DNA from: CAVSKL01 sp963728475 [NCBI: Candidatus Eiseniibacteriota bacterium]
Lineage (GTDB): Bacteria > Eisenbacteria > RBG-16-71-46 > JABDJR01
Direction: 5' to 3'
Assembly (NCBI GenBank): GCA_963728475.1
Contig: CAVSKL010000001.1
Span: 620,001 to 684,000 of the forward strand
Length of the DNA: 64,000 bases
The position numbers and the translations under genes were made by a program. A model generated the notes under the pieces. That model worked only from the letters and a program-made list of their open reading frames with translations. It had not been told where the DNA came from and did no database searches. Shown here in pieces: positions 1 to 64,000 of this stretch (position 1 is its first letter; each line of letters begins with the position of its first letter).

Positions 1-2058
1 CCCCAGCCGGCCCGCCCGCGTCCTCCCGTAGCCCAGGAAGAGGGCGACCGAGCGGTCGGCCTGCCCCGGGACCACGAGGACCGGGGCCTCCAGACGGCGG
101 CCGCCGAGCGTCACCCGGACCACGTCCCCCCGCTCGACCCCCAGCTCCTCCGCCGAGCGCGGGCTCAGGTAGGCGGCGTTGTCCCAGGTGAGCTTGGTGT
201 TGGGCTTGGCCAGCTCTTGGAGCCAGCCGTTGTTGGCGTAGCGGCCGTCGAAGACCATGGGGTCGGGGCGGAACACCACCTCGTAGTCCCCGGGGGCGGA
301 GGCCGGGGAACCGGAGCCGGACGGCGGGGAACCGGGGGCGGAGGAGGGCGCCTCCGCCTGGTCCCGCGGCCCTCCCCCGCCCCCCGCGGCCGGGCCGCCG
401 TCCGGTTCGACCCGGGTCGCGTGCACGTAGCCGTCGTGAAGGGCGCTCCGCCAGGCGGTCTCGAACGCCTCGCCCTGGAGGTTCAGGCGCCGTTGCCAGT
501 AGCCCCGGGTCAGCTCGTACGCGCCCGGGTAGTCGACCCCCGAGAGGAAGGCCACCACCTCGTGGGGGGTGCGCCCGTCGTAGAGCGGCGCGATGAGGGG
601 CTGCATGAGGATGATGGTGCCGTCGGCGTCGGGACAGTCTCCCCACGACTCCAGGGGGTGGGCCGCAGGGAGGTGCCAGGTGGTGCGGTGGGCGGTCTCG
701 TCCCGGAAAAGGCCGAGGTGGATGCTGAGTTCCACCGCGCCCAACGCGTCCGCGAAACCGAGATCGGCGGGCGCGGTGAGCACCGGATTTCCCCCCAGGA
801 TGACCAGGGTGCTCACCTTCCCCGCCTTCATGTCCCGGGCCAGCTCCGCCATCGAGGCCTCCGGGGCCTCGGGGAGGGGGTCGAGCGGCGGGCGGAGCAA
901 CACCGTGCTTCCCACGTTCCCCAGAGCCCGGTTCATCTGGAGCGCCAGGGCGTGAAGCTCGGGCGGTTGCCCCTCGCCGGCCACCACGATCGACGCCCCG
1001 GGGTGGCTCCGGAGGTCGTCGGCCACCGCGGAAAGCCATCGCTTCTGGGAGCCGGAGGGCGGCGCCCACTCCGGTCCCGCGGTGGCCAGGCCCAGCCGCC
1101 GGGCCAGAGCCCGGGCGAACGGCGCCACCTCCGAGGCCCGGAGCGGCAGCCGGTGGTCGGCGGCGGCGCCGGTCAGGGTGGGAGTGGGCTCCACCACGTA
1201 GAGCCGGTTCAGATCCTGGTTCCCGGCGCGCGCGCGCCGCCCCTCCGCGAACCGGCGGGTGGGCCCGACGTTCTCCGGGATCGAGTTCAGGAAGTCCGCG
1301 TCCAGGGACAGGATCCGGGCCGCGCGGTCGAACCGGTACCACGGTTCCAGGTCGCGCCCCGCCGCCTGCGCCGTCCCCGCCCGCCGGTTGTGGGAGGAGA
1401 CCGCCTCCCAGCGGTGGCGGCGCGCGTTGGGGAAAGCGGCCAGGAGCCCGTCGAGGGCGTCGAGGAGGCTCGGCGAGGTCACGGTGTCGGTGAGGATGCG
1501 AAGCCCCTCCCCCCCCGACTCGCGGAGACCGGCCAGTCGCGGCTGCATGTAGGCCACGAACGAATCCCAGGACAGGATCTGGTCCAGGTAGAGCGCGTTC
1601 TGGGACCGGTCGGGGTCGTAGAGGGTGAGGAGCGATCCCTGGGTGAGGATGTCCATCCCCCCCAGTTCCTCGGCCCGCACGGAGTTCCCCTCCACGTGGG
1701 TGGGACGGCCCATGTGGCTCTCCACCAGGACTCCGGTCCCGATCCCCCGGAGCGGCACGGTGGTGGCGTAGTAGAGCGGCTTGCCCGGCACGAACGATTC
1801 CGGCGCGTTCACGTAGGGGACGATCTTCTCCGGCGGCTGGTAGCCGCAGCCGACCAGGCCGGCCAGGGCCAGCGACGCCCCCATCACGCCCAGGAAGTCC
1901 CGCCGGCTCAGCCCGTCGTCCCAGTTCGAGGCGCCCTCGGGGAACTCCCGGGACAGCGCCTCCCGGAATTCGGGATCGGCGGCCAGTTCCTCCAGGCTCC
2001 GCCAGTAAGCCGGACCTTCCTTGCTCCGCAATCGCTCGCGGATGCGGCCGATTTCCAC
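1..2058 (-). CDS. actB: ActB-like subunit of alternative complex III (partial, C-terminus beyond window)
   Basis: Large iron-sulfur/molybdopterin-fold subunit of alternative complex III, which oxidises quinol and passes electrons to cytochrome c in place of a bc1 complex. The visible 686 residues open with the family's N-terminal extension (YWRSLEELAADPEFREAL, about residues 19-36), then a twin-arginine-like signal SRRDFLGV at 51-58 and a Cys at 71 ending the hydrophobic stretch. This is followed by the degenerate molybdopterin oxidoreductase fold; no 4Fe-4S or molybdenum ligand motif is obvious here, as expected for ActB. The ferredoxin-like C-terminal half lies past position 1. GTG at 2056-2058 is chosen as start because AAAGGGGG sits just upstream. 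It follows actA by 21 bp on the same strand, the usual actA-actB order. The assignment rests on family knowledge plus the adjacent pentaheme protein. Confidence 0.88.
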   Translation of the reverse strand, partial: MEIGRIRERLRSKEGPAYWRSLEELAADPEFREALSREFPEGASNWDDGLSRRDFLGVMGASLALAGLVGCGYQPPEKIVPYVNAPESFVPGKPLYYATTVPLRGIGTGVLVESHMGRPTHVEGNSVRAEELGGMDILTQGSLLTLYDPDRSQNALYLDQILSWDSFVAYMQPRLAGLRESGGEGLRILTDTVTSPSLLDALDGLLAAFPNARRHRWEAVSSHNRRAGTAQAAGRDLEPWYRFDRAARILSLDADFLNSIPENVGPTRRFAEGRRARAGNQDLNRLYVVEPTPTLTGAAADHRLPLRASEVAPFARALARRLGLATAGPEWAPPSGSQKRWLSAVADDLRSHPGASIVVAGEGQPPELHALALQMNRALGNVGSTVLLRPPLDPLPEAPEASMAELARDMKAGKVSTLVILGGNPVLTAPADLGFADALGAVELSIHLGLFRDETAHRTTWHLPAAHPLESWGDCPDADGTIILMQPLIAPLYDGRTPHEVVAFLSGVDYPGAYELTRGYWQRRLNLQGEAFETAWRSALHDGYVHATRVEPDGGPAAGGGGGPRDQAEAPSSAPGSPPSGSGSPASAPGDYEVVFRPDPMVFDGRYANNGWLQELAKPNTKLTWDNAAYLSPRSAEELGVERGDVVRVTLGGRRLEAPVLVVPGQADRSVALFLGYGRTRAGRLG

Positions 2059-2079
2059 GTGACCCCCTTTGCCCCGGTG

Positions 2080-2730
2080 TCAGCGGTGGCAGGCGATGCA
2101 GTCGGTGCGGGACTGGATGCCGTACTCCTTCACCAGGCGCCGGCCCAGCGAGAGCTGGTCCTCCGGCGGCTTGTAACCCATGGTGAACACCGCCTCCCGG
2201 GGCCGGACGTACTTCTCCGGGTGGCGATGGCAGTCCAGGCACCATTCCATGAACAGCGGCTGGTTCTCCCTCATGAGCGGCATGCGATCCACCCGCCCGT
2301 GGCAGGTTTCGCAGCCGATGCCCTTGGCGATGTGGATGCTGTGATTGAAATAAACGAAGTCGGAGAGGTCGTAGACCCGCGTCCAGGCCAGGGGCTGGTT
2401 GTCGCGGTAGCTCCGGCGGACCGGAGCGAGCAGGTTCGCCTGGGTCCAGAGCCGCGAGTGGCAGGTCATGCAGGTATGGGTAGGCGGAAGACCGGCGTAG
2501 GCGGAGGTTTCCACCGTGGTATGGCAGTAGCGGCAGTCCAGTCCGAGGCCGCCGACGTGATGCTGGTGGCTGAACGGAACCGGTTGCTCGCGTTCCACCT
2601 GCTCGCGATTGACGTATGCGGAGCGGTTGATCGTGTAGAGTGACCAACCGAACACACAGAACCCCACCGCCAGGAGGAGAAGCGACCCCCCGGCCAGGGT
2701 ATTCGCGCTCCGCGAAAATAGCTGGCCCAT
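2080..2730 (-). CDS. actA: ActA-like pentaheme cytochrome c of alternative complex III
   Basis: Membrane-anchored multiheme cytochrome c of alternative complex III, 216 residues. A single hydrophobic segment at about residues 12-32 anchors it; the rest is periplasmic. Five CXXCH heme-binding motifs are visible: CRYCH (66-70), CMTCH (87-91), CETCH (140-144), CLDCH (164-168) and CIACH at the extreme C-terminus. Five hemes is the number expected for ActA. It lies immediately upstream of the ActB gene on the same strand, so the rest of the complex should continue to the left of the window. The start ATG at 2728-2730 has GAGGGA just upstream. The 71 bp before it show no strong promoter. Confidence 0.92.
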   Translation of the reverse strand: MGQLFSRSANTLAGGSLLLLAVGFCVFGWSLYTINRSAYVNREQVEREQPVPFSHQHHVGGLGLDCRYCHTTVETSAYAGLPPTHTCMTCHSRLWTQANLLAPVRRSYRDNQPLAWTRVYDLSDFVYFNHSIHIAKGIGCETCHGRVDRMPLMRENQPLFMEWCLDCHRHPEKYVRPREAVFTMGYKPPEDQLSLGRRLVKEYGIQSRTDCIACHR

Positions 2731-2801
2731 GTCCCTCGGCGACTGAGTGTCGGCCGCTGGGAGAGCTCTAACTCCTTAGCGACAGGCCCGATTTCAATTG
2801 C

Positions 2802-5800
2802 CTACCAACCCGGCGCGATCTGGAACCCGAAATGAGCGCCCTTCTGCGGCCGCTGGAACGGGTAGGCGTAGTAAATCTCCAGGATAAGGGCGCCCAAGAC
2901 GTTCACGCGCGCGGACAGTCCCGTGCTGAACACGGGGGTCCGCTCCAGCGACCCGGTCTCCGATGACGAATGAGATAACTTTAGCACCGGACCCTGGTCC
3001 CTTGTCCAGGCCACCCCCCCGTCGAGGAATGCCGAAAGTTCGGTAGGGGCGTATGGGAAATTCAGCAAACCGAACTGCTTGGTGCCGAGCACGGGAAGGC
3101 GGACCTCCAGGTTCGCCACCGCGATCCGCGAACCGAACAGCCGGTTGAAGGACGGGCAGTTCGGATCGTTGCCGCACTCGCTCAGGCTGAACGATCCGCT
3201 GCTGTAACCCCGGACCAGGGTCTCGTAGCCGAGGAACAGCGGGTTGATGCGGTCGCTCTCGGAGTCGGGGCCGTAACGCCCGACGTGGATGCCGCGCATC
3301 GCCACCGTGACCGGATTGAAGAAGAAGTAGTGCCGGAAGTCCGCGAGCACGGTCTCGAACTGCAGCGTCCCGAAGGTGGGATCCAGCTCCACCCGGTAGC
3401 GCCCGCCCTTGATCGGCGAGCAGAACCCGAAGTAGGAATAGTCCCCCACGTAGGCCAGCTCGCCCTCGATCAGGCTCAGCCCGGGGGGCGCCTGGCCGCT
3501 GGTGATGCGGTCGGTGGAAAACCCGGTGTTGAGATCGGTGGTCAGGGTCTCCACCTCGCGGTTGTACCCCAGGTGGGTGAATCCGGCCGAGGCCTCGATC
3601 CGCCGTGTGGTGGAGAAGGGATAGGCGGCCAAAAGCGACGCGCTGTCCACGAACACCCGGTCGCGGATCTGCTGGGTGACGGTGCTGTCGCCCTGGATGG
3701 CGTATCCGGTGAGCACGCTGAGATAGGGAATGTGCTCCAGGCTGGCGCCCCAGTTCCAGCGGTGGGTGCGGTTGATGTAGATCACCTGTCCGCCGACGTC
3801 CTTGATCCCGCCGTTGGCCTGGAGCGCGGCCCCCACCTCGTGGTTCCCCAGCATGTCGCTGAAGTAGCCGCTCACCCCGCCTCCGATCCCCACCCCGTAC
3901 CGGTCTACCGCCACCCCCGCGGTCACCGCCCCGATGTAGTCGAGCTGCAGGTGCGGGTGGTACCGGCTGGTGGCGAAGTCGCTGGTGGTGGGAAGCCCGG
4001 TGAAGGGATCATCGTGGTACGCGGCCACCGCGCTCTTCACCCAGGGGGTCTCCGGCGGCAGGTTCCAGGGCTTGTCCACGGTCACCGGCGGCGGCGGAGG
4101 CCGCACACCCGAGGTGTCCGCGGTGGCGGTGAAGGTCACGTGCTTGCCGTCGGGAGCGGCGTTGCCGGGGGTGGTGAGCACGGTCAGGGTGTCGGTGTGC
4201 ACCGGCCGCGCCGGGATCGCGGCGCCCCCGCCCGAGGCCTCGGTGCCGGTGGAGGGGGCCGCGGGGGCGTTCCGTTGCGCCCTCCCCCCCCCCGCTCCGT
4301 CCACCCCGTTCGACCCGGCCGCGGCCCCGGACGCGCGGGCCCGGAGCGAGTCGGCGGCCGCGGCGGAGTCGGCCGCCACCGGCGGCAGCTCCGGGGTGAC
4401 CGCCAGGGGCTTCACCGGCTCGCCCCGGAGCCGGTCCCCCTCCACCGCCATCACGTTGTAATTCCCCTTCACGAACACCGAGAACATGAGCCGCCCCCCC
4501 TCCCGGGACAGGCTCATGGCCGGCGAGAGGTCGGTGATCCCGCTCACCCCGGTGGCCACGTTGGTGACCTGGCGGAGGTCGCCCCCCTCCAGGTTCATGC
4601 GGTAGACGTCGCTGAAGCCGTCGCGGTCGGAGATGAAGAAGATCGTCTTCCCCCCGGGGCCGAACTGCGGGTCGATGTGCTTGAAGCCCTTGAAGGGGGC
4701 GAGCCAGCGGACGTCGCTCCCGTCCGCGTTCATGAGGCCGATGCCCTTCTCGCTGTAGGTGAGGTCCTGGAAGCTGGTCCGCGATCCGCGGTCGGTGACC
4801 CAGGCGATGGTGGTTCCGTCGGGGGACCAGGTGGGCTCCAGGTCCGCGTACCGGTCGTTGGTGAGCTGGCGGACGGCGCCGGTCTCCAGGTTGTACGTGT
4901 AGAGATCGCTGACCCCGCCCGAGGTCCCGGAGAAGAGGATCCTGCTCCCGTCCGGCGACCAGGCGGGATTGGAGATTCCGTGGGCCTCCGGAACCCGCAC
5001 GCTCCGCTCGAACTTGCCGGTCTCCGCGTCCACGATCGCGATCGCGTTGTCCCCCTTGATGAACACCACGAAGGCCAGCAGCTTCCCGTCCGGCGACCAG
5101 CTTCCGGCGGAGTCGATGAACCGCAGGGAGTCGTAGTGGGGGTTCGAGGCCGAGCTGGCCAGCTTGCGGAGGATCTTCCCGGTCGCGGCGTCCGCCACGA
5201 AGAGGTCGATGGAGAACAGGTCCTTCTCCGAGAGGAAGGCGACCCGGGTGCCGTCGGGACTCACCGCCGGCGCCAGGTTCATCTGCCCGGCGTCCAAATC
5301 CGGGGCCAGGATCTTCTTTCCCACCGAGTCGGGATCGGCGCGCCCGGCCATGGCGGGAAGGTACGCGCTCGCGACCGCGTTCTTCCACACCGTCGAGAGC
5401 GAGTCGCCGTTCATGCCGGTGTAGCGCAGGAACGCGTAGTCCATGGAGCGGAGGCCCATGGCCCGGTAGATGGAGACGACCTTGTCGTCCCCCCAGCGGC
5501 CGGCCAGAAACGCCCACAGCGCCTCGCCGTAGCGATAGGGGAAATACTTGGGGTCGGTGGAGAGCTGCTTCAGGGTCGGAAAGTCCTTCTGCAGCAGCGC
5601 GTCCCGCATCCACATGGCGGTGTTCGGGTCGTCCCGTCCGATCGACAGGTACTCGGCCATGCCCTCGATCATCCAGAGCGGCATCCGGTTGATGTTGAAG
5701 CCCACGCTGTCCTCGGCGACGCTGGCGATGTCGTACTGGAACACGTGGACCAGCTCGTGCCCGATCACGTGATCGTCGGCGGCGTAGTCGCCGGTGAGCG

Positions 5801-6191
5801 GCATCACCACCCGGTTCTTGAGGCTCTCGGTGAACCCGCCGGTCTCCTGGCCGATGAATCCCCCGCCCACGTTGGTCTGCTCGAAGTCGGCGTGGTTGGC
5901 GTAGAGGATCACCGGCTTCCTCTCCGTGGGGTGGTGCCGGAAGATCCGTACGTAGCGGGTGTACCAGCGCTCAGCCATCCGTCCCAGGTCGCGGGCCCCC
6001 TCCTCCTCGGAGGGGTAGAAGTAGATGTCGAAGTGCTCGGTGTGGAGCACCTTGAAGTGGAAGCGCTCGTACTGCACCTTGTTGCGCCCGAAGTACTGCG
6101 CCGAGGCGGGGGAGGCCGCCAGCGCCCCCCCGATCACGACGGCCAGGAGCGCGAACAGTCCCGTTCGTGCCCTTCGACCGGCCTGGCTCAT
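2802..6191 (-). CDS. Secreted gluzincin-like metalloprotease with TolB-type propeller and outer-membrane barrel
   Basis: A 1129-residue exported protein with three parts. A signal peptide (about 1-31, ending ASA) is followed by a peptidase-MA-like domain with HELVH at 145-149 and a downstream Glu in WMIEGMAEYLS (about 173-183), the zinc-ligand layout of gluzincins. Residues of about 290-600 carry repeated WSPDG and FVSD-like blades typical of PD40/TolB beta-propellers. After a low-complexity linker rich in Ala, Ser and Gly, the last 400 residues look like an Omp85/surface-antigen barrel (GYETLVRGYSSGSF, FLDGGVAW), ending in Trp. The whole resembles a family known in Bacteroidetes and Gemmatimonadetes-like genomes. 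The function is inferred as outer-membrane or periplasmic protease; the substrate is unknown. Confidence 0.78.
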   Translation of the reverse strand: MSQAGRRARTGLFALLAVVIGGALAASPASAQYFGRNKVQYERFHFKVLHTEHFDIYFYPSEEEGARDLGRMAERWYTRYVRIFRHHPTERKPVILYANHADFEQTNVGGGFIGQETGGFTESLKNRVVMPLTGDYAADDHVIGHELVHVFQYDIASVAEDSVGFNINRMPLWMIEGMAEYLSIGRDDPNTAMWMRDALLQKDFPTLKQLSTDPKYFPYRYGEALWAFLAGRWGDDKVVSIYRAMGLRSMDYAFLRYTGMNGDSLSTVWKNAVASAYLPAMAGRADPDSVGKKILAPDLDAGQMNLAPAVSPDGTRVAFLSEKDLFSIDLFVADAATGKILRKLASSASNPHYDSLRFIDSAGSWSPDGKLLAFVVFIKGDNAIAIVDAETGKFERSVRVPEAHGISNPAWSPDGSRILFSGTSGGVSDLYTYNLETGAVRQLTNDRYADLEPTWSPDGTTIAWVTDRGSRTSFQDLTYSEKGIGLMNADGSDVRWLAPFKGFKHIDPQFGPGGKTIFFISDRDGFSDVYRMNLEGGDLRQVTNVATGVSGITDLSPAMSLSREGGRLMFSVFVKGNYNVMAVEGDRLRGEPVKPLAVTPELPPVAADSAAAADSLRARASGAAAGSNGVDGAGGGRAQRNAPAAPSTGTEASGGGAAIPARPVHTDTLTVLTTPGNAAPDGKHVTFTATADTSGVRPPPPPVTVDKPWNLPPETPWVKSAVAAYHDDPFTGLPTTSDFATSRYHPHLQLDYIGAVTAGVAVDRYGVGIGGGVSGYFSDMLGNHEVGAALQANGGIKDVGGQVIYINRTHRWNWGASLEHIPYLSVLTGYAIQGDSTVTQQIRDRVFVDSASLLAAYPFSTTRRIEASAGFTHLGYNREVETLTTDLNTGFSTDRITSGQAPPGLSLIEGELAYVGDYSYFGFCSPIKGGRYRVELDPTFGTLQFETVLADFRHYFFFNPVTVAMRGIHVGRYGPDSESDRINPLFLGYETLVRGYSSGSFSLSECGNDPNCPSFNRLFGSRIAVANLEVRLPVLGTKQFGLLNFPYAPTELSAFLDGGVAWTRDQGPVLKLSHSSSETGSLERTPVFSTGLSARVNVLGALILEIYYAYPFQRPQKGAHFGFQIAPGW

Positions 6192-6261
6192 GGGTTCGTT
6201 CCTCGAATCGCCCTGGGTTGGAACGGCTTCGGCCCGTGCGGGTCGCCCCGCGCGGCCCCGG

Positions 6262-7389
6262 TCAGCTCGCTTCGAGCTCGACCTTCATGGACAGGAAATG
6301 CATCAGGTCCTTGAGGGAGAGAATGCCCATCAGCCGCCCATCCTCCACCACCATGAGCCGGCTCACCGTGTGCTGCCTCATCCGGGTCAACGCCTCCATC
6401 GCGTCCACGTCCGGAGCGATGGTATTCCGCTCGGAGCAGCTCGAGGCGATGTCCCGCACCCGGGTCCAGTCCCACTTCTCCCTCGGAACCTCCTTGATCT
6501 GGGATATTGTCACACATCCCTTCAGGCTTCCGTCGTCCACCACCGGATAGAGCTTGTGATGGGTCCGGTAGATGTAGTTCTCGACCAGGTCCCGGACATA
6601 GGTGTCCGGATCCACGGTGACCGGGTCGGTGGACATGAACCGGCTCACCGGTTCCCCCTCCAGCGCCCGCCGGAGCACCAGCTGGCGATAGGACTGGCCC
6701 GCCGCCCCCCTCATGAACATTCCGATCAGGAACCACCAGACGCCCCCCACGAGGTTCCCGGTGAGAAACGAGATCGCGCCGAGGACGATCAGAACCATCC
6801 CGAACCCCGAACCGATGGTGGAGCTTATCCGCGTGGCCCACTTGATGTTCCCCCGCCGGCCCCAGAGCACCGCCCGGAGCATCCGCCCCCCGTCCAGGGG
6901 GAAGGCGGGGATCAGGTTGAAGCCGGCCAGCGCCAGGTTGATCCATCCCAGGTACGTGAGGACGCCGTCCACCGGGACACCCAGATGCAGCCGGGCGGCG
7001 TAGTGGAGCGCCAGCGCCGCCCCGCCCAGGAGGATGCTCGAGAGCGGACCCGCCCCCGCCATCAGAAACTCCGCCCGGGGGCTCGGGGGCTCCTCGGTCA
7101 TCTCCGCCACGCCGCCGAAGATGAACAGCGTGATCCCCCGCATCTCCAGCCCGAACCGCCGGGCGACCAGGGAGTGGCAGAGTTCGTGGAAAATGATGGA
7201 GAGGAAGAGCCCCAGCGCTCCCGCCACCCCCATGATCCAGTAGGTGGCCGCCTCCAGGGCCGGAAACTCGCGCGGAAACACCCCCCGGGCCAGGGACCAG
7301 GTGATGAGCGCGGCGATCAGGAGCCAGCTCAAATCCACCCGGACGGCAAACCCGAAGAGCTTGAACAGGGTCACCGATTTCCCGAACAT
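6262..7389 (-). CDS. Site-2 protease family M50 metalloprotease with CBS domains
   Basis: Intramembrane zinc protease of the SpoIVFB/site-2 type, 375 residues. The first active-site motif HELCH is at about 68-72 inside a transmembrane segment; the second, NLIPAFPLDGGRMLRA, supplies the Asp ligand (LDGG) at about 160-175. Several further hydrophobic segments follow. The C-terminal 130 residues contain two CBS repeats (RFMSTDPVTVDPDTYVRD and DIASSCSERNTIAPDVDAM), which usually bind adenine nucleotides and gate activity. The substrate is not evident from context: the neighbours are a periplasmic protease downstream (70 bp away) and a dehydrogenase 15 bp upstream, suggesting co-transcription with both. 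Confidence 0.9.
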   Translation of the reverse strand: MFGKSVTLFKLFGFAVRVDLSWLLIAALITWSLARGVFPREFPALEAATYWIMGVAGALGLFLSIIFHELCHSLVARRFGLEMRGITLFIFGGVAEMTEEPPSPRAEFLMAGAGPLSSILLGGAALALHYAARLHLGVPVDGVLTYLGWINLALAGFNLIPAFPLDGGRMLRAVLWGRRGNIKWATRISSTIGSGFGMVLIVLGAISFLTGNLVGGVWWFLIGMFMRGAAGQSYRQLVLRRALEGEPVSRFMSTDPVTVDPDTYVRDLVENYIYRTHHKLYPVVDDGSLKGCVTISQIKEVPREKWDWTRVRDIASSCSERNTIAPDVDAMEALTRMRQHTVSRLMVVEDGRLMGILSLKDLMHFLSMKVELEAS

Positions 7390-7404
7390 TGCATCCTCCC
7401 CGTT

Positions 7405-8103
7405 CTAGAACGGGTTGGTGGCCCAGACCGAGAACTCGGGAATGAATCCCCGGTCGGCGAGCTGGAGCGCCCCCACCACCGCCTCGGCCACGTCCTCACT
7501 CACCAGCTTCCTGGGATTGGGCGAGGCCGGCTCGCCCCGTCCCCCGAACCCGGTCTGCACTTCGCTGGGATTGACCAGGATCACCCGCACGTCGTGCCGC
7601 CGGAGCTCCGCCCGCCAGCACTCGGTCATCCCCCGGAGCGCGAACTTCGAGGCCACGTAGACCGTGCCCCCCTCGAACCCGCGGGTGCCGGCGGTGGAGG
7701 AGATGTTGACCACGTGCCCCCCCTTCTGCCGCAGGAAGTGGGGTAGCGCGGCCTGGGTCATGATGAGGGTGCCGAATACGTTGACCGCCATGACCCGCTC
7801 GAAGTCGGCGCGCTTCACCTCGGCGATCGTGCCCCAGGCGCCGATTCCGGCGTTGTTGACCAGGATGTCGATCCCGCCGAACTCCCCGGTGAAGGAGCGG
7901 ACCGCGGCCTGGGCCTGGTCCGGGTCGGCGACGTCTCCGGCCAGGGCGAGGGCGCCCAGCGCCTTGGCCGAGGCCTCGAGGGGGCCGCGCTCGCGCGCCA
8001 TGATCCCCACCCGCGCCCCTCTCTCGACCAGGGCCCGGGCGATCGCGAGACCGATCCCTTTGCTCCCCCCGGTCACCAGCGCCCGTGCGTCCTTCAATTC
8101 CAT
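7405..8103 (-). CDS. Short-chain dehydrogenase/reductase
   Basis: NAD(P)-dependent oxidoreductase of the classical SDR family, 232 residues, close to the usual 250. The nucleotide-binding TGGSKGIG is at about residues 11-18, NNAGIG at about 85-90, the catalytic Ser in NISSTAG, and YVASK provides the Tyr-Lys pair. The family includes 3-oxoacyl-ACP reductases, but the missing C-terminal segment and lack of fatty-acid genes nearby do not allow a specific substrate to be named. It is cytoplasmic (no signal). The gene starts the leftward transcription unit that continues into the site-2 protease and lies back to back with addB. Confidence 0.88.
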   Translation of the reverse strand: MELKDARALVTGGSKGIGLAIARALVERGARVGIMARERGPLEASAKALGALALAGDVADPDQAQAAVRSFTGEFGGIDILVNNAGIGAWGTIAEVKRADFERVMAVNVFGTLIMTQAALPHFLRQKGGHVVNISSTAGTRGFEGGTVYVASKFALRGMTECWRAELRRHDVRVILVNPSEVQTGFGGRGEPASPNPRKLVSEDVAEAVVGALQLADRGFIPEFSVWATNPF

Positions 8104-8200
8104 CCCGGTCTCCTCTCCGCGGCCCCGGTCCCGGGGCTCCGGACCCGGGCGGCGCCGCCTCCCGGCGCCGTCGGCCGGAGGCGCCCGGGCGCCGCCCTGA

Positions 8201-8230
8201 TTGCATCGCTAATCCAATGCCAGCTTATAC
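8201..8230 (+). promoter_or_regulatory. Putative sigma-70-type promoter for the addB-addA operon
   Basis: TTGCAT (8201-8206) and TTATAC (8225-8230) are separated by 18 bp in the divergent gap between the dehydrogenase gene and addB. Transcription would start near 8237, leaving a leader of roughly 27 nt before the ATG at 8264, which has AGGAT eight bases upstream. Prediction from sequence only. Confidence 0.45.
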
Positions 8231-8263
8231 GATCCGGCGATGTCGCGTGATAGGATCGGCGCC

Positions 8264-11200
8264 ATGCCGAACCGGCCCGCGCCCCGCGTCTTGGTCCACC
8301 CCGACTTCCTGAGGCTGGAGGCCGAGCTGGTGGCGATCGTGCGCGGGCTGCGCGACGGCCCCGCCCACGCCTTCTTTCCCATCTTGATCCTCGTCCCTTC
8401 CCGGCGCCAGATGGCGCGGATCCGCCGGGTGCTGGCGGAAGCGTTCGGGGCGCTGGCCGGGGTCGAGGTGGCGCCCCATCTGGTTCTGGCCTACCGGTTG
8501 CTGGAAAACGAGTTGGAAGGGGCGCCGCCGGCGCTGCTCGGCCGTGCGGCCACCGACCTGCTGGTCGGGAAGTTCCTGGAGGAAACGCCGGGGAGCCCGC
8601 TCGCCGCCTATGCGCGCGAGCACCCGCCGGCGGTGGGACACCTGACCGGGCTCCTCCGTGAGCTGCGCGAGGCGGGAGTGGGGCCGGACGCGCTCCGGGA
8701 GAGCGCCTCCGGCGATGCGCGGACCGCCGAGGTCGCGTCGCTCCTCGCCCGGTACGAGCGGGCGCTCGCGGACCTGGCCGGGGCGGAACCGCCGTGGTCC
8801 GATCGTGCCGGCCTCCTGGCCCGGGCTGCCGCCGCCGCCCCGCGCCGCCCCCCCTTCCGCGCGGTCATCCAGTACGGGGCCTACGAGCTGGTGGGAATGA
8901 ACCTGGACCTGGTGCGGGCGCTTCCGTCGGAGACGCCGCCGGTTTTCCTGGTCCCCGCCGATCCCCTCGCCCCCGCCTTCGCCTACGCCCGGGACTTCAC
9001 GCGGCGCCACCTGGGGGTCGAACCGGCGGCGCTGGACGACGGCGCGGACGGGCCGCGCCCGGGGGTGCGGGCGGCGCGGCTCCTCCGCGTGCCGGAGCGG
9101 CCCGCGGACCCGGGAATGCCGATCGCGCTCATCCACGCCCAGGGCCCCGAGGCGGAACTCAACGCCGCCGCCCGCCGGGCCCTGGCCTGGATCCGGGACG
9201 GGGTGGCGCCGGCGGAGATCGCCATTCTCTCCCGGTCGCTCGAGCCCTACGAGCCGGTGGCCGAGACCGTGTTCGCGCGGCACCGGCTTCCGGTGGACAG
9301 CTCGGCCACGCTGGCGCTCTCGCGCCATCCCAAGGCGCGGGCGTTCCTGCTCCTGATCCGCGCCCTCGCTCGCGGGTTCGAGCGCCAGACCGTGGTCGAT
9401 CTTCTCCGCTCCCCCTACTTCCGGCTTCCGGAGGCGGCGCGCGAGACCCCCGGCCGATTCCGCCCGGACGCCTGGGACCGCTGGTCCCGGGTTCACCACG
9501 TGGTGGGGGGGCTCTCGGACTGGACGAGCGAACTCCCGGAGCGGGTCTCCGCCGCCGAGGCCCCGGAGTGGATCCGCGAGGACCCGGTCCAGGCTCGCGA
9601 GTTCGCCGAATCCCACCGCCGGAGCGTGGAGTCGGTGGAGCTTTTGGCCGGACTGGTGCGGAGCTGGGCCGGAGAGCAGGCGGCCTGGTCCCGCTGCCGC
9701 ACCGCCGCCGGGCACGCCCGCTTCCTGGACGAGCTGGCCGGACGCTGGATCCGCCGCTGGGGAGAGGCCGATCCCGGCGAACCCCAGGCCGCGGGAGCGG
9801 TGATCGACGCCCTGGCCGGGGTGCTGGAGGACCTGGCCGGACTGGACGCGGTGGCCGCGGCCACCGGGGCAGAGGGGGCCGGCGCGCTCTCCGACGTCTT
9901 CGCGTTCGTGACCGAGGCGGTGGAGACCGCCCGGCTCCCGTGGCCCCGGACCGACGGCGTCCGCTTCCTGGACGTGATGCAGGCCCGCGGCCTCACCTTC
10001 CGCCACGTGATCCTTCTCGGCTTCAACGCCGACCTCATGCCCCGCCGCCCTCGCGAGCACCTCCTCCTCCCCGACGCGGTGCGCCGGCGGGTGCGCGAAA
10101 CCGCCGGCCGGCCCCTGGCGGTGTCGCGCGAGGGGCGCGAAGAGGAGTGGCTGCTCTTCGCGCTGGTCCTCACCGCGGCCACCGAGTCGCTGACCGTCTC
10201 CTGGCAGCGCGCGGACTCGGAAGGCAAGGCGCGGACGGTGTCGCTCTTCCTGCGGGAGCTGGCCCGCGCCCTTCCCGGGAGCCCCGCCATGGCCGAGGTG
10301 CTGGCCGGGCGTGACCGGGACGGTGAACCGCTGGCTTGCGCGCCGGTCCGCGTTCCCACTCATCCCGCCCGCGCCGCGGAGTTCCTGGGGGAACGTACCG
10401 GGCTCCTCACCCGCGAGGAAGCGGCGCTGGTGGCTTCGGAACGGGCGCGCAAACCCGCCCCCGGGGTCGCCGCCTTCCTGAAGCGGCACGACCCGGACCT
10501 GGCCGCTTCCCTGGCCCCCGGACTGGCGCTGGTGGAGACGGTGGACGCCTTCCTGCGCGATCCCGGCGCGAACGCGCTCAAGACCCTCCGCTACGACGGC
10601 TTCCTGGGCGCGGCCACCGGATGGGAGCGGGCGTTCTCCTCGCGCGGCCTGGAGCACCTGGGCCGCTGCCCGCAGACCTTCTTCTTCCGCTACCTGCTGG
10701 GGGCGGCCCCCCTCGAGGAGGCGGCCGACGAGTACCGGTTCGAGGCGCGCGAGCTGGGACGCCACGTTCACGAACTCCTGGAGCGGGTGGTCACGGACCT
10801 CCAGCGCGACGGCCTCCTGGGCGGGGCAGCCCCGCCCCCGGCGGTGGTTGCGGCGGGCCTGGCCGCGGCGGAGCGCCACTGGCCCGCGGTGATGGAACCG
10901 GTGGCGCAGCGGGTGCGCCCGCGCTTCCCCGTCCTGTGGGAGAACGCGGAGCGGATCTGGCGCGGGGAGATCCGCGCGTTCCTGGAGGCCGACCTCCGCG
11001 CGCTGGCCGGCGAGCGCCGGGAGCTGGTGGCGGTGGAGACCCTGTGGAAGGCGGACGCGGTCCCGCTCCGGCACGGCAGCGCGCTCCTGCGCGCCCGCGG
11101 GGTGGAGGCGTCCGCGCCGGACGGCCTGGTGACGCTCCCCCTCCTGGGCATCCCCGACCGGGTGACCCGGACCGAGACCAACACCTGGGTGGTGAGCGAC

Positions 11201-11665
11201 TACAAGACCTCGGGCGAGCTGGCCAAGCGCGTGGAGGTGAAGGAATACCTGGCCGGCCGGCAGGTCCAGGCCCCGCTCTACGTGTTGCTGGCGGAGGCGC
11301 TCGGCGCGCCGGGGGAGGTCGCGGCCGAGCTGCTGGGCCTGGGCCCGGCCTACCTGCCCGACGCCGGCTTCGCCCGGGCCGGGGCCCAGCCTCTCGACCC
11401 CGTCGAGTTCGCCGCCTACCGCGCCGGGTTCGAGGAGACCCTGGGGGTGCTGGCCGCGCTGGCCCTGGGGGGGCGGTTCCCCTTCCGGCCCGGCCGCCAC
11501 TGCGACTGGTGCGACTTCCGTCCCGCCTGCCGGCGGCACCACTACCCGTCGGCGGCGCGGATGGAGGAGCATCACGCCTATCGCGAGTACTTCCGGCTCG
11601 AGGGAAAAGGAAAGCGCAAGCCCACCCTGGCCCAGGTGGAAGCCGCCGAAGGGATGGGCGCATGA
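8264..11665 (+). CDS. addB: AddB-like helicase-exonuclease subunit with PD-(D/E)XK nuclease
   Basis: Subunit of an AddAB-type double-strand-break resection complex, 1133 residues from this start. The N-terminal two thirds resemble a UvrD-like fold without a good Walker A, as in AddB. The segment GLTFRHVILLGFNADLMPRR (about residue 575) matches the helicase-like motif V area. The C-terminus is a RecB-family nuclease: an isolated Cys in GLEHLGRCPQTFF, the catalytic block ending SDYKTSGEL, and the trailing cysteines CDWCDFRPAC, together the layout of an iron-sulfur-stapled nuclease. The start at 8264 is preferred over 8240 because AGGAT sits at a good distance. The stop overlaps the addA start (ATGA), implying translational coupling. 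Confidence 0.85.
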   Translation: MPNRPAPRVLVHPDFLRLEAELVAIVRGLRDGPAHAFFPILILVPSRRQMARIRRVLAEAFGALAGVEVAPHLVLAYRLLENELEGAPPALLGRAATDLLVGKFLEETPGSPLAAYAREHPPAVGHLTGLLRELREAGVGPDALRESASGDARTAEVASLLARYERALADLAGAEPPWSDRAGLLARAAAAAPRRPPFRAVIQYGAYELVGMNLDLVRALPSETPPVFLVPADPLAPAFAYARDFTRRHLGVEPAALDDGADGPRPGVRAARLLRVPERPADPGMPIALIHAQGPEAELNAAARRALAWIRDGVAPAEIAILSRSLEPYEPVAETVFARHRLPVDSSATLALSRHPKARAFLLLIRALARGFERQTVVDLLRSPYFRLPEAARETPGRFRPDAWDRWSRVHHVVGGLSDWTSELPERVSAAEAPEWIREDPVQAREFAESHRRSVESVELLAGLVRSWAGEQAAWSRCRTAAGHARFLDELAGRWIRRWGEADPGEPQAAGAVIDALAGVLEDLAGLDAVAAATGAEGAGALSDVFAFVTEAVETARLPWPRTDGVRFLDVMQARGLTFRHVILLGFNADLMPRRPREHLLLPDAVRRRVRETAGRPLAVSREGREEEWLLFALVLTAATESLTVSWQRADSEGKARTVSLFLRELARALPGSPAMAEVLAGRDRDGEPLACAPVRVPTHPARAAEFLGERTGLLTREEAALVASERARKPAPGVAAFLKRHDPDLAASLAPGLALVETVDAFLRDPGANALKTLRYDGFLGAATGWERAFSSRGLEHLGRCPQTFFFRYLLGAAPLEEAADEYRFEARELGRHVHELLERVVTDLQRDGLLGGAAPPPAVVAAGLAAAERHWPAVMEPVAQRVRPRFPVLWENAERIWRGEIRAFLEADLRALAGERRELVAVETLWKADAVPLRHGSALLRARGVEASAPDGLVTLPLLGIPDRVTRTETNTWVVSDYKTSGELAKRVEVKEYLAGRQVQAPLYVLLAEALGAPGEVAAELLGLGPAYLPDAGFARAGAQPLDPVEFAAYRAGFEETLGVLAALALGGRFPFRPGRHCDWCDFRPACRRHHYPSAARMEEHHAYREYFRLEGKGKRKPTLAQVEAAEGMGA

Positions 11666-14600
11666 CGGTGCGGCCGCTTTCCGACGCCGCCGCCCGGAGG
11701 ACCGCGGCCACCGAGTTCGGCCGGAACCTGGTGGTGATCGCCGGCGCCGGAACCGGCAAGACCAGCCTGGTGGTGGAACGGTTCCTGAACCTGCTCCTCG
11801 GCCGCGAGGTGCCGCTGGAGTCGGTGACCGCGATCACCTTCACCGAGAAGGCGGCGGGCGAGATGCGGGAGCGGGTGGCGGCCGCGCTCGACGACGTGGT
11901 GCTGGCCACCGCGCCCGGCGGGGCGGCGCCGGCGGCCCACGGCGAGGCGGCGCGGAGCCTCGGGTGGCTGCGCGGCGAGCGGGGGCTGGCCGACGACGCC
12001 CTCCACGCCCGCGCCCGCGCGATCCTGGACGACCTGGACGGAGCCGGGATCGGCACCATTCACGGCTGGTGCTCCGACTTCCTCCGACGCCGCGCGCTGG
12101 AGGCGGACCTGCCTCCGGAGTTCGGGGTGGACGAGGGGTTGGCCCAGGAGATCCTCTTCGATGAGATGTGGCCGGAGTTCCTGGCCCGCGAGCTGGGCCC
12201 CCGGGCGGAGCGGGGCGCGCTCTGGTCGGAGGTGCTGGCCGCGTTCCTCGAGAACGAGATCGAGGACGCCGCCCGCTCGATCGCCCTGGACCCGCCGGCC
12301 TGCGACCTGCTGGCCCGGGAGGGCTACGTGCCGCTCGACGCGCGCGACGCGTTCGGCGCCGAGGCCTCGGAGCTGGGGCGGCGGCTCGCCGGGGATCGCG
12401 GGGAGGTCTCCACCCGGAGCGCGATGCCGCGGTTCCTCGATACCGCGACCGCGCTCCTGGACGCGTTCTCCGAGGGGGGCCCGGAGGGGCTCCGGGCGGT
12501 GGACCCGGCGACGCTGCCCTTTCCGGAGTACGCGGACAAGATGCCGACGGCGGGGAAGGGCGTGCCCGGCAAGGACGAGATCGAGGCGCGGGCCAAGGCG
12601 GCGCAGAAGCTGCTGAAGCGTCTTCGCGAGATCGACGAGGGGGTCTTCCCCAGGCTCTTCGAGGCCCTCCGTCCGTTCGCCGCCGCCTTCCGCCGGCGGG
12701 TGGTGCATGAGGGGAGCCTGGCCTACGAGGACCTGTTGCTCCTGGCGCGGAACCTGTTGCGGGACGATCCGGCGGTGCGCCGGTCCGAGGCGCGGCGCGC
12801 CCGGGCGATCCTGGTGGACGAGTTCCAGGACACCGATCCGCTCCAATACGAGATCGTCTTTCTCCTGGCCGCCCGCGAGGACGCGGGGACGATCGACGAC
12901 CCCTTCGCGGCGCCCCTCGATCCGGGGCGGCTCTTCATCGTGGGAGACCCCAAGCAGTCCATCTACCGCTTCCGCGGGGCGGACATGGCCGCGTTCACCC
13001 GGGCCCGGGAGCGGGTGAGCGGGGGGAAGGGCGCCGAGGGCCTGGTCACCAACTTCCGGAGCGTGCCCGAGATCCTGGATCCGGTGAACCGGCTCTTCGG
13101 GAACTGGATCGGGGCGGGCGACCCGGATCGCCACGTGGAGCCGGAGTACGAGGCCATCGCCTCTCACCGCGTCCCGGCGGGCGAGTTCCGGACCGAGCTC
13201 CGTTCGGTGATCTCTCCGGACGGCACCCTGGCCGGGAGCCGTCGCGAGGCCGAGGCGAGGGAGGTGGCGCGCGAGATCCTGGAACTCTGCCGGCCGGCCT
13301 CGGGGGGCGGGTACGACTTCCGCGACGTGGCGGTGCTCTTCCGGTCGCTCAACGACGCCGTCCTCTATACCCGGGTGATGCGGGAGGCGGGGATCGAGTT
13401 CGTGGTCGACGGCGGCAAGGCCTTCACCGAGCGGCCGGAGGTGGTGGAGGCGCTGGCGTTGCTGCGGGCGCTGGCCAACCCCGCCGATCCGGTGGCCACC
13501 CTGGCCGTCCTCCGCTCCAGCCTGGGCGGGGCCGCCGACCTCGAGCTGGCCGCCTATGCGAAGGCGGGCGGACGCTGGTACTGGCCCTCCGAGCCGCTTC
13601 CCGCCGCGGCCGGAGCCGCCCCGGTGGTGGCCGCGGGCCTGGCCCGGTTGCGCGAGCTGGATGCCGCGACCCGCTACCTCCCGGTGGACCGGCGCATTCT
13701 CGCCGTCCTCACCGAGAGCGGGTTCCTCCTCGTCCAGGCCGGCTACCAGGAGGGTGCGCAGCGCACGGCCAACGTACGGAAGCTGGCCGAGCGCGCGGCC
13801 ACCCTGGCCCGGGAGCAGGGGCTGACCCTGGAGGAGGCGATCCGGAGCCTCGAGGATGAATTCACCGGAAATCGCACGATCGGCGAGAGCCCGCTGGCCG
13901 ACGAGGCGGTGGACGCGGTGCGCGTCCTCACCATGCACAAGGCCAAGGGGCTGGAGTACCCGGTAGTGATCCTCCCCGATCTCTGCCGCGGCACCCATCC
14001 CAACCTGGCGGAGACGCGGGTGCGGGTGTTCCGGGGGCGTGGCCCCGACCGGCTGTCGGCGGTGGTGACGGGGCGGGTGGTGCGGCGGAACACCGCCGCG
14101 GTGCTGGCCGAGGTCGAGAACGCCCGCCACGAGGCGGCCGAGGAGAAGCGCCTTCTCTACGTGGCCGCCACCCGGGCCCGGGAGCGGCTGATCCTGGTCA
14201 ACAGCGCGGTCCAGAGCTTCAACTCGTGGATGAAGGGGATCATGGAGCACTGGGGATACGCGGTGGACAAGGACCACCCGGAGGATCCCTTCAGCGGCTG
14301 CGGCACGGAGCTGGCGGGAGGGACGGTGCTCCACCGGGTGGTGACCGCGGGACCGCCGCCGGTGGGCGAGGCCGCACGCACCCCGCTCGACCCCGCGGCC
14401 CTGGCCGGGGCCTTCCGCGACGCCGCCCTTCTGGCGTCGGGGGCGGTCGCGCGCCGTTCGCGGACCCCCAGCGCCGACCATCGCGCCGAGACCGCCGACT
14501 CCCGCGCCGAGGACGCGGCGGAGACCCCCGGGGCCCGCCGGCGCGACCTGGCCCGGGCGGCGGGAGGCGCGGTCCACGCCGTGCTCGAGCACTGGGACTT

Positions 14601-15027
14601 CCGGGAACCGGCGGCGGTGCCGGAGCTGGTGCGCCGGGCCGCCCCGGGGTCGGCGGCGGAGTTCGGCCTGGACCCCGCCGACGTGCTGGAAGCGGCGGGA
14701 GAGCTTCTGGCCGGGTTCGTGACCTCGGAACTTCCGTCACGGCTGGCCGGGGCCGAGATCCTGGGCCGCGAACTCCCGGTCCTGTACCTGGACGACGCGG
14801 GCACCGTCGTCCACGGCTACGCCGACCTGGTCTACCGGCTGGACGGCCGGGTGCACGTGGCCGACTACAAGACCGACGCCGGCGACCCGCGCGCGCTGGC
14901 CGAACACTACCGGGCACAGCTCGCCGACTACGCCGCCGCGGTGCGCGGCGCCCTGGGATTGAACGAGGATCCGGTGGCCGAGCTCATCCTGGTGCGGCCG
15001 GGAATCCGGGTGGAGACCGCGACGTGA
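11662..15027 (+). CDS. addA: AddA-like UvrD/RecB-family helicase-nuclease
   Basis: ATP-dependent 3'-5' DNA helicase with a C-terminal nuclease, partner of the preceding AddB-like protein in recombinational repair, 1121 residues. Helicase motifs appear in order: Walker A GAGTGKTS (about 27-34), TFTEKAAGEMRERV (Ia), DEFQDTDPLQYE (II), GDPKQSIYRFRGAD (III), LTMHKAKGLEYPVV (V) and LLYVAATRARERL (VI). The C-terminal RecB-like nuclease carries the Asp/Glu/Lys site in the stretch from HGYADLVY to VADYKTDAG. Its ATG overlaps the stop of addB and its own stop overlaps the GTG of the following phosphatase gene, so the three genes form one operon. Confidence 0.92.
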   Translation: MTVRPLSDAAARRTAATEFGRNLVVIAGAGTGKTSLVVERFLNLLLGREVPLESVTAITFTEKAAGEMRERVAAALDDVVLATAPGGAAPAAHGEAARSLGWLRGERGLADDALHARARAILDDLDGAGIGTIHGWCSDFLRRRALEADLPPEFGVDEGLAQEILFDEMWPEFLARELGPRAERGALWSEVLAAFLENEIEDAARSIALDPPACDLLAREGYVPLDARDAFGAEASELGRRLAGDRGEVSTRSAMPRFLDTATALLDAFSEGGPEGLRAVDPATLPFPEYADKMPTAGKGVPGKDEIEARAKAAQKLLKRLREIDEGVFPRLFEALRPFAAAFRRRVVHEGSLAYEDLLLLARNLLRDDPAVRRSEARRARAILVDEFQDTDPLQYEIVFLLAAREDAGTIDDPFAAPLDPGRLFIVGDPKQSIYRFRGADMAAFTRARERVSGGKGAEGLVTNFRSVPEILDPVNRLFGNWIGAGDPDRHVEPEYEAIASHRVPAGEFRTELRSVISPDGTLAGSRREAEAREVAREILELCRPASGGGYDFRDVAVLFRSLNDAVLYTRVMREAGIEFVVDGGKAFTERPEVVEALALLRALANPADPVATLAVLRSSLGGAADLELAAYAKAGGRWYWPSEPLPAAAGAAPVVAAGLARLRELDAATRYLPVDRRILAVLTESGFLLVQAGYQEGAQRTANVRKLAERAATLAREQGLTLEEAIRSLEDEFTGNRTIGESPLADEAVDAVRVLTMHKAKGLEYPVVILPDLCRGTHPNLAETRVRVFRGRGPDRLSAVVTGRVVRRNTAAVLAEVENARHEAAEEKRLLYVAATRARERLILVNSAVQSFNSWMKGIMEHWGYAVDKDHPEDPFSGCGTELAGGTVLHRVVTAGPPPVGEAARTPLDPAALAGAFRDAALLASGAVARRSRTPSADHRAETADSRAEDAAETPGARRRDLARAAGGAVHAVLEHWDFREPAAVPELVRRAAPGSAAEFGLDPADVLEAAGELLAGFVTSELPSRLAGAEILGRELPVLYLDDAGTVVHGYADLVYRLDGRVHVADYKTDAGDPRALAEHYRAQLADYAAAVRGALGLNEDPVAELILVRPGIRVETAT

Positions 15028-15893
15028 ACGACCTGCCGCCCATCACCGTGCCGGAGTTGCTGGAGCGCTACGCCTGCATCCTGCTCGACGCCTACGGCGT
15101 GCTGATCACCCACGACCATCCGCTTCCCGGGGCCGGCGCCTTCATCGCCCACCTGAACGCGGTGGGGAAGCCCTACTTCATCCTCACCAACGACGGGTCC
15201 CGGCTTCCCGAGACCGCCGCCCGCCGATACCGGGAGTTCGGGATCGCGGTCGACGCCGGCCGGGTGATCACCTCGGGCCTGACCCTCGCCCCGTACTTCG
15301 AGGAGCACGGCCTGCGCGGCGCCCAGACGGGAGTGCTCGGCCCGCCGGACTCACTCGAGTACGTGCGCCGGGCTGGCGGGGTCCCGGTGCCGCTGGCGAA
15401 CGGCGCCGAGGCCGAGGTGGTGGTGGTGTGCGACGAGGGGGGCTACGACCTCCTCCCCGGGGTGGACGCGGCGCTGAGCCTGGTTCACCGGCGGCTGGAG
15501 GCGGGGCTCCCGACCCCGCTCATCCTCGCCAACCCGGACCTCATTTACCCGGCGGGGCCGGGCCGGTTCGGGATCACCGGCGGGGCGGTGGCATTCCTGA
15601 TCGAGAACGCTTTGCGGGCGCTCCATCCCGGCCGCGAGGATCTCCGCTTCGTGCCTCTGGGGAAGCCTCATGCACCCATGTTCCGGGAAGCGGAGCACCG
15701 CGCGGGGACCCGCGACCTAGTCATGGTCGGTGACCAGATCTCCACCGACATCCGGGGGGCGTCGCGGTTCGGGATCGCGAGCGCGCTGGTGCTGACCGGG
15801 GTCACCCGATTCGACGGGCGGGTTCTGGGCGGCGAGGACCGCCCCACATGGGTGCTGCGCGCGCTGGAACCGGAGGGGGCGAACAAAGTTTAA
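15024..15893 (+). CDS. HAD superfamily IIA phosphatase (NagD-like)
   Basis: Cytoplasmic HAD-type hydrolase of 289 residues. Motif I is LLDAYGVLI (Asp nucleophile, about residues 20-28; the second Asp of the usual DxD is replaced by Tyr, which occurs in some IIA members or lowers activity). Motif II is the ILTNDGS strand, the cap domain is of the C2 size and position, the Lys lies in PLGKPHAPMF, and motif IV is MVGDQISTDIRGA. Family members dephosphorylate sugar or pyridoxal phosphates; the substrate is not known here. The GTG start overlaps the addA stop (GTGA). The stop codon lies in the first bases of the tandem-repeat array beginning at 15890, so the repeat unit supplies the last residue or two. 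Confidence 0.85.
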   Translation: MNDLPPITVPELLERYACILLDAYGVLITHDHPLPGAGAFIAHLNAVGKPYFILTNDGSRLPETAARRYREFGIAVDAGRVITSGLTLAPYFEEHGLRGAQTGVLGPPDSLEYVRRAGGVPVPLANGAEAEVVVVCDEGGYDLLPGVDAALSLVHRRLEAGLPTPLILANPDLIYPAGPGRFGITGGAVAFLIENALRALHPGREDLRFVPLGKPHAPMFREAEHRAGTRDLVMVGDQISTDIRGASRFGIASALVLTGVTRFDGRVLGGEDRPTWVLRALEPEGANKV

Positions 15894-17265
15894 CTTATTG
15901 CCGCACATGATGATACCCGGGTACGGGGAAACTCATTTTCGCACACGATGATACCCGGATACGTGGATACAAGCGATTTTGGTTGTGCTCGGGGCCAGCG
16001 ATATGGGTTCTCCACGTCCGCGCGGCGGCGCGGACCCGCCCGGTTCAAGGAAGAATGCGCCCGCGCGAGCTGGGGAGGTGCGGGACCCGGGTCCCTATTC
16101 TCGAAACGAGCGCCGAACGGACTGGACCGGCGATGGGCAACGACCGGACTGAATCGACGATGGGCACCGACCGAACTGGACCGGCGATGAACTGGATCGG
16201 CGATGGGCAACGACCGAACTGGACCGGCGATATTCGGCGAACCAGTCTTAACTTATTGTCGCACACGACGATACCCGGGTACACGGATACAAGCGATTTT
16301 GGTTGTGCTCGGGGCCACCGATCTTGGTTCTCCACGTCGGCGCGGCAGCGCGGACCGCCCGGTTCAAGGAAGAATGCGCCCGCGCGAGCTGGGGAGGCGC
16401 GGGACCCGGGTCCCTATTCTCGAAACGAGCGCCGACCGGACTGGACCGGCGATGGGCAACGACCGAACTGGACCGGCCATGCACTGGACCGGCGATGAGC
16501 GCCGACCGGACTGGACCGGCGATATTCGGCGAACCAGTCTTAACTTATTGTCGCACACGACGATACCCGGGTACACGGATACAAGCGATTTTGGTTGTGC
16601 TCGGGGCCACCGATCTTGGTTCTCCACGTCGGCGCGGCAGCGCGGACCGCCCGGTTCAAGGAAGAATGCGCCCGCGCGAGCTGGGGAGGCGCGGGACCCG
16701 GGTCCCTATTCTCGAAACAAGCGCCGACCGGACTGGACCGGCGATGAGCACCGACCGAATTGGACCGGCGATGAGCGCCGACCGAACTGGACCGGCGAAA
16801 TTCGGCGAACCAGTCTTAACTTATTGTCGCACACGACGATACCCGGGTACACGGATACAAGCGATTTTGGTTGTGCTCGGGGCCACCGATCTTGGTTCTC
16901 CACGTCGGCGCGGCAGCGCGGACCGCCCGGTTCAAGGAAGAATGCGCCCGCGCGAGCTGGGGAGGCGCGGGACCCGGGTCCCTATTCTCGAAACAAGCGC
17001 CGACCGGACTGGACCGGCGATGAACTGGACCGGCGATATTCGGCGAACCAGTCTTAACTTATTGTCGCACACGACGATACCCGGGTACACGGATACAAGC
17101 GATTTTGGTTGTGCTCGGGGCCAGCGATCTTGGTTCTCCACGTCCGCGGCGGCGGCGCGGACCGCCCGGTTCAAGGGAGACTGCGCCCGCGCGAGCTGGG
17201 GAGGCGCGGGACCCGGGTCCCTATTCTCGAAACGAGCGCCGACCGGACTGAATCGACGATGGGCA
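15890..17265 (+). repeat. Tandem array of five long non-coding repeats (array 1)
   Basis: Five direct copies begin with TTAACTTATTG at 15890, 16248, 16540, 16816 and 17054, giving periods of 358, 292, 276 and 238 bp. Each has a conserved 200-bp core that contains two palindromes centred on CCCGGG: TACCCGGGTA near the start and GGGACCCGGGTCCC followed by TATTCTCGAAAC. The length differences come from a variable number of a roughly 27-bp element (GACCGGACTGGACCGGCGAT and variants) after the core. Reading frames through the array are opened by the repetition itself and shift between copies, so I do not call genes here. The array lies between the HAD gene and an M28 peptidase gene. Confidence 0.9.
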
Positions 17266-17280
17266 CCGACCGAATCAGGC

Positions 17281-17378
17281 CAGGCGCCCGGCGACTTCGA
17301 GTGTTGATCGCGTTCCGACTGAAGCGGGCCAGGCGCCCGGCGACTTCGAGTGTTGAACGCGTTCCGACCGAAGTGGGC
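17281..17378 (+). repeat. Two 49-bp direct repeats
   Basis: CAGGCGCCCGGCGACTTCGA recurs at 17281 and 17330, each followed by GTGTTGA and a GCGTTCCGAC block. The second copy differs from the first at a few positions. It continues the repetitive stretch after array 1 and is not coding. Confidence 0.75.
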
Positions 17379-17463
17379 CGGCGCCCGAGCGCGAAGGCGG
17401 GCCTGAGGCGGTGATGCGCAGGCCTGCTGCGAGGGACGCCACGCCGAAGGGGGACCCGCCGCC

Positions 17464-17742
17464 GCGAGCGGGACGCCGGACCGCGCCGGTCCCGACTCGA
17501 CCGAGAACGCGAGCGGGACGCCGGACCGCGCCGGTCCCGACTCGACCGAGAACGCGAGCGGGACGCCGGACCGCGCCGGTCTCGACCCGATCGAGAACGC
17601 GAGCGGGACGCCGGACCGCGCCCCGGAACTTCCGACGCCGGACCGCGCCCCGGAACTACCGACGCCGGACCGCGTCCCGGAACTACCGACGCCGGACCGC
17701 GCCCCGGAACTTCCGACGCCGGACCGCGCCCCGGAACGACCG
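17464..17742 (+). repeat. 45-bp and 27-bp tandem repeats
   Basis: Copies of a 45-bp unit beginning GCGAGCGGGACGCCGGACCG start at 17464, 17509 and 17554, and a fourth, partial one at 17599. This passes into five copies of a 27-bp unit (GACGCCGGACCGCGCCCCGG plus seven bases) from 17607 to about 17742. Both unit lengths are multiples of three, so open frames exist on both strands, but the translations are Arg/Pro/Ala low-complexity with no credible start or neighbouring function. The stretch from 17743 to 17910 up to the peptidase gene holds nothing else that I can see. Confidence 0.8.
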
Positions 17743-17910
17743 ACACGCAGCGCCACCGCGATGATAGGGTTCACCCGCGAGGAGCGGCGGCCGGCGCCGC
17801 GCCGGTACTGTTCACGTCCACGCGGGGATCCTTTCAAGCTCCCGCCCTGGCCCGATCGGCGGCCCCGGCCGGCGGCGTCGATCGAGCCCGGCCGGTAGCG
17901 CGGGAGAGGC

Positions 17911-18945
17911 ATGACGGCGCATCCATTCCTCGCGGCGGCGGCGGTTACGGCGGCGGTGGCGGCGGCGCTGGCCTCCGCCATTCACCTCGCGCTCCGCCGG
18001 ATGACCTCGGCCCCGGGTACGCCCCACCGGGGGCCGCTCCCCCCGCTCACCGGAGAAGAGCGCCTGCTGGCGGAGTGGCTCCGCGAACACGTGTCCGCGC
18101 TGGCCGGGGCGATCGGCGAGCGCCACCTGGAGCGGCCGCGGGCGCTGGAGGCGGCCTCGGAGTGGACGGCGTCGCGGCTGGGGGCGATCGGACTCGTCCC
18201 CACCCGAGAAACCCTCACCGCCCGGGGGCTCCCGGTCGCCAACCTGATCGTCGAATTTCCCGGCCACCGGCGGCCGGAGGAGATCGTCCTGGTCGGCGCG
18301 CATTACGACACCGTGCCCGGCTCCCCGGGGGCGGACGACAATGCGTCGGGGATGGCGGCGCTGATCGAGCTCGCCCGGCGGTTCCGCGCCCCGGGGCGGA
18401 GCTTCGAGCGCACCCTGCGCCTGGTTGCCTTCGTGAACGAGGAGAACCCCTACTCCCGGACCGAGGCCTCGGGGAGCGTGATCCACGCCCGGAACTGCCG
18501 CCGGCGCGGCGACCGTATCGTGGCCATGCTTTCGGTGGAGTCGATCGGTTGCTACAGGACCGGGCCCGGCACCCAGCGCTACCCCTTCCCTCTCGCCCTC
18601 TACTATCCCGGCCGCGGGGATTTCGTGGCCTTCGTGGGGAATCTTCGCTCGCACCGGCTGCTGCGGCGGGCCGTGGAGGCGTTCCGGACCACCACCGCTT
18701 TCCCCTGCCACGGCGGCGCCCTCCCCGGGCGGCTCCCCGGCGTGGGCTGGTCGGACCACTGGAGCTTCTGGCAGGAGGGCTACCCGGCGATCATGCTCAC
18801 CGACACCGTCCCCTTCCGGAATCCCGACTACCACGGGGCCGGCGACCTTCCCGGGACGCTGGACTACGAGCGCACCGCGCGGGTGACCCTGGGGCTGGCG
18901 CGCACCGTGGAGGCGCTCCTCGGTGGGGCCTCGGACAAACGCTGA
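17911..18945 (+). CDS. M28 family zinc aminopeptidase-like protein
   Basis: Secreted or membrane-anchored peptidase of 344 residues. The N-terminus has a hydrophobic segment at about residues 5-27. The M28 metal site is visible: VLVGAHYDTVPGSPGADDNASG supplies His and the bridging Asp, FVNEENPY supplies the Glu pair, SVESIG a further ligand region, and YHGAGD the last His. Members are aminopeptidases or glutaminyl cyclase relatives; the specific substrate is unknown. The start has GGGAGAGG a few bases upstream. The gene ends six bases before the end of a convergent gene. Confidence 0.88.
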   Translation: MTAHPFLAAAAVTAAVAAALASAIHLALRRMTSAPGTPHRGPLPPLTGEERLLAEWLREHVSALAGAIGERHLERPRALEAASEWTASRLGAIGLVPTRETLTARGLPVANLIVEFPGHRRPEEIVLVGAHYDTVPGSPGADDNASGMAALIELARRFRAPGRSFERTLRLVAFVNEENPYSRTEASGSVIHARNCRRRGDRIVAMLSVESIGCYRTGPGTQRYPFPLALYYPGRGDFVAFVGNLRSHRLLRRAVEAFRTTTAFPCHGGALPGRLPGVGWSDHWSFWQEGYPAIMLTDTVPFRNPDYHGAGDLPGTLDYERTARVTLGLARTVEALLGGASDKR

Positions 18946-18951
18946 GGAGCG

Positions 18952-20052
18952 TCAGCGGATCGCGGCGCTCTCGTCCCGGACCGCGTTACAGGCGTCGTGG
19001 AGCAGCTCCTCCAGGTGGACGTCGCCGGCGAGGAGCCGGTCCTTCCAGCGGGCGCCGAGCCGGTCGAGAAGCTCGGCCTGGGCCATGCCGCTCAGGTAGA
19101 AGCGCTGGTCGCCGGGAAGCGCCCCCAGCTTGGTGCGGAGCCGGCGGAGGTCGTCCCTCCAGTAGGGCAACCCGCGCCGGAATCCGCCGCCTTCGGAGGC
19201 CGCCGCCAGCTCGTAGAACCGCATCTCCGCGTACTTGGCCGGACCCTCCAGCCACTCCATCTCGCGTTCGTAGTCGATCTGTTCGGGGGTGAGCCGGGCG
19301 GCGCGGCGGCGCTCGGCCCGCACCCTCAGGAACTCCGCGGCGAGGTCGCGCAGGCGGGTGACGTCGCGGGCGTTCAGGGCCTGGGCCAGGAGCCGCCCTT
19401 CCTGGGTCCAGGCGGCGGCGAACGCGGGATCGGCGGAGGGATAGGCCGCCTCGTACCGGTAGGCGCGCTGGGCATCGGCGAACCGCTCCGGCGCCCGGAT
19501 CGCCTGGTAGGCGTGCAGGCACTCGTGCAGGAGAAGCGCCTGGTGGAAATCGCGCCCGTAAGTCACGAACCAGTACGGGAACACCGCGGCCAGAGGCCCG
19601 GGAAGCGCTCGGCGCATGCCGAGGAGCGACTCGCGGTTCAACCGCTCGCAGGTGAAGAGGCTTGCCCCCCAACCGTCCCCCACCGGGATCGCGAACGCCT
19701 GGGGATCCTCCACCGGACGGCGGTAGACGGGTTCCCCGCCGACGCTTTCGCCGGTGGCCGCCTTCCACGGCGCCACGGGGACGGAAGCCCCGGCCAGGAA
19801 CTCGAACTTGTCGTTGTAGAGCACCACCGGGATCGGCGCGGTGGCCAGACCCGGCCACACCGAGTCGCCCACCGCGGCCCGCAGCCGGAAGAACGATTCC
19901 AGCTCGCTCCGGTCCGCCTCGGCCAGGGTGTCGGCGGCGAGGGGATGCGTCCGGCGGCGCGCGGCATGGTCGTTGGCCAGCACCAGGATCCCCGCTCCCA
20001 CCACCAGGGCGGCGAGCAGGGTCATGGAACCGAGTTTGAGGAACCTGCGCAT
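18952..20052 (-). CDS. Membrane-anchored protein with HExxH motif, function unknown
   Basis: A 366-residue protein that I do not recognise as a named family. From the ATG at 20050-20052 it starts with MRRFLKLGSM and one hydrophobic segment (about 9-27), so it is anchored or exported. In the middle is LLLHECLHAYQAI, an HExxH motif in a predicted helix, followed about 45 residues later by acidic residues (AAWTQEGRLLAQAL) that could give the third zinc ligand. This suggests a zincin-type metallopeptidase, but it is inference. The C-terminal half is helical and rich in Arg/Glu. An in-frame ATG at 20112 would add 20 residues without improving the signal; neither start has a strong ribosome-binding site. 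It is convergent with the M28 gene. Confidence 0.65.
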   Translation of the reverse strand: MRRFLKLGSMTLLAALVVGAGILVLANDHAARRRTHPLAADTLAEADRSELESFFRLRAAVGDSVWPGLATAPIPVVLYNDKFEFLAGASVPVAPWKAATGESVGGEPVYRRPVEDPQAFAIPVGDGWGASLFTCERLNRESLLGMRRALPGPLAAVFPYWFVTYGRDFHQALLLHECLHAYQAIRAPERFADAQRAYRYEAAYPSADPAFAAAWTQEGRLLAQALNARDVTRLRDLAAEFLRVRAERRRAARLTPEQIDYEREMEWLEGPAKYAEMRFYELAAASEGGGFRRGLPYWRDDLRRLRTKLGALPGDQRFYLSGMAQAELLDRLGARWKDRLLAGDVHLEELLHDACNAVRDESAAIR

Positions 20053-20340
20053 CTGAGGGGCCCCCGCACCCAGAGGGAGGGAACGCGTTCGGGCGGTGGC
20101 CGGCCCGCCCATAATGTATAGGACGCGCGGCGCGCCGGTAGTGTTTCATGAATTCCTTCGAGGGGAAAATGGAGCCCGCGCGGCACGGGCGGAAGACGCG
20201 GCCCACCGGCGGGCGGCGCGGCGCCGGGGACCCCCGGAACCCCCTTGGGCCGGTGACCGGGGGCGGCGCGACCGGGACCGGCCGCTCCAAATGGTCTAGA
20301 CTCGGGTTTCCGCCGCGCGCGGACCGGAAAGGAGATCTCC

Positions 20341-20904
20341 ATGTCGTTCGGATGGGAGGGGGAGCTGACCCGGCTCGTTCCTTTGGACAAGGAAAAGCAC
20401 CTAAAAAACGGCACCGCCTGGCTCAACGATCCGGTGGTGACCGCCTGGCTCCTGGTCGGCGATCTCCCGGTCACCAGCGTCAACGAGGAGGCGTTCTTCG
20501 ACCGCGTCTCGCAGCCCGGCGGCACCGACATCCTTCTCGCCGTCGAGACCCTGGAGGGCCAGCACATCGGGTTCAGCGGCGCGCACCGGATCGACTGGCG
20601 GAACGGCAACGCGGTGACCGGAAGTTTCATCGGCCGGCCGGATTTCTGGGGCAAGCGCTACGGTTCCGACGCGGCCCGGGTGCGCTCGGAGTACCTGTTC
20701 GAAACCGTGGGACTGCGCATGCTGTACTCCGAGGTCCTGAGCGGAAACGACCGGTCCTTGGCCATGCTGAAGCGGGTGGGCTACCGCGAGGTGGGCCGCC
20801 TGCCCGAGCGCTACTGGAAGCGCGGCGCCTGGCGTGACGCGATCCTGTTGGCGCTGGACGCCGGGAGCTGGCGGTCGGCGCGCGGCGGCCAGCCCGGGCC
20901 CTGA
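20341..20904 (+). CDS. GNAT family N-acetyltransferase (RimJ/RimL-like)
   Basis: Acetyl-CoA dependent acetyltransferase of 187 residues. The order of blocks fits the RimJ/RimL group: LVPLDKEKHLKN at the N-terminus, LEGQHIGFSGAHRIDWRNGNA as the central strands, IGRPDFWGKRYGSDAARV replacing the acetyl-CoA loop (usual Q/RxxGxG/A), and SGNDRSLAMLKRVGYREVGR near the end. The substrate is unknown; relatives modify ribosomal proteins, antibiotics or small amines. AAAGGAGA lies just upstream of the ATG. The 288 bp separating it from the divergent gene hold no clear promoter by eye. Confidence 0.85.
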   Translation: MSFGWEGELTRLVPLDKEKHLKNGTAWLNDPVVTAWLLVGDLPVTSVNEEAFFDRVSQPGGTDILLAVETLEGQHIGFSGAHRIDWRNGNAVTGSFIGRPDFWGKRYGSDAARVRSEYLFETVGLRMLYSEVLSGNDRSLAMLKRVGYREVGRLPERYWKRGAWRDAILLALDAGSWRSARGGQPGP

Positions 20905-21033
20905 CGGGGTTCGGACCGAGGCCCCGGGCGGCCGACCGCCGGCCCCGGGACGCGTACCAAAAACCGGATCGCCAGGCCGTTTCACCGACCGGCGCCGGCT
21001 TTGCCGGCGAACCCCCGGTCCCGCGAGGGCGCC

Positions 21034-22209
21034 ATGAACGACGTTTCCGCATACGGTCCCCCCATCGGCGAGGAGCTCGACCGGCTCGCCGCCATCCTCT
21101 CCGAGGCCTTCACCGCGCCCTCCGACGGGGTGCGCCGCCGAATGGACCGGCTCGGCACCCAGCGGCTTCGCGTGCTTCGCCGGGGAGGATCGGTTCAGGC
21201 CGGGCTTTGGCTCTTGGACATGGGCCAGTTCTGGGGAGGCCGCCCCGTCCCCACGACCGGGGTGGCCGCGGTGGGGGTGGCTCCGGAGAGCCGGGGCGGG
21301 GGGACCGGCTTCGCCCTGATGAAGTCGGTCCTGGAAGAGCTTCGCGGGCGTGGGGTGGCGCTCTCGGCGCTCTACCCGGCCACCCAGACTCTCTATCGCA
21401 AGGCCGGCTACGATCAGGCGGGCGTCCGCTATTCGCTCGAGGTGCCGGCGAACCTGATCGGAGTGCGCGACCGCACCCTCCCGGTCCGGCCCCTGACCGA
21501 GGCGGACCTCCCCGCCGTGCGGGATGCCTATACCGCGTTCGCCCGTGAGCGGAGCGGCCACCTGGACCGCTGCGAACCTATCTGGCACCGGATCCGCCGC
21601 CCCAACGAGGAGGAGGCCAAGGCTTACGGGGTGGTCGAGGGGGGCCGCCTCACCGGCTATCTCTACTTCACCGCCCACAAGGAGGCGTCGGGCTACGATC
21701 TGCGGATCAGCGACCTGGCGGCGTCCACCGGGGCCTCGGCGAGGCGGCTCCTGACCTTTCTCGCCGACCACAGCTCCCTCGCCCGCAAGATCCACTGGCC
21801 GGTGGGCTCGCTCGCGCATCCGTTGATCCATCTCATCCCCGAGCAGCGTTACCGCGCGACCCTCGCCGACATCTGGATGATCCGGGTGGTGGACGTGAAG
21901 GCCGCGCTCGAGGCGCGCGGCTACCCGATGGGGGCCCGGGGATCGCTGGCCCTCGAGGTCGCGGACGACGTGCTCCCCGGAAACGCCGGCCGCATCGTGC
22001 TCGAGGTCGCGGAGGGCCGGGGGCGGGTCTCACCCGGCGGGGACGGCGCCCTCCGGGTGGGGGCGCGGGGATTGGCCACGCTCTACTCCGGATTCCTCAC
22101 CCCGTGGGAGTTGTCGCTCGCCGGGCTCCTGGAGGGCGAGGCGGGCGCGCTCGGCGCGGCGGCGGCGGTGTTCGGCGGACCGGCGCCGGGCATGCCGGAC
22201 ATGTTCTGA
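21034..22209 (+). CDS. Eis-like N-acetyltransferase (tandem GNAT plus SCP2-like domain)
   Basis: 391-residue acetyltransferase with the length and plan of the Eis family: an N-terminal GNAT domain with the acetyl-CoA loop APESRGGGTGFALMK (about 84-98), a second degenerate GNAT domain, and a C-terminal sterol-carrier-like domain ending in a Phe carboxylate (PGMPDMF). The GNAT Tyr region reads ALYPATQTLYRKAGYDQAG, as in Eis. Eis proteins acetylate aminoglycosides and other amines at several positions; whether this one does is unknown. The start is placed at ATG 21034 with GAGGG just upstream rather than at TTG 21001. It lies 130 bp after the other acetyltransferase gene. Confidence 0.85.
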   Translation: MNDVSAYGPPIGEELDRLAAILSEAFTAPSDGVRRRMDRLGTQRLRVLRRGGSVQAGLWLLDMGQFWGGRPVPTTGVAAVGVAPESRGGGTGFALMKSVLEELRGRGVALSALYPATQTLYRKAGYDQAGVRYSLEVPANLIGVRDRTLPVRPLTEADLPAVRDAYTAFARERSGHLDRCEPIWHRIRRPNEEEAKAYGVVEGGRLTGYLYFTAHKEASGYDLRISDLAASTGASARRLLTFLADHSSLARKIHWPVGSLAHPLIHLIPEQRYRATLADIWMIRVVDVKAALEARGYPMGARGSLALEVADDVLPGNAGRIVLEVAEGRGRVSPGGDGALRVGARGLATLYSGFLTPWELSLAGLLEGEAGALGAAAAVFGGPAPGMPDMF

Positions 22210-22243
22210 CCTGCGGCCCGGGGTCGTGCATACTTACCGGACC

Positions 22244-23188
22244 ATGCCGGTGAACCACGGGTATCTCTATGGCGAGCGGGTCGGGATCGTGCCGGACCGG
22301 ACCACGGTGCTCGGCTACCTGAGCGCGCGCTACCCCCATTCCACTCCGGCCCAGTGGCGGGCGCGGATCGCCGCCGGGCAGGTGCGGGTGGACGGCGAGC
22401 CCGTGCGCGACCCCGGAAGACCGCTCGCGGCGGGGATGGAACTCGCCTGGGAACGGCCGGCCTGGTCGGAACGCCCGGTCCCGCTCGACTTCGCTGTCCT
22501 CCACCGCGACGTGGATCTCCTGGCCGTGGCCAAGCCCGCCGGGCTTCCGGCGATGCCGGGAGGCGGCTACCTGGAGCACACCCTCCTGGCCGCGGTGCGG
22601 GAGCGCTACCCGGAGGCATCGCCCATGCACCGGCTGGGGCGGTGGACGTCAGGGGTGACGCTCTTCGCCCGGACCGCCGGGGCGCGGGCGGCGGTGGCCC
22701 GCGACTGGCGGCGGGGCTCGGTCGGCAAGCGCTACCGGGCGCTGGCGTCGGGGGCGCCCGGGCGCGACCGGTTCGAGGTCGCGGTCCCGATCGGACCGGT
22801 TCCGCACGCGCTCCTCGGGAGCGTCCACGCCGCGTGCCCCGGAGGGAAACCGTCCCGGAGCACGGTGACGGTGCTCGAGCGCCGTGACGGCGCTTTCCTG
22901 GCCGAGGTGGAGATCGAGACCGGCCGCCCGCACCAGATCCGGATTCATCTGGCCGCGGCGGGGTATCCGCTGGAGGGAGACCCGCTCTACCCCGCGGGCG
23001 GGGTCCCGGCGCCGGACGCCACCGCGCTCCCCGGCGACCCGGGGTACCGGCTCCACGCGGTGGAACTCCGGCTCGCCCACCCCGCGACCGGGGAGCCGCT
23101 CACCATCCGCTGCGCGCCGCCGCCGGCGCTCCGGCGGCAAGCGGAACCCGGGGGAGCGGTCACGCCGGAACGGGGCCTTCCGTACTGA
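22244..23188 (+). CDS. RluA-family pseudouridine synthase-like protein lacking the catalytic Asp
   Basis: 314-residue protein with an S4-like N-terminal segment ([20 protein letters not shown]) and a RluA-type catalytic domain ([14 protein letters not shown], then a block at about 127-140, and [23 protein letters not shown] near the end). RluA enzymes isomerise uridine in rRNA or tRNA with the Asp of HRLDxxTSG. Here codon 132 (22637-22639, GGG) gives HRLGRWTSG, so the nucleophile position is Gly. Either a neighbouring Asp acts, the protein is a non-catalytic RNA binder, or it belongs to a divergent subfamily. The start could also be GTG 22226, in frame; neither has a good ribosome-binding site. 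Confidence 0.82.
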
Positions 23189-23226
23189 GGGCGACCGGGC
23201 CGGCGCCCGGACGGAAGGAGTCCCTC

Positions 23227-23838
23227 ATGAAACGATTTGCAATGCTTGCCGCCGTCGCGGCGTCGCTGGCAGCGGCCGCCGCCTGCGCCCAGCGTCCGCA
23301 CGGCGCGGCCTCGGCGGCGGACCGGACGACCCTCAGTGATTCAAAGAGGAGCGATACCGACATGGCGGACAAGGTGGTCAAGACCGACGCGGAATGGAAA
23401 CGGGAACTCACCCCCGAGCAATACCAGGTCCTCCGCCACGGGGGAACCGAGAGGGCCTTCACCGGCAAGTACTGGAACGAGCACGATCGCGGCCTCTACC
23501 GGTGCGCCGCTTGCGGGGAGCCGCTCTTCAGCTCCGACACCAAGTACGACTCGGGCTCGGGCTGGCCCAGCTTCTACCAGCCGGTGGACCCGGCCGACGT
23601 GAGGCTCGAGACCGACCGGACCCTGGGCATGCCCCGGACCGAGGTGCTGTGCGCGCGCTGCGGCGGACACCTGGGCCACGTGTTCGACGACGGCCCCGAG
23701 CCGACCGGCCTCCGCTACTGCATCAACTCCGCGGCGCTGGCTCTCGACACCACCCGGACCGGAACGGGCGCGCCGGCGAAAGGGGAGGACGAGGCGACGG
23801 GGACGACCGGCGCGGACGGCCCCGGGAAAAGCCGCTAG
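23227..23838 (+). CDS. msrB: Peptide methionine-(R)-sulfoxide reductase, exported lipoprotein form
   Basis: MsrB reduces methionine-R-sulfoxide in proteins. The 203-residue protein has a lipoprotein-type signal ([20 protein letters not shown], Cys at residue 20), so it likely acts in the periplasm. The MsrB domain shows both zinc-binding pairs ([21 protein letters not shown]), the WPSFYQP segment, and the catalytic Cys in RYCINSAAL. The C-terminal 35 residues are a Gly/Asp-rich tail without known function. GGAAGGAG lies upstream of the ATG. Together with the following OsmC gene it suggests oxidative-damage repair. Confidence 0.93.
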
Positions 23839-23979
23839 CCGTCCGTGGAAACCCTGGATCCGGCCGGGACCGGTCTTTCGACGGGGCGGCCGGGGGGGCC
23901 TCGGGCCATTGCGTGACCGATTCGCGGGCGCCGCGTCCCTACCTATGAAACCCACGGGGGGAAAGGAAGGGGCGTCGAG

Positions 23980-24363
23980 ATGATGGAAATCGTACTTCAC
24001 GAGAGCGACCGGGTGGACGCCGTCACCCACGGCATCCGCATCGTCACCGACCAGAACGGATCGGCCCCGGCCCCGTTCGAGCTGTTCCTGGCTTCGATCG
24101 GGACCTGTGCCGGGATCTACGTGTCGAGCTTCTGCCGGCAACGAGGGATCCCGGTGGAGGACATCCGCATCCGGCAGAAGGCGACGCCGAATCCGGCCAC
24201 CCGGATGGTGGAGCGGATCGATCTCGAGATCGTCCTCCCCGACGGCTTCCCCGGGCAGTACAAGGAGGCGGTGGTCCGCGCCGCCCAGCTCTGCGCGGTG
24301 AAGAAGCACCTGGAGCATCCCCCGGCGATCGAGGTGCGGACGGTGTCGATGAGCGCGGCCTGA
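23980..24363 (+). CDS. OsmC family protein
   Basis: 127-residue OsmC/Ohr superfamily protein, a class that reduces organic hydroperoxides with a pair of cysteines. The two conserved cysteines are present: IGTCAGIYVSSF (about residue 47) and AQLCAVKKHLEHPP (about 106). The order and the PAPFELFLASIGTC sequence match the YhfA-like branch. It is cytoplasmic. AAAGGAAGG lies ten bases before the tandem ATGATG; either may be used. The 140 bp between msrB and this gene show nothing definite. Confidence 0.88.
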   Translation: MMEIVLHESDRVDAVTHGIRIVTDQNGSAPAPFELFLASIGTCAGIYVSSFCRQRGIPVEDIRIRQKATPNPATRMVERIDLEIVLPDGFPGQYKEAVVRAAQLCAVKKHLEHPPAIEVRTVSMSAA

Positions 24364-24408
24364 ACCCGCCACCGGCGGGCGAGAGGGGCCGCCCGGATCC
24401 GGCCGCGC

Positions 24409-25098
24409 TCAGAAGAGCCCGAAGATCCGGCTGAGCGACAGATACCCGCCCACCCCCACGAACGCGACCCCGGTGACCCGCCGTCCCCAGAGGTCGAGCC
24501 TCGAGGCCCCCCGGAAGCTCCGGCCCAGGGCCCGCCCCCCGGCGGCGAGAATCCCCGCGAACGCGATCACCGGCACCGCCGTTCCCACCCCGTAAAGAAC
24601 GGGCAGCAGGAGGCGCGACTCGTGCCGCACCGCCAGCGGGAGGAGGCTCCCGAAGAAGAGCGCGGCGGAAAGCGGGCAGAAGGAGAGGGCGAAGAGCAGC
24701 CCCAGGGGAGCGGCGCCCCAGACTCCAAGCCCGGCCACCCACCGGCGCGCGCCCTCGGGCGGCGCCGCCGTCCCCGGATTCCAGCGGACGAGTTCCAGGA
24801 GCAACATCCCCGCCACCACGAGGACCGGTCCCAGGAGCCGGTTCATGTACTTCTGAAGGAGGTGCGACACGTGGGGGGCGGAAAGGAGGCTCGCCACCAG
24901 GAGCCAGGCCAGAACCACGTAGGCCAGCGCGCGCCCCACCGTGTAGAGCGTGCCCGCCGCCAGCACCGACCGTGGGTGGCCGGCGCTCCGCCCCAGGTAG
25001 GAGACCGCGGCGATGTTGGTGGCGAGGGGGCACGGGCTGAGCGAGGTCAGGACCCCCAGCCACAGGGCCGAGGCCGCCGCCAACGCGTACTCGCTCAT
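24409..25098 (-). CDS. arsG: ArsG-like aromatic arsenical efflux permease (CcdA/DsbD-fold)
   Basis: Integral membrane protein of 229 residues with about six hydrophobic segments and a LysE/CcdA-like fold. SLSPCPLATNIAAVSYLG (about 19-36) and FALSFCPLSAALFFGSLLP (about 139-157) each place a Cys-Pro in a membrane segment, as in CcdA/DsbD proteins. This sequence type, directly downstream of an ArsF-like protein, is what is called ArsG in organoarsenical resistance operons; a general thiol-electron transporter is the alternative. The ATG follows the arsF stop after one base, so translation is probably coupled. The last gene of the arsR operon. Confidence 0.78.
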   Translation of the reverse strand: MSEYALAAASALWLGVLTSLSPCPLATNIAAVSYLGRSAGHPRSVLAAGTLYTVGRALAYVVLAWLLVASLLSAPHVSHLLQKYMNRLLGPVLVVAGMLLLELVRWNPGTAAPPEGARRWVAGLGVWGAAPLGLLFALSFCPLSAALFFGSLLPLAVRHESRLLLPVLYGVGTAVPVIAFAGILAAGGRALGRSFRGASRLDLWGRRVTGVAFVGVGGYLSLSRIFGLF

Positions 25099-25099
25099 C

Positions 25100-25573
25100 T
25101 CAAAGTCCCAGGTAACCCCGGGTCTCCTCCTGGACGTAGGCGGCGAAAGCCTGGTCGTCCCCCACCAGGTCCCACACCCGGTCGAGCCGGGTCCAGCGCA
25201 CCGGCTTTCCGCCCTCCATCCGGACCAGGACCACGGTGCGTTCGGCGAGGTCGAAATCCTGGACGAAGTGCTCGTTCCGGGGCTCTTCCACGTTGAGGGG
25301 GCGCCACGCCAACCGGCCCGCGGCCAGCTCCCGCGAAAACGCGGCGTCGAGCGCATCCCGGGTTCCGGCCTCGATGGCGAGGCAGGTGCGGCACCGGCTG
25401 GTGCCGTGGAAGTAGTAGGCCACGACTCCGTCCCGCGGCACGTCCTCGACCGCCGGCCGCTCCGCGTCCCCGGCCGAGGCTCCCGGCCGGGCGACCTCCC
25501 CGCGCACCAGGAACGCGATGCTCGCCACCACGAAGAGCGAAAGACCCACCGTCACCCATCTGCGCACGCTCAT
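25100..25573 (-). CDS. arsF: ArsF-like nitrophenyl-arsenical reductase subunit
   Basis: 157-residue protein with an N-terminal membrane segment (about 5-22) and a thioredoxin-like domain: VAYYFHGTSRCRTCLAIE, where CRTC takes the place of the CXXC site at about residues 60-63. Proteins with this start (YYFHGTxRCxTC) next to ArsG are named ArsF and are linked to reduction of nitro-aromatic arsenicals; that role is known from other bacteria and inferred here. No ArsE partner is visible. It is separated from the small thioredoxin gene by 28 bp and lies on the same strand. Confidence 0.78.
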   Translation of the reverse strand: MSVRRWVTVGLSLFVVASIAFLVRGEVARPGASAGDAERPAVEDVPRDGVVAYYFHGTSRCRTCLAIEAGTRDALDAAFSRELAAGRLAWRPLNVEEPRNEHFVQDFDLAERTVVLVRMEGGKPVRWTRLDRVWDLVGDDQAFAAYVQEETRGYLGL

Positions 25574-25601
25574 CGCCGCGTCCTCCCTTGGATGCTCCGC
25601 T

Positions 25602-25832
25602 TCATACCAGGAGCGCCCGGATCTCCTCGGGCGAGAGCACCCGCCCCGAGGACTTCACCACCCCGTCCACCGCCAGCCCCGGTGTCATCATCACCCCCAG
25701 GGCCACGATGCGGTCGATGTCGGTGACCTTCTCGATCTCGGCCTCGGTTCCCATTTCCCGGAGCGCGGTTTCCACGTTCCGCGCCAACTTCAGGCAGCTC
25801 GGGCACCCGGTGCCCAGAATCTGGATCTTCAT
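25602..25832 (-). CDS. Small redox-active thioredoxin-like protein (TM0996/MTH895 type)
   Basis: 76-residue thioredoxin/glutaredoxin-fold protein with the active site GTGCPSCLKL (CPSC at about 10-13) and the cis-Pro region VMMTPGLAVDG. This short family commonly follows ArsP-type permeases and may deliver electrons or thiols to them or to ArsF. Its ATG overlaps the permease stop (ATGA), showing translational coupling. Cytoplasmic. Confidence 0.9.
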   Translation of the reverse strand: MKIQILGTGCPSCLKLARNVETALREMGTEAEIEKVTDIDRIVALGVMMTPGLAVDGVVKSSGRVLSPEEIRALLV

Positions 25833-27108
25833 CCCATCCTCCCGGGGCCGAACGCGGCCCCATAGATCCATCCGCTTACCGTGGCCATCGCCACCACCAG
25901 CGCCACGTAGACCACGGTCTTCCGCGTTCCGAGCACGCTCCGGAGCACCAGCATGTTGGGAAGGCTGAGCGCGGGCCCCGCGAGAAGCAGCGCCAGCGCC
26001 GGCCCCTTCCCCATCCCGCTCCCCAGGAGCCCCTGCAGGATCGGCACCTCGGTGAGGGTGGCGAAGTACATGAAGGCGCCGGCCACCGACGCGAACAGGT
26101 TCGCCCCCGGCGAGTTTCCGCCTACCGAGCCCGCCACCCACCGGGACGGGATGAGCCCCTCGTGACCGGGGCGCCCCAGGAGGAGCCCGGCCGCCAGCAC
26201 TCCCAGGAGCAACAGCGGCAGGATCTGCTTGGCGAACCCCCAGGACGACCCGAGCCAGGCCCGCGTCTCCTCGCGAGAGCGTCGCGACACCGCCACCGCC
26301 AGCGCGACCAGGAACGCGCCGGTGATCCACCACCGGGCGGCGTGGATCGCCGTCCATGCGCCGGCGCTCCCCGGGCCCGGCCGCGCCCAGTTGGCGAAGA
26401 TGAGGATTCCGAGCAGCGGGACCAGGAACCCGGCCGCGCTCCGGAGGGTGCCCCCCCGGCGTCGGGGAGAACCGCCGGCGCCGAACGCGCCCGCGCCGCC
26501 TCCTCGCGCCGGTAGATGAGGTGCATGAGCACGCCCACCACCACGCTGAACGCCACCGCCCCCACCGCCCGCGCCGCCCCGAGTTCCACTCCCAGCACCC
26601 GGGCGGTGAGAATCACCGCGAGCACGTTGATGGCGGGTCCGGAATAGAGGAAGGCGGTGGCGGGACCCAGCCCGGCCCCGCGCCGGTGGATGCTCGCGAA
26701 GAGCGGAAGGACGGTGCAGGAGCAGACGGCCAGGATCGTCCCCGAGACCGCGGCCACGGCGTAGGCGCGCACCCGGCCCGCCCCCGGCCCCAGGTACCGC
26801 ATGACCGAGGCCTGGCTCAGGAACACCCCGATCCCGCCCGCGATCAGGAACGCGGGGACCAGGCAAAGCAGCACGTGCTCCCGGGCGTACCAGTGGGCCA
26901 GTCCCAGGGATTCGTCGAGGGGACGCGGCAGGCGCTCGGCGCCGGCGGGAAGGAAGTAGAGGGCCAGAAAGAGCGCAACGATTGCCCCTCCCGCGAACCC
27001 ATCCGAACGGCGAAGCCCGCGGAGCCCGCGAATCGCGGAGCGCCCCGCTTCCGGCCATCGCCATCCCAACCCACCCCGGGGACCCGTCCCCGGAACCGCA
27101 CCCCGCAT
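25829..27108 (-). CDS. ArsP/COG0701-type permease, broken by a frameshift
   Basis: Membrane permease of the ArsP-like family (organoarsenical efflux in characterised members). The first half runs in one frame from ATG 27106-27108 (GGAGG just upstream, inside the arsR end): hydrophobic segments, then AVCSCTVLPLFASIHRRGAG and GPATAFLYSGPAINVLAVIL. The second half is one frame over, from TLRSAAGFLVPLLGILIFANW to LPNMLVLRSVLGTRKTV and the stop at 25829-25831. The frames meet at a run of seven C (plus strand, 26451-26457); an eighth would join them to a protein of about 427 residues. It may be an assembly error, a recent inactivation, or a slippery phase-variable tract. Placed between arsR and the thioredoxin. 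Confidence 0.75.
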
Positions 27109-27113
27109 CGTCC

Positions 27114-27440
27114 TTACCTCCGCGCCTCCAGCGCTTCCTTCGCGTTCGCTTCCAGCACCGCTTCCACGCAGCCGAAGAAGTTGAGCACGCACGGCACCCG
27201 GAGCGAGTAGAAGACCTGGGCGCCGCGCTTCTCGTCCCGCACGAGCCCGGTGTGCTTGAGGAGCGCCAGGTGCTTGGACACGGTGGAGACGTCCGCCCCC
27301 ACCATGGCGGTGAGGTCGCACACGCAGCGCTCGCCGCGCGAGAGCTCTTCCACCAGGAACATCCGGGTGGGGTGGGCCAATGCCTTGAGAATTGCCGCCC
27401 GGTTCCGATATCGGTCCGGGCCGTGGTCGCCGTTTATCAT
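27114..27440 (-). CDS. arsR: ArsR/SmtB family repressor
   Basis: 108-residue winged-helix repressor. GERCVCDLTAMVGADVSTVSKHLALL holds the CVC motif (Cys39 and Cys41) at the start of the recognition helix region, the typical As(III)/Sb(III) site. It should repress the permease-thioredoxin-arsF-arsG genes that follow and be released by arsenicals. Its stop is five bases from the permease ATG, whose ribosome-binding site is within the arsR end. The ATG is directly next to a perfect operator and 6-7 bases past the predicted -10, so the mRNA may be leaderless. Confidence 0.93.
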   Translation of the reverse strand: MINGDHGPDRYRNRAAILKALAHPTRMFLVEELSRGERCVCDLTAMVGADVSTVSKHLALLKHTGLVRDEKRGAQVFYSLRVPCVLNFFGCVEAVLEANAKEALEARR

Positions 27441-27464
27441 TTGGCTATTTTACCAAATAGCCAA
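27441..27464 (-). promoter_or_regulatory. ArsR operator: perfect 10-bp inverted repeat
   Basis: Arms TTGGCTATTT (27441-27450) and AAATAGCCAA (27455-27464) are perfect complements separated by four bases. The operator directly abuts the arsR ATG and covers the -10 element and most of the spacer, so binding would block RNA polymerase. Confidence 0.85.
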
Positions 27465-27474
27465 GTTTTGTCAA
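27447..27474 (-). promoter_or_regulatory. arsR operon promoter
   Basis: On the minus strand TTGACA (27474-27469) and TAAAAT (27452-27447) are 16 bp apart. Transcription would begin at about 27440, the first base of the arsR ATG, so the transcript would have almost no leader. The -10 element is inside the operator. Confidence 0.75.
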
Positions 27475-27598
27475 GGAGCCGATTCGGCCGGGAACCGGAC
27501 CGCTCCGTGGCCGGGGGCGGGCGCTCGAACTACCAATTATATCAAACACTTACAAACTCGCGCCCACCCCCGTCGGATGCCTCCGGGATTCCCCCCCC

Positions 27599-27626
27599 CT
27601 CGCCGGCCCGGGCCAAGGCCGGCGAG
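27599..27626. other. 10-bp inverted repeat downstream of DUF2231 gene
   Basis: CTCGCCGGCC and GGCCGGCGAG flank an eight-base loop, between the DUF2231 stop and the arsR promoter region. No T tract follows on either strand, so it is not a clear intrinsic terminator; it could be an mRNA 3'-end hairpin. The rest of 27475-27645 shows nothing else definite. Confidence 0.45.
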
Positions 27627-27645
27627 AATTGGGAGTCCCCCCGGC

Positions 27646-28203
27646 TCAATCGTCGTCGGCCTCCCCCGGGGCCTCGGACGGGGCCGCCGCGACCGGGAGG
27701 GGGGCATCGGCGGGCGATCCGATCAACGCCTGGACCCCGAACTCGTGAACCAACCGGCCGCCGTTGTGGGCGGTGTTGACGAGCACCAGGCTCCCGGCGG
27801 CGTAGAAGACGAGAAACGCCAGGTTCAGGACCAGCGCCGGGGCGCGGTCGAGCCTCTTCCGGAAGAGGGCCGGGCCGAGCAGGATCACCGCGAAGATCAC
27901 GGTGAGGGCGGTGAACACGGTCCGGGTGGTCTCGGCCAGGCTCTCGTGGGTCTCGATCACCGCGTTCACCTGCGCGGTGCGGTCGGCCAGCTCCGCCGCG
28001 GCCTCGCCGGTGGGGACGGCCACGTAGGTGGCGGCGGTGCCGAGCGCCATCAGGATGAGGGCGGCGGCCAGGAACCCCCGTCCCGACTTCCGCACCAGGC
28101 CGAGGATCAGGAAGACCGGCGCCGTCAGGAGGAGCGCGATCGGGAAGTGCACGATGAGGGGATGGAGGGCGTCCCAGCTCGGAACGGGCGGAAGTCCAAA
28201 CAT
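27646..28203 (-). CDS. DUF2231 family membrane protein
   Basis: 185-residue membrane protein with four hydrophobic segments. The N-terminal HPLIVHFPIALLL (about residues 13-25), with two His before the first helix, is the signature of DUF2231, a family suggested to bind heme or work in redox membranes; its function is not established. The C-terminal tail is an Ala/Pro/Asp stretch. AAGGAGA lies upstream of the ATG at 28203. It follows the rubrerythrin gene by 69 bp with a strong hairpin between them and is probably in the same transcription unit. Confidence 0.85.
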   Translation of the reverse strand: MFGLPPVPSWDALHPLIVHFPIALLLTAPVFLILGLVRKSGRGFLAAALILMALGTAATYVAVPTGEAAAELADRTAQVNAVIETHESLAETTRTVFTALTVIFAVILLGPALFRKRLDRAPALVLNLAFLVFYAAGSLVLVNTAHNGGRLVHEFGVQALIGSPADAPLPVAAAPSEAPGEADDD

Positions 28204-28235
28204 GACGGTCTCCTTACGATGGTGCGGGAGCGGAA

Positions 28236-28261
28236 GGCGCCGCCCTTCGGGGGGCGGCGCC
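28236..28261. other. Strong hairpin between rubrerythrin and DUF2231 genes
   Basis: GGCGCCGCCC (28236-28245) and GGGCGGCGCC (28252-28261) are a perfect 10-bp stem with a six-base loop. No T run follows it on the minus strand, so it more likely tunes or stabilises the mRNA than ends transcription. Confidence 0.55.
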
Positions 28262-28272
28262 GCCACCGGCCG

Positions 28273-28914
28273 TCAGCTCACCGTCTCGTACTTCTCCTTG
28301 GAGTTGAAGCAAGACACGCACTTCTCGAAGTCGAGGTTGGTGGTGGTGAAGCCGCAGACGCTGCACACGTAGAAGTCCGTCTTCGCCGTCCACGACCCGA
28401 GGTCCCCGGCCGCCTGGGCGTAGAGCTTGGCGTGCTCGGCCTCGGCCGTCTTGGCGAAGTTGAAGGTCCTGAGGGCGTCCTTGTTCTTCTCCGCCTTGGC
28501 CCGCTCGATGAACTCCGGATACATGGTGTCGCGCTCGTAGGTCTCGCCCTCGACCGCCGCCTGGAGGTTTTCCACGGTGGACTTCACCTCGGGCTTCACG
28601 ATCTCCGCCTTGGGCTCGCCCCCGAACTTCCTGATCACCTCGGCGTGGTTGCCGGCATGCACCTCCTCGGCCCGGGCGGCGGCGCGGAAGAGGCCGGCCG
28701 CGCCGGCGTAACCCTCGGAGTCGGCCTTGGCCGCGAAGGCGAGGTAGCGGGCGTGGGCATTGGACTCGCCGTTGAAGGCGGCCTGGAGGTTCTCCATGGT
28801 CTTGGCCGAGGCCTTGGCCTCCTTCTTGGCCGAGGCGGCGGTGGCCGCCGCGAGCCCCGTCCCCAGGACGAGGGCGAGGAACAACGAACGCTTGGCGAAC
28901 CGGGAAAGTCGCAT
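28273..28914 (-). CDS. Exported rubrerythrin
   Basis: 213-residue rubrerythrin, a di-iron protein that reduces hydrogen peroxide. It begins with a signal peptide (about 1-29, MRLSRFAKRS to ASA), unusual because most rubrerythrins are cytoplasmic. The ferritin-like domain contains the Glu/His ligand sets (NGESNAHARYLAFA at about 48, RAEEVHAGNH, EGETYERDTMYPEF, TAEAEHAKLY), and the C-terminal rubredoxin-like domain has CSVCGF and CVSC for one iron. The start at 28914 has GAAGGAGA upstream. A sigma-54 promoter and two upstream sites lie between it and the NtrC-type regulator gene, indicating inducible expression by that regulator. Confidence 0.92.
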   Translation of the reverse strand: MRLSRFAKRSLFLALVLGTGLAAATAASAKKEAKASAKTMENLQAAFNGESNAHARYLAFAAKADSEGYAGAAGLFRAAARAEEVHAGNHAEVIRKFGGEPKAEIVKPEVKSTVENLQAAVEGETYERDTMYPEFIERAKAEKNKDALRTFNFAKTAEAEHAKLYAQAAGDLGSWTAKTDFYVCSVCGFTTTNLDFEKCVSCFNSKEKYETVS

Positions 28915-28976
28915 GTGGGAATCTCCTTCTCCGCGGGCCGGTCCTCGGCCCGGAATACGTTCCGATCCGGTCACAC

Positions 28977-28992
28977 GCAACCGTCGTGCCAG
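28977..28992 (-). promoter_or_regulatory. Sigma-54 promoter of the rubrerythrin gene
   Basis: On the minus strand CTGGCACG (28992-28985) is followed at the right distance by TTGC (28980-28977), TGGCAC-N5-TTGC, matching the -24/-12 consensus at every core position. The start of transcription would be near 28965, giving a leader of about 50 nt. A six-base inverted repeat, CGTGCC/GGCACG, overlaps the -24 element. Confidence 0.85.
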
Positions 28993-29054
28993 TCCGGGAA
29001 GGCACGGCAACCCGTTGCGGGGCGGTCGCGCTCCCGCTCCACCGGCCGCGCGGC

Positions 29055-29102
29055 GTTCAAGAATTCGTACTCCGGGCAGCCGCCACGTTCGAGGATTCGT
29101 AC
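29055..29102 (-). promoter_or_regulatory. Two 16-bp sites, probable upstream activating sites for the NtrC-type regulator
   Basis: GTACGAATTCTTGAAC (29070-29055) and GTACGAATCCTCGAAC (29102-29087) are direct repeats on the minus strand with a 32-bp spacing, three helical turns. Each is an imperfect dyad (GTwC-A....T-GwAC). Centred about 97 and 130 bp before the predicted transcription start, they sit where enhancer-binding proteins act. Confidence 0.7.
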
Positions 29103-29121
29103 AGGGAGCGGGCGGCGGGCT

Positions 29122-30474
29122 TCAGATTCCGTACTTCTTGATCTTGTACGTCATGTCGCTCCGCGAGATCCCCAGCCGGCGGGCGGCCTGGGCTTGCACG
29201 CCGCCGGCGGCGCGCAACGCCCGGCGGATCATGTCCTGCTCCACCTCCTCCAGCGCCGTGCGGAGGTCGCCGCCGCGGCCGGAGTCCGGGGGAGGCGCCG
29301 GCGCTCCGCCGTCGGAGGCGAGCAGGAAGTCCTCGGGACCGATCTCGGGGCCTCGGGCGAGGATGCAGGCCCGCTCGATGAGGTTGCGCAGCTCCCTCAC
29401 GTTTCCCGGAAACCGGTAGGAGGCGAGCTTCTCGATCGCGGCGGGGCAAATGGTGCGGGGCTCGGTCTTGAGATCCACCGCCACCGCCCTGAGAAAGTGC
29501 TGAACCAGGAGAGGCAGGTCCCCCGGGCGTTCGCGAAGCGAGGGCACCGCCACCGGGACCACCGCCAGCCGGTAGTACAGGTCGTCCCGGAAGAGCCCTT
29601 CCTCCACCCGGGCGCGAAGATCGCGGTGGGTGGCGGCCAGGATCCGTACGTTCACGCGCCGGGGGGCGGTCGAGCCGAGCCGCACCACCTCGCCTTCCAC
29701 CAGGACCCTGAGAAGCTTCGCCTGAAGCGGCAGGGTCATCTCCGCCGCCTCGTCGAGGAACAGCGTCCCCTTGTCGGCGGCCTCGAACAGGCCCTGCCGG
29801 AGCCGGTCGGCGCCGGTGAACGCTCCCTTCTCGTGGCCGAAAAGCTCGCTGTCGAGAAGGGTCTCGGTGAAAGCGGCGCAGTTCACCGCCACGAACGGCT
29901 TCTCCGCCCGCGGGCTTCGCTCATGGATCGCGCGGGCCACCAGTTCCTTGCCGCTTCCGGTCTCCCCGGTGATGAGCACGGTCGCGCCGGTGGGGGCCAC
30001 GCGGTCGATCAGCTCCTGGAGCCGCCGCATGGCCGGGCTCTCCCCCACGATGTTCCCGCGCGCTCCGAGGCGGCTCACCGCCCCGCGCAGGGACGCGTTC
30101 TCGCGCAGAAGCTCGGTTCGCTCCAGCGCCCGGCGCACCACCACCCGGACCGCGTCCGGCTCGAACGGCTTGGGAATGAAGTCGAACGCCCCCCGCCGCA
30201 TCGCCTCCACCGCCAGCTCCACGGTGGTGTGGGCGGTGATCACCACCGTCGAGAGGGTGGGATCGAGCTCCCGGGCGGTGTCCAGGAGCGCCAGCCCCTC
30301 CCCGTCCGGCATGCGCTGGTCGGTCACCACCAGGTCGAAGGGCGCCCGTGCCATCTCCCGGCGCGCCGCTTCCACCCCCGAGGCCTCGGTCACCGCGTGA
30401 CCGCTCTCCTTGAGGATCATGCCCAGGATCCGCCGCATCCCCGCCTCGTCGTCCACCACCAGGATCCTCGCCAT
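29122..30474 (-). CDS. NtrC-family sigma-54-dependent response regulator
   Basis: 450-residue bacterial enhancer-binding protein. The receiver domain has DD at 8-9 and the phospho-acceptor Asp52 (VVTDQRMPDGEG). The AAA+ domain has Walker A GETGSGKE (170-177), the sigma-54-contacting loop GAFTGA (217-222), and GTLFLDEAAEM as Walker B. The C-terminal Fis-type helix-turn-helix ends KYGI. It is encoded directly after its histidine kinase (TAG and ATG are adjacent), so they are a two-component pair. The two repeats in the gap before the rubrerythrin gene are its most likely binding sites, which would make the rubrerythrin its local target. The signal is unknown. Confidence 0.93.
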   Translation of the reverse strand: MARILVVDDEAGMRRILGMILKESGHAVTEASGVEAARREMARAPFDLVVTDQRMPDGEGLALLDTARELDPTLSTVVITAHTTVELAVEAMRRGAFDFIPKPFEPDAVRVVVRRALERTELLRENASLRGAVSRLGARGNIVGESPAMRRLQELIDRVAPTGATVLITGETGSGKELVARAIHERSPRAEKPFVAVNCAAFTETLLDSELFGHEKGAFTGADRLRQGLFEAADKGTLFLDEAAEMTLPLQAKLLRVLVEGEVVRLGSTAPRRVNVRILAATHRDLRARVEEGLFRDDLYYRLAVVPVAVPSLRERPGDLPLLVQHFLRAVAVDLKTEPRTICPAAIEKLASYRFPGNVRELRNLIERACILARGPEIGPEDFLLASDGGAPAPPPDSGRGGDLRTALEEVEQDMIRRALRAAGGVQAQAARRLGISRSDMTYKIKKYGI

Positions 30475-31809
30475 CTACCCGCCCCCTTCCGCCGCCCCCG
30501 GCAGCGTCATCTCGAACCGGGTTCGTCCCGGCTCGTTCGCGGCCAGCCAAAGGTCCCCGCCGTGGGCGCGGGCGATATTGCGCGCCACCGCCAGCCCCAG
30601 TCCCGTCCCCCGCGGCTTGGTGGTGAAGAACGGCTCGAACAGCCGGTCCACCGTAGAGGGAGGGAGCGGCTCGCCCGGGTTCTCCACCCAGAGAACCAGG
30701 GTTTCGCCGGTTCTCTCCCCTCCCACCGTGACGGTGGCTCCTTCCGGCGACGCCTCGAAGGCGTTCAGCACCAGGTTCAAGAGGGCCTGGTGGACCTGGA
30801 ACGGGTCCACCCGGACCGGGCCGTCTCCGGCCGCCTTCACCGCCAGATCGAGCCCGCGCTCCGCGGCCCGCGCCCGGGCCACCGCGGTGAGGTACTCCAG
30901 CACCTCCCGGAGCGGGATCTCCTTGCGCTCGGGGTCGCGGATCCGGGCGTAGGCCAGGAAGTCGGTGGTGAGCTTCTCCAGGCGCCGGGCCTCCCCGAGC
31001 ACGATCCGCCGCATCTCCTCCGGCTGCGCCCCGTCCTCCGCCGGGTCCCCGGCCGGGAGGCCCAGGAGCCGGGCCGAACTCAAGATCATCGCCACCGGGT
31101 TCCGGATCTCGTGGGCGATGGCGCTGGAGAGCCGCCCCACCGCCGCCAGCTTCTCCTCTTCCACCAGCCGGTCCCGGGTCCGTTCCAGCTCGGCCAGACT
31201 CCGCTCCAGGCGCGCAGTGTCGCGGCGGTGCTGATCGGAAAAGAACCCGACCACCGCCCCCACCACCGCATAGATGAGGATGATGGTGGCCGCTTCGTAG
31301 AACTCGATGGGTCTGAGCGGGGGATGGGCCCGGTAATAGATGCCGAGCTCCAAGAAAGTGAGCACGGCGGCGCAGGCCACCACCAGGACGACCCCGGCGC
31401 GGCGGAAGCGGAAGGCGGCGGCCACGATGGGCATGAGCATGAGCACGGCGTAGTGGGCGTCCTCGAACCCCCCCACCACCGCGATCAGAAAGGCGAAGCC
31501 CAGCTTGAACCAGACCGAGACCACCGGGTAGGCCCGAAGCGCCGCGGGGTGGAATTGCGCCCCCCGGCCCTGGAGCGCGGTCAGTTCCACGGTCTGGATG
31601 AAGAAGAAGACCGCGATGGCGGCGAACGCCTGGCGGGAGGGCACGCCGAGAACGGAGCTGAATCCCAGGTGGACCAGGAGCAGCGCGGCCAAGACCACCA
31701 GGTTGAGCCCGATCAGGATCGATTCCTGGCGCCGGAACCGGGCGAACTCGCCCGGCGCTCCCGCGGCGGCAGCGGGAGGATAGAGCACCCGGTCCAAGGT
31801 CTGGGTCAT
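30475..31809 (-). CDS. Membrane sensor histidine kinase
   Basis: 444-residue sensor kinase. The first 190 residues hold about six hydrophobic segments and no obvious periplasmic sensing domain, so the signal is probably sensed in or near the membrane. The dimerisation box has the phospho-accepting His233 (SSAIAHEIRNPVA). The ATPase domain shows the N box (LLNLVLNAFEASPEG), G1 (VENPGEP in place of DNGxG), the F box (LFEPFFTTKPRGTGLGLAVA) and G2. The ORF extends upstream to 31986 but ATG 31807-31809 begins the natural N-terminus (MTQTLDRVLY). Partner of the downstream NtrC-type regulator. Confidence 0.92.
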   Translation of the reverse strand: MTQTLDRVLYPPAAAAGAPGEFARFRRQESILIGLNLVVLAALLLVHLGFSSVLGVPSRQAFAAIAVFFFIQTVELTALQGRGAQFHPAALRAYPVVSVWFKLGFAFLIAVVGGFEDAHYAVLMLMPIVAAAFRFRRAGVVLVVACAAVLTFLELGIYYRAHPPLRPIEFYEAATIILIYAVVGAVVGFFSDQHRRDTARLERSLAELERTRDRLVEEEKLAAVGRLSSAIAHEIRNPVAMILSSARLLGLPAGDPAEDGAQPEEMRRIVLGEARRLEKLTTDFLAYARIRDPERKEIPLREVLEYLTAVARARAAERGLDLAVKAAGDGPVRVDPFQVHQALLNLVLNAFEASPEGATVTVGGERTGETLVLWVENPGEPLPPSTVDRLFEPFFTTKPRGTGLGLAVARNIARAHGGDLWLAANEPGRTRFEMTLPGAAEGGG

Positions 31810-32057
31810 GTCGCCGTCTCTCCGGCGCCTCGGGCGCCGCTCGGCATGGGGGCCGATTCGCCGCGGACGCGGCGCACGGTGAGTATAGCGTGACGGGAGG
31901 GCGCCGCCGCCGGGAACCGCCGGCCCCGGCGCGGGCTTCCCCCGGGCTCCTTCCCCTCCGGCCGGGTACACAACCGCCCCGTCCATGTTACTCTCCGAAA
32001 CTTTGCCTCCCGGCGGTGGCGACGCCGGCGGGGGGGAGACGGGGACGGCGGCATCTC

Positions 32058-32513
32058 ATGGAATCGCCCACGCTCACTGGACGGAGGGAATACGCCCGCG
32101 CGATGTTGAGCTTCGACACGCCGATCACCTACCTGCGTACGGGTGTGATCTACCTGGTCCTCAGTTTCCCCGCCTGGGGAATGCTCGTCACCGGTCAGAT
32201 CATGACCGTCCACGACGTCCAGTTCCTGGTCTCGCTGGTGGGGCTCCCTCTGGGCGGGATCTTTCTCTATTACTCGCACCGGAAGTTCCCTCTCCCCGGC
32301 CGCGCGGGCATCGCGGTCCGGATCGCCTTCATCGACTTCGTGTTCGTGGTTTTCCTCGGGTTCTTCTACACCGGTTTCCGGATGGGGGTCCGCGCGCTGC
32401 TCACCGCGGTCGAATTCTGCGAGATGGCGGCGGGCTACCTGGCGCTGCTCACCGCGGTGTTCGCGGTGGCCTCTCTCTTCCAGGACCGGCCGGCCTCGGA
32501 CGGGGAAGCCTGA
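32058..32513 (+). CDS. Small four-helix membrane protein of unknown function
   Basis: 151-residue protein with four hydrophobic segments (about residues 28-50, 58-72, 85-105 and 117-138) and a short charged tail. I do not recognise a family. It lies 3 bp before the ClC channel gene and is almost surely co-transcribed with it, so it might be a small partner of the channel. ATG 32103 (MLSFDTPIT) is an alternative start. The gap of about 250 bp to the divergent histidine kinase gene shows no obvious promoter. Confidence 0.7.
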   Translation: MESPTLTGRREYARAMLSFDTPITYLRTGVIYLVLSFPAWGMLVTGQIMTVHDVQFLVSLVGLPLGGIFLYYSHRKFPLPGRAGIAVRIAFIDFVFVVFLGFFYTGFRMGVRALLTAVEFCEMAAGYLALLTAVFAVASLFQDRPASDGEA

Positions 32514-32516
32514 GCC

Positions 32517-34607
32517 ATGGATCCGGCACCGCACCCGCACACCTTCGTCCGCCGGAGCCGGATCGCGCTCCGCCAGGCGGAGCGGCGCCTGGGGGCGGTG
32601 GGGGGCTTCCTCCGCACGCCGGAGAACACGGTCACCCTGGCGGTGGCGGCGGTCATCGGCATCCTGGCCGGACTGGGCGCGGTCGTCCTCCGAGCCCTCA
32701 TCATCGCGTTCCAGAAGGCGGGCTACGGGCTCGCCTCCCCCACCGTGGCCTACCTCGCCTCGCTTCCCTGGTACCTGAAGCTGCTCATCCCCACCGTGGG
32801 CGGACTCGGGGTCGGGTTCATCGTGCGCTACTTCGCTCCCGAAGCGAAGGGGCACGGCGTGCCCGAGGTGATGGAGGCGGTGGCGGTCAAGGGGGGCATG
32901 ATCCGCAAGCGGGTTTCGGTGGCCAAGGCGGTGGCCTCGGCGCTCAGCATCGCCAGCGGCGGTTCCACCGGCCGCGAGGGGCCGATCATCCAGATCGGCG
33001 CCGCCATCGGCTCCACCCTGGGCCGCTACGTCGGACTCAATCCCCAGCGGGTGAAGGTCTACGTGGCCTGCGGCGCCGCCGCCGGGATCGCGGCCGCCTT
33101 CAACGCCCCCCTCGCCGGAGCCATCTTCGCCGCCGAGATCATCCTCGCCGACTTCGGGGTGCCGCGCCTGGGGCCGGTGGTGGTGGCGGCGGTGGCGGCC
33201 ACCGCCATGTCCCGATCCCTCCTCGGCGACCAGCGCGCGTTCGTGGTCCCCACCTACGACCTGCGCTCGGCCTGGGAGTTCATCCCCTACACGTTGCTGG
33301 GGCTCCTGAGCGGGGTGACCGGCGCCGCCTTCATCAAGGTGCTCTACTGGATCGAGGACCGCTTCGACGGCAGCCCCATTCCACGGGTGCTCCGGCCGGC
33401 CACCGGCGGCCTCCTGGTGGGAGCGATCTCGCTGGGGGTGCCCCAGATCCTGGGGATCGGCTACGAGGGGATCACCAAGGCGGTCACCGGCCAGGGGGTG
33501 TGGTACGTGCTCCTGGGGTTGGCCCTCGCCAAGCTGGTCGCCACCAGCATCACCCTGGGCTCGGGGGGATCGGGCGGCATCTTCGCGCCGAGTCTCTTCC
33601 TGGGCGCCACCGTGGGCGGCGCCCTCGGGCAGGTCGTTCACAGCCTCTTTCCCGACCTGACCGCCTCCCACGGCGCCTACGCCCTGGTCGGCATGGGCGG
33701 GCTGGTGGCCGCCACCACCCACGCCCCCATCACCGCCATCCTCATCCTGTTCGAGATGACCGGGAGCTACAAGATCATGCTTCCCCTCATGTTCACCGTG
33801 GTGGGCGCGGTCCTGGTGAGCTCACGGCTGAACCGGGAATCGATCTATACCGAGAAGCTCACCCGGCGCGGGCTCAACGTGCGGGCCGGGCGCGAGATGA
33901 ACGTGTTGCGGGCGCAGAAGGTGAGCGAGGTCATGACCGAGGCGTCCGAGGTCTTCCAGCTCAACTCCCCCCTCTCCTCGCTGGTCAGCCGGGCGGTGGA
34001 GAGCCCGCGCACCCAGTTCTTCGTGAAGGACGACCAGGACAAGCTGGTGGGGGTGATCCACGCCGGCGAGGTCCGCCGCGTGCTCTTCGACCAGAGCCTC
34101 ACCGATCTCATCATCGCCGCCGACCTGGTGGAGCCTTTGAGCTTCTATCTCTACCCCGAGGACACCCTGGACCAGGCCATGCGCCTCTTCGGCGAGACCG
34201 CGAGCGAGGAGATCGCGGTGGTCGAGCGCGGCGATCCCGCCAAGCTCCTCGGGGTCATCTCCCGAGGCGACTGCATCGACGCCTACAACCGCGCGATCAG
34301 CCGCCTGGACGCGGCCGGCGAGATCGCCTACGGAAGCCGCCTCCTGGGCCGGACGCGCGAGATCACCGTTTCCGAGGGCTTCCATCTGGTGGAGCTCGAG
34401 GCCCCCTCCGCGTTCCACGGAAAGGACCTCAAGAGTCTGGAACTGCCCGCCCGCCACGGGGTGCAGGTGCTCCTGGTCCGGCGTAGCATGGGCAATCGTG
34501 AGGAGTTCCAGACCGTCCCTCCCCGGGCCGACCTGGTTCTCAAACCCGCCGACCGCCTCATCCTGGCCGGTTCGCCGGAGGCGGTTTCCCGATTCCGGAG
34601 CCTTTGA
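32517..34607 (+). CDS. ClC-family chloride channel/antiporter with CBS and TrkA-C-like domains
   Basis: 696-residue membrane protein. The ClC signature STGREGPIIQIGAAIGS (about residue 154-170) with the gating Glu of GREGP, and GSGGSGGIFAPSLFLGA (about 348-364), give the selectivity elements, spread over about 10 membrane helices. Two CBS domains follow (EVMTEASEVFQLNSPLSSL and LVEPLSFYLYPEDTLDQA), and the last 90 residues resemble a TrkA-C domain (ITVSEGFHLVELEAPSAFHG to PADRLILAGS). CBS and TrkA-C regions usually bind nucleotides and regulate ion flux; whether this one is a channel or a proton exchanger cannot be told. It follows the small membrane protein by 3 bp. Confidence 0.9.
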   Translation: MDPAPHPHTFVRRSRIALRQAERRLGAVGGFLRTPENTVTLAVAAVIGILAGLGAVVLRALIIAFQKAGYGLASPTVAYLASLPWYLKLLIPTVGGLGVGFIVRYFAPEAKGHGVPEVMEAVAVKGGMIRKRVSVAKAVASALSIASGGSTGREGPIIQIGAAIGSTLGRYVGLNPQRVKVYVACGAAAGIAAAFNAPLAGAIFAAEIILADFGVPRLGPVVVAAVAATAMSRSLLGDQRAFVVPTYDLRSAWEFIPYTLLGLLSGVTGAAFIKVLYWIEDRFDGSPIPRVLRPATGGLLVGAISLGVPQILGIGYEGITKAVTGQGVWYVLLGLALAKLVATSITLGSGGSGGIFAPSLFLGATVGGALGQVVHSLFPDLTASHGAYALVGMGGLVAATTHAPITAILILFEMTGSYKIMLPLMFTVVGAVLVSSRLNRESIYTEKLTRRGLNVRAGREMNVLRAQKVSEVMTEASEVFQLNSPLSSLVSRAVESPRTQFFVKDDQDKLVGVIHAGEVRRVLFDQSLTDLIIAADLVEPLSFYLYPEDTLDQAMRLFGETASEEIAVVERGDPAKLLGVISRGDCIDAYNRAISRLDAAGEIAYGSRLLGRTREITVSEGFHLVELEAPSAFHGKDLKSLELPARHGVQVLLVRRSMGNREEFQTVPPRADLVLKPADRLILAGSPEAVSRFRSL

Positions 34608-34659
34608 CTCCCGTTTCCGGGGGAATCTCCACGCCGGGGAGGCTTTCCTCCGGAACCGC

Positions 34660-34688
34660 TTGACATCCTCCCCTCCTCGTCCTTCAAT
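34660..34688 (+). promoter_or_regulatory. Putative promoter in the 374-bp gap after the ClC gene
   Basis: TTGACA (34660-34665) and TTCAAT (34683-34688) are 17 bp apart and face the first secreted-protein gene. A transcript from here would carry a leader of about 290 nt. A run of eight T (34792-34799) lies in that leader; I find no convincing stem before it. The rest of the gap shows nothing definite. Confidence 0.4.
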
Positions 34689-34981
34689 GAAAGTCCCCCC
34701 CTCGAGAGCCCTGGAGAGGCTGACGCGGTCTCTGGCGGCGGATCGGGCCTGACGCCGCCCGGATACGGTCCTGGAGCGGTTCCCCCTCGGGTTTTTTTTC
34801 GTGGACGGCCTCCGGAATGATCGGGACGGCCTCGCCGCCGGACTTCTTCCACCGGCGCTCACCGAGCCCTCGACGAGATCCTCCCGGACCGTTGCCCAGG
34901 CGTCCACGCCGACGCCGGTGCGCGCTTCCCTTGCCACGCGCTTCGGCGGTGCCCGCAGGGCTTACGAAGGGAGCGCCCGTC

Positions 34982-35677
34982 ATGAAAGCGGTTCTCGTGA
35001 TTCTCCTCGTCGCCGGATTCGGCGCCGCCGCGTCCTCCGGGTGGGCGGCCGGCACCCAACCCGATGCCAAGATCATGCTCCACGTGCTTCCGATCACCGA
35101 CCTCATCCCCGGAGCACAGGTCTGCGCGGGGATCGAGCCGTACGAGTGCACCGAGAACGTGAAGTCGTTCCGCACCGAGGCCGGGCTCTCCACCGGCGAC
35201 GCGCCCTATTTCTACGTGTTCGTCATCGTGACCGACTACGTCAACGCCCTCGGGGTGAACGGACTCCAGTTCGGGGTGACCTACAACGCCGCCCTCAACG
35301 CCGGAGTAGACGTGGATTCGTGGTCGAGCTGCGCCGGCGGCCAGGTGGCCGACCCCGGCTGGCCCGGCTCGGGCAAGGGGATCCGGCTCTTCTGGGATCC
35401 GGCGGGCTGCCGGCATGCCGGAACCACCGTGGCCGGATATTTCCTGGTCGAGGCCCACACCGCCGGCACCATGGCGGTGGTCCCCTGGCCCACCAGCGGA
35501 ACCCTCCAGGTGGTCGACTGCGATCTGGCCGTCACCGATCTGCCCTCGTCCGCGGGAGGAGCGGTGGGTTTCGGCGGCGTCTCGGGGAGCGACCCCTGCT
35601 TTACCGCGGGAAGCTTGGCCAACAAGGTGCCCACGCGACTCTCGACCTGGGGCCGGATGAAGTTGATGTACGACTGA
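34982..35677 (+). CDS. Secreted protein with conserved C-terminal TWGRxKxMYD signature
   Basis: 231-residue exported protein with a signal peptide (about 1-22, MKAVLVILLVAGFGAAASSG). The mature part is rich in Cys (paired in the pattern of disulfides), Gly and Thr, suggesting a beta-sandwich. Its blocks APYFYVFVIVTDY, GLQFGVTYNA, SWSSCAGG and VAGYFLVEA are repeated in the next gene's two domains. The protein ends STWGRMKLMYD, almost the same as the end of the next one. I do not recognise the family. The C-terminal signature could be a sorting or folding signal. It lies 374 bp after the ClC gene. Confidence 0.75.
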   Translation: MKAVLVILLVAGFGAAASSGWAAGTQPDAKIMLHVLPITDLIPGAQVCAGIEPYECTENVKSFRTEAGLSTGDAPYFYVFVIVTDYVNALGVNGLQFGVTYNAALNAGVDVDSWSSCAGGQVADPGWPGSGKGIRLFWDPAGCRHAGTTVAGYFLVEAHTAGTMAVVPWPTSGTLQVVDCDLAVTDLPSSAGGAVGFGGVSGSDPCFTAGSLANKVPTRLSTWGRMKLMYD

Positions 35678-35726
35678 TCGGAACGATCTCCAGGGCTTCT
35701 CCCCGGATCGGGGAGGGGAGGACGAT

Positions 35727-37025
35727 ATGTCCAGGCAAAGTCTGATCCTGCTGGCGGTGGCGCTCCTGGCCGGGGGGGCTCCCCAAGCCGCCTCCGCCGA
35801 CACCTATCCCCTGGCCGACGTGAGGATCGTCCCGCACGTGGTGCCCGGAGCGCCCGCACCCGCCGGGTGCACCCTGGCCGTCGCCGGCCCCTGCGGCTCC
35901 GGCTCCACCCCCTACAACGTCCGGGGAGCTCTCGGCACCGGGGACGTCCCCTATTCCACCGTTTACGTCATCGTCGACAAGATCCCCACCGGTTACGGAT
36001 TCACCGGCATCCAGTTCGGCGTGGACTACGACGGCGCCCCCGGCTCCGGCGTGGACGTGATCGACTGGACCGCCTGCGGCATCGGCGAGTTCCGGAGCGA
36101 CACTTGGCCCGACTCCGGTTCCGGCATCACCCTCACCTGGCTGCCCGACCCGGAATGTGATCAGCACGGGCCTCGGGTGGTGGCGGGCTATTTCACCGTG
36201 GCCGCCGCCGGCCCCGACGTCTTCGACCTCACCGCGCGTCCGGTCGACCGGGCCCTCAAGGTGAGCGACTGCTCCATGCGCGAGACGATCCTGGATCCTC
36301 TGGCCGCGGGCGCGGCCGGGTTCGGCGACGCCGCGGGCCACGACCCCTGCGCCGAGGACCCGCCGCCGGCCCCTCCCGCTCCCCCGCCGCCTTCCCCCCC
36401 GGAGCCGGTGAAGCTCATGTTGCACGCGGTCCGGGCGGTGCCGTTCGAGGGGAACGCCTGCTCCGCGCTCGACGACATCCCCTGCCAGGCCGGCGCTCAC
36501 ACCTTCACCACCGGGATCCCGGGCGGGAGCTACGCCGGCGACTACGACGTCTACGTGATCGCCACCGACTTCGACCAGGAAATGGGACTGGGACAGATCC
36601 GGTTCCAGGTACGGCTGGAAGCCACCGCCGGTCGGCTCATCCTGGAGTCCTGGAACTCGTGCGCGCCCTCCAGCACCACCGAGTCCCCCTGGTCGTCCAC
36701 CGGGGGAAACCTCACGGTAACCTGGATGGGTTCCAACTGCGCTCACGGTCCGTCGGCGGTGGCCGGGTACATGCGACTGAGCGGCACCGGGGCGGGGGTG
36801 ATCAAGCTGGCGGGTAAGCTGTCGAGCAAATCGGCCCTTTCCACCGCCAGCATGTTGACCTGCGGAGCCCGCAACCTCTCCGTTCCCTACCTGGACGTGG
36901 CCCAGATGGGGATCCGGGGCAATAATCAATTCGACCCGTGCTATGAGTCGGGCACCCAGGTCGGAACGAGGAAGGTTCCGGTGGAGAGGACCACCTGGGG
37001 ACGGGTGAAGGCGATGTACGATTAG
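35727..37025 (+). CDS. Secreted two-domain paralogue of the preceding protein
   Basis: 432-residue exported protein with a signal peptide (about 1-24). It holds two copies of the domain seen in the preceding gene, joined by a Pro-rich linker (DPPPAPPAPPPPSPPEPVK, about 212-230): VPYSTVYVIVDK, GIQFGVDYDG and VVAGYFTVAA in the first, DYDVYVIATDF, QIRFQVRLEA and SAVAGYMRLSG in the second. The C-terminus TTWGRVKAMYD matches the signature of its neighbour. The two genes are 49 bp apart on the same strand and probably arose by duplication. Its stop overlaps the end of the convergent thioredoxin gene by three bases. Confidence 0.75.
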   Translation: MSRQSLILLAVALLAGGAPQAASADTYPLADVRIVPHVVPGAPAPAGCTLAVAGPCGSGSTPYNVRGALGTGDVPYSTVYVIVDKIPTGYGFTGIQFGVDYDGAPGSGVDVIDWTACGIGEFRSDTWPDSGSGITLTWLPDPECDQHGPRVVAGYFTVAAAGPDVFDLTARPVDRALKVSDCSMRETILDPLAAGAAGFGDAAGHDPCAEDPPPAPPAPPPPSPPEPVKLMLHAVRAVPFEGNACSALDDIPCQAGAHTFTTGIPGGSYAGDYDVYVIATDFDQEMGLGQIRFQVRLEATAGRLILESWNSCAPSSTTESPWSSTGGNLTVTWMGSNCAHGPSAVAGYMRLSGTGAGVIKLAGKLSSKSALSTASMLTCGARNLSVPYLDVAQMGIRGNNQFDPCYESGTQVGTRKVPVERTTWGRVKAMYD

Positions 37026-37570
37026 CGGTCCTCCCCGATGAACGGGGCCAGCCGGTTGAGGATCCCCTGCTTGCCGGGGTAGCCGCGGATCACCACCGGC
37101 TCTGCGCCGTCGGCGGGAGCCACCACCAGGGTGGGGAATACCCTGACCCCGAACCGCCGCTGGAGCGAGTCCACCGCGGCGGAATTCAAACCGTCCTCCC
37201 GGAGCCGGTCCATCACCCGGACCGGCACGAAGGCGGCGTTGATCGAGGCCGCGGCGAGGGAGTCGGCGAACACGTCGTGCTCCAGCATCCGGCAGGGCCC
37301 GCACCACGCCGCGGAGAACTCGTAGAGCACCGGCTTCCCGGAGGCGCCCGCGCGCGCCGGGGCCTCGGCGAGCGGCACCCAGGCCACCCGGTCCTGCTCG
37401 GGGCCGCTCCCGAACGAGGCGGAGACGTTCGTGGCGGCGGAAGCGTTGAAGTCGGCGGGGTAGTGGAGGATTCCGATTCCCAGCCGCACCGCCGTCAGGA
37501 CCGCGGCCGCGGCCAGGAGCGCCTTCGGGGTCCGGCGGGTGCTGCCGGCGCGGGGTTCAGTCGTCGGCAT
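37022..37570 (-). CDS. Membrane-anchored thioredoxin-like protein
   Basis: 182-residue protein with an N-terminal membrane segment (about 18-36) and a periplasmic thioredoxin domain. The active site is SAAWCGPCRMLE (CGPC at about 88-91), with the cis-Pro in RVFPTLVV. Residues such as FADSLAAASINAAFVPVRVM resemble the DsbD C-terminal domain/thioredoxin-7 group, which keeps periplasmic cysteines reduced. Its start overlaps the end of the upstream ABC-permease gene by 14 bp, so it is in the ABC operon. Confidence 0.85.
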   Translation of the reverse strand: MPTTEPRAGSTRRTPKALLAAAAVLTAVRLGIGILHYPADFNASAATNVSASFGSGPEQDRVAWVPLAEAPARAGASGKPVLYEFSAAWCGPCRMLEHDVFADSLAAASINAAFVPVRVMDRLREDGLNSAAVDSLQRRFGVRVFPTLVVAPADGAEPVVIRGYPGKQGILNRLAPFIGEDR

Positions 37571-38254
37571 AGGAGAGCTCCTTCCGGTTGAGCAGGATCA
37601 CCGCCACCGCCAGCGCCGCCGTCACCGTGCTGAGGTAGGCCGCCGCGGTGTAGCCGCCGGTCCAGACCCCGTGGAGCGGGAGCGCCACCTTGGGCGCGAT
37701 CACATAGCCCAGCTCCCGCCCCGCCACCGTGAACGCGGGCCGGTGAACGATCCCGCCCAACACCGCGGCCATCACCGAGACGATGCTGACCAGGAAGTAG
37801 ATCCCCAGGTCTCCGAAACCCCGGGTCATGGTGGAGAAGGCCACCATCACCGCCGCCGTCCCGAAACCCTCGGTCACCAGCCCCAGGAAGAGGCCGGCCG
37901 GAGGCGGCCCCACCGAGCTGGAATAGGTGGCCGCGATGAGATAAGCCAGAAGGATCTGCGCCAACGCCAGCAGGGTGGCCGCGGTCCCCAAAGCCGCCCA
38001 CTTCGTGAGCACGACCTCGGAGCGCCGCACCGGGCGGGCCAGGATCGCCATCAGGCTCCCGTTCGAGATCTCCCGCCCCACGATCCCGGTGCCCAGGATC
38101 ACCGCCAGGATCCCCGCGCTCGAATCGGCGGCCTGTCCCCCGCCGCGGGCTGCGAGCACCATGGTGAGCGGCAACAGGAACATCACCGCCGCCAGCGCCA
38201 TCCGCGGCTTGGAGGTGAAGAGCCGCTCCAGCGTGTTCAGATAGACCGCCCGGT

Positions 38255-38258
<4 letters not shown>
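37557..38258 (-). CDS. ABC-2 type permease
   Basis: 233-residue membrane component of an ABC transporter, six predicted helices. The cytoplasmic block GIVGREISNGSLMAILARPVRRSEVVLTKW (about 57-86) is typical of ABC-2 permeases of the GldF/NosY/CcmB kind. It probably exports or handles a substrate with the ATPase encoded just upstream, whose stop overlaps this ATG (ATGA). The substrate is unknown; co-occurrence with a thioredoxin may point to envelope redox work. Confidence 0.85.
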
Positions 38259-39202
<944 letters not shown>

Positions 39203-39255
39203 TGAAACCTCCGGACCGGCGGGGGGGACGGCGATCGGGGAAGGTGACCGGTTTC

Positions 39256-39284
39256 AATGTAGGAAGCCCATAGGAGAAAATCAA
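39256..39284 (-). promoter_or_regulatory. Promoter of the ABC-transporter operon
   Basis: On the minus strand TTGATT (39284-39279) and TACATT (39261-39256) have a spacer of 17 bp. Transcription would start near 39249, about 47 nt before the TTG start codon of the ATPase gene. Confidence 0.55.
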
Positions 39285-39330
39285 CCACGATCGGCACTTT
39301 CGATATCACGCACCCCGGGGGAGGCGCGGG

Positions 39331-39359
39331 TTGACACCGCCGGTAACCGCGACTAGCTT
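39331..39359 (+). promoter_or_regulatory. Promoter of the 39427 gene
   Basis: TTGACA (39331-39336) and TAGCTT (39354-39359) are 17 bp apart, back to back with the ABC-operon promoter. The leader to ATG 39427 would be about 60 nt. Confidence 0.5.
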
Positions 39360-39426
39360 CCGAAGCACCCTCGGCCGGGACGCGCCGGAGAGGGATGGTC
39401 GCCTCTTCCAGCGGGGAGCGGGGTTC

Positions 39427-40101
39427 ATGGCATCCACCAAGAGGAACGTGTTGATCGGCTGCCTGGGAGCCGGGGCGGCGGTGGTGGTGGCCGCGCTCGT
39501 GGTCTTCTACGTGCTGGTGCTGCGGCCGGTGCAGTCGGTGGCCGACGACCTGCAGCTCATGAGCGACATGTACGCCATGAACTCGGCCGTCCCCGGCGAC
39601 TCCAGCTTCGTGCCCCCTCCTGACGGACTCCTGACTCCGGACGACCTCGCGCGCTTCGCCCGGGTGCAGACCACCCTCCGGGACAGCCTGGGGGAGAGCT
39701 ACCGGCTCCTGGACGCCAAGGCCGCGAAGCTGGACTCGGCGGGCACGTTCTTTTCCCAGGCCGACTCCCCGGCCCGGATGAAGAAAGCGCTGGCGGTGTT
39801 CGACGGGCTGGGGCCGACCCTGGTTCGAGCCAAGGGGATCCAGGTGCGGGCGCTGGCGCGCGAGAGGTTCTCGGTCCCGGAGTACCGGTGGCTGCGATCC
39901 AACTTTTACCAGGCGATGGGCAAGTCGCGCCCCGACCTCTACCTGGAGGATTTCGTCCACGGGCTCATGAACCGCCAGGGCACCGCGTTCGCCGAGGCCC
40001 ACAAACCGCCCCTGAGCGACGCCCCCGCCAACCGGGACGTCGCCGCCGCCTACACCGACTCGCTGGACTCCTGGTTCCCTTTCTACGTGTTCGGGCTGTA
40101 G
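39427..40101 (+). CDS. Membrane-anchored protein of unknown function
   Basis: 224-residue protein starting with MASTKRNVLIGCLGAGAAVV, one membrane segment (about 7-31), then a helical, charged periplasmic domain rich in Asp, Ala and Leu. A lone Cys12 lies inside the segment, too early for a lipobox of usual kind. No family recognised. GGGGAGC before the ATG supports this start over the TTG at 39331. It is monocistronic: the ABC operon diverges from it and the repeat array 2 follows. Confidence 0.65.
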   Translation: MASTKRNVLIGCLGAGAAVVVAALVVFYVLVLRPVQSVADDLQLMSDMYAMNSAVPGDSSFVPPPDGLLTPDDLARFARVQTTLRDSLGESYRLLDAKAAKLDSAGTFFSQADSPARMKKALAVFDGLGPTLVRAKGIQVRALARERFSVPEYRWLRSNFYQAMGKSRPDLYLEDFVHGLMNRQGTAFAEAHKPPLSDAPANRDVAAAYTDSLDSWFPFYVFGL

Positions 40102-40756
40102 CCGGCGCCGGAAGTCTGGATCGGCTACGCGCCGGCCGGCCGGACCCGGGCGGGCGGCTTACCCGGGGAAGTCGCTCCCGACCCGTTTATCTCTGCATCT
40201 CCGGAGTCGCGTTCCGGCCGAGCGGGAGCGGGGCCTTTCCAGGGGAGGCGCGTAGAGGCCCATCGAAACCGGGACCCGGGTCCCTATGTTGTTGAACGGG
40301 TTCCGGTCCAACCGATGCGGGGGCCTCGCGGTGACCTGAGCCCGCGGTCGGAGCAATGGGGCCCGGCGTCGGCCGCGAGGCGCCCCCGCCCCGGCGGCCT
40401 CGCGGCGGCCTGGACCCGGCGTGATTGGAGCAACCCGGCGTCGGCCGCGAGGGGCCGCCGACCGAAGCCGGGACCCGGGTCCCTATGTTGTTGAATGGGT
40501 TCCGGTCCAACCGATCCGGCGCCAAGTGACCAAGGCGGGCCCGGGTAACGGCTGGGGCCGGCGCCCCCGCCCCGGCGGCCTCGCGGTGGCCTGGACCCGG
40601 CGTGATTGGAGCAACCCGGCGTCGGCCGCGAGAGGGCGCCGATCGGAACCGGGACCCGGGTCCCTATGTTGTTGAATGGGTTCCGGTCCAACCGATCCGG
40701 CGCCAAGTGACCAAGGCGGGCCCGGGTAACGGCGGGGGCCGGCGCCCCCGCATCGC
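40102..40756 (+). repeat. Tandem array of three long non-coding repeats (array 2) and its 5' approach
   Basis: Three copies of a unit with core GGGACCCGGGTCCCTATG followed by TTGTTGAA start at 40271, 40470 and 40651 (periods 199 and 181 bp). Between cores are GC-rich segments with GTGATTGGAGCAACCCGGCG and GGCGCCAAGTGACCAAGGCG blocks. The core palindrome GGGACCCGGGTCCC followed by TAT is also the core of array 1, 23 kb away, although the remainder of the units differ. The array ends directly at the stop of the beta-helix gene at 40758. Open frames across it are artefacts of repetition. From 40102 to 40270 I see no gene. Confidence 0.85.
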
Positions 40757-40757
40757 G

Positions 40758-42191
40758 TCAGTTCGCCGGACCGTACGCCTTCCAGAAGTCCGATTCGCGC
40801 ACGGCCGGCCAGGAGCCGAGCTTGTCCCAGAGCGGTCGCATGCGATTCTCGAAGGTGGCCCGGTCCAGATCGCCCTCGGCGCCGGCGCCGCCGGCGATTC
40901 GGTTCTCGAACAGCACGTTTCCGGCGACGGCATAATCCCCGGGCACGGCGTGCCGGGCGATGGGGAGCTGAAAACAATACGGCTCGCCGGAGTCGTAGCG
41001 AGGGTCCTGCCCGGTGTGGACGATCACGTTCTGGACGAAACGGCCCGGCGGCGGCGGGAGGTCGGTGGCGCGCACGATCGAGGCGCCGCAGGCGCCGGTG
41101 TCGTAGATCACGTTCCGCTCGAAGATTCCCGACGGCCGCCCCTTCCCGGCGTCCCAGAGCGTCACCCCCCAGGTGGCGACATGTTCCACCAGGTTCTCCT
41201 GGGCGGTCACCTGGGCGTCCACGAAGACGCCGATCCCCTTCCAGTAGCGCCGGACCAGGTTTCCCCGGATGCTGGCGAAGGAGTTCCAGGTGCAGCCGAT
41301 TCCCACCCCCCGGCCGCCGCCCACCCGGGCGCCTCGGGCCAGATCCACCCCGTCGATCACGTTGGCTTCGATCACCCCCTGCGAATCGCGATAGAGGGCG
41401 ATCCCGTCCCAGGAATTGCGCAGGATACGGCAGCCGCGCACCGTCACCACCGAATTCTCGCGTCCGGCGACCCCGATGATTCCGACCACCGTCCTCGCCA
41501 CCGTCAAGGTGTCGCCGACATTGTCCCGGATGTCGCAGTCGGTGATGGCCACCGCCCCGTTCTTCACCATCACCGCCGCGTCGGTGGCGGCGGCCGAGGT
41601 ATCCCGCTCGCCCCCGGTGACCGTGACCTCGCTCAGCCCGCAGTTGTGGCAATCGTCGAAGACGATGCCGTAGCCGGCATGCGTGCGGATCACCGCCTTC
41701 CCGTCCCGGGGGCCCACGATCCGGAGGTTCTCCCCCTTCACCAGAAGTCCTACGGTGGCGTTCACCGCCGTGGTTTCGGCCTGGCAGTTCCCGCAGATCG
41801 GCTCCAGGTAGGGCCGCGGGGCGAGGTCGTAGGTGCCCGCGCCGAGACGGATGAGCGAACCCGGCTTCGCCTTGTTCACCGCGGCCTGGAGGTCGGTGCC
41901 GGCGTCCTCGGCCGCCAGCCCCGGCGCAGCCAGCATGATGTGGCCGGGCCGGGCGGGAACGGAGGCGCTGTCGGCCGGCGCACTCTCCACCCGACCGCCC
42001 TCCCCCCGGGCGCTATCCGCCCGGGCGCCCTCCACCGCGGCACCGCCCCCCGGAACCCCGGCCGCCGGAACCGCGGCGGCTGTATCCACCACCGCGGCCG
42101 AGCTGTCGGGAGCGGGGGCCTGCGCCCGGGCCCCCGGCGCGGCCGCCGACACCAACGCGGCCGCCAGCCATAAGGTCTTTCTAATCCCCAT
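40758..42191 (-). CDS. Secreted right-handed parallel beta-helix protein
   Basis: 477-residue exported protein. A signal peptide (about 1-23) is followed by an Ala/Asp/Ser/Pro-rich low-complexity region (about 24-90), then a parallel beta-helix: repeated turns such as ENSVVTVRGCRILRNSWDG, GVIEANVIDGVD and NSFASIRGNLVRRYWKGIG. A pair of CXXC-like sites (ICGNCQAE, FDDCHNCGLS) is notable. Such proteins bind or cleave polysaccharides or act as surface adhesins; no catalytic motif is clear. Its start overlaps the thioredoxin gene's end by 11 bp. The stop abuts repeat array 2. Confidence 0.82.
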   Translation of the reverse strand: MGIRKTLWLAAALVSAAAPGARAQAPAPDSSAAVVDTAAAVPAAGVPGGGAAVEGARADSARGEGGRVESAPADSASVPARPGHIMLAAPGLAAEDAGTDLQAAVNKAKPGSLIRLGAGTYDLAPRPYLEPICGNCQAETTAVNATVGLLVKGENLRIVGPRDGKAVIRTHAGYGIVFDDCHNCGLSEVTVTGGERDTSAAATDAAVMVKNGAVAITDCDIRDNVGDTLTVARTVVGIIGVAGRENSVVTVRGCRILRNSWDGIALYRDSQGVIEANVIDGVDLARGARVGGGRGVGIGCTWNSFASIRGNLVRRYWKGIGVFVDAQVTAQENLVEHVATWGVTLWDAGKGRPSGIFERNVIYDTGACGASIVRATDLPPPPGRFVQNVIVHTGQDPRYDSGEPYCFQLPIARHAVPGDYAVAGNVLFENRIAGGAGAEGDLDRATFENRMRPLWDKLGSWPAVRESDFWKAYGPAN

Positions 42192-42774
42192 ACTTCTCCC
42201 GGAGGTGCGGGGAGAGCCGCATGATGAGCTGCACCCGCTCGAACTCGTTCACCCACTCCGCGATCGCCCCCGCCAGCTCGTCCTCGCCGAGCGGAGCCGG
42301 CCCGATGGGGCAGGCCGGACCGAGCTGGTTCCGGGCCATGGCACGGTAGGTGGAAAGACTGCGATCGCCGTAACGAGAAAGCTCGAAGTATTCCTCGGTC
42401 AGGAACACTGCCACCGGCACCTTGGCCGCCCCGTTGATCCGGAGCTCGTCCCGGAGCTCGGGATCGGCGTCCCGGTCGACCAGCCGCATCGCGGTCACCG
42501 TCGACACCTGCTCGATCCGCCGGAGAATCGGAACCTGGCGCACGCAGTCTCCGCACCAGGTGCCCGAGACGACCAGGAGCTTGAGCGGACGGTTGAGCGC
42601 TCCGATCCGTTCGGCCTGCTCGCCGGTGAGCGAGACCCGGTCGATCATCTCGTGCCAGCGGGCCCGGTGCTTCTCCTCCCCGGAGGCGACGTACGCGGCA
42701 TAGTCCAGCCCGGCCTCGTAGTGGCGCCGGAAGAGCCCGGCGCGGCGATCCAGGTACTTGGGACCGTCGGTCAT
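42181..42774 (-). CDS. Thioredoxin-like protein
   Basis: 197-residue cytoplasmic thioredoxin-fold protein. The active site is VVSGTWCGDCVRQVPILRRI (CGDC at about 100-103), the form used by the thioredoxin family of Bacillus YbdE/TlpA-like or bacillithiol-linked proteins. A cis-Pro is in KVPVAVFL. The N-terminal 80 residues are helical. The in-frame ATG at 42831 is less likely; ATG 42774 (MTDGPKYLDR) suits the fold. Four-gene context is unrelated, and only the beta-helix gene is in its operon. Confidence 0.82.
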   Translation of the reverse strand: MTDGPKYLDRRAGLFRRHYEAGLDYAAYVASGEEKHRARWHEMIDRVSLTGEQAERIGALNRPLKLLVVSGTWCGDCVRQVPILRRIEQVSTVTAMRLVDRDADPELRDELRINGAAKVPVAVFLTEEYFELSRYGDRSLSTYRAMARNQLGPACPIGPAPLGEDELAGAIAEWVNEFERVQLIMRLSPHLREKYGD

Positions 42775-42841
42775 GATCGGAGTCCTTCGCGTGGGTGCGG
42801 CAACGGATTCATGAGGCGACAATCCTATCACGGCTCCCGCG

Positions 42842-43543
42842 TCAGCCCAGCTCGCGCCCGATCGCGGCCAGAACCGCGTCCAGGTCGCGGGGTTTGAGCC
42901 TCCCGGTGAAGGTGTTCTGCTGGCTCGGGTGATAGGTGTCGTAGAGCACCGGGCCCTCGGGCAGGGAGTGGCGGACGCCGTGCCCGAACGGGAAGTCCTT
43001 GAACGTGATCCCGAGGCCCCCGTCCTTGAGGTAGCGCAGATAGGCGTCGTGGGCGAACTTGCCCAGCGCCAGGACCACCCGCAGCCGGGAGAGAAGGTCG
43101 AGTTCGCGCGCCATGTACTCCCGGCAGTTGAGGGTTTCCTCCGAGGCCGGCCGGTTGCCGGGAGGGGCGCAACGGACCGCCGCCGCCACGTACGCGTTCC
43201 GGAGCTCCAAGCCGTCGCCGCGGGAGCGCGACTCCGCCTGGTTGGCCCACCCGGCGCGGTGGAGCGCGGCGAAGAGGAAGTCTCCGGAGCGGTCGCCAGT
43301 GAAGATCCGCCCGGTGCGGTTGGCGCCGTGGGCGGCGGGGGCGAGCCCCAGGACGTAGACCCGGGCCTGGGGATCGCCGAAGCCCGGCACCGGTTTCCCC
43401 CAGTACTCCTGGTCGCGGAAGGCGCGCCGCTTCTCGGCGGCGATCCGCCGGCAGTACTTCCGGAGCCGCGGGCAACGTTCGCACCCGGTCACGTCGTGGT
43501 CGAGGGCGGCGAGCCGGCGCCGGGCGTCCCGTGACATAGCCAT
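42842..43543 (-). CDS. Family 5 uracil-DNA glycosylase
   Basis: Removes uracil, and in this family also hypoxanthine or xanthine, from DNA. The 233-residue protein has the four-cysteine iron-sulfur layout, beginning CERCPRLRKYC (21-31) and later RCAPPGNRP and NCREYM. The motif I block is GLAPAAHGANRTGRIFTGDRSG, which has Ala at the usual catalytic Asp site, diagnostic of family 5. Motif II is YDTYHPSQQNTF. ATG 43543 or 43537 may start translation; no strong ribosome-binding site is seen. It stands alone, 38 bp downstream of the MerR gene end. Confidence 0.92.
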   Translation of the reverse strand: MAMSRDARRRLAALDHDVTGCERCPRLRKYCRRIAAEKRRAFRDQEYWGKPVPGFGDPQARVYVLGLAPAAHGANRTGRIFTGDRSGDFLFAALHRAGWANQAESRSRGDGLELRNAYVAAAVRCAPPGNRPASEETLNCREYMARELDLLSRLRVVLALGKFAHDAYLRYLKDGGLGITFKDFPFGHGVRHSLPEGPVLYDTYHPSQQNTFTGRLKPRDLDAVLAAIGRELG

Positions 43544-43581
43544 GGGGCAAGCATACCCTCCCCGGGCCGGGGCGGGGCGGG

Positions 43582-44004
43582 TCAGCTCTCCGGAACCGGT
43601 CCGTCTCCGAGGTCGGGCATGTCGAACACGTCCAGGATGGCCCCGTCGTCGATGTCCTCGCGGCTCCGGCAAGCCTCGGCCAGGCGCTCCAGCGCCTCCC
43701 GGATGCGGCGGAGCGCGTCCATCCGAAGATCGATGGAGCGGAGCTTGGCCTCGATCCGCGCCAGCACCACCTTCCGCCGGTTCTTCCCGCCCACGCGCAA
43801 CGATACGATCTCCGCGATTTCGGTCAGCGAAAAGCCGAGGGCCTGGGCCCGCTTGATGAATCGGATGCGGTCCACCGTACCGGAGGGATAGTTCCGATAC
43901 CCGGAAATCGTGCGGTCGGGAGGATCCAGGATCCCGCGCCGCTCGTAGTAGCGGAGGGTCTGCACGCTCACGCCGGCGATCTCCGCCACCTCACCAATGC
44001 GCAT
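43582..44004 (-). CDS. MerR family transcriptional regulator
   Basis: 140-residue MerR-type activator/repressor. The N-terminal MRIGEVAEIAGVSVQTLRYY forms the helix-turn-helix and the wing follows (RGILDPPDRTISGYRNYPSG). A helical dimerisation region leads to an acidic C-terminus (DDGAILDVFDMPDLGDG) with one Cys at about 117 and no CueR- or MerR-type pair, so the effector is unknown. It could sense a drug, redox state or metal. An operator-promoter of MerR kind lies about 180 bp upstream, suggesting autoregulation with a long leader. Confidence 0.88.
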   Translation of the reverse strand: MRIGEVAEIAGVSVQTLRYYERRGILDPPDRTISGYRNYPSGTVDRIRFIKRAQALGFSLTEIAEIVSLRVGGKNRRKVVLARIEAKLRSIDLRMDALRRIREALERLAEACRSREDIDDGAILDVFDMPDLGDGPVPES

Positions 44005-44186
44005 GATCCTCGCTCCGCGCGGCCCGGTTGGGGGATTGCCCCCGGCAACCCGTTGAAGCACCGGTCTCGATCGCGCCGGCCGGCTCCTGCGAGCAGGTCC
44101 AGAAACGAGGAGAAGGCGGGGCCCCCGCGCACCGTCGGCGAGGCATGGCGCCGGTCTTTCAAAGGGCTGCCGGACGATCGCGGAGA

Positions 44187-44218
44187 ACGATAAACCCTGT
44201 ACTTCGATACAGGGTCAA
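44187..44218 (-). promoter_or_regulatory. MerR-type promoter with palindrome in a long spacer
   Basis: On the minus strand TTGACC (44218-44213) and TATCGT (44192-44187) have a 20-bp spacer, longer than the usual 17, as MerR-dependent promoters have. The spacer contains the perfect dyad ACCCTGTA-CTTCGA-TACAGGGT (44194-44215). It points toward the MerR gene at 44004, leaving a leader of about 175 nt. Confidence 0.75.
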
Positions 44219-44268
44219 GGGCGGGGATGGCAGTTCCTACGAACCGACCCAAACCGGGCCGGGTCTTA

Positions 44269-45000
44269 TCAGATCGATCCGGCGCCGGCGGGTCGACCCC
44301 AGCGCGCAGCGAGCCAGTTCTCGAACCCACCCTCGGGAGTGAGATCCTCGAACGCGGCATGGGCTCCGGCCTGCAGGAGTTCCCGCGCGGGGGTGGAGCC
44401 GGTGGCCACCCCCGCGGTGAGGTAGCCGCGGGCCAGACCCGCGGCCACGTCGTGCACGGTGTCGCCGACCACCAGGACGTCCCCGGGAGCGAAGGGCGCG
44501 CCGGCGTAGGCCTCGGCCCGCTCCCGGGCGCGTTCGACCAGCACCGCCCGCTCCTCCCCGTCGCCGCCGAACCCGCCGAACGGGAAGTAGCGGTTGAAGC
44601 CGAACGCCTCGAGCTTGATCCTCGCCCCCGCCTCGATGTTCCCGGTGACCAGCCCCGTCACCACGTCCGGCCGGGCATCGAGCCGCTCGAGCAGCTCGGC
44701 CACCCCCGGACATGCCGCCTTGCCCTCGGCCTCCGCCACCGTGCGGCGGAGATGGCGGACGTAGGCGGCCTCCAGCTCCGCCATCCGGGCCCGGAAGAGG
44801 GGGTCGGCCACCCCCAGCGCCCGGGCCATGCCGGCCACGATCACCGGATCGGCCTGGCCGGCGAAGGGGACCGCGCGCACCGCGGGATGGTCCTCGGCGG
44901 GGACCGCGTGCACCTCCGCGAACGCGCGCTCCAGCGCGACCCGTCCCATGCCGTGGCCGCGGATCAGGGTGCCGTCGACGTCGAAGAGGATCAGGTGCAT
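44269..45000 (-). CDS. HAD family phosphatase (phosphoglycolate phosphatase-like)
   Basis: 243-residue cytoplasmic HAD hydrolase. Motif I is LFDVDGTLIRGH (about residues 5-16), the helical cap follows, motif II is LVTGNIEAG, and motif IV is LVVGDTVHDVAAG. The whole resembles Gph-type phosphatases that act on phosphoglycolate or small sugar phosphates; the substrate here is not known. It is head-to-head with the GT-C-like gene (32 bp between starts). From 44005 to 44268 there is only the MerR promoter. Confidence 0.88.
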   Translation of the reverse strand: MHLILFDVDGTLIRGHGMGRVALERAFAEVHAVPAEDHPAVRAVPFAGQADPVIVAGMARALGVADPLFRARMAELEAAYVRHLRRTVAEAEGKAACPGVAELLERLDARPDVVTGLVTGNIEAGARIKLEAFGFNRYFPFGGFGGDGEERAVLVERARERAEAYAGAPFAPGDVLVVGDTVHDVAAGLARGYLTAGVATGSTPARELLQAGAHAAFEDLTPEGGFENWLAARWGRPAGAGSI

Positions 45001-45032
45001 GGCGGGAGTATAGCGTTTAAGCTCTGCGAGCC

Positions 45033-47159
45033 ATGACCCGCGTCCTCGTCCTCCTGGTTTGCCTCGCGCTCGCGGCCACGGTGGGGCTCTCCGCCCTGAG
45101 TCTGGCCTCGCGTGGTCATCCGGTGGCTCTGCCGCTGGACGACGCCTACATCTATCTCCAGTACGCCCGGGCCGCCGCCCATGGCGCGGTCGGGCGCTAC
45201 TTCCCCGGCGGCCCGCTCTCGACCGGCGCCACCAGCCCGCTGTGGGCGGCGCTCCTCACCGTGGACGCGGTGGTGCTCCGCGGAAGCGCCTCCGACGCGA
45301 ACGCCCTCCCCGCGGCCGCGATCTTCCTGGAGATCGGCTTCGCGGGGCTGGCGCTTTTCCTGGCCTGGCGGCTGGCCCGCCGCCACGGCGCGGGCCCGGT
45401 GAGCGCGTGGGCCGCGCCGGGGGCGGCGCTGGCCGCCCCCCTCTGGCTCTTCGGCATGTTCAACGGCATGGAGACCGCGCTCATGAGCGCGGCGGTCCTG
45501 GCCGGCGGGTGGGCCCTGGCCGGAGGATCCCGATGGTGGCTGGTGATGCTCGCCCTGGCCCGGCCCGAGGGGGCGCTCCTTGCCCTGGGCATCCTCGCCT
45601 TCCGGTTCCTCGCCGGAAAGGGGCCGGGACGGGGGCCCCGGCCGTGGATGCTCCCGGCGGCGGTGGTCCTGGCCGCGCTCGTCACCCTCGCCCTCCCCTG
45701 GGTCCTCACCGGCTCGCCGGCCGCGGCATGGGCGGCCAAGGCGCTCCTGCGCGAACCGAAACCCGAGGTACGGGAGTTCTATTTTCCCCGGGTTCCGTAC
45801 TTTTCCCTGCGCGCGCTCTGGTTCGGGTTGAGCGGGGCGCGGGCGCAGCCCGCGCTCGGCGTCCTGGGGGAAGTGCTCCGGCCCGAGGCCTGGGCGAGCT
45901 GGGTGTGGACCCTCTACCTGGGGGTGGGGGCGCTCCTCGCGGTGGCCTTCCGGCGGGGGCGGGGGCCCCTGACCCTGTGGATCCTGATCTCGCTCTCCGC
46001 GCTGGGAGCGGTGGCCTGGGACGCCCAGCTCTACCGCTACCTGGTCGCGGGTTATCCCCTCCTCGCGGTGGCGGCGGCGGCGGGCTGGTTCGGGAGGCGC
46101 CGCGCCTCCGGACCGGTCTTGGCCGGGGGGGGCGGCGAGCCGAGGCGGATCGAGGCGGAGCCGGTTCCGGTGTTGCTGCGGCGCGCCGCCGGCGGGCTGG
46201 TGCTGGCGGCGGCCCTGGCGGGGGCGTTCTTCGCCGGGCGCGGACTGGGGGTGGAGTTCCGGTGGCTCTACCGCGGCCAGTGTGAGCGCCTGGCCGGGGC
46301 GCAATGGCGAACCGGAGCCTGGATCCGGGCGAACCTTCCCGGGGACGCGCGGGTGGCCGCCCACGACGTGGGGGCGATCGCGTTCGTCGGCGCCCGGCCG
46401 GTGACCGACCTGGTGGGCCTGGTCACCCCGGCGATGGCGGGGGCCTACCGGGACGGCGAAGGGGCGCTGTGGGAGGCGCTGGAGGACCTCCCTCCCGGCC
46501 GCCGCCCCGGTTATGCCGCGGTCGTCCCCGCCTGGATGCCCTACCTGGCCCGGACCCGGTGGTTCGGCACCCGGCTCTGGCAGGCCGAGCCCACCTCGGG
46601 CCCGGTCGGCCGCGCCTTCGAAGTGCGCCGGCTCTCCTGGCCGGGCACCGATACCGAGGTGTGGCCGGGCGGCGATTTCGACGACCGCCCCGGGCTGCAC
46701 GGCGCGGCGGCGGGGGAGCCGGACCGGGAGGTGGTGGACGGGGTGGACGTGGCCGACGGGGCCTCGGAGAGGAGGCACGGCTACCGGAGCGAAGGGAGGA
46801 GTCCCGCCACCGTGGTCCGCGACCTGGGCTTCGCCTCCGACCGCTACCCGGCGCGCGGAGCCCACGCGATGGAGGGGGGACGGGACGTGTACGGAACCGT
46901 GCGTTTCCGGTTGGCGGCACGGGCGGGAAAGCCGGCCTACCTGGTGCTCCGGTCCGCGTCGCCCCGTGCGGCCGTTCTCTCCGTGCGCGCCGGAGCATGG
47001 TCCGACACGCTGCGGGTGCCCCAGGACGAGGTCCGCTTCAGCGAGCCGGGGGTGGCGATCCCCGCCGGGGTCACCGCGAGCGCCGGCGGGGCGATCGAGT
47101 TCACGGTGGAGGGGGCGGGGTACCGCGCCTTTCACTGGTGGCTGCTCCAGCCGCGCTAG
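45033..47159 (+). CDS. GT-C-like polytopic membrane protein (glycosyltransferase or mannosyltransferase type)
   Basis: 708-residue membrane protein with about nine to ten hydrophobic segments in the first 440 residues, then a large soluble domain. An acidic pair just after the first helix, ALPLDDAYIYLQYARAAAHG (about residues 31-50), is typical of GT-C enzymes that use polyprenyl-phosphate sugars. The C-terminal half has a beta-rich appearance. It may add sugars to envelope lipids or proteins; the acceptor is unknown. Start at ATG 45033 without a strong ribosome-binding site. No neighbouring surface-polysaccharide cluster is visible. Confidence 0.7.
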   Translation: MTRVLVLLVCLALAATVGLSALSLASRGHPVALPLDDAYIYLQYARAAAHGAVGRYFPGGPLSTGATSPLWAALLTVDAVVLRGSASDANALPAAAIFLEIGFAGLALFLAWRLARRHGAGPVSAWAAPGAALAAPLWLFGMFNGMETALMSAAVLAGGWALAGGSRWWLVMLALARPEGALLALGILAFRFLAGKGPGRGPRPWMLPAAVVLAALVTLALPWVLTGSPAAAWAAKALLREPKPEVREFYFPRVPYFSLRALWFGLSGARAQPALGVLGEVLRPEAWASWVWTLYLGVGALLAVAFRRGRGPLTLWILISLSALGAVAWDAQLYRYLVAGYPLLAVAAAAGWFGRRRASGPVLAGGGGEPRRIEAEPVPVLLRRAAGGLVLAAALAGAFFAGRGLGVEFRWLYRGQCERLAGAQWRTGAWIRANLPGDARVAAHDVGAIAFVGARPVTDLVGLVTPAMAGAYRDGEGALWEALEDLPPGRRPGYAAVVPAWMPYLARTRWFGTRLWQAEPTSGPVGRAFEVRRLSWPGTDTEVWPGGDFDDRPGLHGAAAGEPDREVVDGVDVADGASERRHGYRSEGRSPATVVRDLGFASDRYPARGAHAMEGGRDVYGTVRFRLAARAGKPAYLVLRSASPRAAVLSVRAGAWSDTLRVPQDEVRFSEPGVAIPAGVTASAGGAIEFTVEGAGYRAFHWWLLQPR

Positions 47160-47215
47160 CCGCCGGTCCAAGAGACGGCCCCGGCCGGACCGGGACTTTC
47201 AACCGGTCGCCAGGG

Positions 47216-47635
47216 TCACGCGCCTTCCTCGCCGGCGGCCCGGCTGAGCCAGTGGATCACCCCTTGTTCCCCGCCGGAGCCGGGGTCGCGGGCCATGTTC
47301 AGGAGATCGGTCAGCGTCTGCTCCTCCCCGCCGAGCGTTTGCATCCGCTTCCGGACGTCGGTGAGGCGCCTTTCCAGCAGTTCCTTCACCCCGCCCACCG
47401 TTCCCCGCCCGTCCAGGTGTTCGAGGAGAACCCGCACCTCTTCCAGCGAGAAGCCGATGCTCCGCGCCTTCAGGATGAAGCGGACGCGGTGCGCCGCCCC
47501 CGGTCCGTAGATCCGGTAGTTGCCCGCGGTGCGATCGCGAGGGGCCACGAGTCTGAGCCGCTCGTAGTACCGGAGGGTGGAGATCTTGACCCCGGCCTTG
47601 CGGGCCAACCGGCCGATGGTAAGGGCCCGTTCCAT
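47216..47635 (-). CDS. MerR family transcriptional regulator
   Basis: 139-residue regulator starting MERALTIGRLARKAGVKI, with helix-turn-helix, wing GNYRIYGPGAAHRVRFILKA and a coiled region. No Cys pair for metal is present, unlike true MerR, so its effector is not evident. Divergent from the arsenic operon with 119 bp between, so it might share that control region, but this is only proximity. Convergent with the GT-C-like gene (56 bp gap). Confidence 0.88.
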   Translation of the reverse strand: MERALTIGRLARKAGVKISTLRYYERLRLVAPRDRTAGNYRIYGPGAAHRVRFILKARSIGFSLEEVRVLLEHLDGRGTVGGVKELLERRLTDVRKRMQTLGGEEQTLTDLLNMARDPGSGGEQGVIHWLSRAAGEEGA

Positions 47636-47675
47636 GGCTTGAGCATGAACCCGGCCGCCGCTCCCAACAATGCGC

Positions 47676-47704
47676 TTGTGGGGAGTCCGGTCGGCGGATA
47701 TAAT
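47676..47704 (+). promoter_or_regulatory. Promoter of the arsR-arsC-acr3 operon
   Basis: TTGTGG (47676-47681) and a perfect TATAAT (47699-47704) are separated by 17 bp. Transcription would start near 47711, 44 nt before the arsR GTG, which has GAGGAGG upstream. Confidence 0.65.
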
Positions 47705-47729
47705 TCGTCATGTGGCGAATTAACGAATT
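47702..47729 (+). promoter_or_regulatory. Putative ArsR operator
   Basis: AATTCGT (47702-47708) and its complement ACGAATT (47723-47729) form a seven-base inverted repeat with 14 bp between; an inner CGAATT (47716-47721) gives a second partial dyad. It overlaps the -10 and the start of transcription, where an ArsR repressor would bind. Confidence 0.65.
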
Positions 47730-47754
47730 GAAAGATTCCGCCTGAGGAGGCCGC

Positions 47755-48120
47755 GTGGAGCAGGTGGTGGAGACGGCCAAGGCGCTGTCCGACGAGAACC
47801 GAGTCCGGGTGCTGCTGGCGCTCCGCCGCCGGGAACTCTGCGTGTGCCAGATCGTGGAACTCTTGGACCTGGCTCCGTCCACCGTCAGCAAGCACATGGC
47901 GGTGCTGCGCCGGGCGGGGCTGGTGGAGGCGCGCAGGGAGGGGCGCTGGATCCATTATCGCCGCGCCGAACCCGTGACGATGGAACATGTTAGGGCGTCC
48001 CTGGCCTGGGTGGACCGGTTCGCCGGACGCAGCGCAACCGCCCGCGAGGACCGCGCCCGCCTCAGGGAAATCCTGAAGCTCACCCCGGAGGACCTGTGCC
48101 GCATCCAGGCCGGAAGTTGA
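47755..48120 (+). CDS. arsR: ArsR/SmtB family repressor of the inorganic arsenic operon
   Basis: 121-residue winged-helix repressor. [25 protein letters not shown] holds the As(III)-sensing CVC (Cys29 and Cys31). It starts with GTG at 47755 behind a strong GAGGAGG site. It is unlike the arsR at 27440 in sequence, so the two arsenic systems are separately regulated. Its stop lies within the following arsC gene (overlap of 25 bp from the GTG), implying coupled translation. Confidence 0.93.
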
Positions 48121-48560
48121 ACGTTCTCTTCCTCTGCACCGGGAACTCGTGCCGGAGCCAGATGGCCGAGGGGTGGGCGCGGGCGCTCCGGGGGGACGAG
48201 GTTCACCCCTATTCCGCGGGGGTGGCGCCGCACGGGTTGGACCCCCGGGCGGTCCTGGCCATGGCCGAGGCGGGCGTGGACATCTCCGGCCACCTGTCCA
48301 AGGACGTGGACGAGCTGGCGGGGGTGGCCTTCGACCTGGTGATCACGGTGTGCGACCGCGCCCGCGAGGCCTGCCCGCTCTTCCCCGGGCGGGCGCGGAT
48401 GCTCCACGCCGGCTTCGAGGACCCTCCCCGTCTGGCCGGAAACGCCGCCGGCGAGGAGGAGGCGATGGCCCCGTACCGCCGGGTGCGGGACGAGATCCGG
48501 GCTTTCGTGGAGCGGCTGGTCCTCCCGCCCGCCGGGGACTCCGGGGAGGGCCGGTCGTGA
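48096..48560 (+). CDS. arsC: Thioredoxin-type arsenate reductase
   Basis: 154-residue protein of the low-molecular-weight phosphatase fold. The P-loop [17 protein letters not shown] gives Cys14 and the further Cys19; the relay cysteines are in [11 protein letters not shown] (Cys86 and Cys93), the thioredoxin-coupled type. It reduces arsenate to arsenite for export by the downstream Acr3. GTG 48096 (CGGAGG just upstream) is chosen; TTG 48117, overlapping the arsR stop, is also possible. The stop overlaps the acr3 GTG. Confidence 0.93.
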
Positions 48561-49672
48561 GCGCGCCCGCCTCCGCGCCCGGTGCCGAAGGCGGGCACGG
48601 CGCCGTCCGCCGGCTGAACCGCCTCGACCGGGGTCTCACGCTCTGGATCTTCGCCGCGATGGCGGCGGGGGTGGCGCTGGGACGGTTCGTCCCCGGCGCG
48701 GAGGCCTTCCTCCAGCGCTTCCAGCACGGCACCACCAGCGTTCCGCTCGCGGTGGGGCTCATCCTCATGATGTATCCGCCGCTGGCCAAGGTGCGCTACG
48801 AGGAGCTTCCCGACGTCTTCCGCGACCGGCGGGTGCTGGGTCTCTCGTTGTTCCAGAACTGGGTGCTCGGGCCGGTGGTGATGTTCGCGCTCGCGGTGGC
48901 GTTTCTCCGCGGATACCCCGAGTACATGACCGGGCTCATCCTGATCGGCCTGGCCCGCTGCATCGCCATGGTGATCGTGTGGAACGAACTCGCCGGCGGC
49001 GACACCGAGTACGCGGCGGGCCTGGTGGCGCTCAACAGCATCTTCCAGGTGGTCTTCTACGCCGCTTTCGCCTGGTTCTTCATCACCTTCCTCCCCCCCC
49101 GGTTCGGGCTCCAGGGCGCGGCGGTGCCGGTGGGGATGGGCCAGATCGCGCGGAGCGTGTTCATCTACCTGGGGATCCCGTTCCTGGCCGGCATGCTCAC
49201 CCGGGCCTCGCTGGTGAAGCTCAAGGGGAAGCGCTGGTACCGTGAGCGCTTCATCCCCCGCCTGAGCCCCCTCACCCTGGTCGCGCTTCTCTTCACCATC
49301 GTGGTCATGTTCGCGCTCAAGGGCGACCGTATCGTGGCCATTCCGCTCGACGTGGTGCGGGTGGCGATCCCGCTTCTGATCTACTTCATCGTGATGTTCT
49401 TCGTGAGCTTCTACCTGGGGCACCGGCTCCGGGCGGGGTACGCCAAGAGCGCCACCCTGGCATTCACCGCCGCCAGCAACAATTTCGAGCTGGCGATCGC
49501 GGTGGCGGTGGCGGTGTTCGGGGTGGACTCGGGAGTGGCGTTCGCCGCGGTGATCGGCCCCCTGGTCGAGGTCCCGGTGCTGGTGGGGCTGGTGGGCGTG
49601 GCCCTGTGGTTCCGGGATCGCGGCCGCGTCCCCGCGGTCAGCGGGGCCTCGGCGAGCCCTCGCCGTAGATGA
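48557..49672 (+). CDS. acr3: ACR3-family arsenite efflux transporter
   Basis: 371-residue membrane transporter with about ten helices, the Acr3 arsenite/antimonite exporter. Typical blocks are [19 protein letters not shown] (conserved Cys in the fourth helix region, with ARC-like sequence), [13 protein letters not shown], and [23 protein letters not shown] (the SNNFELA signature). It completes the arsR-arsC-acr3 operon. GTG 48557 overlaps the arsC stop (GTGA). Its 3' end overlaps by 35 bp the convergent methyltransferase gene. Confidence 0.94.
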
Positions 49673-50342
49673 AGTAGCACGCGGTCGCCCGAACCGACAC
49701 CGTCCACCCCAGCGCGTCCAGCCGGGCGGCCAGCGCCGCCGGCTCGTGGAAGACCTTCACGATCCGGAACGCGCGGCCGTCGTTGAGCCGCCGGGTCACG
49801 CGGCCGGCGTCGGGGCCCTCGAGCCGGTGGTCGCGAGCGGTGGAATCGGGCTGGTAGCGCGAGTCCACGAAGAAAACGCGCCCGCCGGGGACGAGCGCGC
49901 GCCGCACCGTTTCCCAGAACCCTTCGAACCGGTTGCCGGGCACGTGGGATAGCCAGAACCCGAAGAACACGTCGTCGAACGGGGCCGACGCGCGCCAGGT
50001 AAACGCGTCCGCGCGCACGTAATCCACGTTCGAGGCTCCGGTGCGCGCCCGGTTGAGCGCCAGCGCCTCGGGCGAGGTGTCGACCGCGGTCACCCGCGCC
50101 GCGGCGGCGGCCAGCCGCGCGGTCCAGATCCCGGTCCCCGCCGCCAGCTCCAGGACGTTGCCGCCGGGGGCGAAGCGGTCCAGGGCGCCCCGCACCGCCT
50201 CCACTTCGCGGAACCACTGCGCGGTGGCCTCGGGCCCGCGGTCGTAGCGTCCCCGGCGCAGGAACCACTCGTCGTACTCCCCGGCCCGGGCACGGTAGTA
50301 GGCGACCTGCTCCGCGAGCGGGTCCCGCTCCCCGCGCGTCAT
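49638..50342 (-). CDS. SAM-dependent methyltransferase, class I
   Basis: 234-residue class I methyltransferase. The SAM-binding motif is [17 protein letters not shown] (about 62-78), followed by [11 protein letters not shown] and VRADAFTW. An N-terminal helical extension with [20 protein letters not shown] is common in its family. It has only one Cys (about residue 222), so it lacks the cysteines needed for an arsenite methyltransferase despite lying beside acr3. The substrate is unknown. ATG 50342 is preferred. Confidence 0.85.
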
Positions 50343-50424
50343 CGCCGGACCCGGCCGCGGCGGAAACGCCCGGCGAGGGCGCCCCCGCCGTCGAGACACC
50401 GCCGGGGGGCCGGGGCGGAGCCGT

Positions 50425-51759
50425 TCACGACTCTCCCCCCGGCGCCGGCCCTTCCGCGCCTCCCGGGGCCGGGAACGGCTGCACCGGCTTCATCTCCGCC
50501 GAGGCCAGGATGTGGATCCGATGGTCGAACCCCTGCAGCGCCTCCATCGGGTCCAGCGCGGGGACGTCGAGCCGGGCGAAGCGGTCGCGGTCGAACCGGA
50601 CCGAGTAGAGATAGGCGCTCCCGATGAGGCCGGTGGCGGGGGAGGCGCGGCGGACGTGGCCCGAGACCTCGACCGCCCGCACCGCCGGACTGGTGTTGAA
50701 CGCGTGCCCGGCGAAGTAGAACGCGAGGCCGCAGACCGCGGTCGCGTACTCCCGCCGCTTCTCGGGGTCGCTTTTCTCCCTGACCGAGACCTTCCCGCTC
50801 ACCAGCAGACGGGCCTCCCTCTGCGGGAGGCTTTCCGGTCCGGGAAGCGCCACGTCGAGCCGGATCGTGCGATCCGCGGCGTCGTACTGGTGGTCGACGG
50901 AAAGCTCCTCCGCCAGCTTGAGGTCGCCGAGGAACGTGTCCATGGAGGCTTCCACCACGGCCGGATCGCCGTTGAGAACGGCCAGCAGGTGCCCCCGCCG
51001 CTTTTCATATTGCGCCTGGGCGGCGGTCTCGAAGGTCTTCCGGCGCGCCGCCTCCGCGGCGTCGTGTCCGGCCTTGGCGCCCTCCCAGCCCTTCATGCGC
51101 GCGGCGACCGCGCGGGGGAGTTCCCGTTCCACGAACTCCCGGCGCCGGCGGCCGAGCGACCAGAACCTGAGATCATGGATCCGGGCCTCCGCTTCCGCGG
51201 CGAGCTCCTTCCGGAGGTCCTCCTCGGATGGGCGGGGCCCGGCGAAGGGCTCGGCTTCGAAAGCGTCCGGCTCGAGGGCGGCGAGCTGGGCCTGAACAGA
51301 TGCCGTGGTCACGAGCGGCGGCGTCTTCCGGTAGATCTCCACGAAGTCGGCGGTGGCGGCCTCGAGCTGTTTCTGCAGCCGCTCCCCCAGGTCCCGCACC
51401 AGGTCCTTGAATCCGGGCTGGCGGTGGAGATGGCGGAGCACCGCGGGGTCGCTCACGGTAAGGCCGCTCGCGTCCTCGATCTCGAGCTTCCCCTCCCCGT
51501 CGAGGACGAGAGTGTAGCCACCGTCCACGCCGGGAAGGCCCGGCCCGGCTCCCCCGGGGGCTCGGGCCGGCGGCGGCGCGGGAACGTCCAGCCGCTTCCG
51601 GTCGTAGATGCCGGTTCCGGGAATGCCCGCATTGAGATACACCCCTCGCTTCCCGGAGGTGATGGAGAGGCCGGGGATGCCCGCGCTCACGCTGACCCCG
51701 GACTTGGAGAAGTTGAGCGAGAGGCCGGGAAGGATCCTCACCCGGCGCCGGAACCTCAT
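50425..51759 (-). CDS. DUF4236 domain protein of unknown function
   Basis: 444-residue protein. The first 55 residues, MRFRRRVRILPGLSLNFSKS through GVYLNAGIPGTGIY, match the DUF4236 domain, a small Gly-rich beta element of unknown role. The following 380 residues are mostly helical and charged with no transmembrane segment, and I do not recognise them. It is the last gene of a unit with the isoaspartyl peptidase, DUF4032 and amidotransferase genes (73 bp after the peptidase). Confidence 0.78.
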   Translation of the reverse strand: MRFRRRVRILPGLSLNFSKSGVSVSAGIPGLSITSGKRGVYLNAGIPGTGIYDRKRLDVPAPPPARAPGGAGPGLPGVDGGYTLVLDGEGKLEIEDASGLTVSDPAVLRHLHRQPGFKDLVRDLGERLQKQLEAATADFVEIYRKTPPLVTTASVQAQLAALEPDAFEAEPFAGPRPSEEDLRKELAAEAEARIHDLRFWSLGRRRREFVERELPRAVAARMKGWEGAKAGHDAAEAARRKTFETAAQAQYEKRRGHLLAVLNGDPAVVEASMDTFLGDLKLAEELSVDHQYDAADRTIRLDVALPGPESLPQREARLLVSGKVSVREKSDPEKRREYATAVCGLAFYFAGHAFNTSPAVRAVEVSGHVRRASPATGLIGSAYLYSVRFDRDRFARLDVPALDPMEALQGFDHRIHILASAEMKPVQPFPAPGGAEGPAPGGES

Positions 51760-51832
51760 CGCCGGCGCTCCCCGCGGTCGTCCGCGCGCGGGAGCTTCGG
51801 GGGCGGGCCCGCCGGCGAAACCTCCGCGCCGC

Positions 51833-52762
51833 TCATCCCGCCCGCCTCACCGCCCACGGCATGGTGCGGTTGTCCGCGGCCCCTTCGCCCGTCGCCGAGA
51901 CCGCGATGACCCCGATCGTGAACCGCGGCTCGAAGAGCGCCACCCCGCGCTCGGCCGCTTCCCGTGCCCCGAGCCCCCCCTCGATCCAGTCGTAGATCGT
52001 TTTGGCCAGGACCCGCCTCATGATCTCCTCGCCGTCCCCGGTCGCGGCCACCGCCCCCGCGGGGCCGGCGTAGAGACCGGCGCCGATCACCGGGGTGTCG
52101 CCCACCCGGCCGAGCAGCATGATCGAGGTGCCGCCGGTGCTGAGGGCGGCGGCGAAGGCGCCGCCGCCGTCCCGGGCGACCGCACCCACCGTGTCCGAGG
52201 CCCCGGCCGCCTCGCCCAGCGCCTCGCGGACGGACACCGGAAAGTTCCAAAACGCGGCCGGGTCCCGGTCGCGCCAGCCCACGAACAGGTCCGATTCCGC
52301 GCGGGCGGGGTCGGCGAAGAACTCGCGCACCTTGGCGTAGCGGGCGTGGGCACGCTCGGACACCGGGTACTCGTCCGGCACCCCCCGCGCCCGGGCGAAG
52401 GCGGTGGCCCCCTCGCCGCAGAGAAGCATGTGCGGCGAGTCCATCACCATCCGGGCCACCCGGACCGGGTTCCGCACCCTCTGGATGGCCGCCACCCCGC
52501 CGAAGCGGAGCCCGGAGTCCATCACCGCCGCGTCCATCTCGATGGTGCGGCCGTCCAGGCGGAAGTTGGAGCCGGTGCCGGCGTTCAGCCGCGGGTCGTC
52601 CTCCAGGACCGCGGTGGCCTCGACGGCGCCGGCGAGCGCCCCCCGGCCGGCACCGAGCGCCTCCAACCCCTTCTCGCAGGCCCGCGCACAGGCGTCGTCG
52701 TGATCGCGGGGCCCGCCCGCGCCCCCGTGCGCCACCACCACCGGTACCGATCGCGTCGTCAT
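51833..52762 (-). CDS. Isoaspartyl peptidase/type III L-asparaginase
   Basis: 309-residue Ntn-hydrolase that cleaves itself before a Thr nucleophile and removes isoaspartyl residues or hydrolyses asparagine. The alpha part has DDPRLNAGTGSNFRLDGRTIEMDAAVMD (about 55-82); the cleavage site is GASDTVGAVARD, where Thr begins the beta part; further site residues are in STGGTSIMLLGRVGDTPVIGAGLYAG. No signal peptide, so cytoplasmic. The ATG overlaps the stop of the DUF4032 gene (ATGA). Confidence 0.92.
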   Translation of the reverse strand: MTTRSVPVVVAHGGAGGPRDHDDACARACEKGLEALGAGRGALAGAVEATAVLEDDPRLNAGTGSNFRLDGRTIEMDAAVMDSGLRFGGVAAIQRVRNPVRVARMVMDSPHMLLCGEGATAFARARGVPDEYPVSERAHARYAKVREFFADPARAESDLFVGWRDRDPAAFWNFPVSVREALGEAAGASDTVGAVARDGGGAFAAALSTGGTSIMLLGRVGDTPVIGAGLYAGPAGAVAATGDGEEIMRRVLAKTIYDWIEGGLGAREAAERGVALFEPRFTIGVIAVSATGEGAADNRTMPWAVRRAG

Positions 52763-54033
52763 CGCGTGTTTTCTCCCCGTAGTATGGCTTCGCTCCGGCC
52801 CACGAGCTTCCCCATCCGCGCCGCCAGCCGCCGCCAGATCGCGGCCACCAGAGGCCGGCGGCCGAAGCGCCCGGCATAATCGCGGAACGCCGCCGCCATC
52901 CCCACGTCGCGGCCCTCCGCCTCGCTCAGGAAGTACTTATGGGTCATGACCTCTACGTAGAGGTCGCTGGCGGTGCGGCCGGGGAAGAGCTCGGGAATGT
53001 CCTCCTCCTGGAAGAGCCGGCAGATGGGGACGAACACCTCCCGGTACCAGTCGGCGGCGGCCTCGGGCCAGGGCACCTCGCGGCCGGCGCGCTCGCTCAG
53101 GTACCACTTGTGCTCGCCCACGTGCTGCTCCAGCCGGTCCAGGTAGGCCGGCTCACGCACCCGGCCCAGCATCGCCCGGACGTCGAGCCCGGTGCGTTCG
53201 GCGAACTCGCGGTCCCGCATGGCCAGGGCGTAGCGCCGGCGGTACTCGCTCCTCAACCACGACAGGTCCCCGGGGGTGATCCGAGGCTCCGGCACCAGTC
53301 CGGCCAACCGCAGATCCTCGTTCAACCAGAGCAGCGCGTCCAGGAAATGGGAGAGGTCGGCTTCGCGAAGCGCCGGCGAGAGCGCGACCCGGATCTCCAC
53401 GGTCTCGGCGTCGGCGAGCACCGCTCGAAGCCGGGTCCTCCGGCCCACGTAGGGGATCTCCTCCTTGTCGAAGCGGACGAGGGTGTTGGCGGGGGAGGCA
53501 TCGCCCCAGTAGACGCCCCCGGCGTGGAGATCCACGAAAAGGTCGAGCTCGGCGTCCCAGATTCGCCGCCGGTTCCGGGGCGCGAAGGCCAGCGGCACCA
53601 GCAGCGACTCGGGAATCACCCGCTCCGCCAGCCGGGTCACGATGTGCCCGATCCGGACCGGCTCCAGTTGCCCGCCGGCGGGGGTTTCGGTGAGCCGCGA
53701 CGGCTCCTCGCGGACCACCACCGCCACCGGCTCCAGGCTCTCGATCCCGCGCCGGCGAAGCTCACGGTAGACTTCCGCCTCGCGGCGGGCGCCCTCCTCG
53801 CCGAGTTCCTTCACCACCAGCTTCACCCCGCCCGCGTTCACGAACCGCACCTGGTGGCGGCCGGCCCCCCGGCGCACCCGGACTTCCTCCACCCCCAGTT
53901 CCGGCCAGCGCTCCAGGGGCTCACGCCAGGGGAGCGAGCGGACCGCCCGGGCCGCGGCCGCGCCGGGCCGCCCGGGCTTCTCGCGCACGATCTCGATCTG
54001 GATGCGGGGGCGGCGCGGGCGGGGCCGGGTCAC
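52759..54033 (-). CDS. DUF4032 domain protein (kinase-like N-terminus)
   Basis: 424-residue cytoplasmic protein. The N-terminus VKLVVKELGEEGARREAEVY (about 71-90) and LDLFVDLHAGGVYWGDASPAN (about 165-186) look like the nucleotide-binding and catalytic-loop areas of a small-molecule kinase (LPS-kinase/InaA-like). The C-terminus has two HKWYLSER/HKYFLSEAEGRDVG blocks typical of DUF4032. The GTG at 54031-54033 overlaps the amidotransferase stop. The role is unknown; such proteins are fused or linked to envelope stress in actinobacteria. Confidence 0.82.
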   Translation of the reverse strand: MTRPRPRRPRIQIEIVREKPGRPGAAAARAVRSLPWREPLERWPELGVEEVRVRRGAGRHQVRFVNAGGVKLVVKELGEEGARREAEVYRELRRRGIESLEPVAVVVREEPSRLTETPAGGQLEPVRIGHIVTRLAERVIPESLLVPLAFAPRNRRRIWDAELDLFVDLHAGGVYWGDASPANTLVRFDKEEIPYVGRRTRLRAVLADAETVEIRVALSPALREADLSHFLDALLWLNEDLRLAGLVPEPRITPGDLSWLRSEYRRRYALAMRDREFAERTGLDVRAMLGRVREPAYLDRLEQHVGEHKWYLSERAGREVPWPEAAADWYREVFVPICRLFQEEDIPELFPGRTASDLYVEVMTHKYFLSEAEGRDVGMAAAFRDYAGRFGRRPLVAAIWRRLAARMGKLVGRSEAILRGENTR

Positions 54034-54752
54034 CGGCGGGCCCCCCGCGCTTCCACCCGGGCGAGGTAGGCCTCCATGAAGCGCCCGGTCTGGTAGCGCA
54101 CCACCGGGTCGAGGGCGTCGCCCAACGCGCGGATCTCGGCTTCGGGCTGGGCCTCGGGGGTGGCGCGAAGCTCGTCGCGGTAGCCCTCGAGCCAGAGCGG
54201 CAGATCGCGCGCGGTGATCTCGGGATGGAACTGGATGCCGTAAGTGAGCTCGCGATGGCGAAACCCCTGGCAGTCGGTGCGGGTGGAACGCGCGAGGGGT
54301 TCGCAGCCGGCGGGAAGCGGAAACGCGTCCCCGTGCCAGTGGAAGGCCATCGACGAGCGCTCCACCAGGAGCGCCGCCACCGGATCGGATTCGCGGTCGA
54401 ACTCGCGCTCGACCGGATACCACCCGATCTCCTTGGCCGGGGCCTTGCCGACCGGCGCGTCCAGGGCCGCGGCCAGGACCTGCGCCCCCAGGCAGATCCC
54501 CAGCGTCGGGCGGCCGGCCCGGATGCGCGCGCGGGCGAGCGCGATCTCCGCGTCAAGATGGGGAGGACGGTCGTAGACGGCATCCGGCCCCCCCAGGATC
54601 ACCAGCAAGTCCGCCTCCGAGGCTCCACCGGGGATGTCCTGAGGCCGGGCGACGTCGGCGGTCTCCACCGACCACCCCCGCCGGGCGAGCGGCGGGGCCA
54701 GGGAGCCGAGTCCCTCGAATCGCACGTGACGGAGGGCAACGCAACGCTTCAT
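54030..54752 (-). CDS. Class I glutamine amidotransferase-like protein
   Basis: 240-residue GATase. The catalytic Cys87 is in GICLGAQVLAAAL, and the His/Glu pair is in YGIQFHPEITARD. This is the GMP-synthase-like small GATase that stands alone, perhaps hydrolysing gamma-glutamyl compounds or feeding ammonia to a partner. It starts the four-gene operon leading to DUF4032, asparaginase and DUF4236 genes; its stop overlaps the next GTG. No promoter is obvious in the 130 bp before it. Confidence 0.88.
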   Translation of the reverse strand: MKRCVALRHVRFEGLGSLAPPLARRGWSVETADVARPQDIPGGASEADLLVILGGPDAVYDRPPHLDAEIALARARIRAGRPTLGICLGAQVLAAALDAPVGKAPAKEIGWYPVEREFDRESDPVAALLVERSSMAFHWHGDAFPLPAGCEPLARSTRTDCQGFRHRELTYGIQFHPEITARDLPLWLEGYRDELRATPEAQPEAEIRALGDALDPVVRYQTGRFMEAYLARVEARGARR

Positions 54753-54882
54753 GACCGGACGAGTCTACCAGGACTGCCGGGGCGTGGAGTCCCCGGCGCC
54801 GGTGACGGTGACGGACGAGCTCGACGGGCCGGTCCGGCGGCGGCCGGCCCCCGGCCCGCCTTCCCAACCGGCGAGGATCCCC

Positions 54883-55275
54883 TTATTCGGGGGGACCGTC
54901 GAGGGGGACGACCGCGGGCCCTTCTCCCACTCTCACCACGATCATCCGGTTGGGCGTGGACCCGGTGTTGACCTCCCGGTGCGGGAAGCCGGGGGGGACG
55001 ACGATCAGCGATCCGTCCGCGGTCGCATACAACCGGCCGGTTCCGCCCGGACCGAATTCCAGCGTGGCCTCCCCTTCGAGGATATAGACGTAGGTGTCGT
55101 GGGTGCCGTGATGGTGCCAGGGCGATGCGGCCCCCGGCTCGGTGGTGACCATCCCCATCCAGAAATGGCCGTCACCGAACATCTCCTGCCGCAAGAACGG
55201 CGCGCCCGCGGGGCCGGGGAGGGTCTTGCGCTCCTCCGGCCGGATGGTGCGGACGGAGGGTGTCGACTTCGGCAT
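54883..55275 (-). CDS. Cupin domain protein
   Basis: 130-residue small beta-barrel protein. The cupin metal motif is SPWHHHGTHDTYVYILEGEATLEFG (two His, His and Glu, about 51-75) with a second His in VPPGFPHREVNTG. Cupins may be enzymes or sugar/metal binders; function here is unknown. Nothing in its context helps. From 55276 to about 55540 there is no gene that I can see. Confidence 0.85.
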   Translation of the reverse strand: MPKSTPSVRTIRPEERKTLPGPAGAPFLRQEMFGDGHFWMGMVTTEPGAASPWHHHGTHDTYVYILEGEATLEFGPGGTGRLYATADGSLIVVPPGFPHREVNTGSTPNRMIVVRVGEGPAVVPLDGPPE

Positions 55276-55544
55276 GGTTCGATTCTCCCTGCAGTTGCGG
55301 TCGAGCGAACGGGCGGAGCCGGGCTCGACCTGGACTGGAGGCCCGTCGGTTTCTCCATAAGTTTACAAGTGGGATTTCCCCGAGTGAAGCCCTTCGGTCT
55401 GTGGCCGGCAAGGTCGCCGCCGGCTTCAGGCCCAGCGCAATCCGCCATGAGTGGGAGTGCTACCTCCATGATGCGGGAGTGTCGAATGCGAATGACATTG
55501 GATCATCACCGGGTTTCTGATTGACTTCGATTCTCTCGCGGCCA

Positions 55545-55741
55545 TCAGCATCGGCAGCCCGGATTCGGACCCGCCAATCGTCATCGAAGGGAACGTGATT
55601 GAGGACAACTACTGCTCGCGAAACTCCGGCGGGATCAATATCGGAGCCCCCTGCATCATCCAGGACAACGTGATCCGGGGGAACTCGACCGGGAAAGGGG
55701 ACGGGGGAGGTGTGTACCTCATCGGCGATGTGGGAAAGGTC
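55545..55741 (+). pseudogene. Remnant of a beta-helix gene
   Basis: Frame reading AAISIGSPDSDPP then IVIEGNVIEDNYCSRNSG and CIIQDNVIRGNST up to VYLIGDVGKV, about 80 percent alike at the nucleotide level to 57606-57795 of the next beta-helix gene. Both ends are missing: no start upstream, and after VGKV the sequence turns into the leader of the next gene. A decayed copy or silent donor segment. Confidence 0.7.
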
Positions 55742-55922
55742 ACGGGGTTGCCCGGCCGTTGCTTGGTCCACCACCACTTGGGGGAGGCCAACGATAGGAC
55801 AATGACCCCAAGCCCCACGCAGCCGGGGATGGGTAGGCCGAACAAAAGCAGGAGGCCGGGGAGGTAACAAGCAGGCAAGCCGGTACGCTCCCCGGTCCCC
55901 GTGACCAGAAAGGAGACCGGCC

Positions 55923-56223
55923 ATGAGAACCATAGCCGTTCTGTTCCTGGTCCTTGTTGCCCTTGGCGGGGCAACCCTCGCGGCGGATGCTACCACGTAC
56001 CAGGTTCCATCGCCATATAGGAACGTGTCCTACGCCATGTCGCTTGCGTCGTCGGGCGACCTGATCCTCGTGTCGGACGCCTCGCAGGGAACCCCGACAG
56101 CGCCTACTCCGACACATTCACGGTGAAGTCGGGGGTCCGGGTCGTGGCCAAGAGCGGCCAGACCCCGATCATCGACGGGGGCAGCCTCCGTGCCACGGCG
56201 GTGGCCTTCGCGCCCAGTTCCGA
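55923..56223 (+). pseudogene. Frameshifted 5' end of a beta-helix protein gene (copy A1)
   Basis: Begins like the intact gene at 61143 (MRTIAVLFLVLVALGGATLA, signal peptide, then YQVPSPYRNVSYAMSLASSG) with the same upstream leader and GAGACC site. At 56088 the sequence CAGGGAACC lacks one G present in CAGGGGAACC of the 61143 copy, so the frame breaks; shifted homology continues (VKSGVRVVAKSGQTPIID...FAP) to about 56223. After that it joins a different sequence. Confidence 0.78.
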
Positions 56224-57743
56224 CGCGGGTGCGCCAAGCTTGGAAGGCACCTGCCGCGCGCGGTGTGCCGATCCCCTCGGCGTGTTTCCGAATTGTCAGA
56301 GGAAAACCCTTGAACCAGGTCGCCCGCGGGACTATAAGTGAGGGCGTTACGTTGCGCCCCCGGGGGGCGATCTCACCCCACATCTGAGCCCTCCCTCAAC
56401 TTGGAGACCCCCTCGCCGCGGCCGCCGTCGGTTGGCACACTCGGGAAAGAAGGTCGCATGCGTTCCTTTTCCCTCGTGCGACGGAGCGGACGAACGGGCT
56501 TTCCCCCTCCCTGGCTCGTCACCGCCGCCGCATCTTGTTGCAAGCTGGGACAGATCTTACGGCCGGTCTCCCGCATGCCGGCGGGCATGGTCGGAGCCGC
56601 TCTCGGGGAGCGGTGCGGCCCTGAGCGCCTGCGGCGCGGGCCGGGGTCCCACCGCCGCTCTTGCAGTCCTGGCGCGGAGCGACGCCTCCGCCGGCCCCCT
56701 TCCGGCGCTTCAGGGAGTGGGGCCCCCCGATTCTCCGAGGAGTCGCGCGCTCGGCGGACAGGCGCCCCCGACGCACGCCCGGCGCAGGTTCCGGTAGCGC
56801 GACTTCTCAACCTATTTGGCGTAGGGATATTCCTCGTTCTGGGCGCTTCATCCTGTGGACGGGGAGCGACCAAGCCGGGGAGCGCGCTTTGCCGGGTCAC
56901 GCCGGACACGCTGGACTTCGGGAGGGTCGAGCTTGGGGCGCGGGCGGTGCGCGCCATCACCGTCAAGGACGTGGGCAGTAATGGTTTCACCTCCGGGGCA
57001 CGCGCGGAAGGAGGCCCGTTCGTGATCCTGAGCGGCGGCGGACCGGTTTCCCTCGCGCCCGGGGACTCTCTGAAGATTCTGGTGGAGTACGCGCCGGAAG
57101 GGCGCGGCGCCGCCCGGGGCGTCGTGAGCCTGGGGGAACTTGCGTGCGGCAGCGTGCCGCTGGTGGGGAACGCATCCAGGACTTGGCGCGTTCGACCGGA
57201 CGGGACCGGGGATGCGCCGACGGTGCAGGCGGGGATCGACAGCTCGGAGGACGGCGACGTGGTGCTGGTGGGTCCGGGGACCTACTACGAGAACATCAAC
57301 CTTCGGGGGAAGGCGATTCACCTCCTGGGGGAGAAGGGGCCGGAGGTGACGGTGCTGGATGGCAGCCGGGAGGACTCGACCGTTGTCAACTGCGAGTCGG
57401 GGGAAACCAATGACACCATCATTGAGGGGTTTACGATCACGGGAGGGAGGGGGTGGACGCCTCTAGGGGACACCACCACCAAAGCTGGTGGCGGCATTAG
57501 TTGCTACCACTCGACTCCCATAATACGAAACAACGTAATTCGCGACAATCAGGCTCTAAATGATCCCAGAGGAGGGAACTCACGAGGAGGGGCTATCAAC
57601 ATCGGATCACGTGGGGCATCCCAACCCATGATCGTGGAGGGGAACATCATCGAAGGCAACTACTGTTCACGGAATTCCGGAGGAATCAACATTGCAGGTC
57701 CCTGCATCATCCAGGACAACGTGATTCGGGGGAACTCGACGGG
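56064..57743 (+). repeat. Long direct repeat, copy 1 (identical partner at 58678)
   Basis: About 1680 bp nearly identical to 58678-60357, offset 2614 bp. It covers the end of the broken A1 gene, a non-coding stretch and the first 60 percent of the 56458 gene. Substitutions are few by eye, apart from one cluster at 57301-57349. Both sides then diverge abruptly. Confidence 0.9.
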
Positions 57744-58404
57744 GACTGGGGACGGCGGTGGTCTCTACCTGCTCGGAGACGTTGGGAGAGTCATCATCCG
57801 ACGGAACCTGATCGTTGAAAACCACGCCGCAGACCATGGGGGCGGAATCTACATCGGTACGTTTCTGGCCTCGGCTGGCATGACGGAGATTTCCCAGAAC
57901 GTCATTCTGCGCAATACCGCCATGGGAAGGGATGGCGGGGCCGATTGTTCCGGGGCCGGGATGTGGATCGGAGGAGGGGCACTTACGACCCAGAACACGA
58001 TTGAATTCAACCATGCTGAAAACTTGGGAGTGGTCCCCGCGGGGGGCGGCTGTTGCCTCGAGAACTCCGTGCCCGGCACGTCGGTCAGGCTGACTATCTT
58101 CTACGCAAACGTGGGCGGCGGCCTGGTAGCAACGGAAGCGGCGGAAGGCGAGGAGGGAGACAACATCATCTTCGGAAACAGTTCCCCGGGTTTCTTCGTG
58201 GCGCAGAGCACACACATCGACCAAGAAGGAGACTTCCGTGTGGATCCGTTGTTCTGTGACACAACCGCCACGAGTGCCGGGCGGCTGCGCGAGAACTCGC
58301 CCGCCTTCGGCTTGGTGGGGGACGTGATCGGAGCCGTGCCCACCCCGGGCTGTGCCGGAGGCAACTCGATCCCGTCAAGTAGTCCTACAGGAAGGCGGCA
58401 ATAG
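56458..58404 (+). CDS. Beta-helix surface lipoprotein, copy 1 (start uncertain)
   Basis: 648 residues from the ATG at 56458 (AAGAAGG upstream). A lipobox-like ILVLGASSCGRG places the Cys at about residue 133, so the true start may be further in, but no ATG, GTG or TTG lies in frame close to it; the first 115 residues may be untranslated or a non-standard extension. After an Ig-like (ASH/choice-of-anchor D) domain (LCRVTPDTLDFGRVELGARAV to VEYAPEGRGAA) comes a parallel beta-helix (GDAPTVQAGIDSSEDGDVVL, then repeated NNVIRDN, GNIIEGN). The 3' third is not shared with copy 2. Function: surface adhesin or carbohydrate binder, inferred. Confidence 0.72.
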   Translation: MRSFSLVRRSGRTGFPPPWLVTAAASCCKLGQILRPVSRMPAGMVGAALGERCGPERLRRGPGSHRRSCSPGAERRLRRPPSGASGSGAPRFSEESRARRTGAPDARPAQVPVARLLNLFGVGIFLVLGASSCGRGATKPGSALCRVTPDTLDFGRVELGARAVRAITVKDVGSNGFTSGARAEGGPFVILSGGGPVSLAPGDSLKILVEYAPEGRGAARGVVSLGELACGSVPLVGNASRTWRVRPDGTGDAPTVQAGIDSSEDGDVVLVGPGTYYENINLRGKAIHLLGEKGPEVTVLDGSREDSTVVNCESGETNDTIIEGFTITGGRGWTPLGDTTTKAGGGISCYHSTPIIRNNVIRDNQALNDPRGGNSRGGAINIGSRGASQPMIVEGNIIEGNYCSRNSGGINIAGPCIIQDNVIRGNSTGTGDGGGLYLLGDVGRVIIRRNLIVENHAADHGGGIYIGTFLASAGMTEISQNVILRNTAMGRDGGADCSGAGMWIGGGALTTQNTIEFNHAENLGVVPAGGGCCLENSVPGTSVRLTIFYANVGGGLVATEAAEGEEGDNIIFGNSSPGFFVAQSTHIDQEGDFRVDPLFCDTTATSAGRLRENSPAFGLVGDVIGAVPTPGCAGGNSIPSSSPTGRRQ

Positions 58405-58533
58405 GCTTTCTTGCCTCCCCTTGGCCGGGGGCAGGAAGATGGCGATAAGGCCAAGAAGGCGGGGGCGGGGCGGTGCCACGCTGACCGGCGAGATGCACCG
58501 CCTCACGCCCCCATACCAGAGAGGAGGCTGGCG

Positions 58534-58837
58534 ATGAAAGCCACCTTGATCTCCGCCCTGGTGCTGATCCTCCTGGGAGGACCCGCGACAGGGATTGTAC
58601 AGGCAAACACCATTACAGTTCCATCCTACCGAAAGACGGTCTCCCTGGCCATGCCGCTGGCAGCGTCCGGCGATACCATCCTCGTGTCGGACGCCTCGCA
58701 GGGAACCCCGACAGCGCCTACTCCGACACCTTCACGGTGAAGTCGGGGGTCCGGGTCGTGGCCAAGAGCGGCCAGACCCCGATCATCGACGGGGGCAGCC
58801 TCCGTGCCACGGCGGTGGACTTCGCGCCCAGTTCCGA
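58534..58837 (+). pseudogene. Frameshifted 5' end of a beta-helix protein gene (copy A2)
   Basis: Starts at ATG 58534 with a strong GAGAGGAGG site and its own signal peptide (MKATLISALVLILLGGPATG), then AMPLAASGDTILVSDASQG. From 58678 it is identical to copy A1 including the missing G in CAGGGAACC, so it is also broken. A single duplication can explain the shared frameshift. Confidence 0.78.
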
Positions 58838-60357
58838 CGCGGGTGCGCCAAGCTTGGAAGGCATCTGCCGCCCGCGGTGTGCCGATCCCCTCGGCGTGTT
58901 TCCGAATTGTCAGAGGAAAACCCTTGAACCAGGTCGCCCGCGGGACTATAAGTGAGGGCATTACGTTGCGCTGCCGGGGGGCGAACTCACCCCACATCTG
59001 AGCCCTCCCTCAACTTGGAGACCCCCTCGCCGCGGCCGCCGTCGGTTGGCACACTCGGGAAAGAAGGTCGCATGCGTTCCTTTTCCCGCGTGCGACGGAG
59101 CGGACGAACGGGCTTTCCCCCTCCCTGGCTCGTCACCGCCGCCGCATCTTGTTGCAAGCTGGGACAGATCTTACGACCGGTCTCCCGCATGCCGGCGGGC
59201 ATGGTCGGAGCCGCTCTCGGGGAGCGGTGCGGCCCTGAGCGCCTGCGGCGCGGGCCGGGGTCCCACCGCCGCTCTTGCAGTCCTGGCGTGAAGCGACGCC
59301 TCCGCCGGCCCCCTTCCGGCGCTTCAGGGAGTGGGGCCTCCCGATTCTCCGAGGAGTCGCGCGCTCGGCGGACAGGCGCCCCCGACGCACGCCCGGCGCA
59401 GGTTCCGGTAGCGCGACTTCTCAAGCTATTTGGCGTAGGGATATTCCTCGTTCTGGGCGCTTCATCCTGTGGACGGGGAGCGACCAAGCCGGGGAGCGCG
59501 CTCTGCCGGGTCACGCCGGACACGCTGGACTTCGGGAGGGTCGAGCTTGGGGCGCGGGCGGTGCGCGCCATCACCGTCAAGGACGTGGGCAGTAATGGTT
59601 TCACCTCCGGGGCACGCGCGGAAGGAGGCCCGTTCGTGATCCTGAGCGGCGGCGGACCGGTTTCCCTCGCGCCCGGGGACTCTCTGAAGATTCTGGTGGA
59701 GTACGCGCCGGAAGGGCGCGGCGCCGCCCGGGGCGTCGTGAGCCTGGGGGAACTTGCGTGCGGCAGCGTGCCGCTGGTGGGGAACGCATCCAGGACTTGG
59801 CGCGTTCGACCGGACGGGACCGGGGATGCGCCGACGGTGCAGGCGGGGATCGACAGCTCGGAGGACGGCGACGTGGTGCTGGTGGGTCCGGGGACCTACT
59901 ACGAGAACATCAACCTGGAAGGGAAGGCGATTCACCTGCTGAGCAAATCTGGCCCGGTCGTGACGGTGCTGGATGGCAGCCGGGAGGACTCGACCGTTGT
60001 CAACTGCGAGTCGGGGGAAACCAATGACACCATCATTGAGGGGTTTACGATCACGGGAGGGAGGGGGTGGACGCCTCTAGGGGACACCACCACCAAAGCT
60101 GGTGGCGGCATTAGTTGCTACCACTCGACTCCCATAATACGAAACAACGTAATTCGCGACAATCAGGCTCTAAATGGTCCCAGAGGAGGGAACTCACGAG
60201 GAGGGGCTATCAACATCGGATCACGTGGGGCATCCCAACCCATGATCGTGGAGGGGAACATCATCGAAGGCAACTACTGTTCACGGAATTCCGGAGGAAT
60301 CAACATTGCAGGTCCCTGCATCATCCAGGACAACGTGATTCGGGGGAACTCGACGGG
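58678..60357 (+). repeat. Long direct repeat, copy 2
   Basis: Partner of 56064-57743 at an offset of exactly 2614 bp with no net indel. Includes the end of copy A2, the non-coding stretch and the 5' part of the 59072 gene. The identity stops at GGAACTCGACGGG in both copies. Confidence 0.9.
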
Positions 60358-61021
60358 CACGGGGGATGGGGGGGGCCTCTACCTCCTCGGCACGGTGGGG
60401 CACGTCGTGATCCGGAGAAATCTAATCGTCGAGAACCACGCCATGGATCATGGGGGAGGGTTGTACCTTGCTGCAGACCTATTTGACCCGAGCCTAACGG
60501 ACATCTCGGACAACGTCATCTTAGACAACGTGGCATTGGGTCAAGACAGCGCCTTCGACAGCTCGGGGGGAGGTATCTTTCTCGACAACGAAGCCTATAT
60601 CCACAACAACACGATCGCCTTCAACCATGCCGGAAGCTCAAGGGGATATCTCCCCGGCGGCGGCATGGTCGTGCAGTACTGCTCCTCGGCCACCCGAATC
60701 GAATCCAACGTCATCTACGGAAACGGCGAAGGCGGGTTCGTCGCCGAACGCCGGGCCTCTTGCCAGGTGGTCCACAACCTCATCTACGGCAACGCGGTGA
60801 CCGACGTGGATCGCGACATGACGACGCACATCGACGTAACGGACAATCTCTTCGTCGATCCCCTCTTTTGCGACACCACCGCAGCTAGCACCGGCGCTCT
60901 GGCCGCCAACTCGCCGGCCTTGACCGCTGGCTCCGGCGTGATCGGCGCGGTGGCGGAGCCGGGTTGCTCCACTGCGGCGAGGGTTATCAGTTTCCGGGGG
61001 AGGGCAGCCATGGCCCAGTGA
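59072..61021 (+). CDS. Beta-helix surface lipoprotein, copy 2 (start uncertain)
   Basis: 649 residues from ATG 59072. Same layout as copy 1: N-terminal extension, lipobox-like GASSCGRG, ASH domain and the first turns of a parallel beta-helix, nearly identical through residue about 428. After that the helix turns differ (NNTIAFNHAGSSRGYLPGG, ESNVIYGNGEGGFVAE, FVDPLFCDTTAAS). The same doubts on the start apply. The few differences before the lipobox (Leu/Arg, Ala/Val, Asn/Lys) all change the protein, which argues that this stretch may not be translated. Precedes the 61143 gene by 121 bp. Confidence 0.72.
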   Translation: MRSFSRVRRSGRTGFPPPWLVTAAASCCKLGQILRPVSRMPAGMVGAALGERCGPERLRRGPGSHRRSCSPGVKRRLRRPPSGASGSGASRFSEESRARRTGAPDARPAQVPVARLLKLFGVGIFLVLGASSCGRGATKPGSALCRVTPDTLDFGRVELGARAVRAITVKDVGSNGFTSGARAEGGPFVILSGGGPVSLAPGDSLKILVEYAPEGRGAARGVVSLGELACGSVPLVGNASRTWRVRPDGTGDAPTVQAGIDSSEDGDVVLVGPGTYYENINLEGKAIHLLSKSGPVVTVLDGSREDSTVVNCESGETNDTIIEGFTITGGRGWTPLGDTTTKAGGGISCYHSTPIIRNNVIRDNQALNGPRGGNSRGGAINIGSRGASQPMIVEGNIIEGNYCSRNSGGINIAGPCIIQDNVIRGNSTGTGDGGGLYLLGTVGHVVIRRNLIVENHAMDHGGGLYLAADLFDPSLTDISDNVILDNVALGQDSAFDSSGGGIFLDNEAYIHNNTIAFNHAGSSRGYLPGGGMVVQYCSSATRIESNVIYGNGEGGFVAERRASCQVVHNLIYGNAVTDVDRDMTTHIDVTDNLFVDPLFCDTTAASTGALAANSPALTAGSGVIGAVAEPGCSTAARVISFRGRAAMAQ

Positions 61022-61142
61022 TCCCCTGGCCCCCCACGGCCGGGGTTGGGTAGGCCGGAGAGAGGCAGGAGGCCGGGGCGGCGACGTGCAGGCAAGCAAC
61101 TTCGACCGCCTCCGGCCCCCGTAACCAGAAAGGAGACCGGCC

Positions 61143-63802
61143 ATGAGAACCATAGCCGTTCTGTTCTTGGTCGTTACCGCCCTGTGCGGGGCGGCCCTCG
61201 TAGCGGATGCTACCACGTACCAGGTTCCATCGCCATATAGGAACGTGTCCTACGCCATGTCGCTTGCGTCGTCGGGCGACCTGATCCTCGTGTCGGACGC
61301 CTCGCAGGGGAACCCCGACAGCGCCTACGCCGACGCTTTCGCGGTGAAGTCGGGGGTCCGGGTCGTGGCCAAGAGCGGCCAGACCCCCATCATCGACGGG
61401 GGCAGCCTCCGTGCCACGGCGGTGGCCTTCGCGCCCGGCGCCTCGTCGAGCACGATCTTCCAGGGGTTCACGATCCGCGGAGGCACGGACACCGTGGTGG
61501 TGGTGAGGGGAAGCGGGACCATTCGGGACTGCACCATCAGCGACATTTCGAGCACCATCCCGCCCTACGGCAGCGCGGGGATCCACATCGAGGGGGACGG
61601 CAGCGTCAAGCACTGCACGATCTCGATGACGAAGCACGTTAACGCCGGGATCAGAGCGCTGGGACCGATCCTGGTCGATAGCTGCACGGTCGAGACGAAC
61701 AGCGTCAATGGCCCCTCCGACGGATTCTTCCTCCAGGAATCCGGCGGTACGCCGGACCTCCAGCACAGCTCGGTCACCGGGGCCGGGGCCGGGCTCAACA
61801 ACGGGGTGCTCGCGGAAGGGACGGTGACCGTTGAGAACTGCGACGTGGGCCCGACGAACCCCAGCTCGTCGTGCAACGGCTTCGCGTTCGACGACGGGAG
61901 CCCGACGATGAGCGACTGCTCTATCACTCTTCCCGATGGCATCGGGGTCGAGAGCGGATGGCAGGGTAACGCTACCACCCTGACGATGGCCGATTGCACC
62001 ATCGATGTGGACTATGGTACCGGGATTGATTGTGAGGTAGGATCGGTATCTGGATTCAATACCGTCGTCACCATTCACGAAGCAGACACGTACAACACCG
62101 GCATCCAGGTTGCAACGTCGAGTGGGCCGAACGTGTCGACGGTGAAGGGTGTCTTGGTCCGTGGACTGACGCACTACGGCGCCGGGGTTGACGTCTTCGA
62201 CGGCGGCGCGGTGATCGAGAACGTGACCGTGGATGGATTCGAGCTGGGCTTCTACGACAGCAACCATGGCTTGGTCAAGAACACGGTTCAGAATTGCATC
62301 GCCAGCAACTACGGCAACGTGGGGTTCGACTACGTGACGGCGGCCTACTGCATCGCCGATGGCAGCGGGTCGGGGCCTTCCCGGTGGCCTGCATGTACGG
62401 GACGCTGGCCCGTGACTCGGAGTACGAGGAGGGCGGGACCCTGGACTTCCCGGGCGACCTGACCATCCCCTCCGGCAAGTCCCTCACCCTCTGGGGCGGG
62501 ACCAACGTCTCGATCTCCACCAGCGATTCCCAGAGCGGCGGAAACAACACGGGAAAGGTGGAGCTGCTGGCTTCCGGCTCGCTGGCCCTGGCCGGGAGCG
62601 AGGGCGATTCGGTGGTCTTCGCGTCCAACGCGGCCTCGCCGGGGGAATACGACTGGGAGGGCATCCTCTCATCGAACGACCTGGCCCTCGCCTATGCCCG
62701 CATCCAGAACGCGAAGTACGGCGTCCACGTCGGCCTGGTGGGAAGCAGCGTCTCGATCTCGCATTGCCGGTTCCAGGACAACGACACCGCCGACATCCTC
62801 GCGACGACGAGCGATTCGTCGGCGACGGTGTCCATCACCAACAACGTCCTCGACGTGGGCGGTGGCAAGGGGATCGACTTCCAGAAGCCGAAGGGGACCA
62901 TCTCCGGGAACACGGTGACCGGGAACGGTTCGACGAACGCCGGGATCTACCTGGCCCAGTACTACGACCATGCCTCGGTGACCGGCAATACCGTGTCCGG
63001 GGACGGTTCGGGGTATGGGATCCAGATCGCCGAAGGATATCCGACCGTCACCGGGAACGCGGTGGATGACTGGCACTACGCCGTCTACCTCACGGGCGGC
63101 ACCGCCAGGATCGGGACCGGCGGGGGCGCCGATCCGAACGTGCTGACCGGTAGCACGCGCGGGATCAGCACCTACTGCACGGGCCCCGGATCGTGCCCGG
63201 GCTGCGGCTCCTTCCTCCCCGTGATCCGCCACAACCGGATCCACGGCAACTACGACGGTGTGGTCGCCGAGAGGCGCGCCTTCATCGACCTGGGCAGGGC
63301 GGGAGACGAGGGGAACAACGACATCTACGACAACACCAACTACTGCCTCTGGAACCGGTCGACCTGTAGCGACGTGATGACGGCATCCGGGAACTACCTC
63401 GGCTCCTGCAGCGGCGGGTACCCGGACATCTGCTGGGAAGGGGACGTCGAGCTCGACTCCTTGGCGTGCTCGCAGGTCGCCTCGGCGGACGCGGCGATCG
63501 AGAGGGTGACGGCGAGCGTGGGGCCCCACCTCCTGGGCCTCCGGCCGAATCCCATGAGGAGCGGCACCGCCATTCGGTTCCAGCTCGTGGGGCAGCCCGG
63601 GGAGGTCGGAATCCGGATCTTCGACGTGGCCGGCCGGGCGATCCGGACCTTCACCAAGCAGAACTACTCCGCCGGCACCCATGAGGTGGCGTGGGACGGC
63701 CGCGACGACCGCGGGGCGCCCGTGCAGGCCGGGATCTACTTCGTCCGCATGGCGACCGGCCGGACGAACGCGCAAACCCTGAAAGCGCTGGTCTTGCGCT
63801 GA
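61143..63802 (+). CDS. Secreted beta-helix protein with C-terminal FlgD-like sorting domain, frameshifted
   Basis: A signal peptide (MRTIAVLFLVVTALCGAALV, about 1-22) is followed by a parallel beta-helix of many turns. At 62372-62375 the frame changes: the G run in TCGGGGCC seems one short, ending one frame at 62460-62462 while the next frame continues from VACMYGTLARDSEYEEGGTL to the stop at 63802. Joined, the protein has about 886 residues. The C-terminal 80 residues (LLGLRPNPMRSGTAIRFQL to GIYFVRMATGRTNAQTLKALV) form the FlgD-like/T9SS-type domain typical of exported FCB proteins. A surface protein; ligand unknown. The only array member whose 5' end is unbroken. Confidence 0.8.
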
Positions 63803-63816
63803 GAGGAGAGATGGCC

Positions 63817-64000
63817 ATGAAACGGCTTTGGAACGTGCTCACGATCGCGCTCGGGCTCGCGGCGGCGGCGGGTGCGGCTCTCGCCGGCCCGGCCGCCCTG
63901 GCTCCCGGACAAGCCTCGCTGCTCCCGGACGATGAATCCGGAGTGGCCAAGGTTGCCGTGCAGTTCGATCTTTCCGGCTACGGCGCAACGGATGCCGTGG
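63817..64000 (+). CDS. Exported protein, partial (continues beyond window)
   Basis: The visible 61 residues start MKRLWNVLTIALGLAAAAGA with a signal peptide ending near ALAG, then an Ala/Leu/Asp-rich stretch (QFDLSGYGATDAV). AGGAG eight bases upstream favours ATG 63817 over 63811. It lies 14 bp after the beta-helix gene on the same strand and likely belongs to the same unit. The family cannot be named from this piece. Confidence 0.7.
   Translation, partial: MKRLWNVLTIALGLAAAAGAALAGPAALAPGQASLLPDDESGVAKVAVQFDLSGYGATDAV

What the first reader, a model, noticed from the sequence alone, without database searches (positions are those of the whole stretch)
28273..31809. A complete readable circuit: histidine kinase and NtrC-type regulator controlling an exported rubrerythrin through sigma-54
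Between the NtrC-family gene (its GAFTGA loop is intact) and a rubrerythrin with a signal peptide lies TGGCAC-N5-TTGC on the minus strand, ideal for sigma-54, and two 16-bp dyads 32 bp apart placed 97 and 130 bp before the start site. Sigma-54 control of a periplasmic peroxide-reducing rubrerythrin by an adjacent two-component system is, to my knowledge, not an established arrangement. The DUF2231 gene follows in the same unit and could be a heme or redox partner.
Basis: partly seen in the sequence, partly recalled or inferred. Interest (0 to 1): 0.82.

Follow-up and report, generated by a model that had tools for sequence, protein, structure and literature searches.

The report
Sigma-54 switch for exported rubrerythrin
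A membrane sensor and its partner regulator appear to switch on an exported peroxide-destroying enzyme through a special promoter, and the same DNA switch lies beside relatives of this sensor in several bacterial phyla, which points to an undescribed control of redox defence at the cell envelope.

Summary
Kinase, NtrC-type regulator, exported rubrerythrin (Rbr) and DUF2231 lie in that order on the minus strand. An exact TGGCAC-N5-TTGC stands 77 bp before the Rbr start, with two 16-bp dyads, 32 bp apart, upstream. In 20 other Rbr loci with this kinase beside them, the window's dyad motif recurs in 17 (about 1.3 expected) and a -24/-12 element with at most two mismatches in 19. A matrix built there found the switch near the pair in 14 of 21 newly fetched loci; 278 kb without the kinase gave none. 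Dyad spacings fall at 20-22 or 29-34 bp (two or three helical turns). All 33 kinase-bearing genomes tested have sigma-54. Where Rbr is absent, the switch can precede a CCP/MauG-family protein, RND efflux or menaquinone genes. The sensor model resembles the 6TM domain of adenylyl cyclases; DUF2231 has four invariant histidines, probably at the periplasmic face. Binding, signal and electron donor are inferred. Parts are known kinds; I found no report of this circuit in the library held.

The parts
30475..31809 (-). sensor histidine kinase: 6TM membrane domain, HisKA, HATPase
   Evidence: Pfam HisKA and HATPase_c, no Pfam match in the membrane part; six-helix model, pLDDT 80
29122..30474 (-). NtrC-type sigma-54 activator (receiver, AAA+ with GAFTGA, Fis-type HTH); abuts the kinase gene
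   Evidence: Pfam; sequence
29087..29102 (-). distal operator dyad GTACGAATCCTCGAAC
   Evidence: conserved in related loci
29055..29070 (-). proximal operator dyad GTACGAATTCTTGAAC
   Evidence: conserved in related loci
28977..28991 (-). -24/-12 sigma-54 promoter TGGCACGACGGTTGC; predicted start site near 28965
   Evidence: conserved
28273..28914 (-). exported rubrerythrin, 213 aa
   Evidence: Pfam Rubrerythrin; presumed iron ligands conserved; nearest solved structure nigerythrin
27646..28203 (-). DUF2231 membrane protein, 185 aa
   Evidence: Pfam PF09990; His 14, 19, 86, 153 invariant in 34 of 34; four-helix model

Best explanation
A dedicated envelope-redox two-component circuit. The 6TM kinase reads a signal in the inner membrane (guess: a lipophilic or quinone-linked redox signal) and phosphorylates the adjacent NtrC-type regulator (inferred). 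Two regulator dimers bind the paired 16-bp operators on one face of the DNA, two or three helical turns apart (inferred from conserved sequence and phasing). The assembled activator opens sigma-54 RNA polymerase at the -24/-12 promoter (site shown, activity inferred), so that exported rubrerythrin and DUF2231 are made together. Rubrerythrin reduces peroxide in the periplasm (family knowledge). DUF2231 is proposed to hand it electrons from membrane quinol through histidine-bound haem, since the usual NADH-linked donors are cytoplasmic (guess).
For: Gene order kinase-regulator-Rbr-DUF2231 in L001 and L003-L007. Window motif in 17 of 20 other kinase-adjacent Rbr loci; -24/-12 within one mismatch in 14 and within two in 19 of 20. 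Held-out loci: module or operator pair near the pair of genes in 14 of 21; background 278,120 bp in 22 loci: 0 and 0. Spacings 20-22 or 29-34 bp, one of 51. Sigma-54 in 33 of 33 genomes tested. The same operators beside the kinase in loci without Rbr, so they follow the regulator. Export or lipobox signals on Rbr homologues, by eye. Invariant histidines of DUF2231. Rbr-DUF2231 adjacent also without the kinase in L002 and L008.
Against: No binding or expression data. A stricter rule (promoter, two good operators, fixed spacing) is met in only 9 of 23 regions, though in 0 of 1000 shuffles of each. L072 has no good -24/-12; seven of 21 held-out loci and L075, L076, L078, L079, L084 show no module near the genes, L075 only a weak pair. 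The -24/-12 of the later Rbr loci has two to four mismatches. Fold evidence for the sensor is moderate (Foldseek E 0.29 at best) and for DUF2231 uninformative. The fourth rubredoxin cysteine is lost in 11 of 30 homologues.
Confidence: 0.78

Rival explanations
1. The pair is a general envelope or metal-stress system (in the manner of CusSR/HprSR) and rubrerythrin is one recruited target; the signal is metal or thiol stress.
For: RND efflux genes follow the module in L073, L074, L130; in E. coli a metal two-component system drives both copper efflux and periplasmic repair (PMC9302797, passages).
Against: Rbr with DUF2231 is the commonest neighbour: 20 of 47 loci fetched by the kinase, against RND genes recognised in a few; menaquinone genes and a CCP/MauG protein are not metal targets.
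Confidence: 0.3
2. The signal is falling oxygen or an over-reduced quinone pool rather than peroxide; rubrerythrin is made ahead of need when oxygen is low.
For: In Acidobacterium capsulatum rbr rose as oxygen fell (PMC11636273, passage; whether that rbr belongs to this system was not checked). Menaquinone genes are targets in L080 and L081.
Against: No inducer data for this system.
Confidence: 0.35
3. Promoter and dyads are chance matches in GC-rich DNA.
For: One exact -24/-12 match arises in about 10 of 100 shuffles of a window this size.
Against: Conservation of motif, place and phasing; held-out loci; none in background.
Confidence: 0.02
4. DUF2231 is not an electron carrier but a metal-binding membrane protein or an assembly factor for rubrerythrin.
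For: Invariant histidines can bind metal as well as haem; no fold match to a cytochrome b stood out.
Against: An exported rubrerythrin needs a donor; cytochrome b561 lies next to DUF2231 in L133.
Confidence: 0.4

Closest known systems
NtrBC/AtoSC/ZraSR-type two-component systems with sigma-54
   Same: Kinase plus receiver-AAA-Fis regulator; best NCBIfam models NtrC, AtoC, NtrX, ZraR
   Different: Below every equivalog cut-off among the 25 models shown; operator GTnCnA-N4-TnGnAC; 6TM sensor; target rubrerythrin
E. coli MsrPQ with HprSR/CusSR
   Same: Two-component control of a periplasmic redox enzyme and its membrane partner, tied to RND copper efflux (PMC9302797, passages)
   Different: MsrP is not a rubrerythrin; that HprR and CusR are not sigma-54 activators is recalled
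Nigerythrin / rubrerythrin of Desulfovibrio vulgaris
   Same: Closest solved relative (1yux, E 1.5e-33); iron ligands kept
   Different: 126 bits against the nigerythrin cut-off of 340, 83 against the rubrerythrin cut-off of 200; exported
6TM receptor domain of adenylyl cyclases and CqsS
   Same: Sensor model aligns best to AC9, AC5, ImcA, AC8 (AC9: Z 14.6, rmsd 3.4, 169 residues; best other row 8.9)
   Different: No significant Foldseek E; linked to an NtrC-type regulator; ligand unknown

Membership tests
NtrC-family sigma-54 activator | Receiver, sigma-54 AAA+ domain and Fis-type HTH, GAFTGA loop | tested here: met
   Pfam calls above cut-off; GAFTGA in the translation
NtrC, AtoC, NtrX or ZraR proper | NCBIfam equivalog cut-off | tested here: not met
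   438 against 558.6, 438 against 714, 390 against 600, 380 against 760 bits
sigma-54 promoter | TGGCAC-N5-TTGC with GG and GC fixed, upstream activator sites | tested here: met
   conserved
sigma-54 promoter | Transcription depends on rpoN | not testable with these tools
   needs an experiment; rpoN is present in 33 of 33 related genomes tested, the window's own genome is not held
Rubrerythrin | Ferritin-like domain with diiron ligands and a rubredoxin-like domain | tested here: met
   Pfam; E50, E83, H86, E124, E127, E158 in 30 of 30, H161 in 29; window has C184, C187, C199, C202
Nigerythrin (equivalog) | NCBIfam cut-off of 340 bits | tested here: not met
   126 bits
DUF2231 | Pfam PF09990 | tested here: met
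   49.2 bits against 26.4
b-type haem quinol oxidoreductase (like MsrQ or cytochrome b561) | Paired His binding haem, quinol oxidation | not testable with these tools
   only conserved His and a four-helix model
Adenylyl cyclase / CqsS 6TM receptor domain | Six-helix fold of this family | tested here: inconclusive
   AC rows lead the VIA list (Z 14.6 to 9.9), but helical bundles can reach about 13 by common arrangement, and Foldseek E is 0.29 at best

The most novel reading that the evidence does not exclude
A phylum-spanning circuit that does for the periplasm what OxyR or PerR do inside the cell: an adenylyl-cyclase-type 6TM receptor kinase reads the quinone pool or a lipophilic redox signal and, through sigma-54, turns on interchangeable envelope outputs (rubrerythrin, CCP/MauG-family protein, menaquinone synthesis, metal efflux); DUF2231 is a new haem-b quinol:rubrerythrin oxidoreductase.
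Probability: 0.28. Interest if true: 0.85.

Novelty: new variant of a known kind. Interest (0 to 1): 0.64.

Why it matters
Rubrerythrins are mostly studied as cytoplasmic enzymes with NADH-linked donors. An exported form under a sigma-54 two-component switch, with a constant membrane partner, would define an envelope redox defence in little-studied phyla, give DUF2231 a testable function, offer a bacterial system for asking what 6TM cyclase-type receptors sense, and supply an operator code that predicts targets in uncultured bacteria.

Tried and rejected
Chance origin of promoter and dyads was rejected. Filing the regulator as NtrC, AtoC, NtrX or ZraR proper, and Rbr as nigerythrin, was rejected on cut-offs. 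Nothing came of Rfam and tRNA scans of the window, the kinase in plasmids, Rbr in plasmids beyond two weak matches, PHROGs for DUF2231, or Foldseek and VIA-align for DUF2231 (designed bundles, apolipoprotein, oxidase subunit III; no family stands out). The kinase was not seen in 240 genomes of the phylum of L012's genome (no positive control there). Literature searches of the held library, each seen as a listing unless stated: rubrerythrin with sigma-54 (8 papers; passages of PMC5701242), with DUF2231 (none), with two-component, periplasm and NtrC (4 papers), 'periplasmic rubrerythrin' (none), DUF2231 with heme (1 paper), Desulfovibrio sigma-54 regulon, signal peptide and export, Acidobacteria. 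Not every listed paper was opened and subscription papers are not held, so absence from print is only as good as these searches. The window's phylum could not be fixed: no genome is held; FlgD-like C-termini near 63.7 kb suggest an FCB-like host (recalled resemblance, not tested).

Limits of the counts: the operator matrix was built from 35 sites picked by me in the Rbr loci, window included, so its scores there are not independent; the fair tests are the window-only motif and the 21 later loci. L003/L004, L065-L067 and L069-L071 are close relatives, so independent lineages are fewer than the counts.
Full report
OBSERVATION. The four genes lie head to tail on the minus strand: kinase 31809-30475, regulator 30474-29122, rubrerythrin (Rbr) 28914-28273, DUF2231 28203-27646. 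The regulator has receiver, sigma-54 AAA+ and Fis-type HTH domains with GAFTGA intact. Rbr begins MRLSRFAKRSLFLALVLGTGLAAATAASA, an export signal by eye. Between regulator and Rbr stand GTACGAATCCTCGAAC (29102-29087), GTACGAATTCTTGAAC (29070-29055) and TGGCACGACGGTTGC (28991-28977). The last is the only exact TGGCAC-N5-TTGC in the window; 0.10 expected, 10 of 100 shuffles have one or more. The two dyads are the best operator-like sites of the window by a matrix that includes them (18.8 and 16.8; next 11.4 and 9.0).

GENES ELSEWHERE. A scan with Rbr of one genome per species gave 28 loci. Six (L001 Hydrogenedentota; L003-L007 Acidobacteria and Pyrinomonadaceae) have kinase-regulator-Rbr-DUF2231 in the window's order; L003's kinase is cut by the stretch and L007's regulator match is in two pieces. 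L002 and L008 have Rbr-DUF2231 without an adjacent kinase; the other 20 show no such pair next to Rbr. L002's genome does hold the kinase elsewhere (L075). The kinase's membrane domain, without a Pfam match, was then used as marker. At E <= 1e-25 it was found in 19 of 396 genomes of the phylum of L004 (Acidobacteria), 8 of 68 of L001 (Hydrogenedentota), 3 of 297 of L010 (Desulforhabdus), 1 of 40 of L008 (BRC1), 0 of 240 of L012, 3 of 13 in the class of L004 (all seen before) and 24 of 150 in the order of G397. Of 26 loci first fetched by the kinase (L059-L074, L076-L085), 14 hold Rbr and DUF2231, one DUF2231 alone, 11 neither. Of 21 fetched later (L113-L133), 6 hold both, 4 DUF2231 alone, one (L123) Rbr alone about 4 kb past the regulator, 10 neither. 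In L068, L072, L114-L116, L120 and L122 the order is Rbr-DUF2231-kinase-regulator, so that the promoter may also feed its own regulator.

THE SWITCH ELSEWHERE. With the motif of the window alone (GTWCRA-N4-TYGWAC), 17 of 20 other kinase-adjacent Rbr loci reach 10 or more of 12 positions; the shuffle probabilities sum to about 1.3. L005, L006 and L063 do not, nor do L002 and L008. The -24/-12 element is within one mismatch in 14 of 20, within two in 19; L072 has three. A strict rule of my own for the full arrangement is met in 9 of 23 regions and in none of 1000 shuffles of each. A matrix of 35 sites from these loci was then applied to the 21 later loci: module near kinase-regulator in 12, operator pair in 11, either in 14; none near L113, L117, L118, L119, L121, L123, L126 (L118 and L121 are short contigs). 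In the earlier 34 loci, which include the training sites, the figures are 26 and 27. Background, 278,120 bp in 22 loci without an adjacent kinase: 0 and 0. Far from the genes: 5 modules and 4 pairs in 102,674 bp of the later loci (the modules all in L114, L116, L120, at one shared place that looks like a further target) and 1 module in 194,214 bp of the earlier ones. Pair spacing was left free up to 60 bp, yet falls at 20-22 or 29-34 bp, save one of 51 that involves a third site: two or three helical turns, as two dimers on one DNA face would need. All seven later Rbr loci have paired sites 21-22 bp apart before Rbr (weaker member 8.1 to 13.3), with -24/-12 elements of two to four mismatches that keep GG and GC. 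Sigma-54 is encoded in 33 of 33 kinase-bearing genomes tested.

OTHER TARGETS. Beside the kinase in loci without adjacent Rbr the module precedes: outer-membrane efflux, adaptor and CusA/CzcA-like genes (L073, whose RND fragment scores 665 against a cut-off of 701; L074 by resemblance; efflux protein in L130); radical-SAM menaquinone genes (L080, L081: one MqnC above cut-off, two MqnE-like below); a sigma-70 region 4 protein (L082); a ketosynthase-like gene and a diiron desaturase-like gene (L083; a similar ketosynthase in L085); a CCP_MauG protein with a haem-binding neighbour (L130; CCP_MauG also in L131, same genome; Pfam far above cut-off, nearest NCBIfam models MbnH and MauG below theirs, so peroxidase activity is not certain); small exported proteins with a BON protein (L127; L128 by resemblance). 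In L133 an exported protein, DUF2231 and a cytochrome b561 follow. In L064, L113 and L119 a multihaem-like cytochrome gene diverges from the kinase, with no module between (Pfam run for L064 only). So the operator goes with the regulator, not with rubrerythrin, and several outputs concern the envelope or redox chemistry.

PROTEINS. Presumed iron ligands of Rbr are conserved in 30 homologues (H161 once Gln). The fourth rubredoxin cysteine is Cys in 19, Ser in 6, Asp in 5. Six homologues (L005-L007, L059-L061) show a lipobox by eye. The nearest solved structure is nigerythrin. In DUF2231, His 14, 19, 86 and 153 are invariant in 34 of 34 and His 146 is kept in 31. In a four-helix model (pLDDT 77.6) they fall at the starts of helices 1 and 3 and near the end of helix 4, thus at one face; basic loops 1-2 and 3-4 would make that face periplasmic by the positive-inside rule (inference). 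The sensor model (pLDDT 80) aligns best to adenylyl cyclase 6TM domains and ImcA (AC9: Z 14.6, rmsd 3.4, 169 residues; AC5 13.8; ImcA 12.6 with rmsd 8.2; AC8 9.9), above the best other row (8.9); Rv1625c is at 8.1. Foldseek gives no E below 0.29, and helical bundles can reach Z 13 by arrangement alone, so this is a lead. 6TM modules of this design can be receptors: that of the CqsS kinase made a cyclase respond to the autoinducer CAI-1 (PMC4821796, abstract and section 9; PMC12414865, passages).

MECHANISM. Shown: gene order; promoter and paired operators; their conservation, place and phasing; sigma-54 in related genomes. Inferred: phosphotransfer, binding, activation. Guessed: the signal (quinone or lipophilic redox, from the 6TM sensor and the menaquinone and peroxidase-like targets) and DUF2231 as electron carrier (histidines, constant partner, need for a donor outside the cytoplasm). 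The nearest functional parallel is E. coli MsrPQ under HprSR and CusSR with the Cus efflux pump (PMC9302797, passages).

LITERATURE. In the library held, no paper has both rubrerythrin and DUF2231 or the phrase 'periplasmic rubrerythrin'. Eight have rubrerythrin and sigma-54 (listing; PMC5701242, passages: no such link made there). A 2025 multi-phylum study of sigma-54 regulons shows no rubrerythrin in the listing and no Acidobacteria, 'peroxid' or menaquinone in its text, though it names peroxiredoxin in one cluster (PMC12316311). In Acidobacterium capsulatum rbr was transcribed more as oxygen fell (PMC11636273, passage); whether that gene belongs to this system was not checked.

Noticed in passing
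window 27114-27480 and 25602-27064: ArsR-family gene (Pfam HTH_5) with a sigma-70-like promoter (11 of 12) over a perfect 10-4-10 dyad TTGGCTATTT-TACC-AAATAGCCAA (27441-27464), followed by an ArsP-type permease and a thioredoxin-like gene: probably a separate arsenic or redox unit that ends the Rbr-DUF2231 unit (dyad by eye, below the length limit).
   Followed up: partly
window 55570-61440: Repeated DNA about 2.6 kb apart, including two near-identical 688- and 689-aa ORFs that look like beta-helix proteins; each copy carries TGGCACGGAGGCTGC on the minus strand (58809, 56195, 61416), which follows from the repeat and not from regulation.
   Followed up: partly
L005-L007, L059, L060 (Asp) and L065-L067, L069-L071 (Ser), end of Rbr: The fourth cysteine of the rubredoxin-like site is replaced by Asp or Ser in 11 of 30 homologues, in two lineages, while the other three stay: natural variants of the iron site.
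   Followed up: partly
L114 1153-1316, L116 685-844, L120 756: A second divergent operator-promoter module some kilobases before Rbr, shared by three genomes; in L114 a UspA-like ORF follows (by eye): a candidate further target.
   Followed up: partly
L007 5362-6667: The regulator match falls in two pieces (residues 1-176 and 226-450), so the gene may be interrupted or the sequence faulty there.
   Followed up: no
L064, L113, L119, upstream of the kinase: A divergent multihaem-like cytochrome c gene adjoins the kinase in three genomes without a recognisable module between them.
   Followed up: partly
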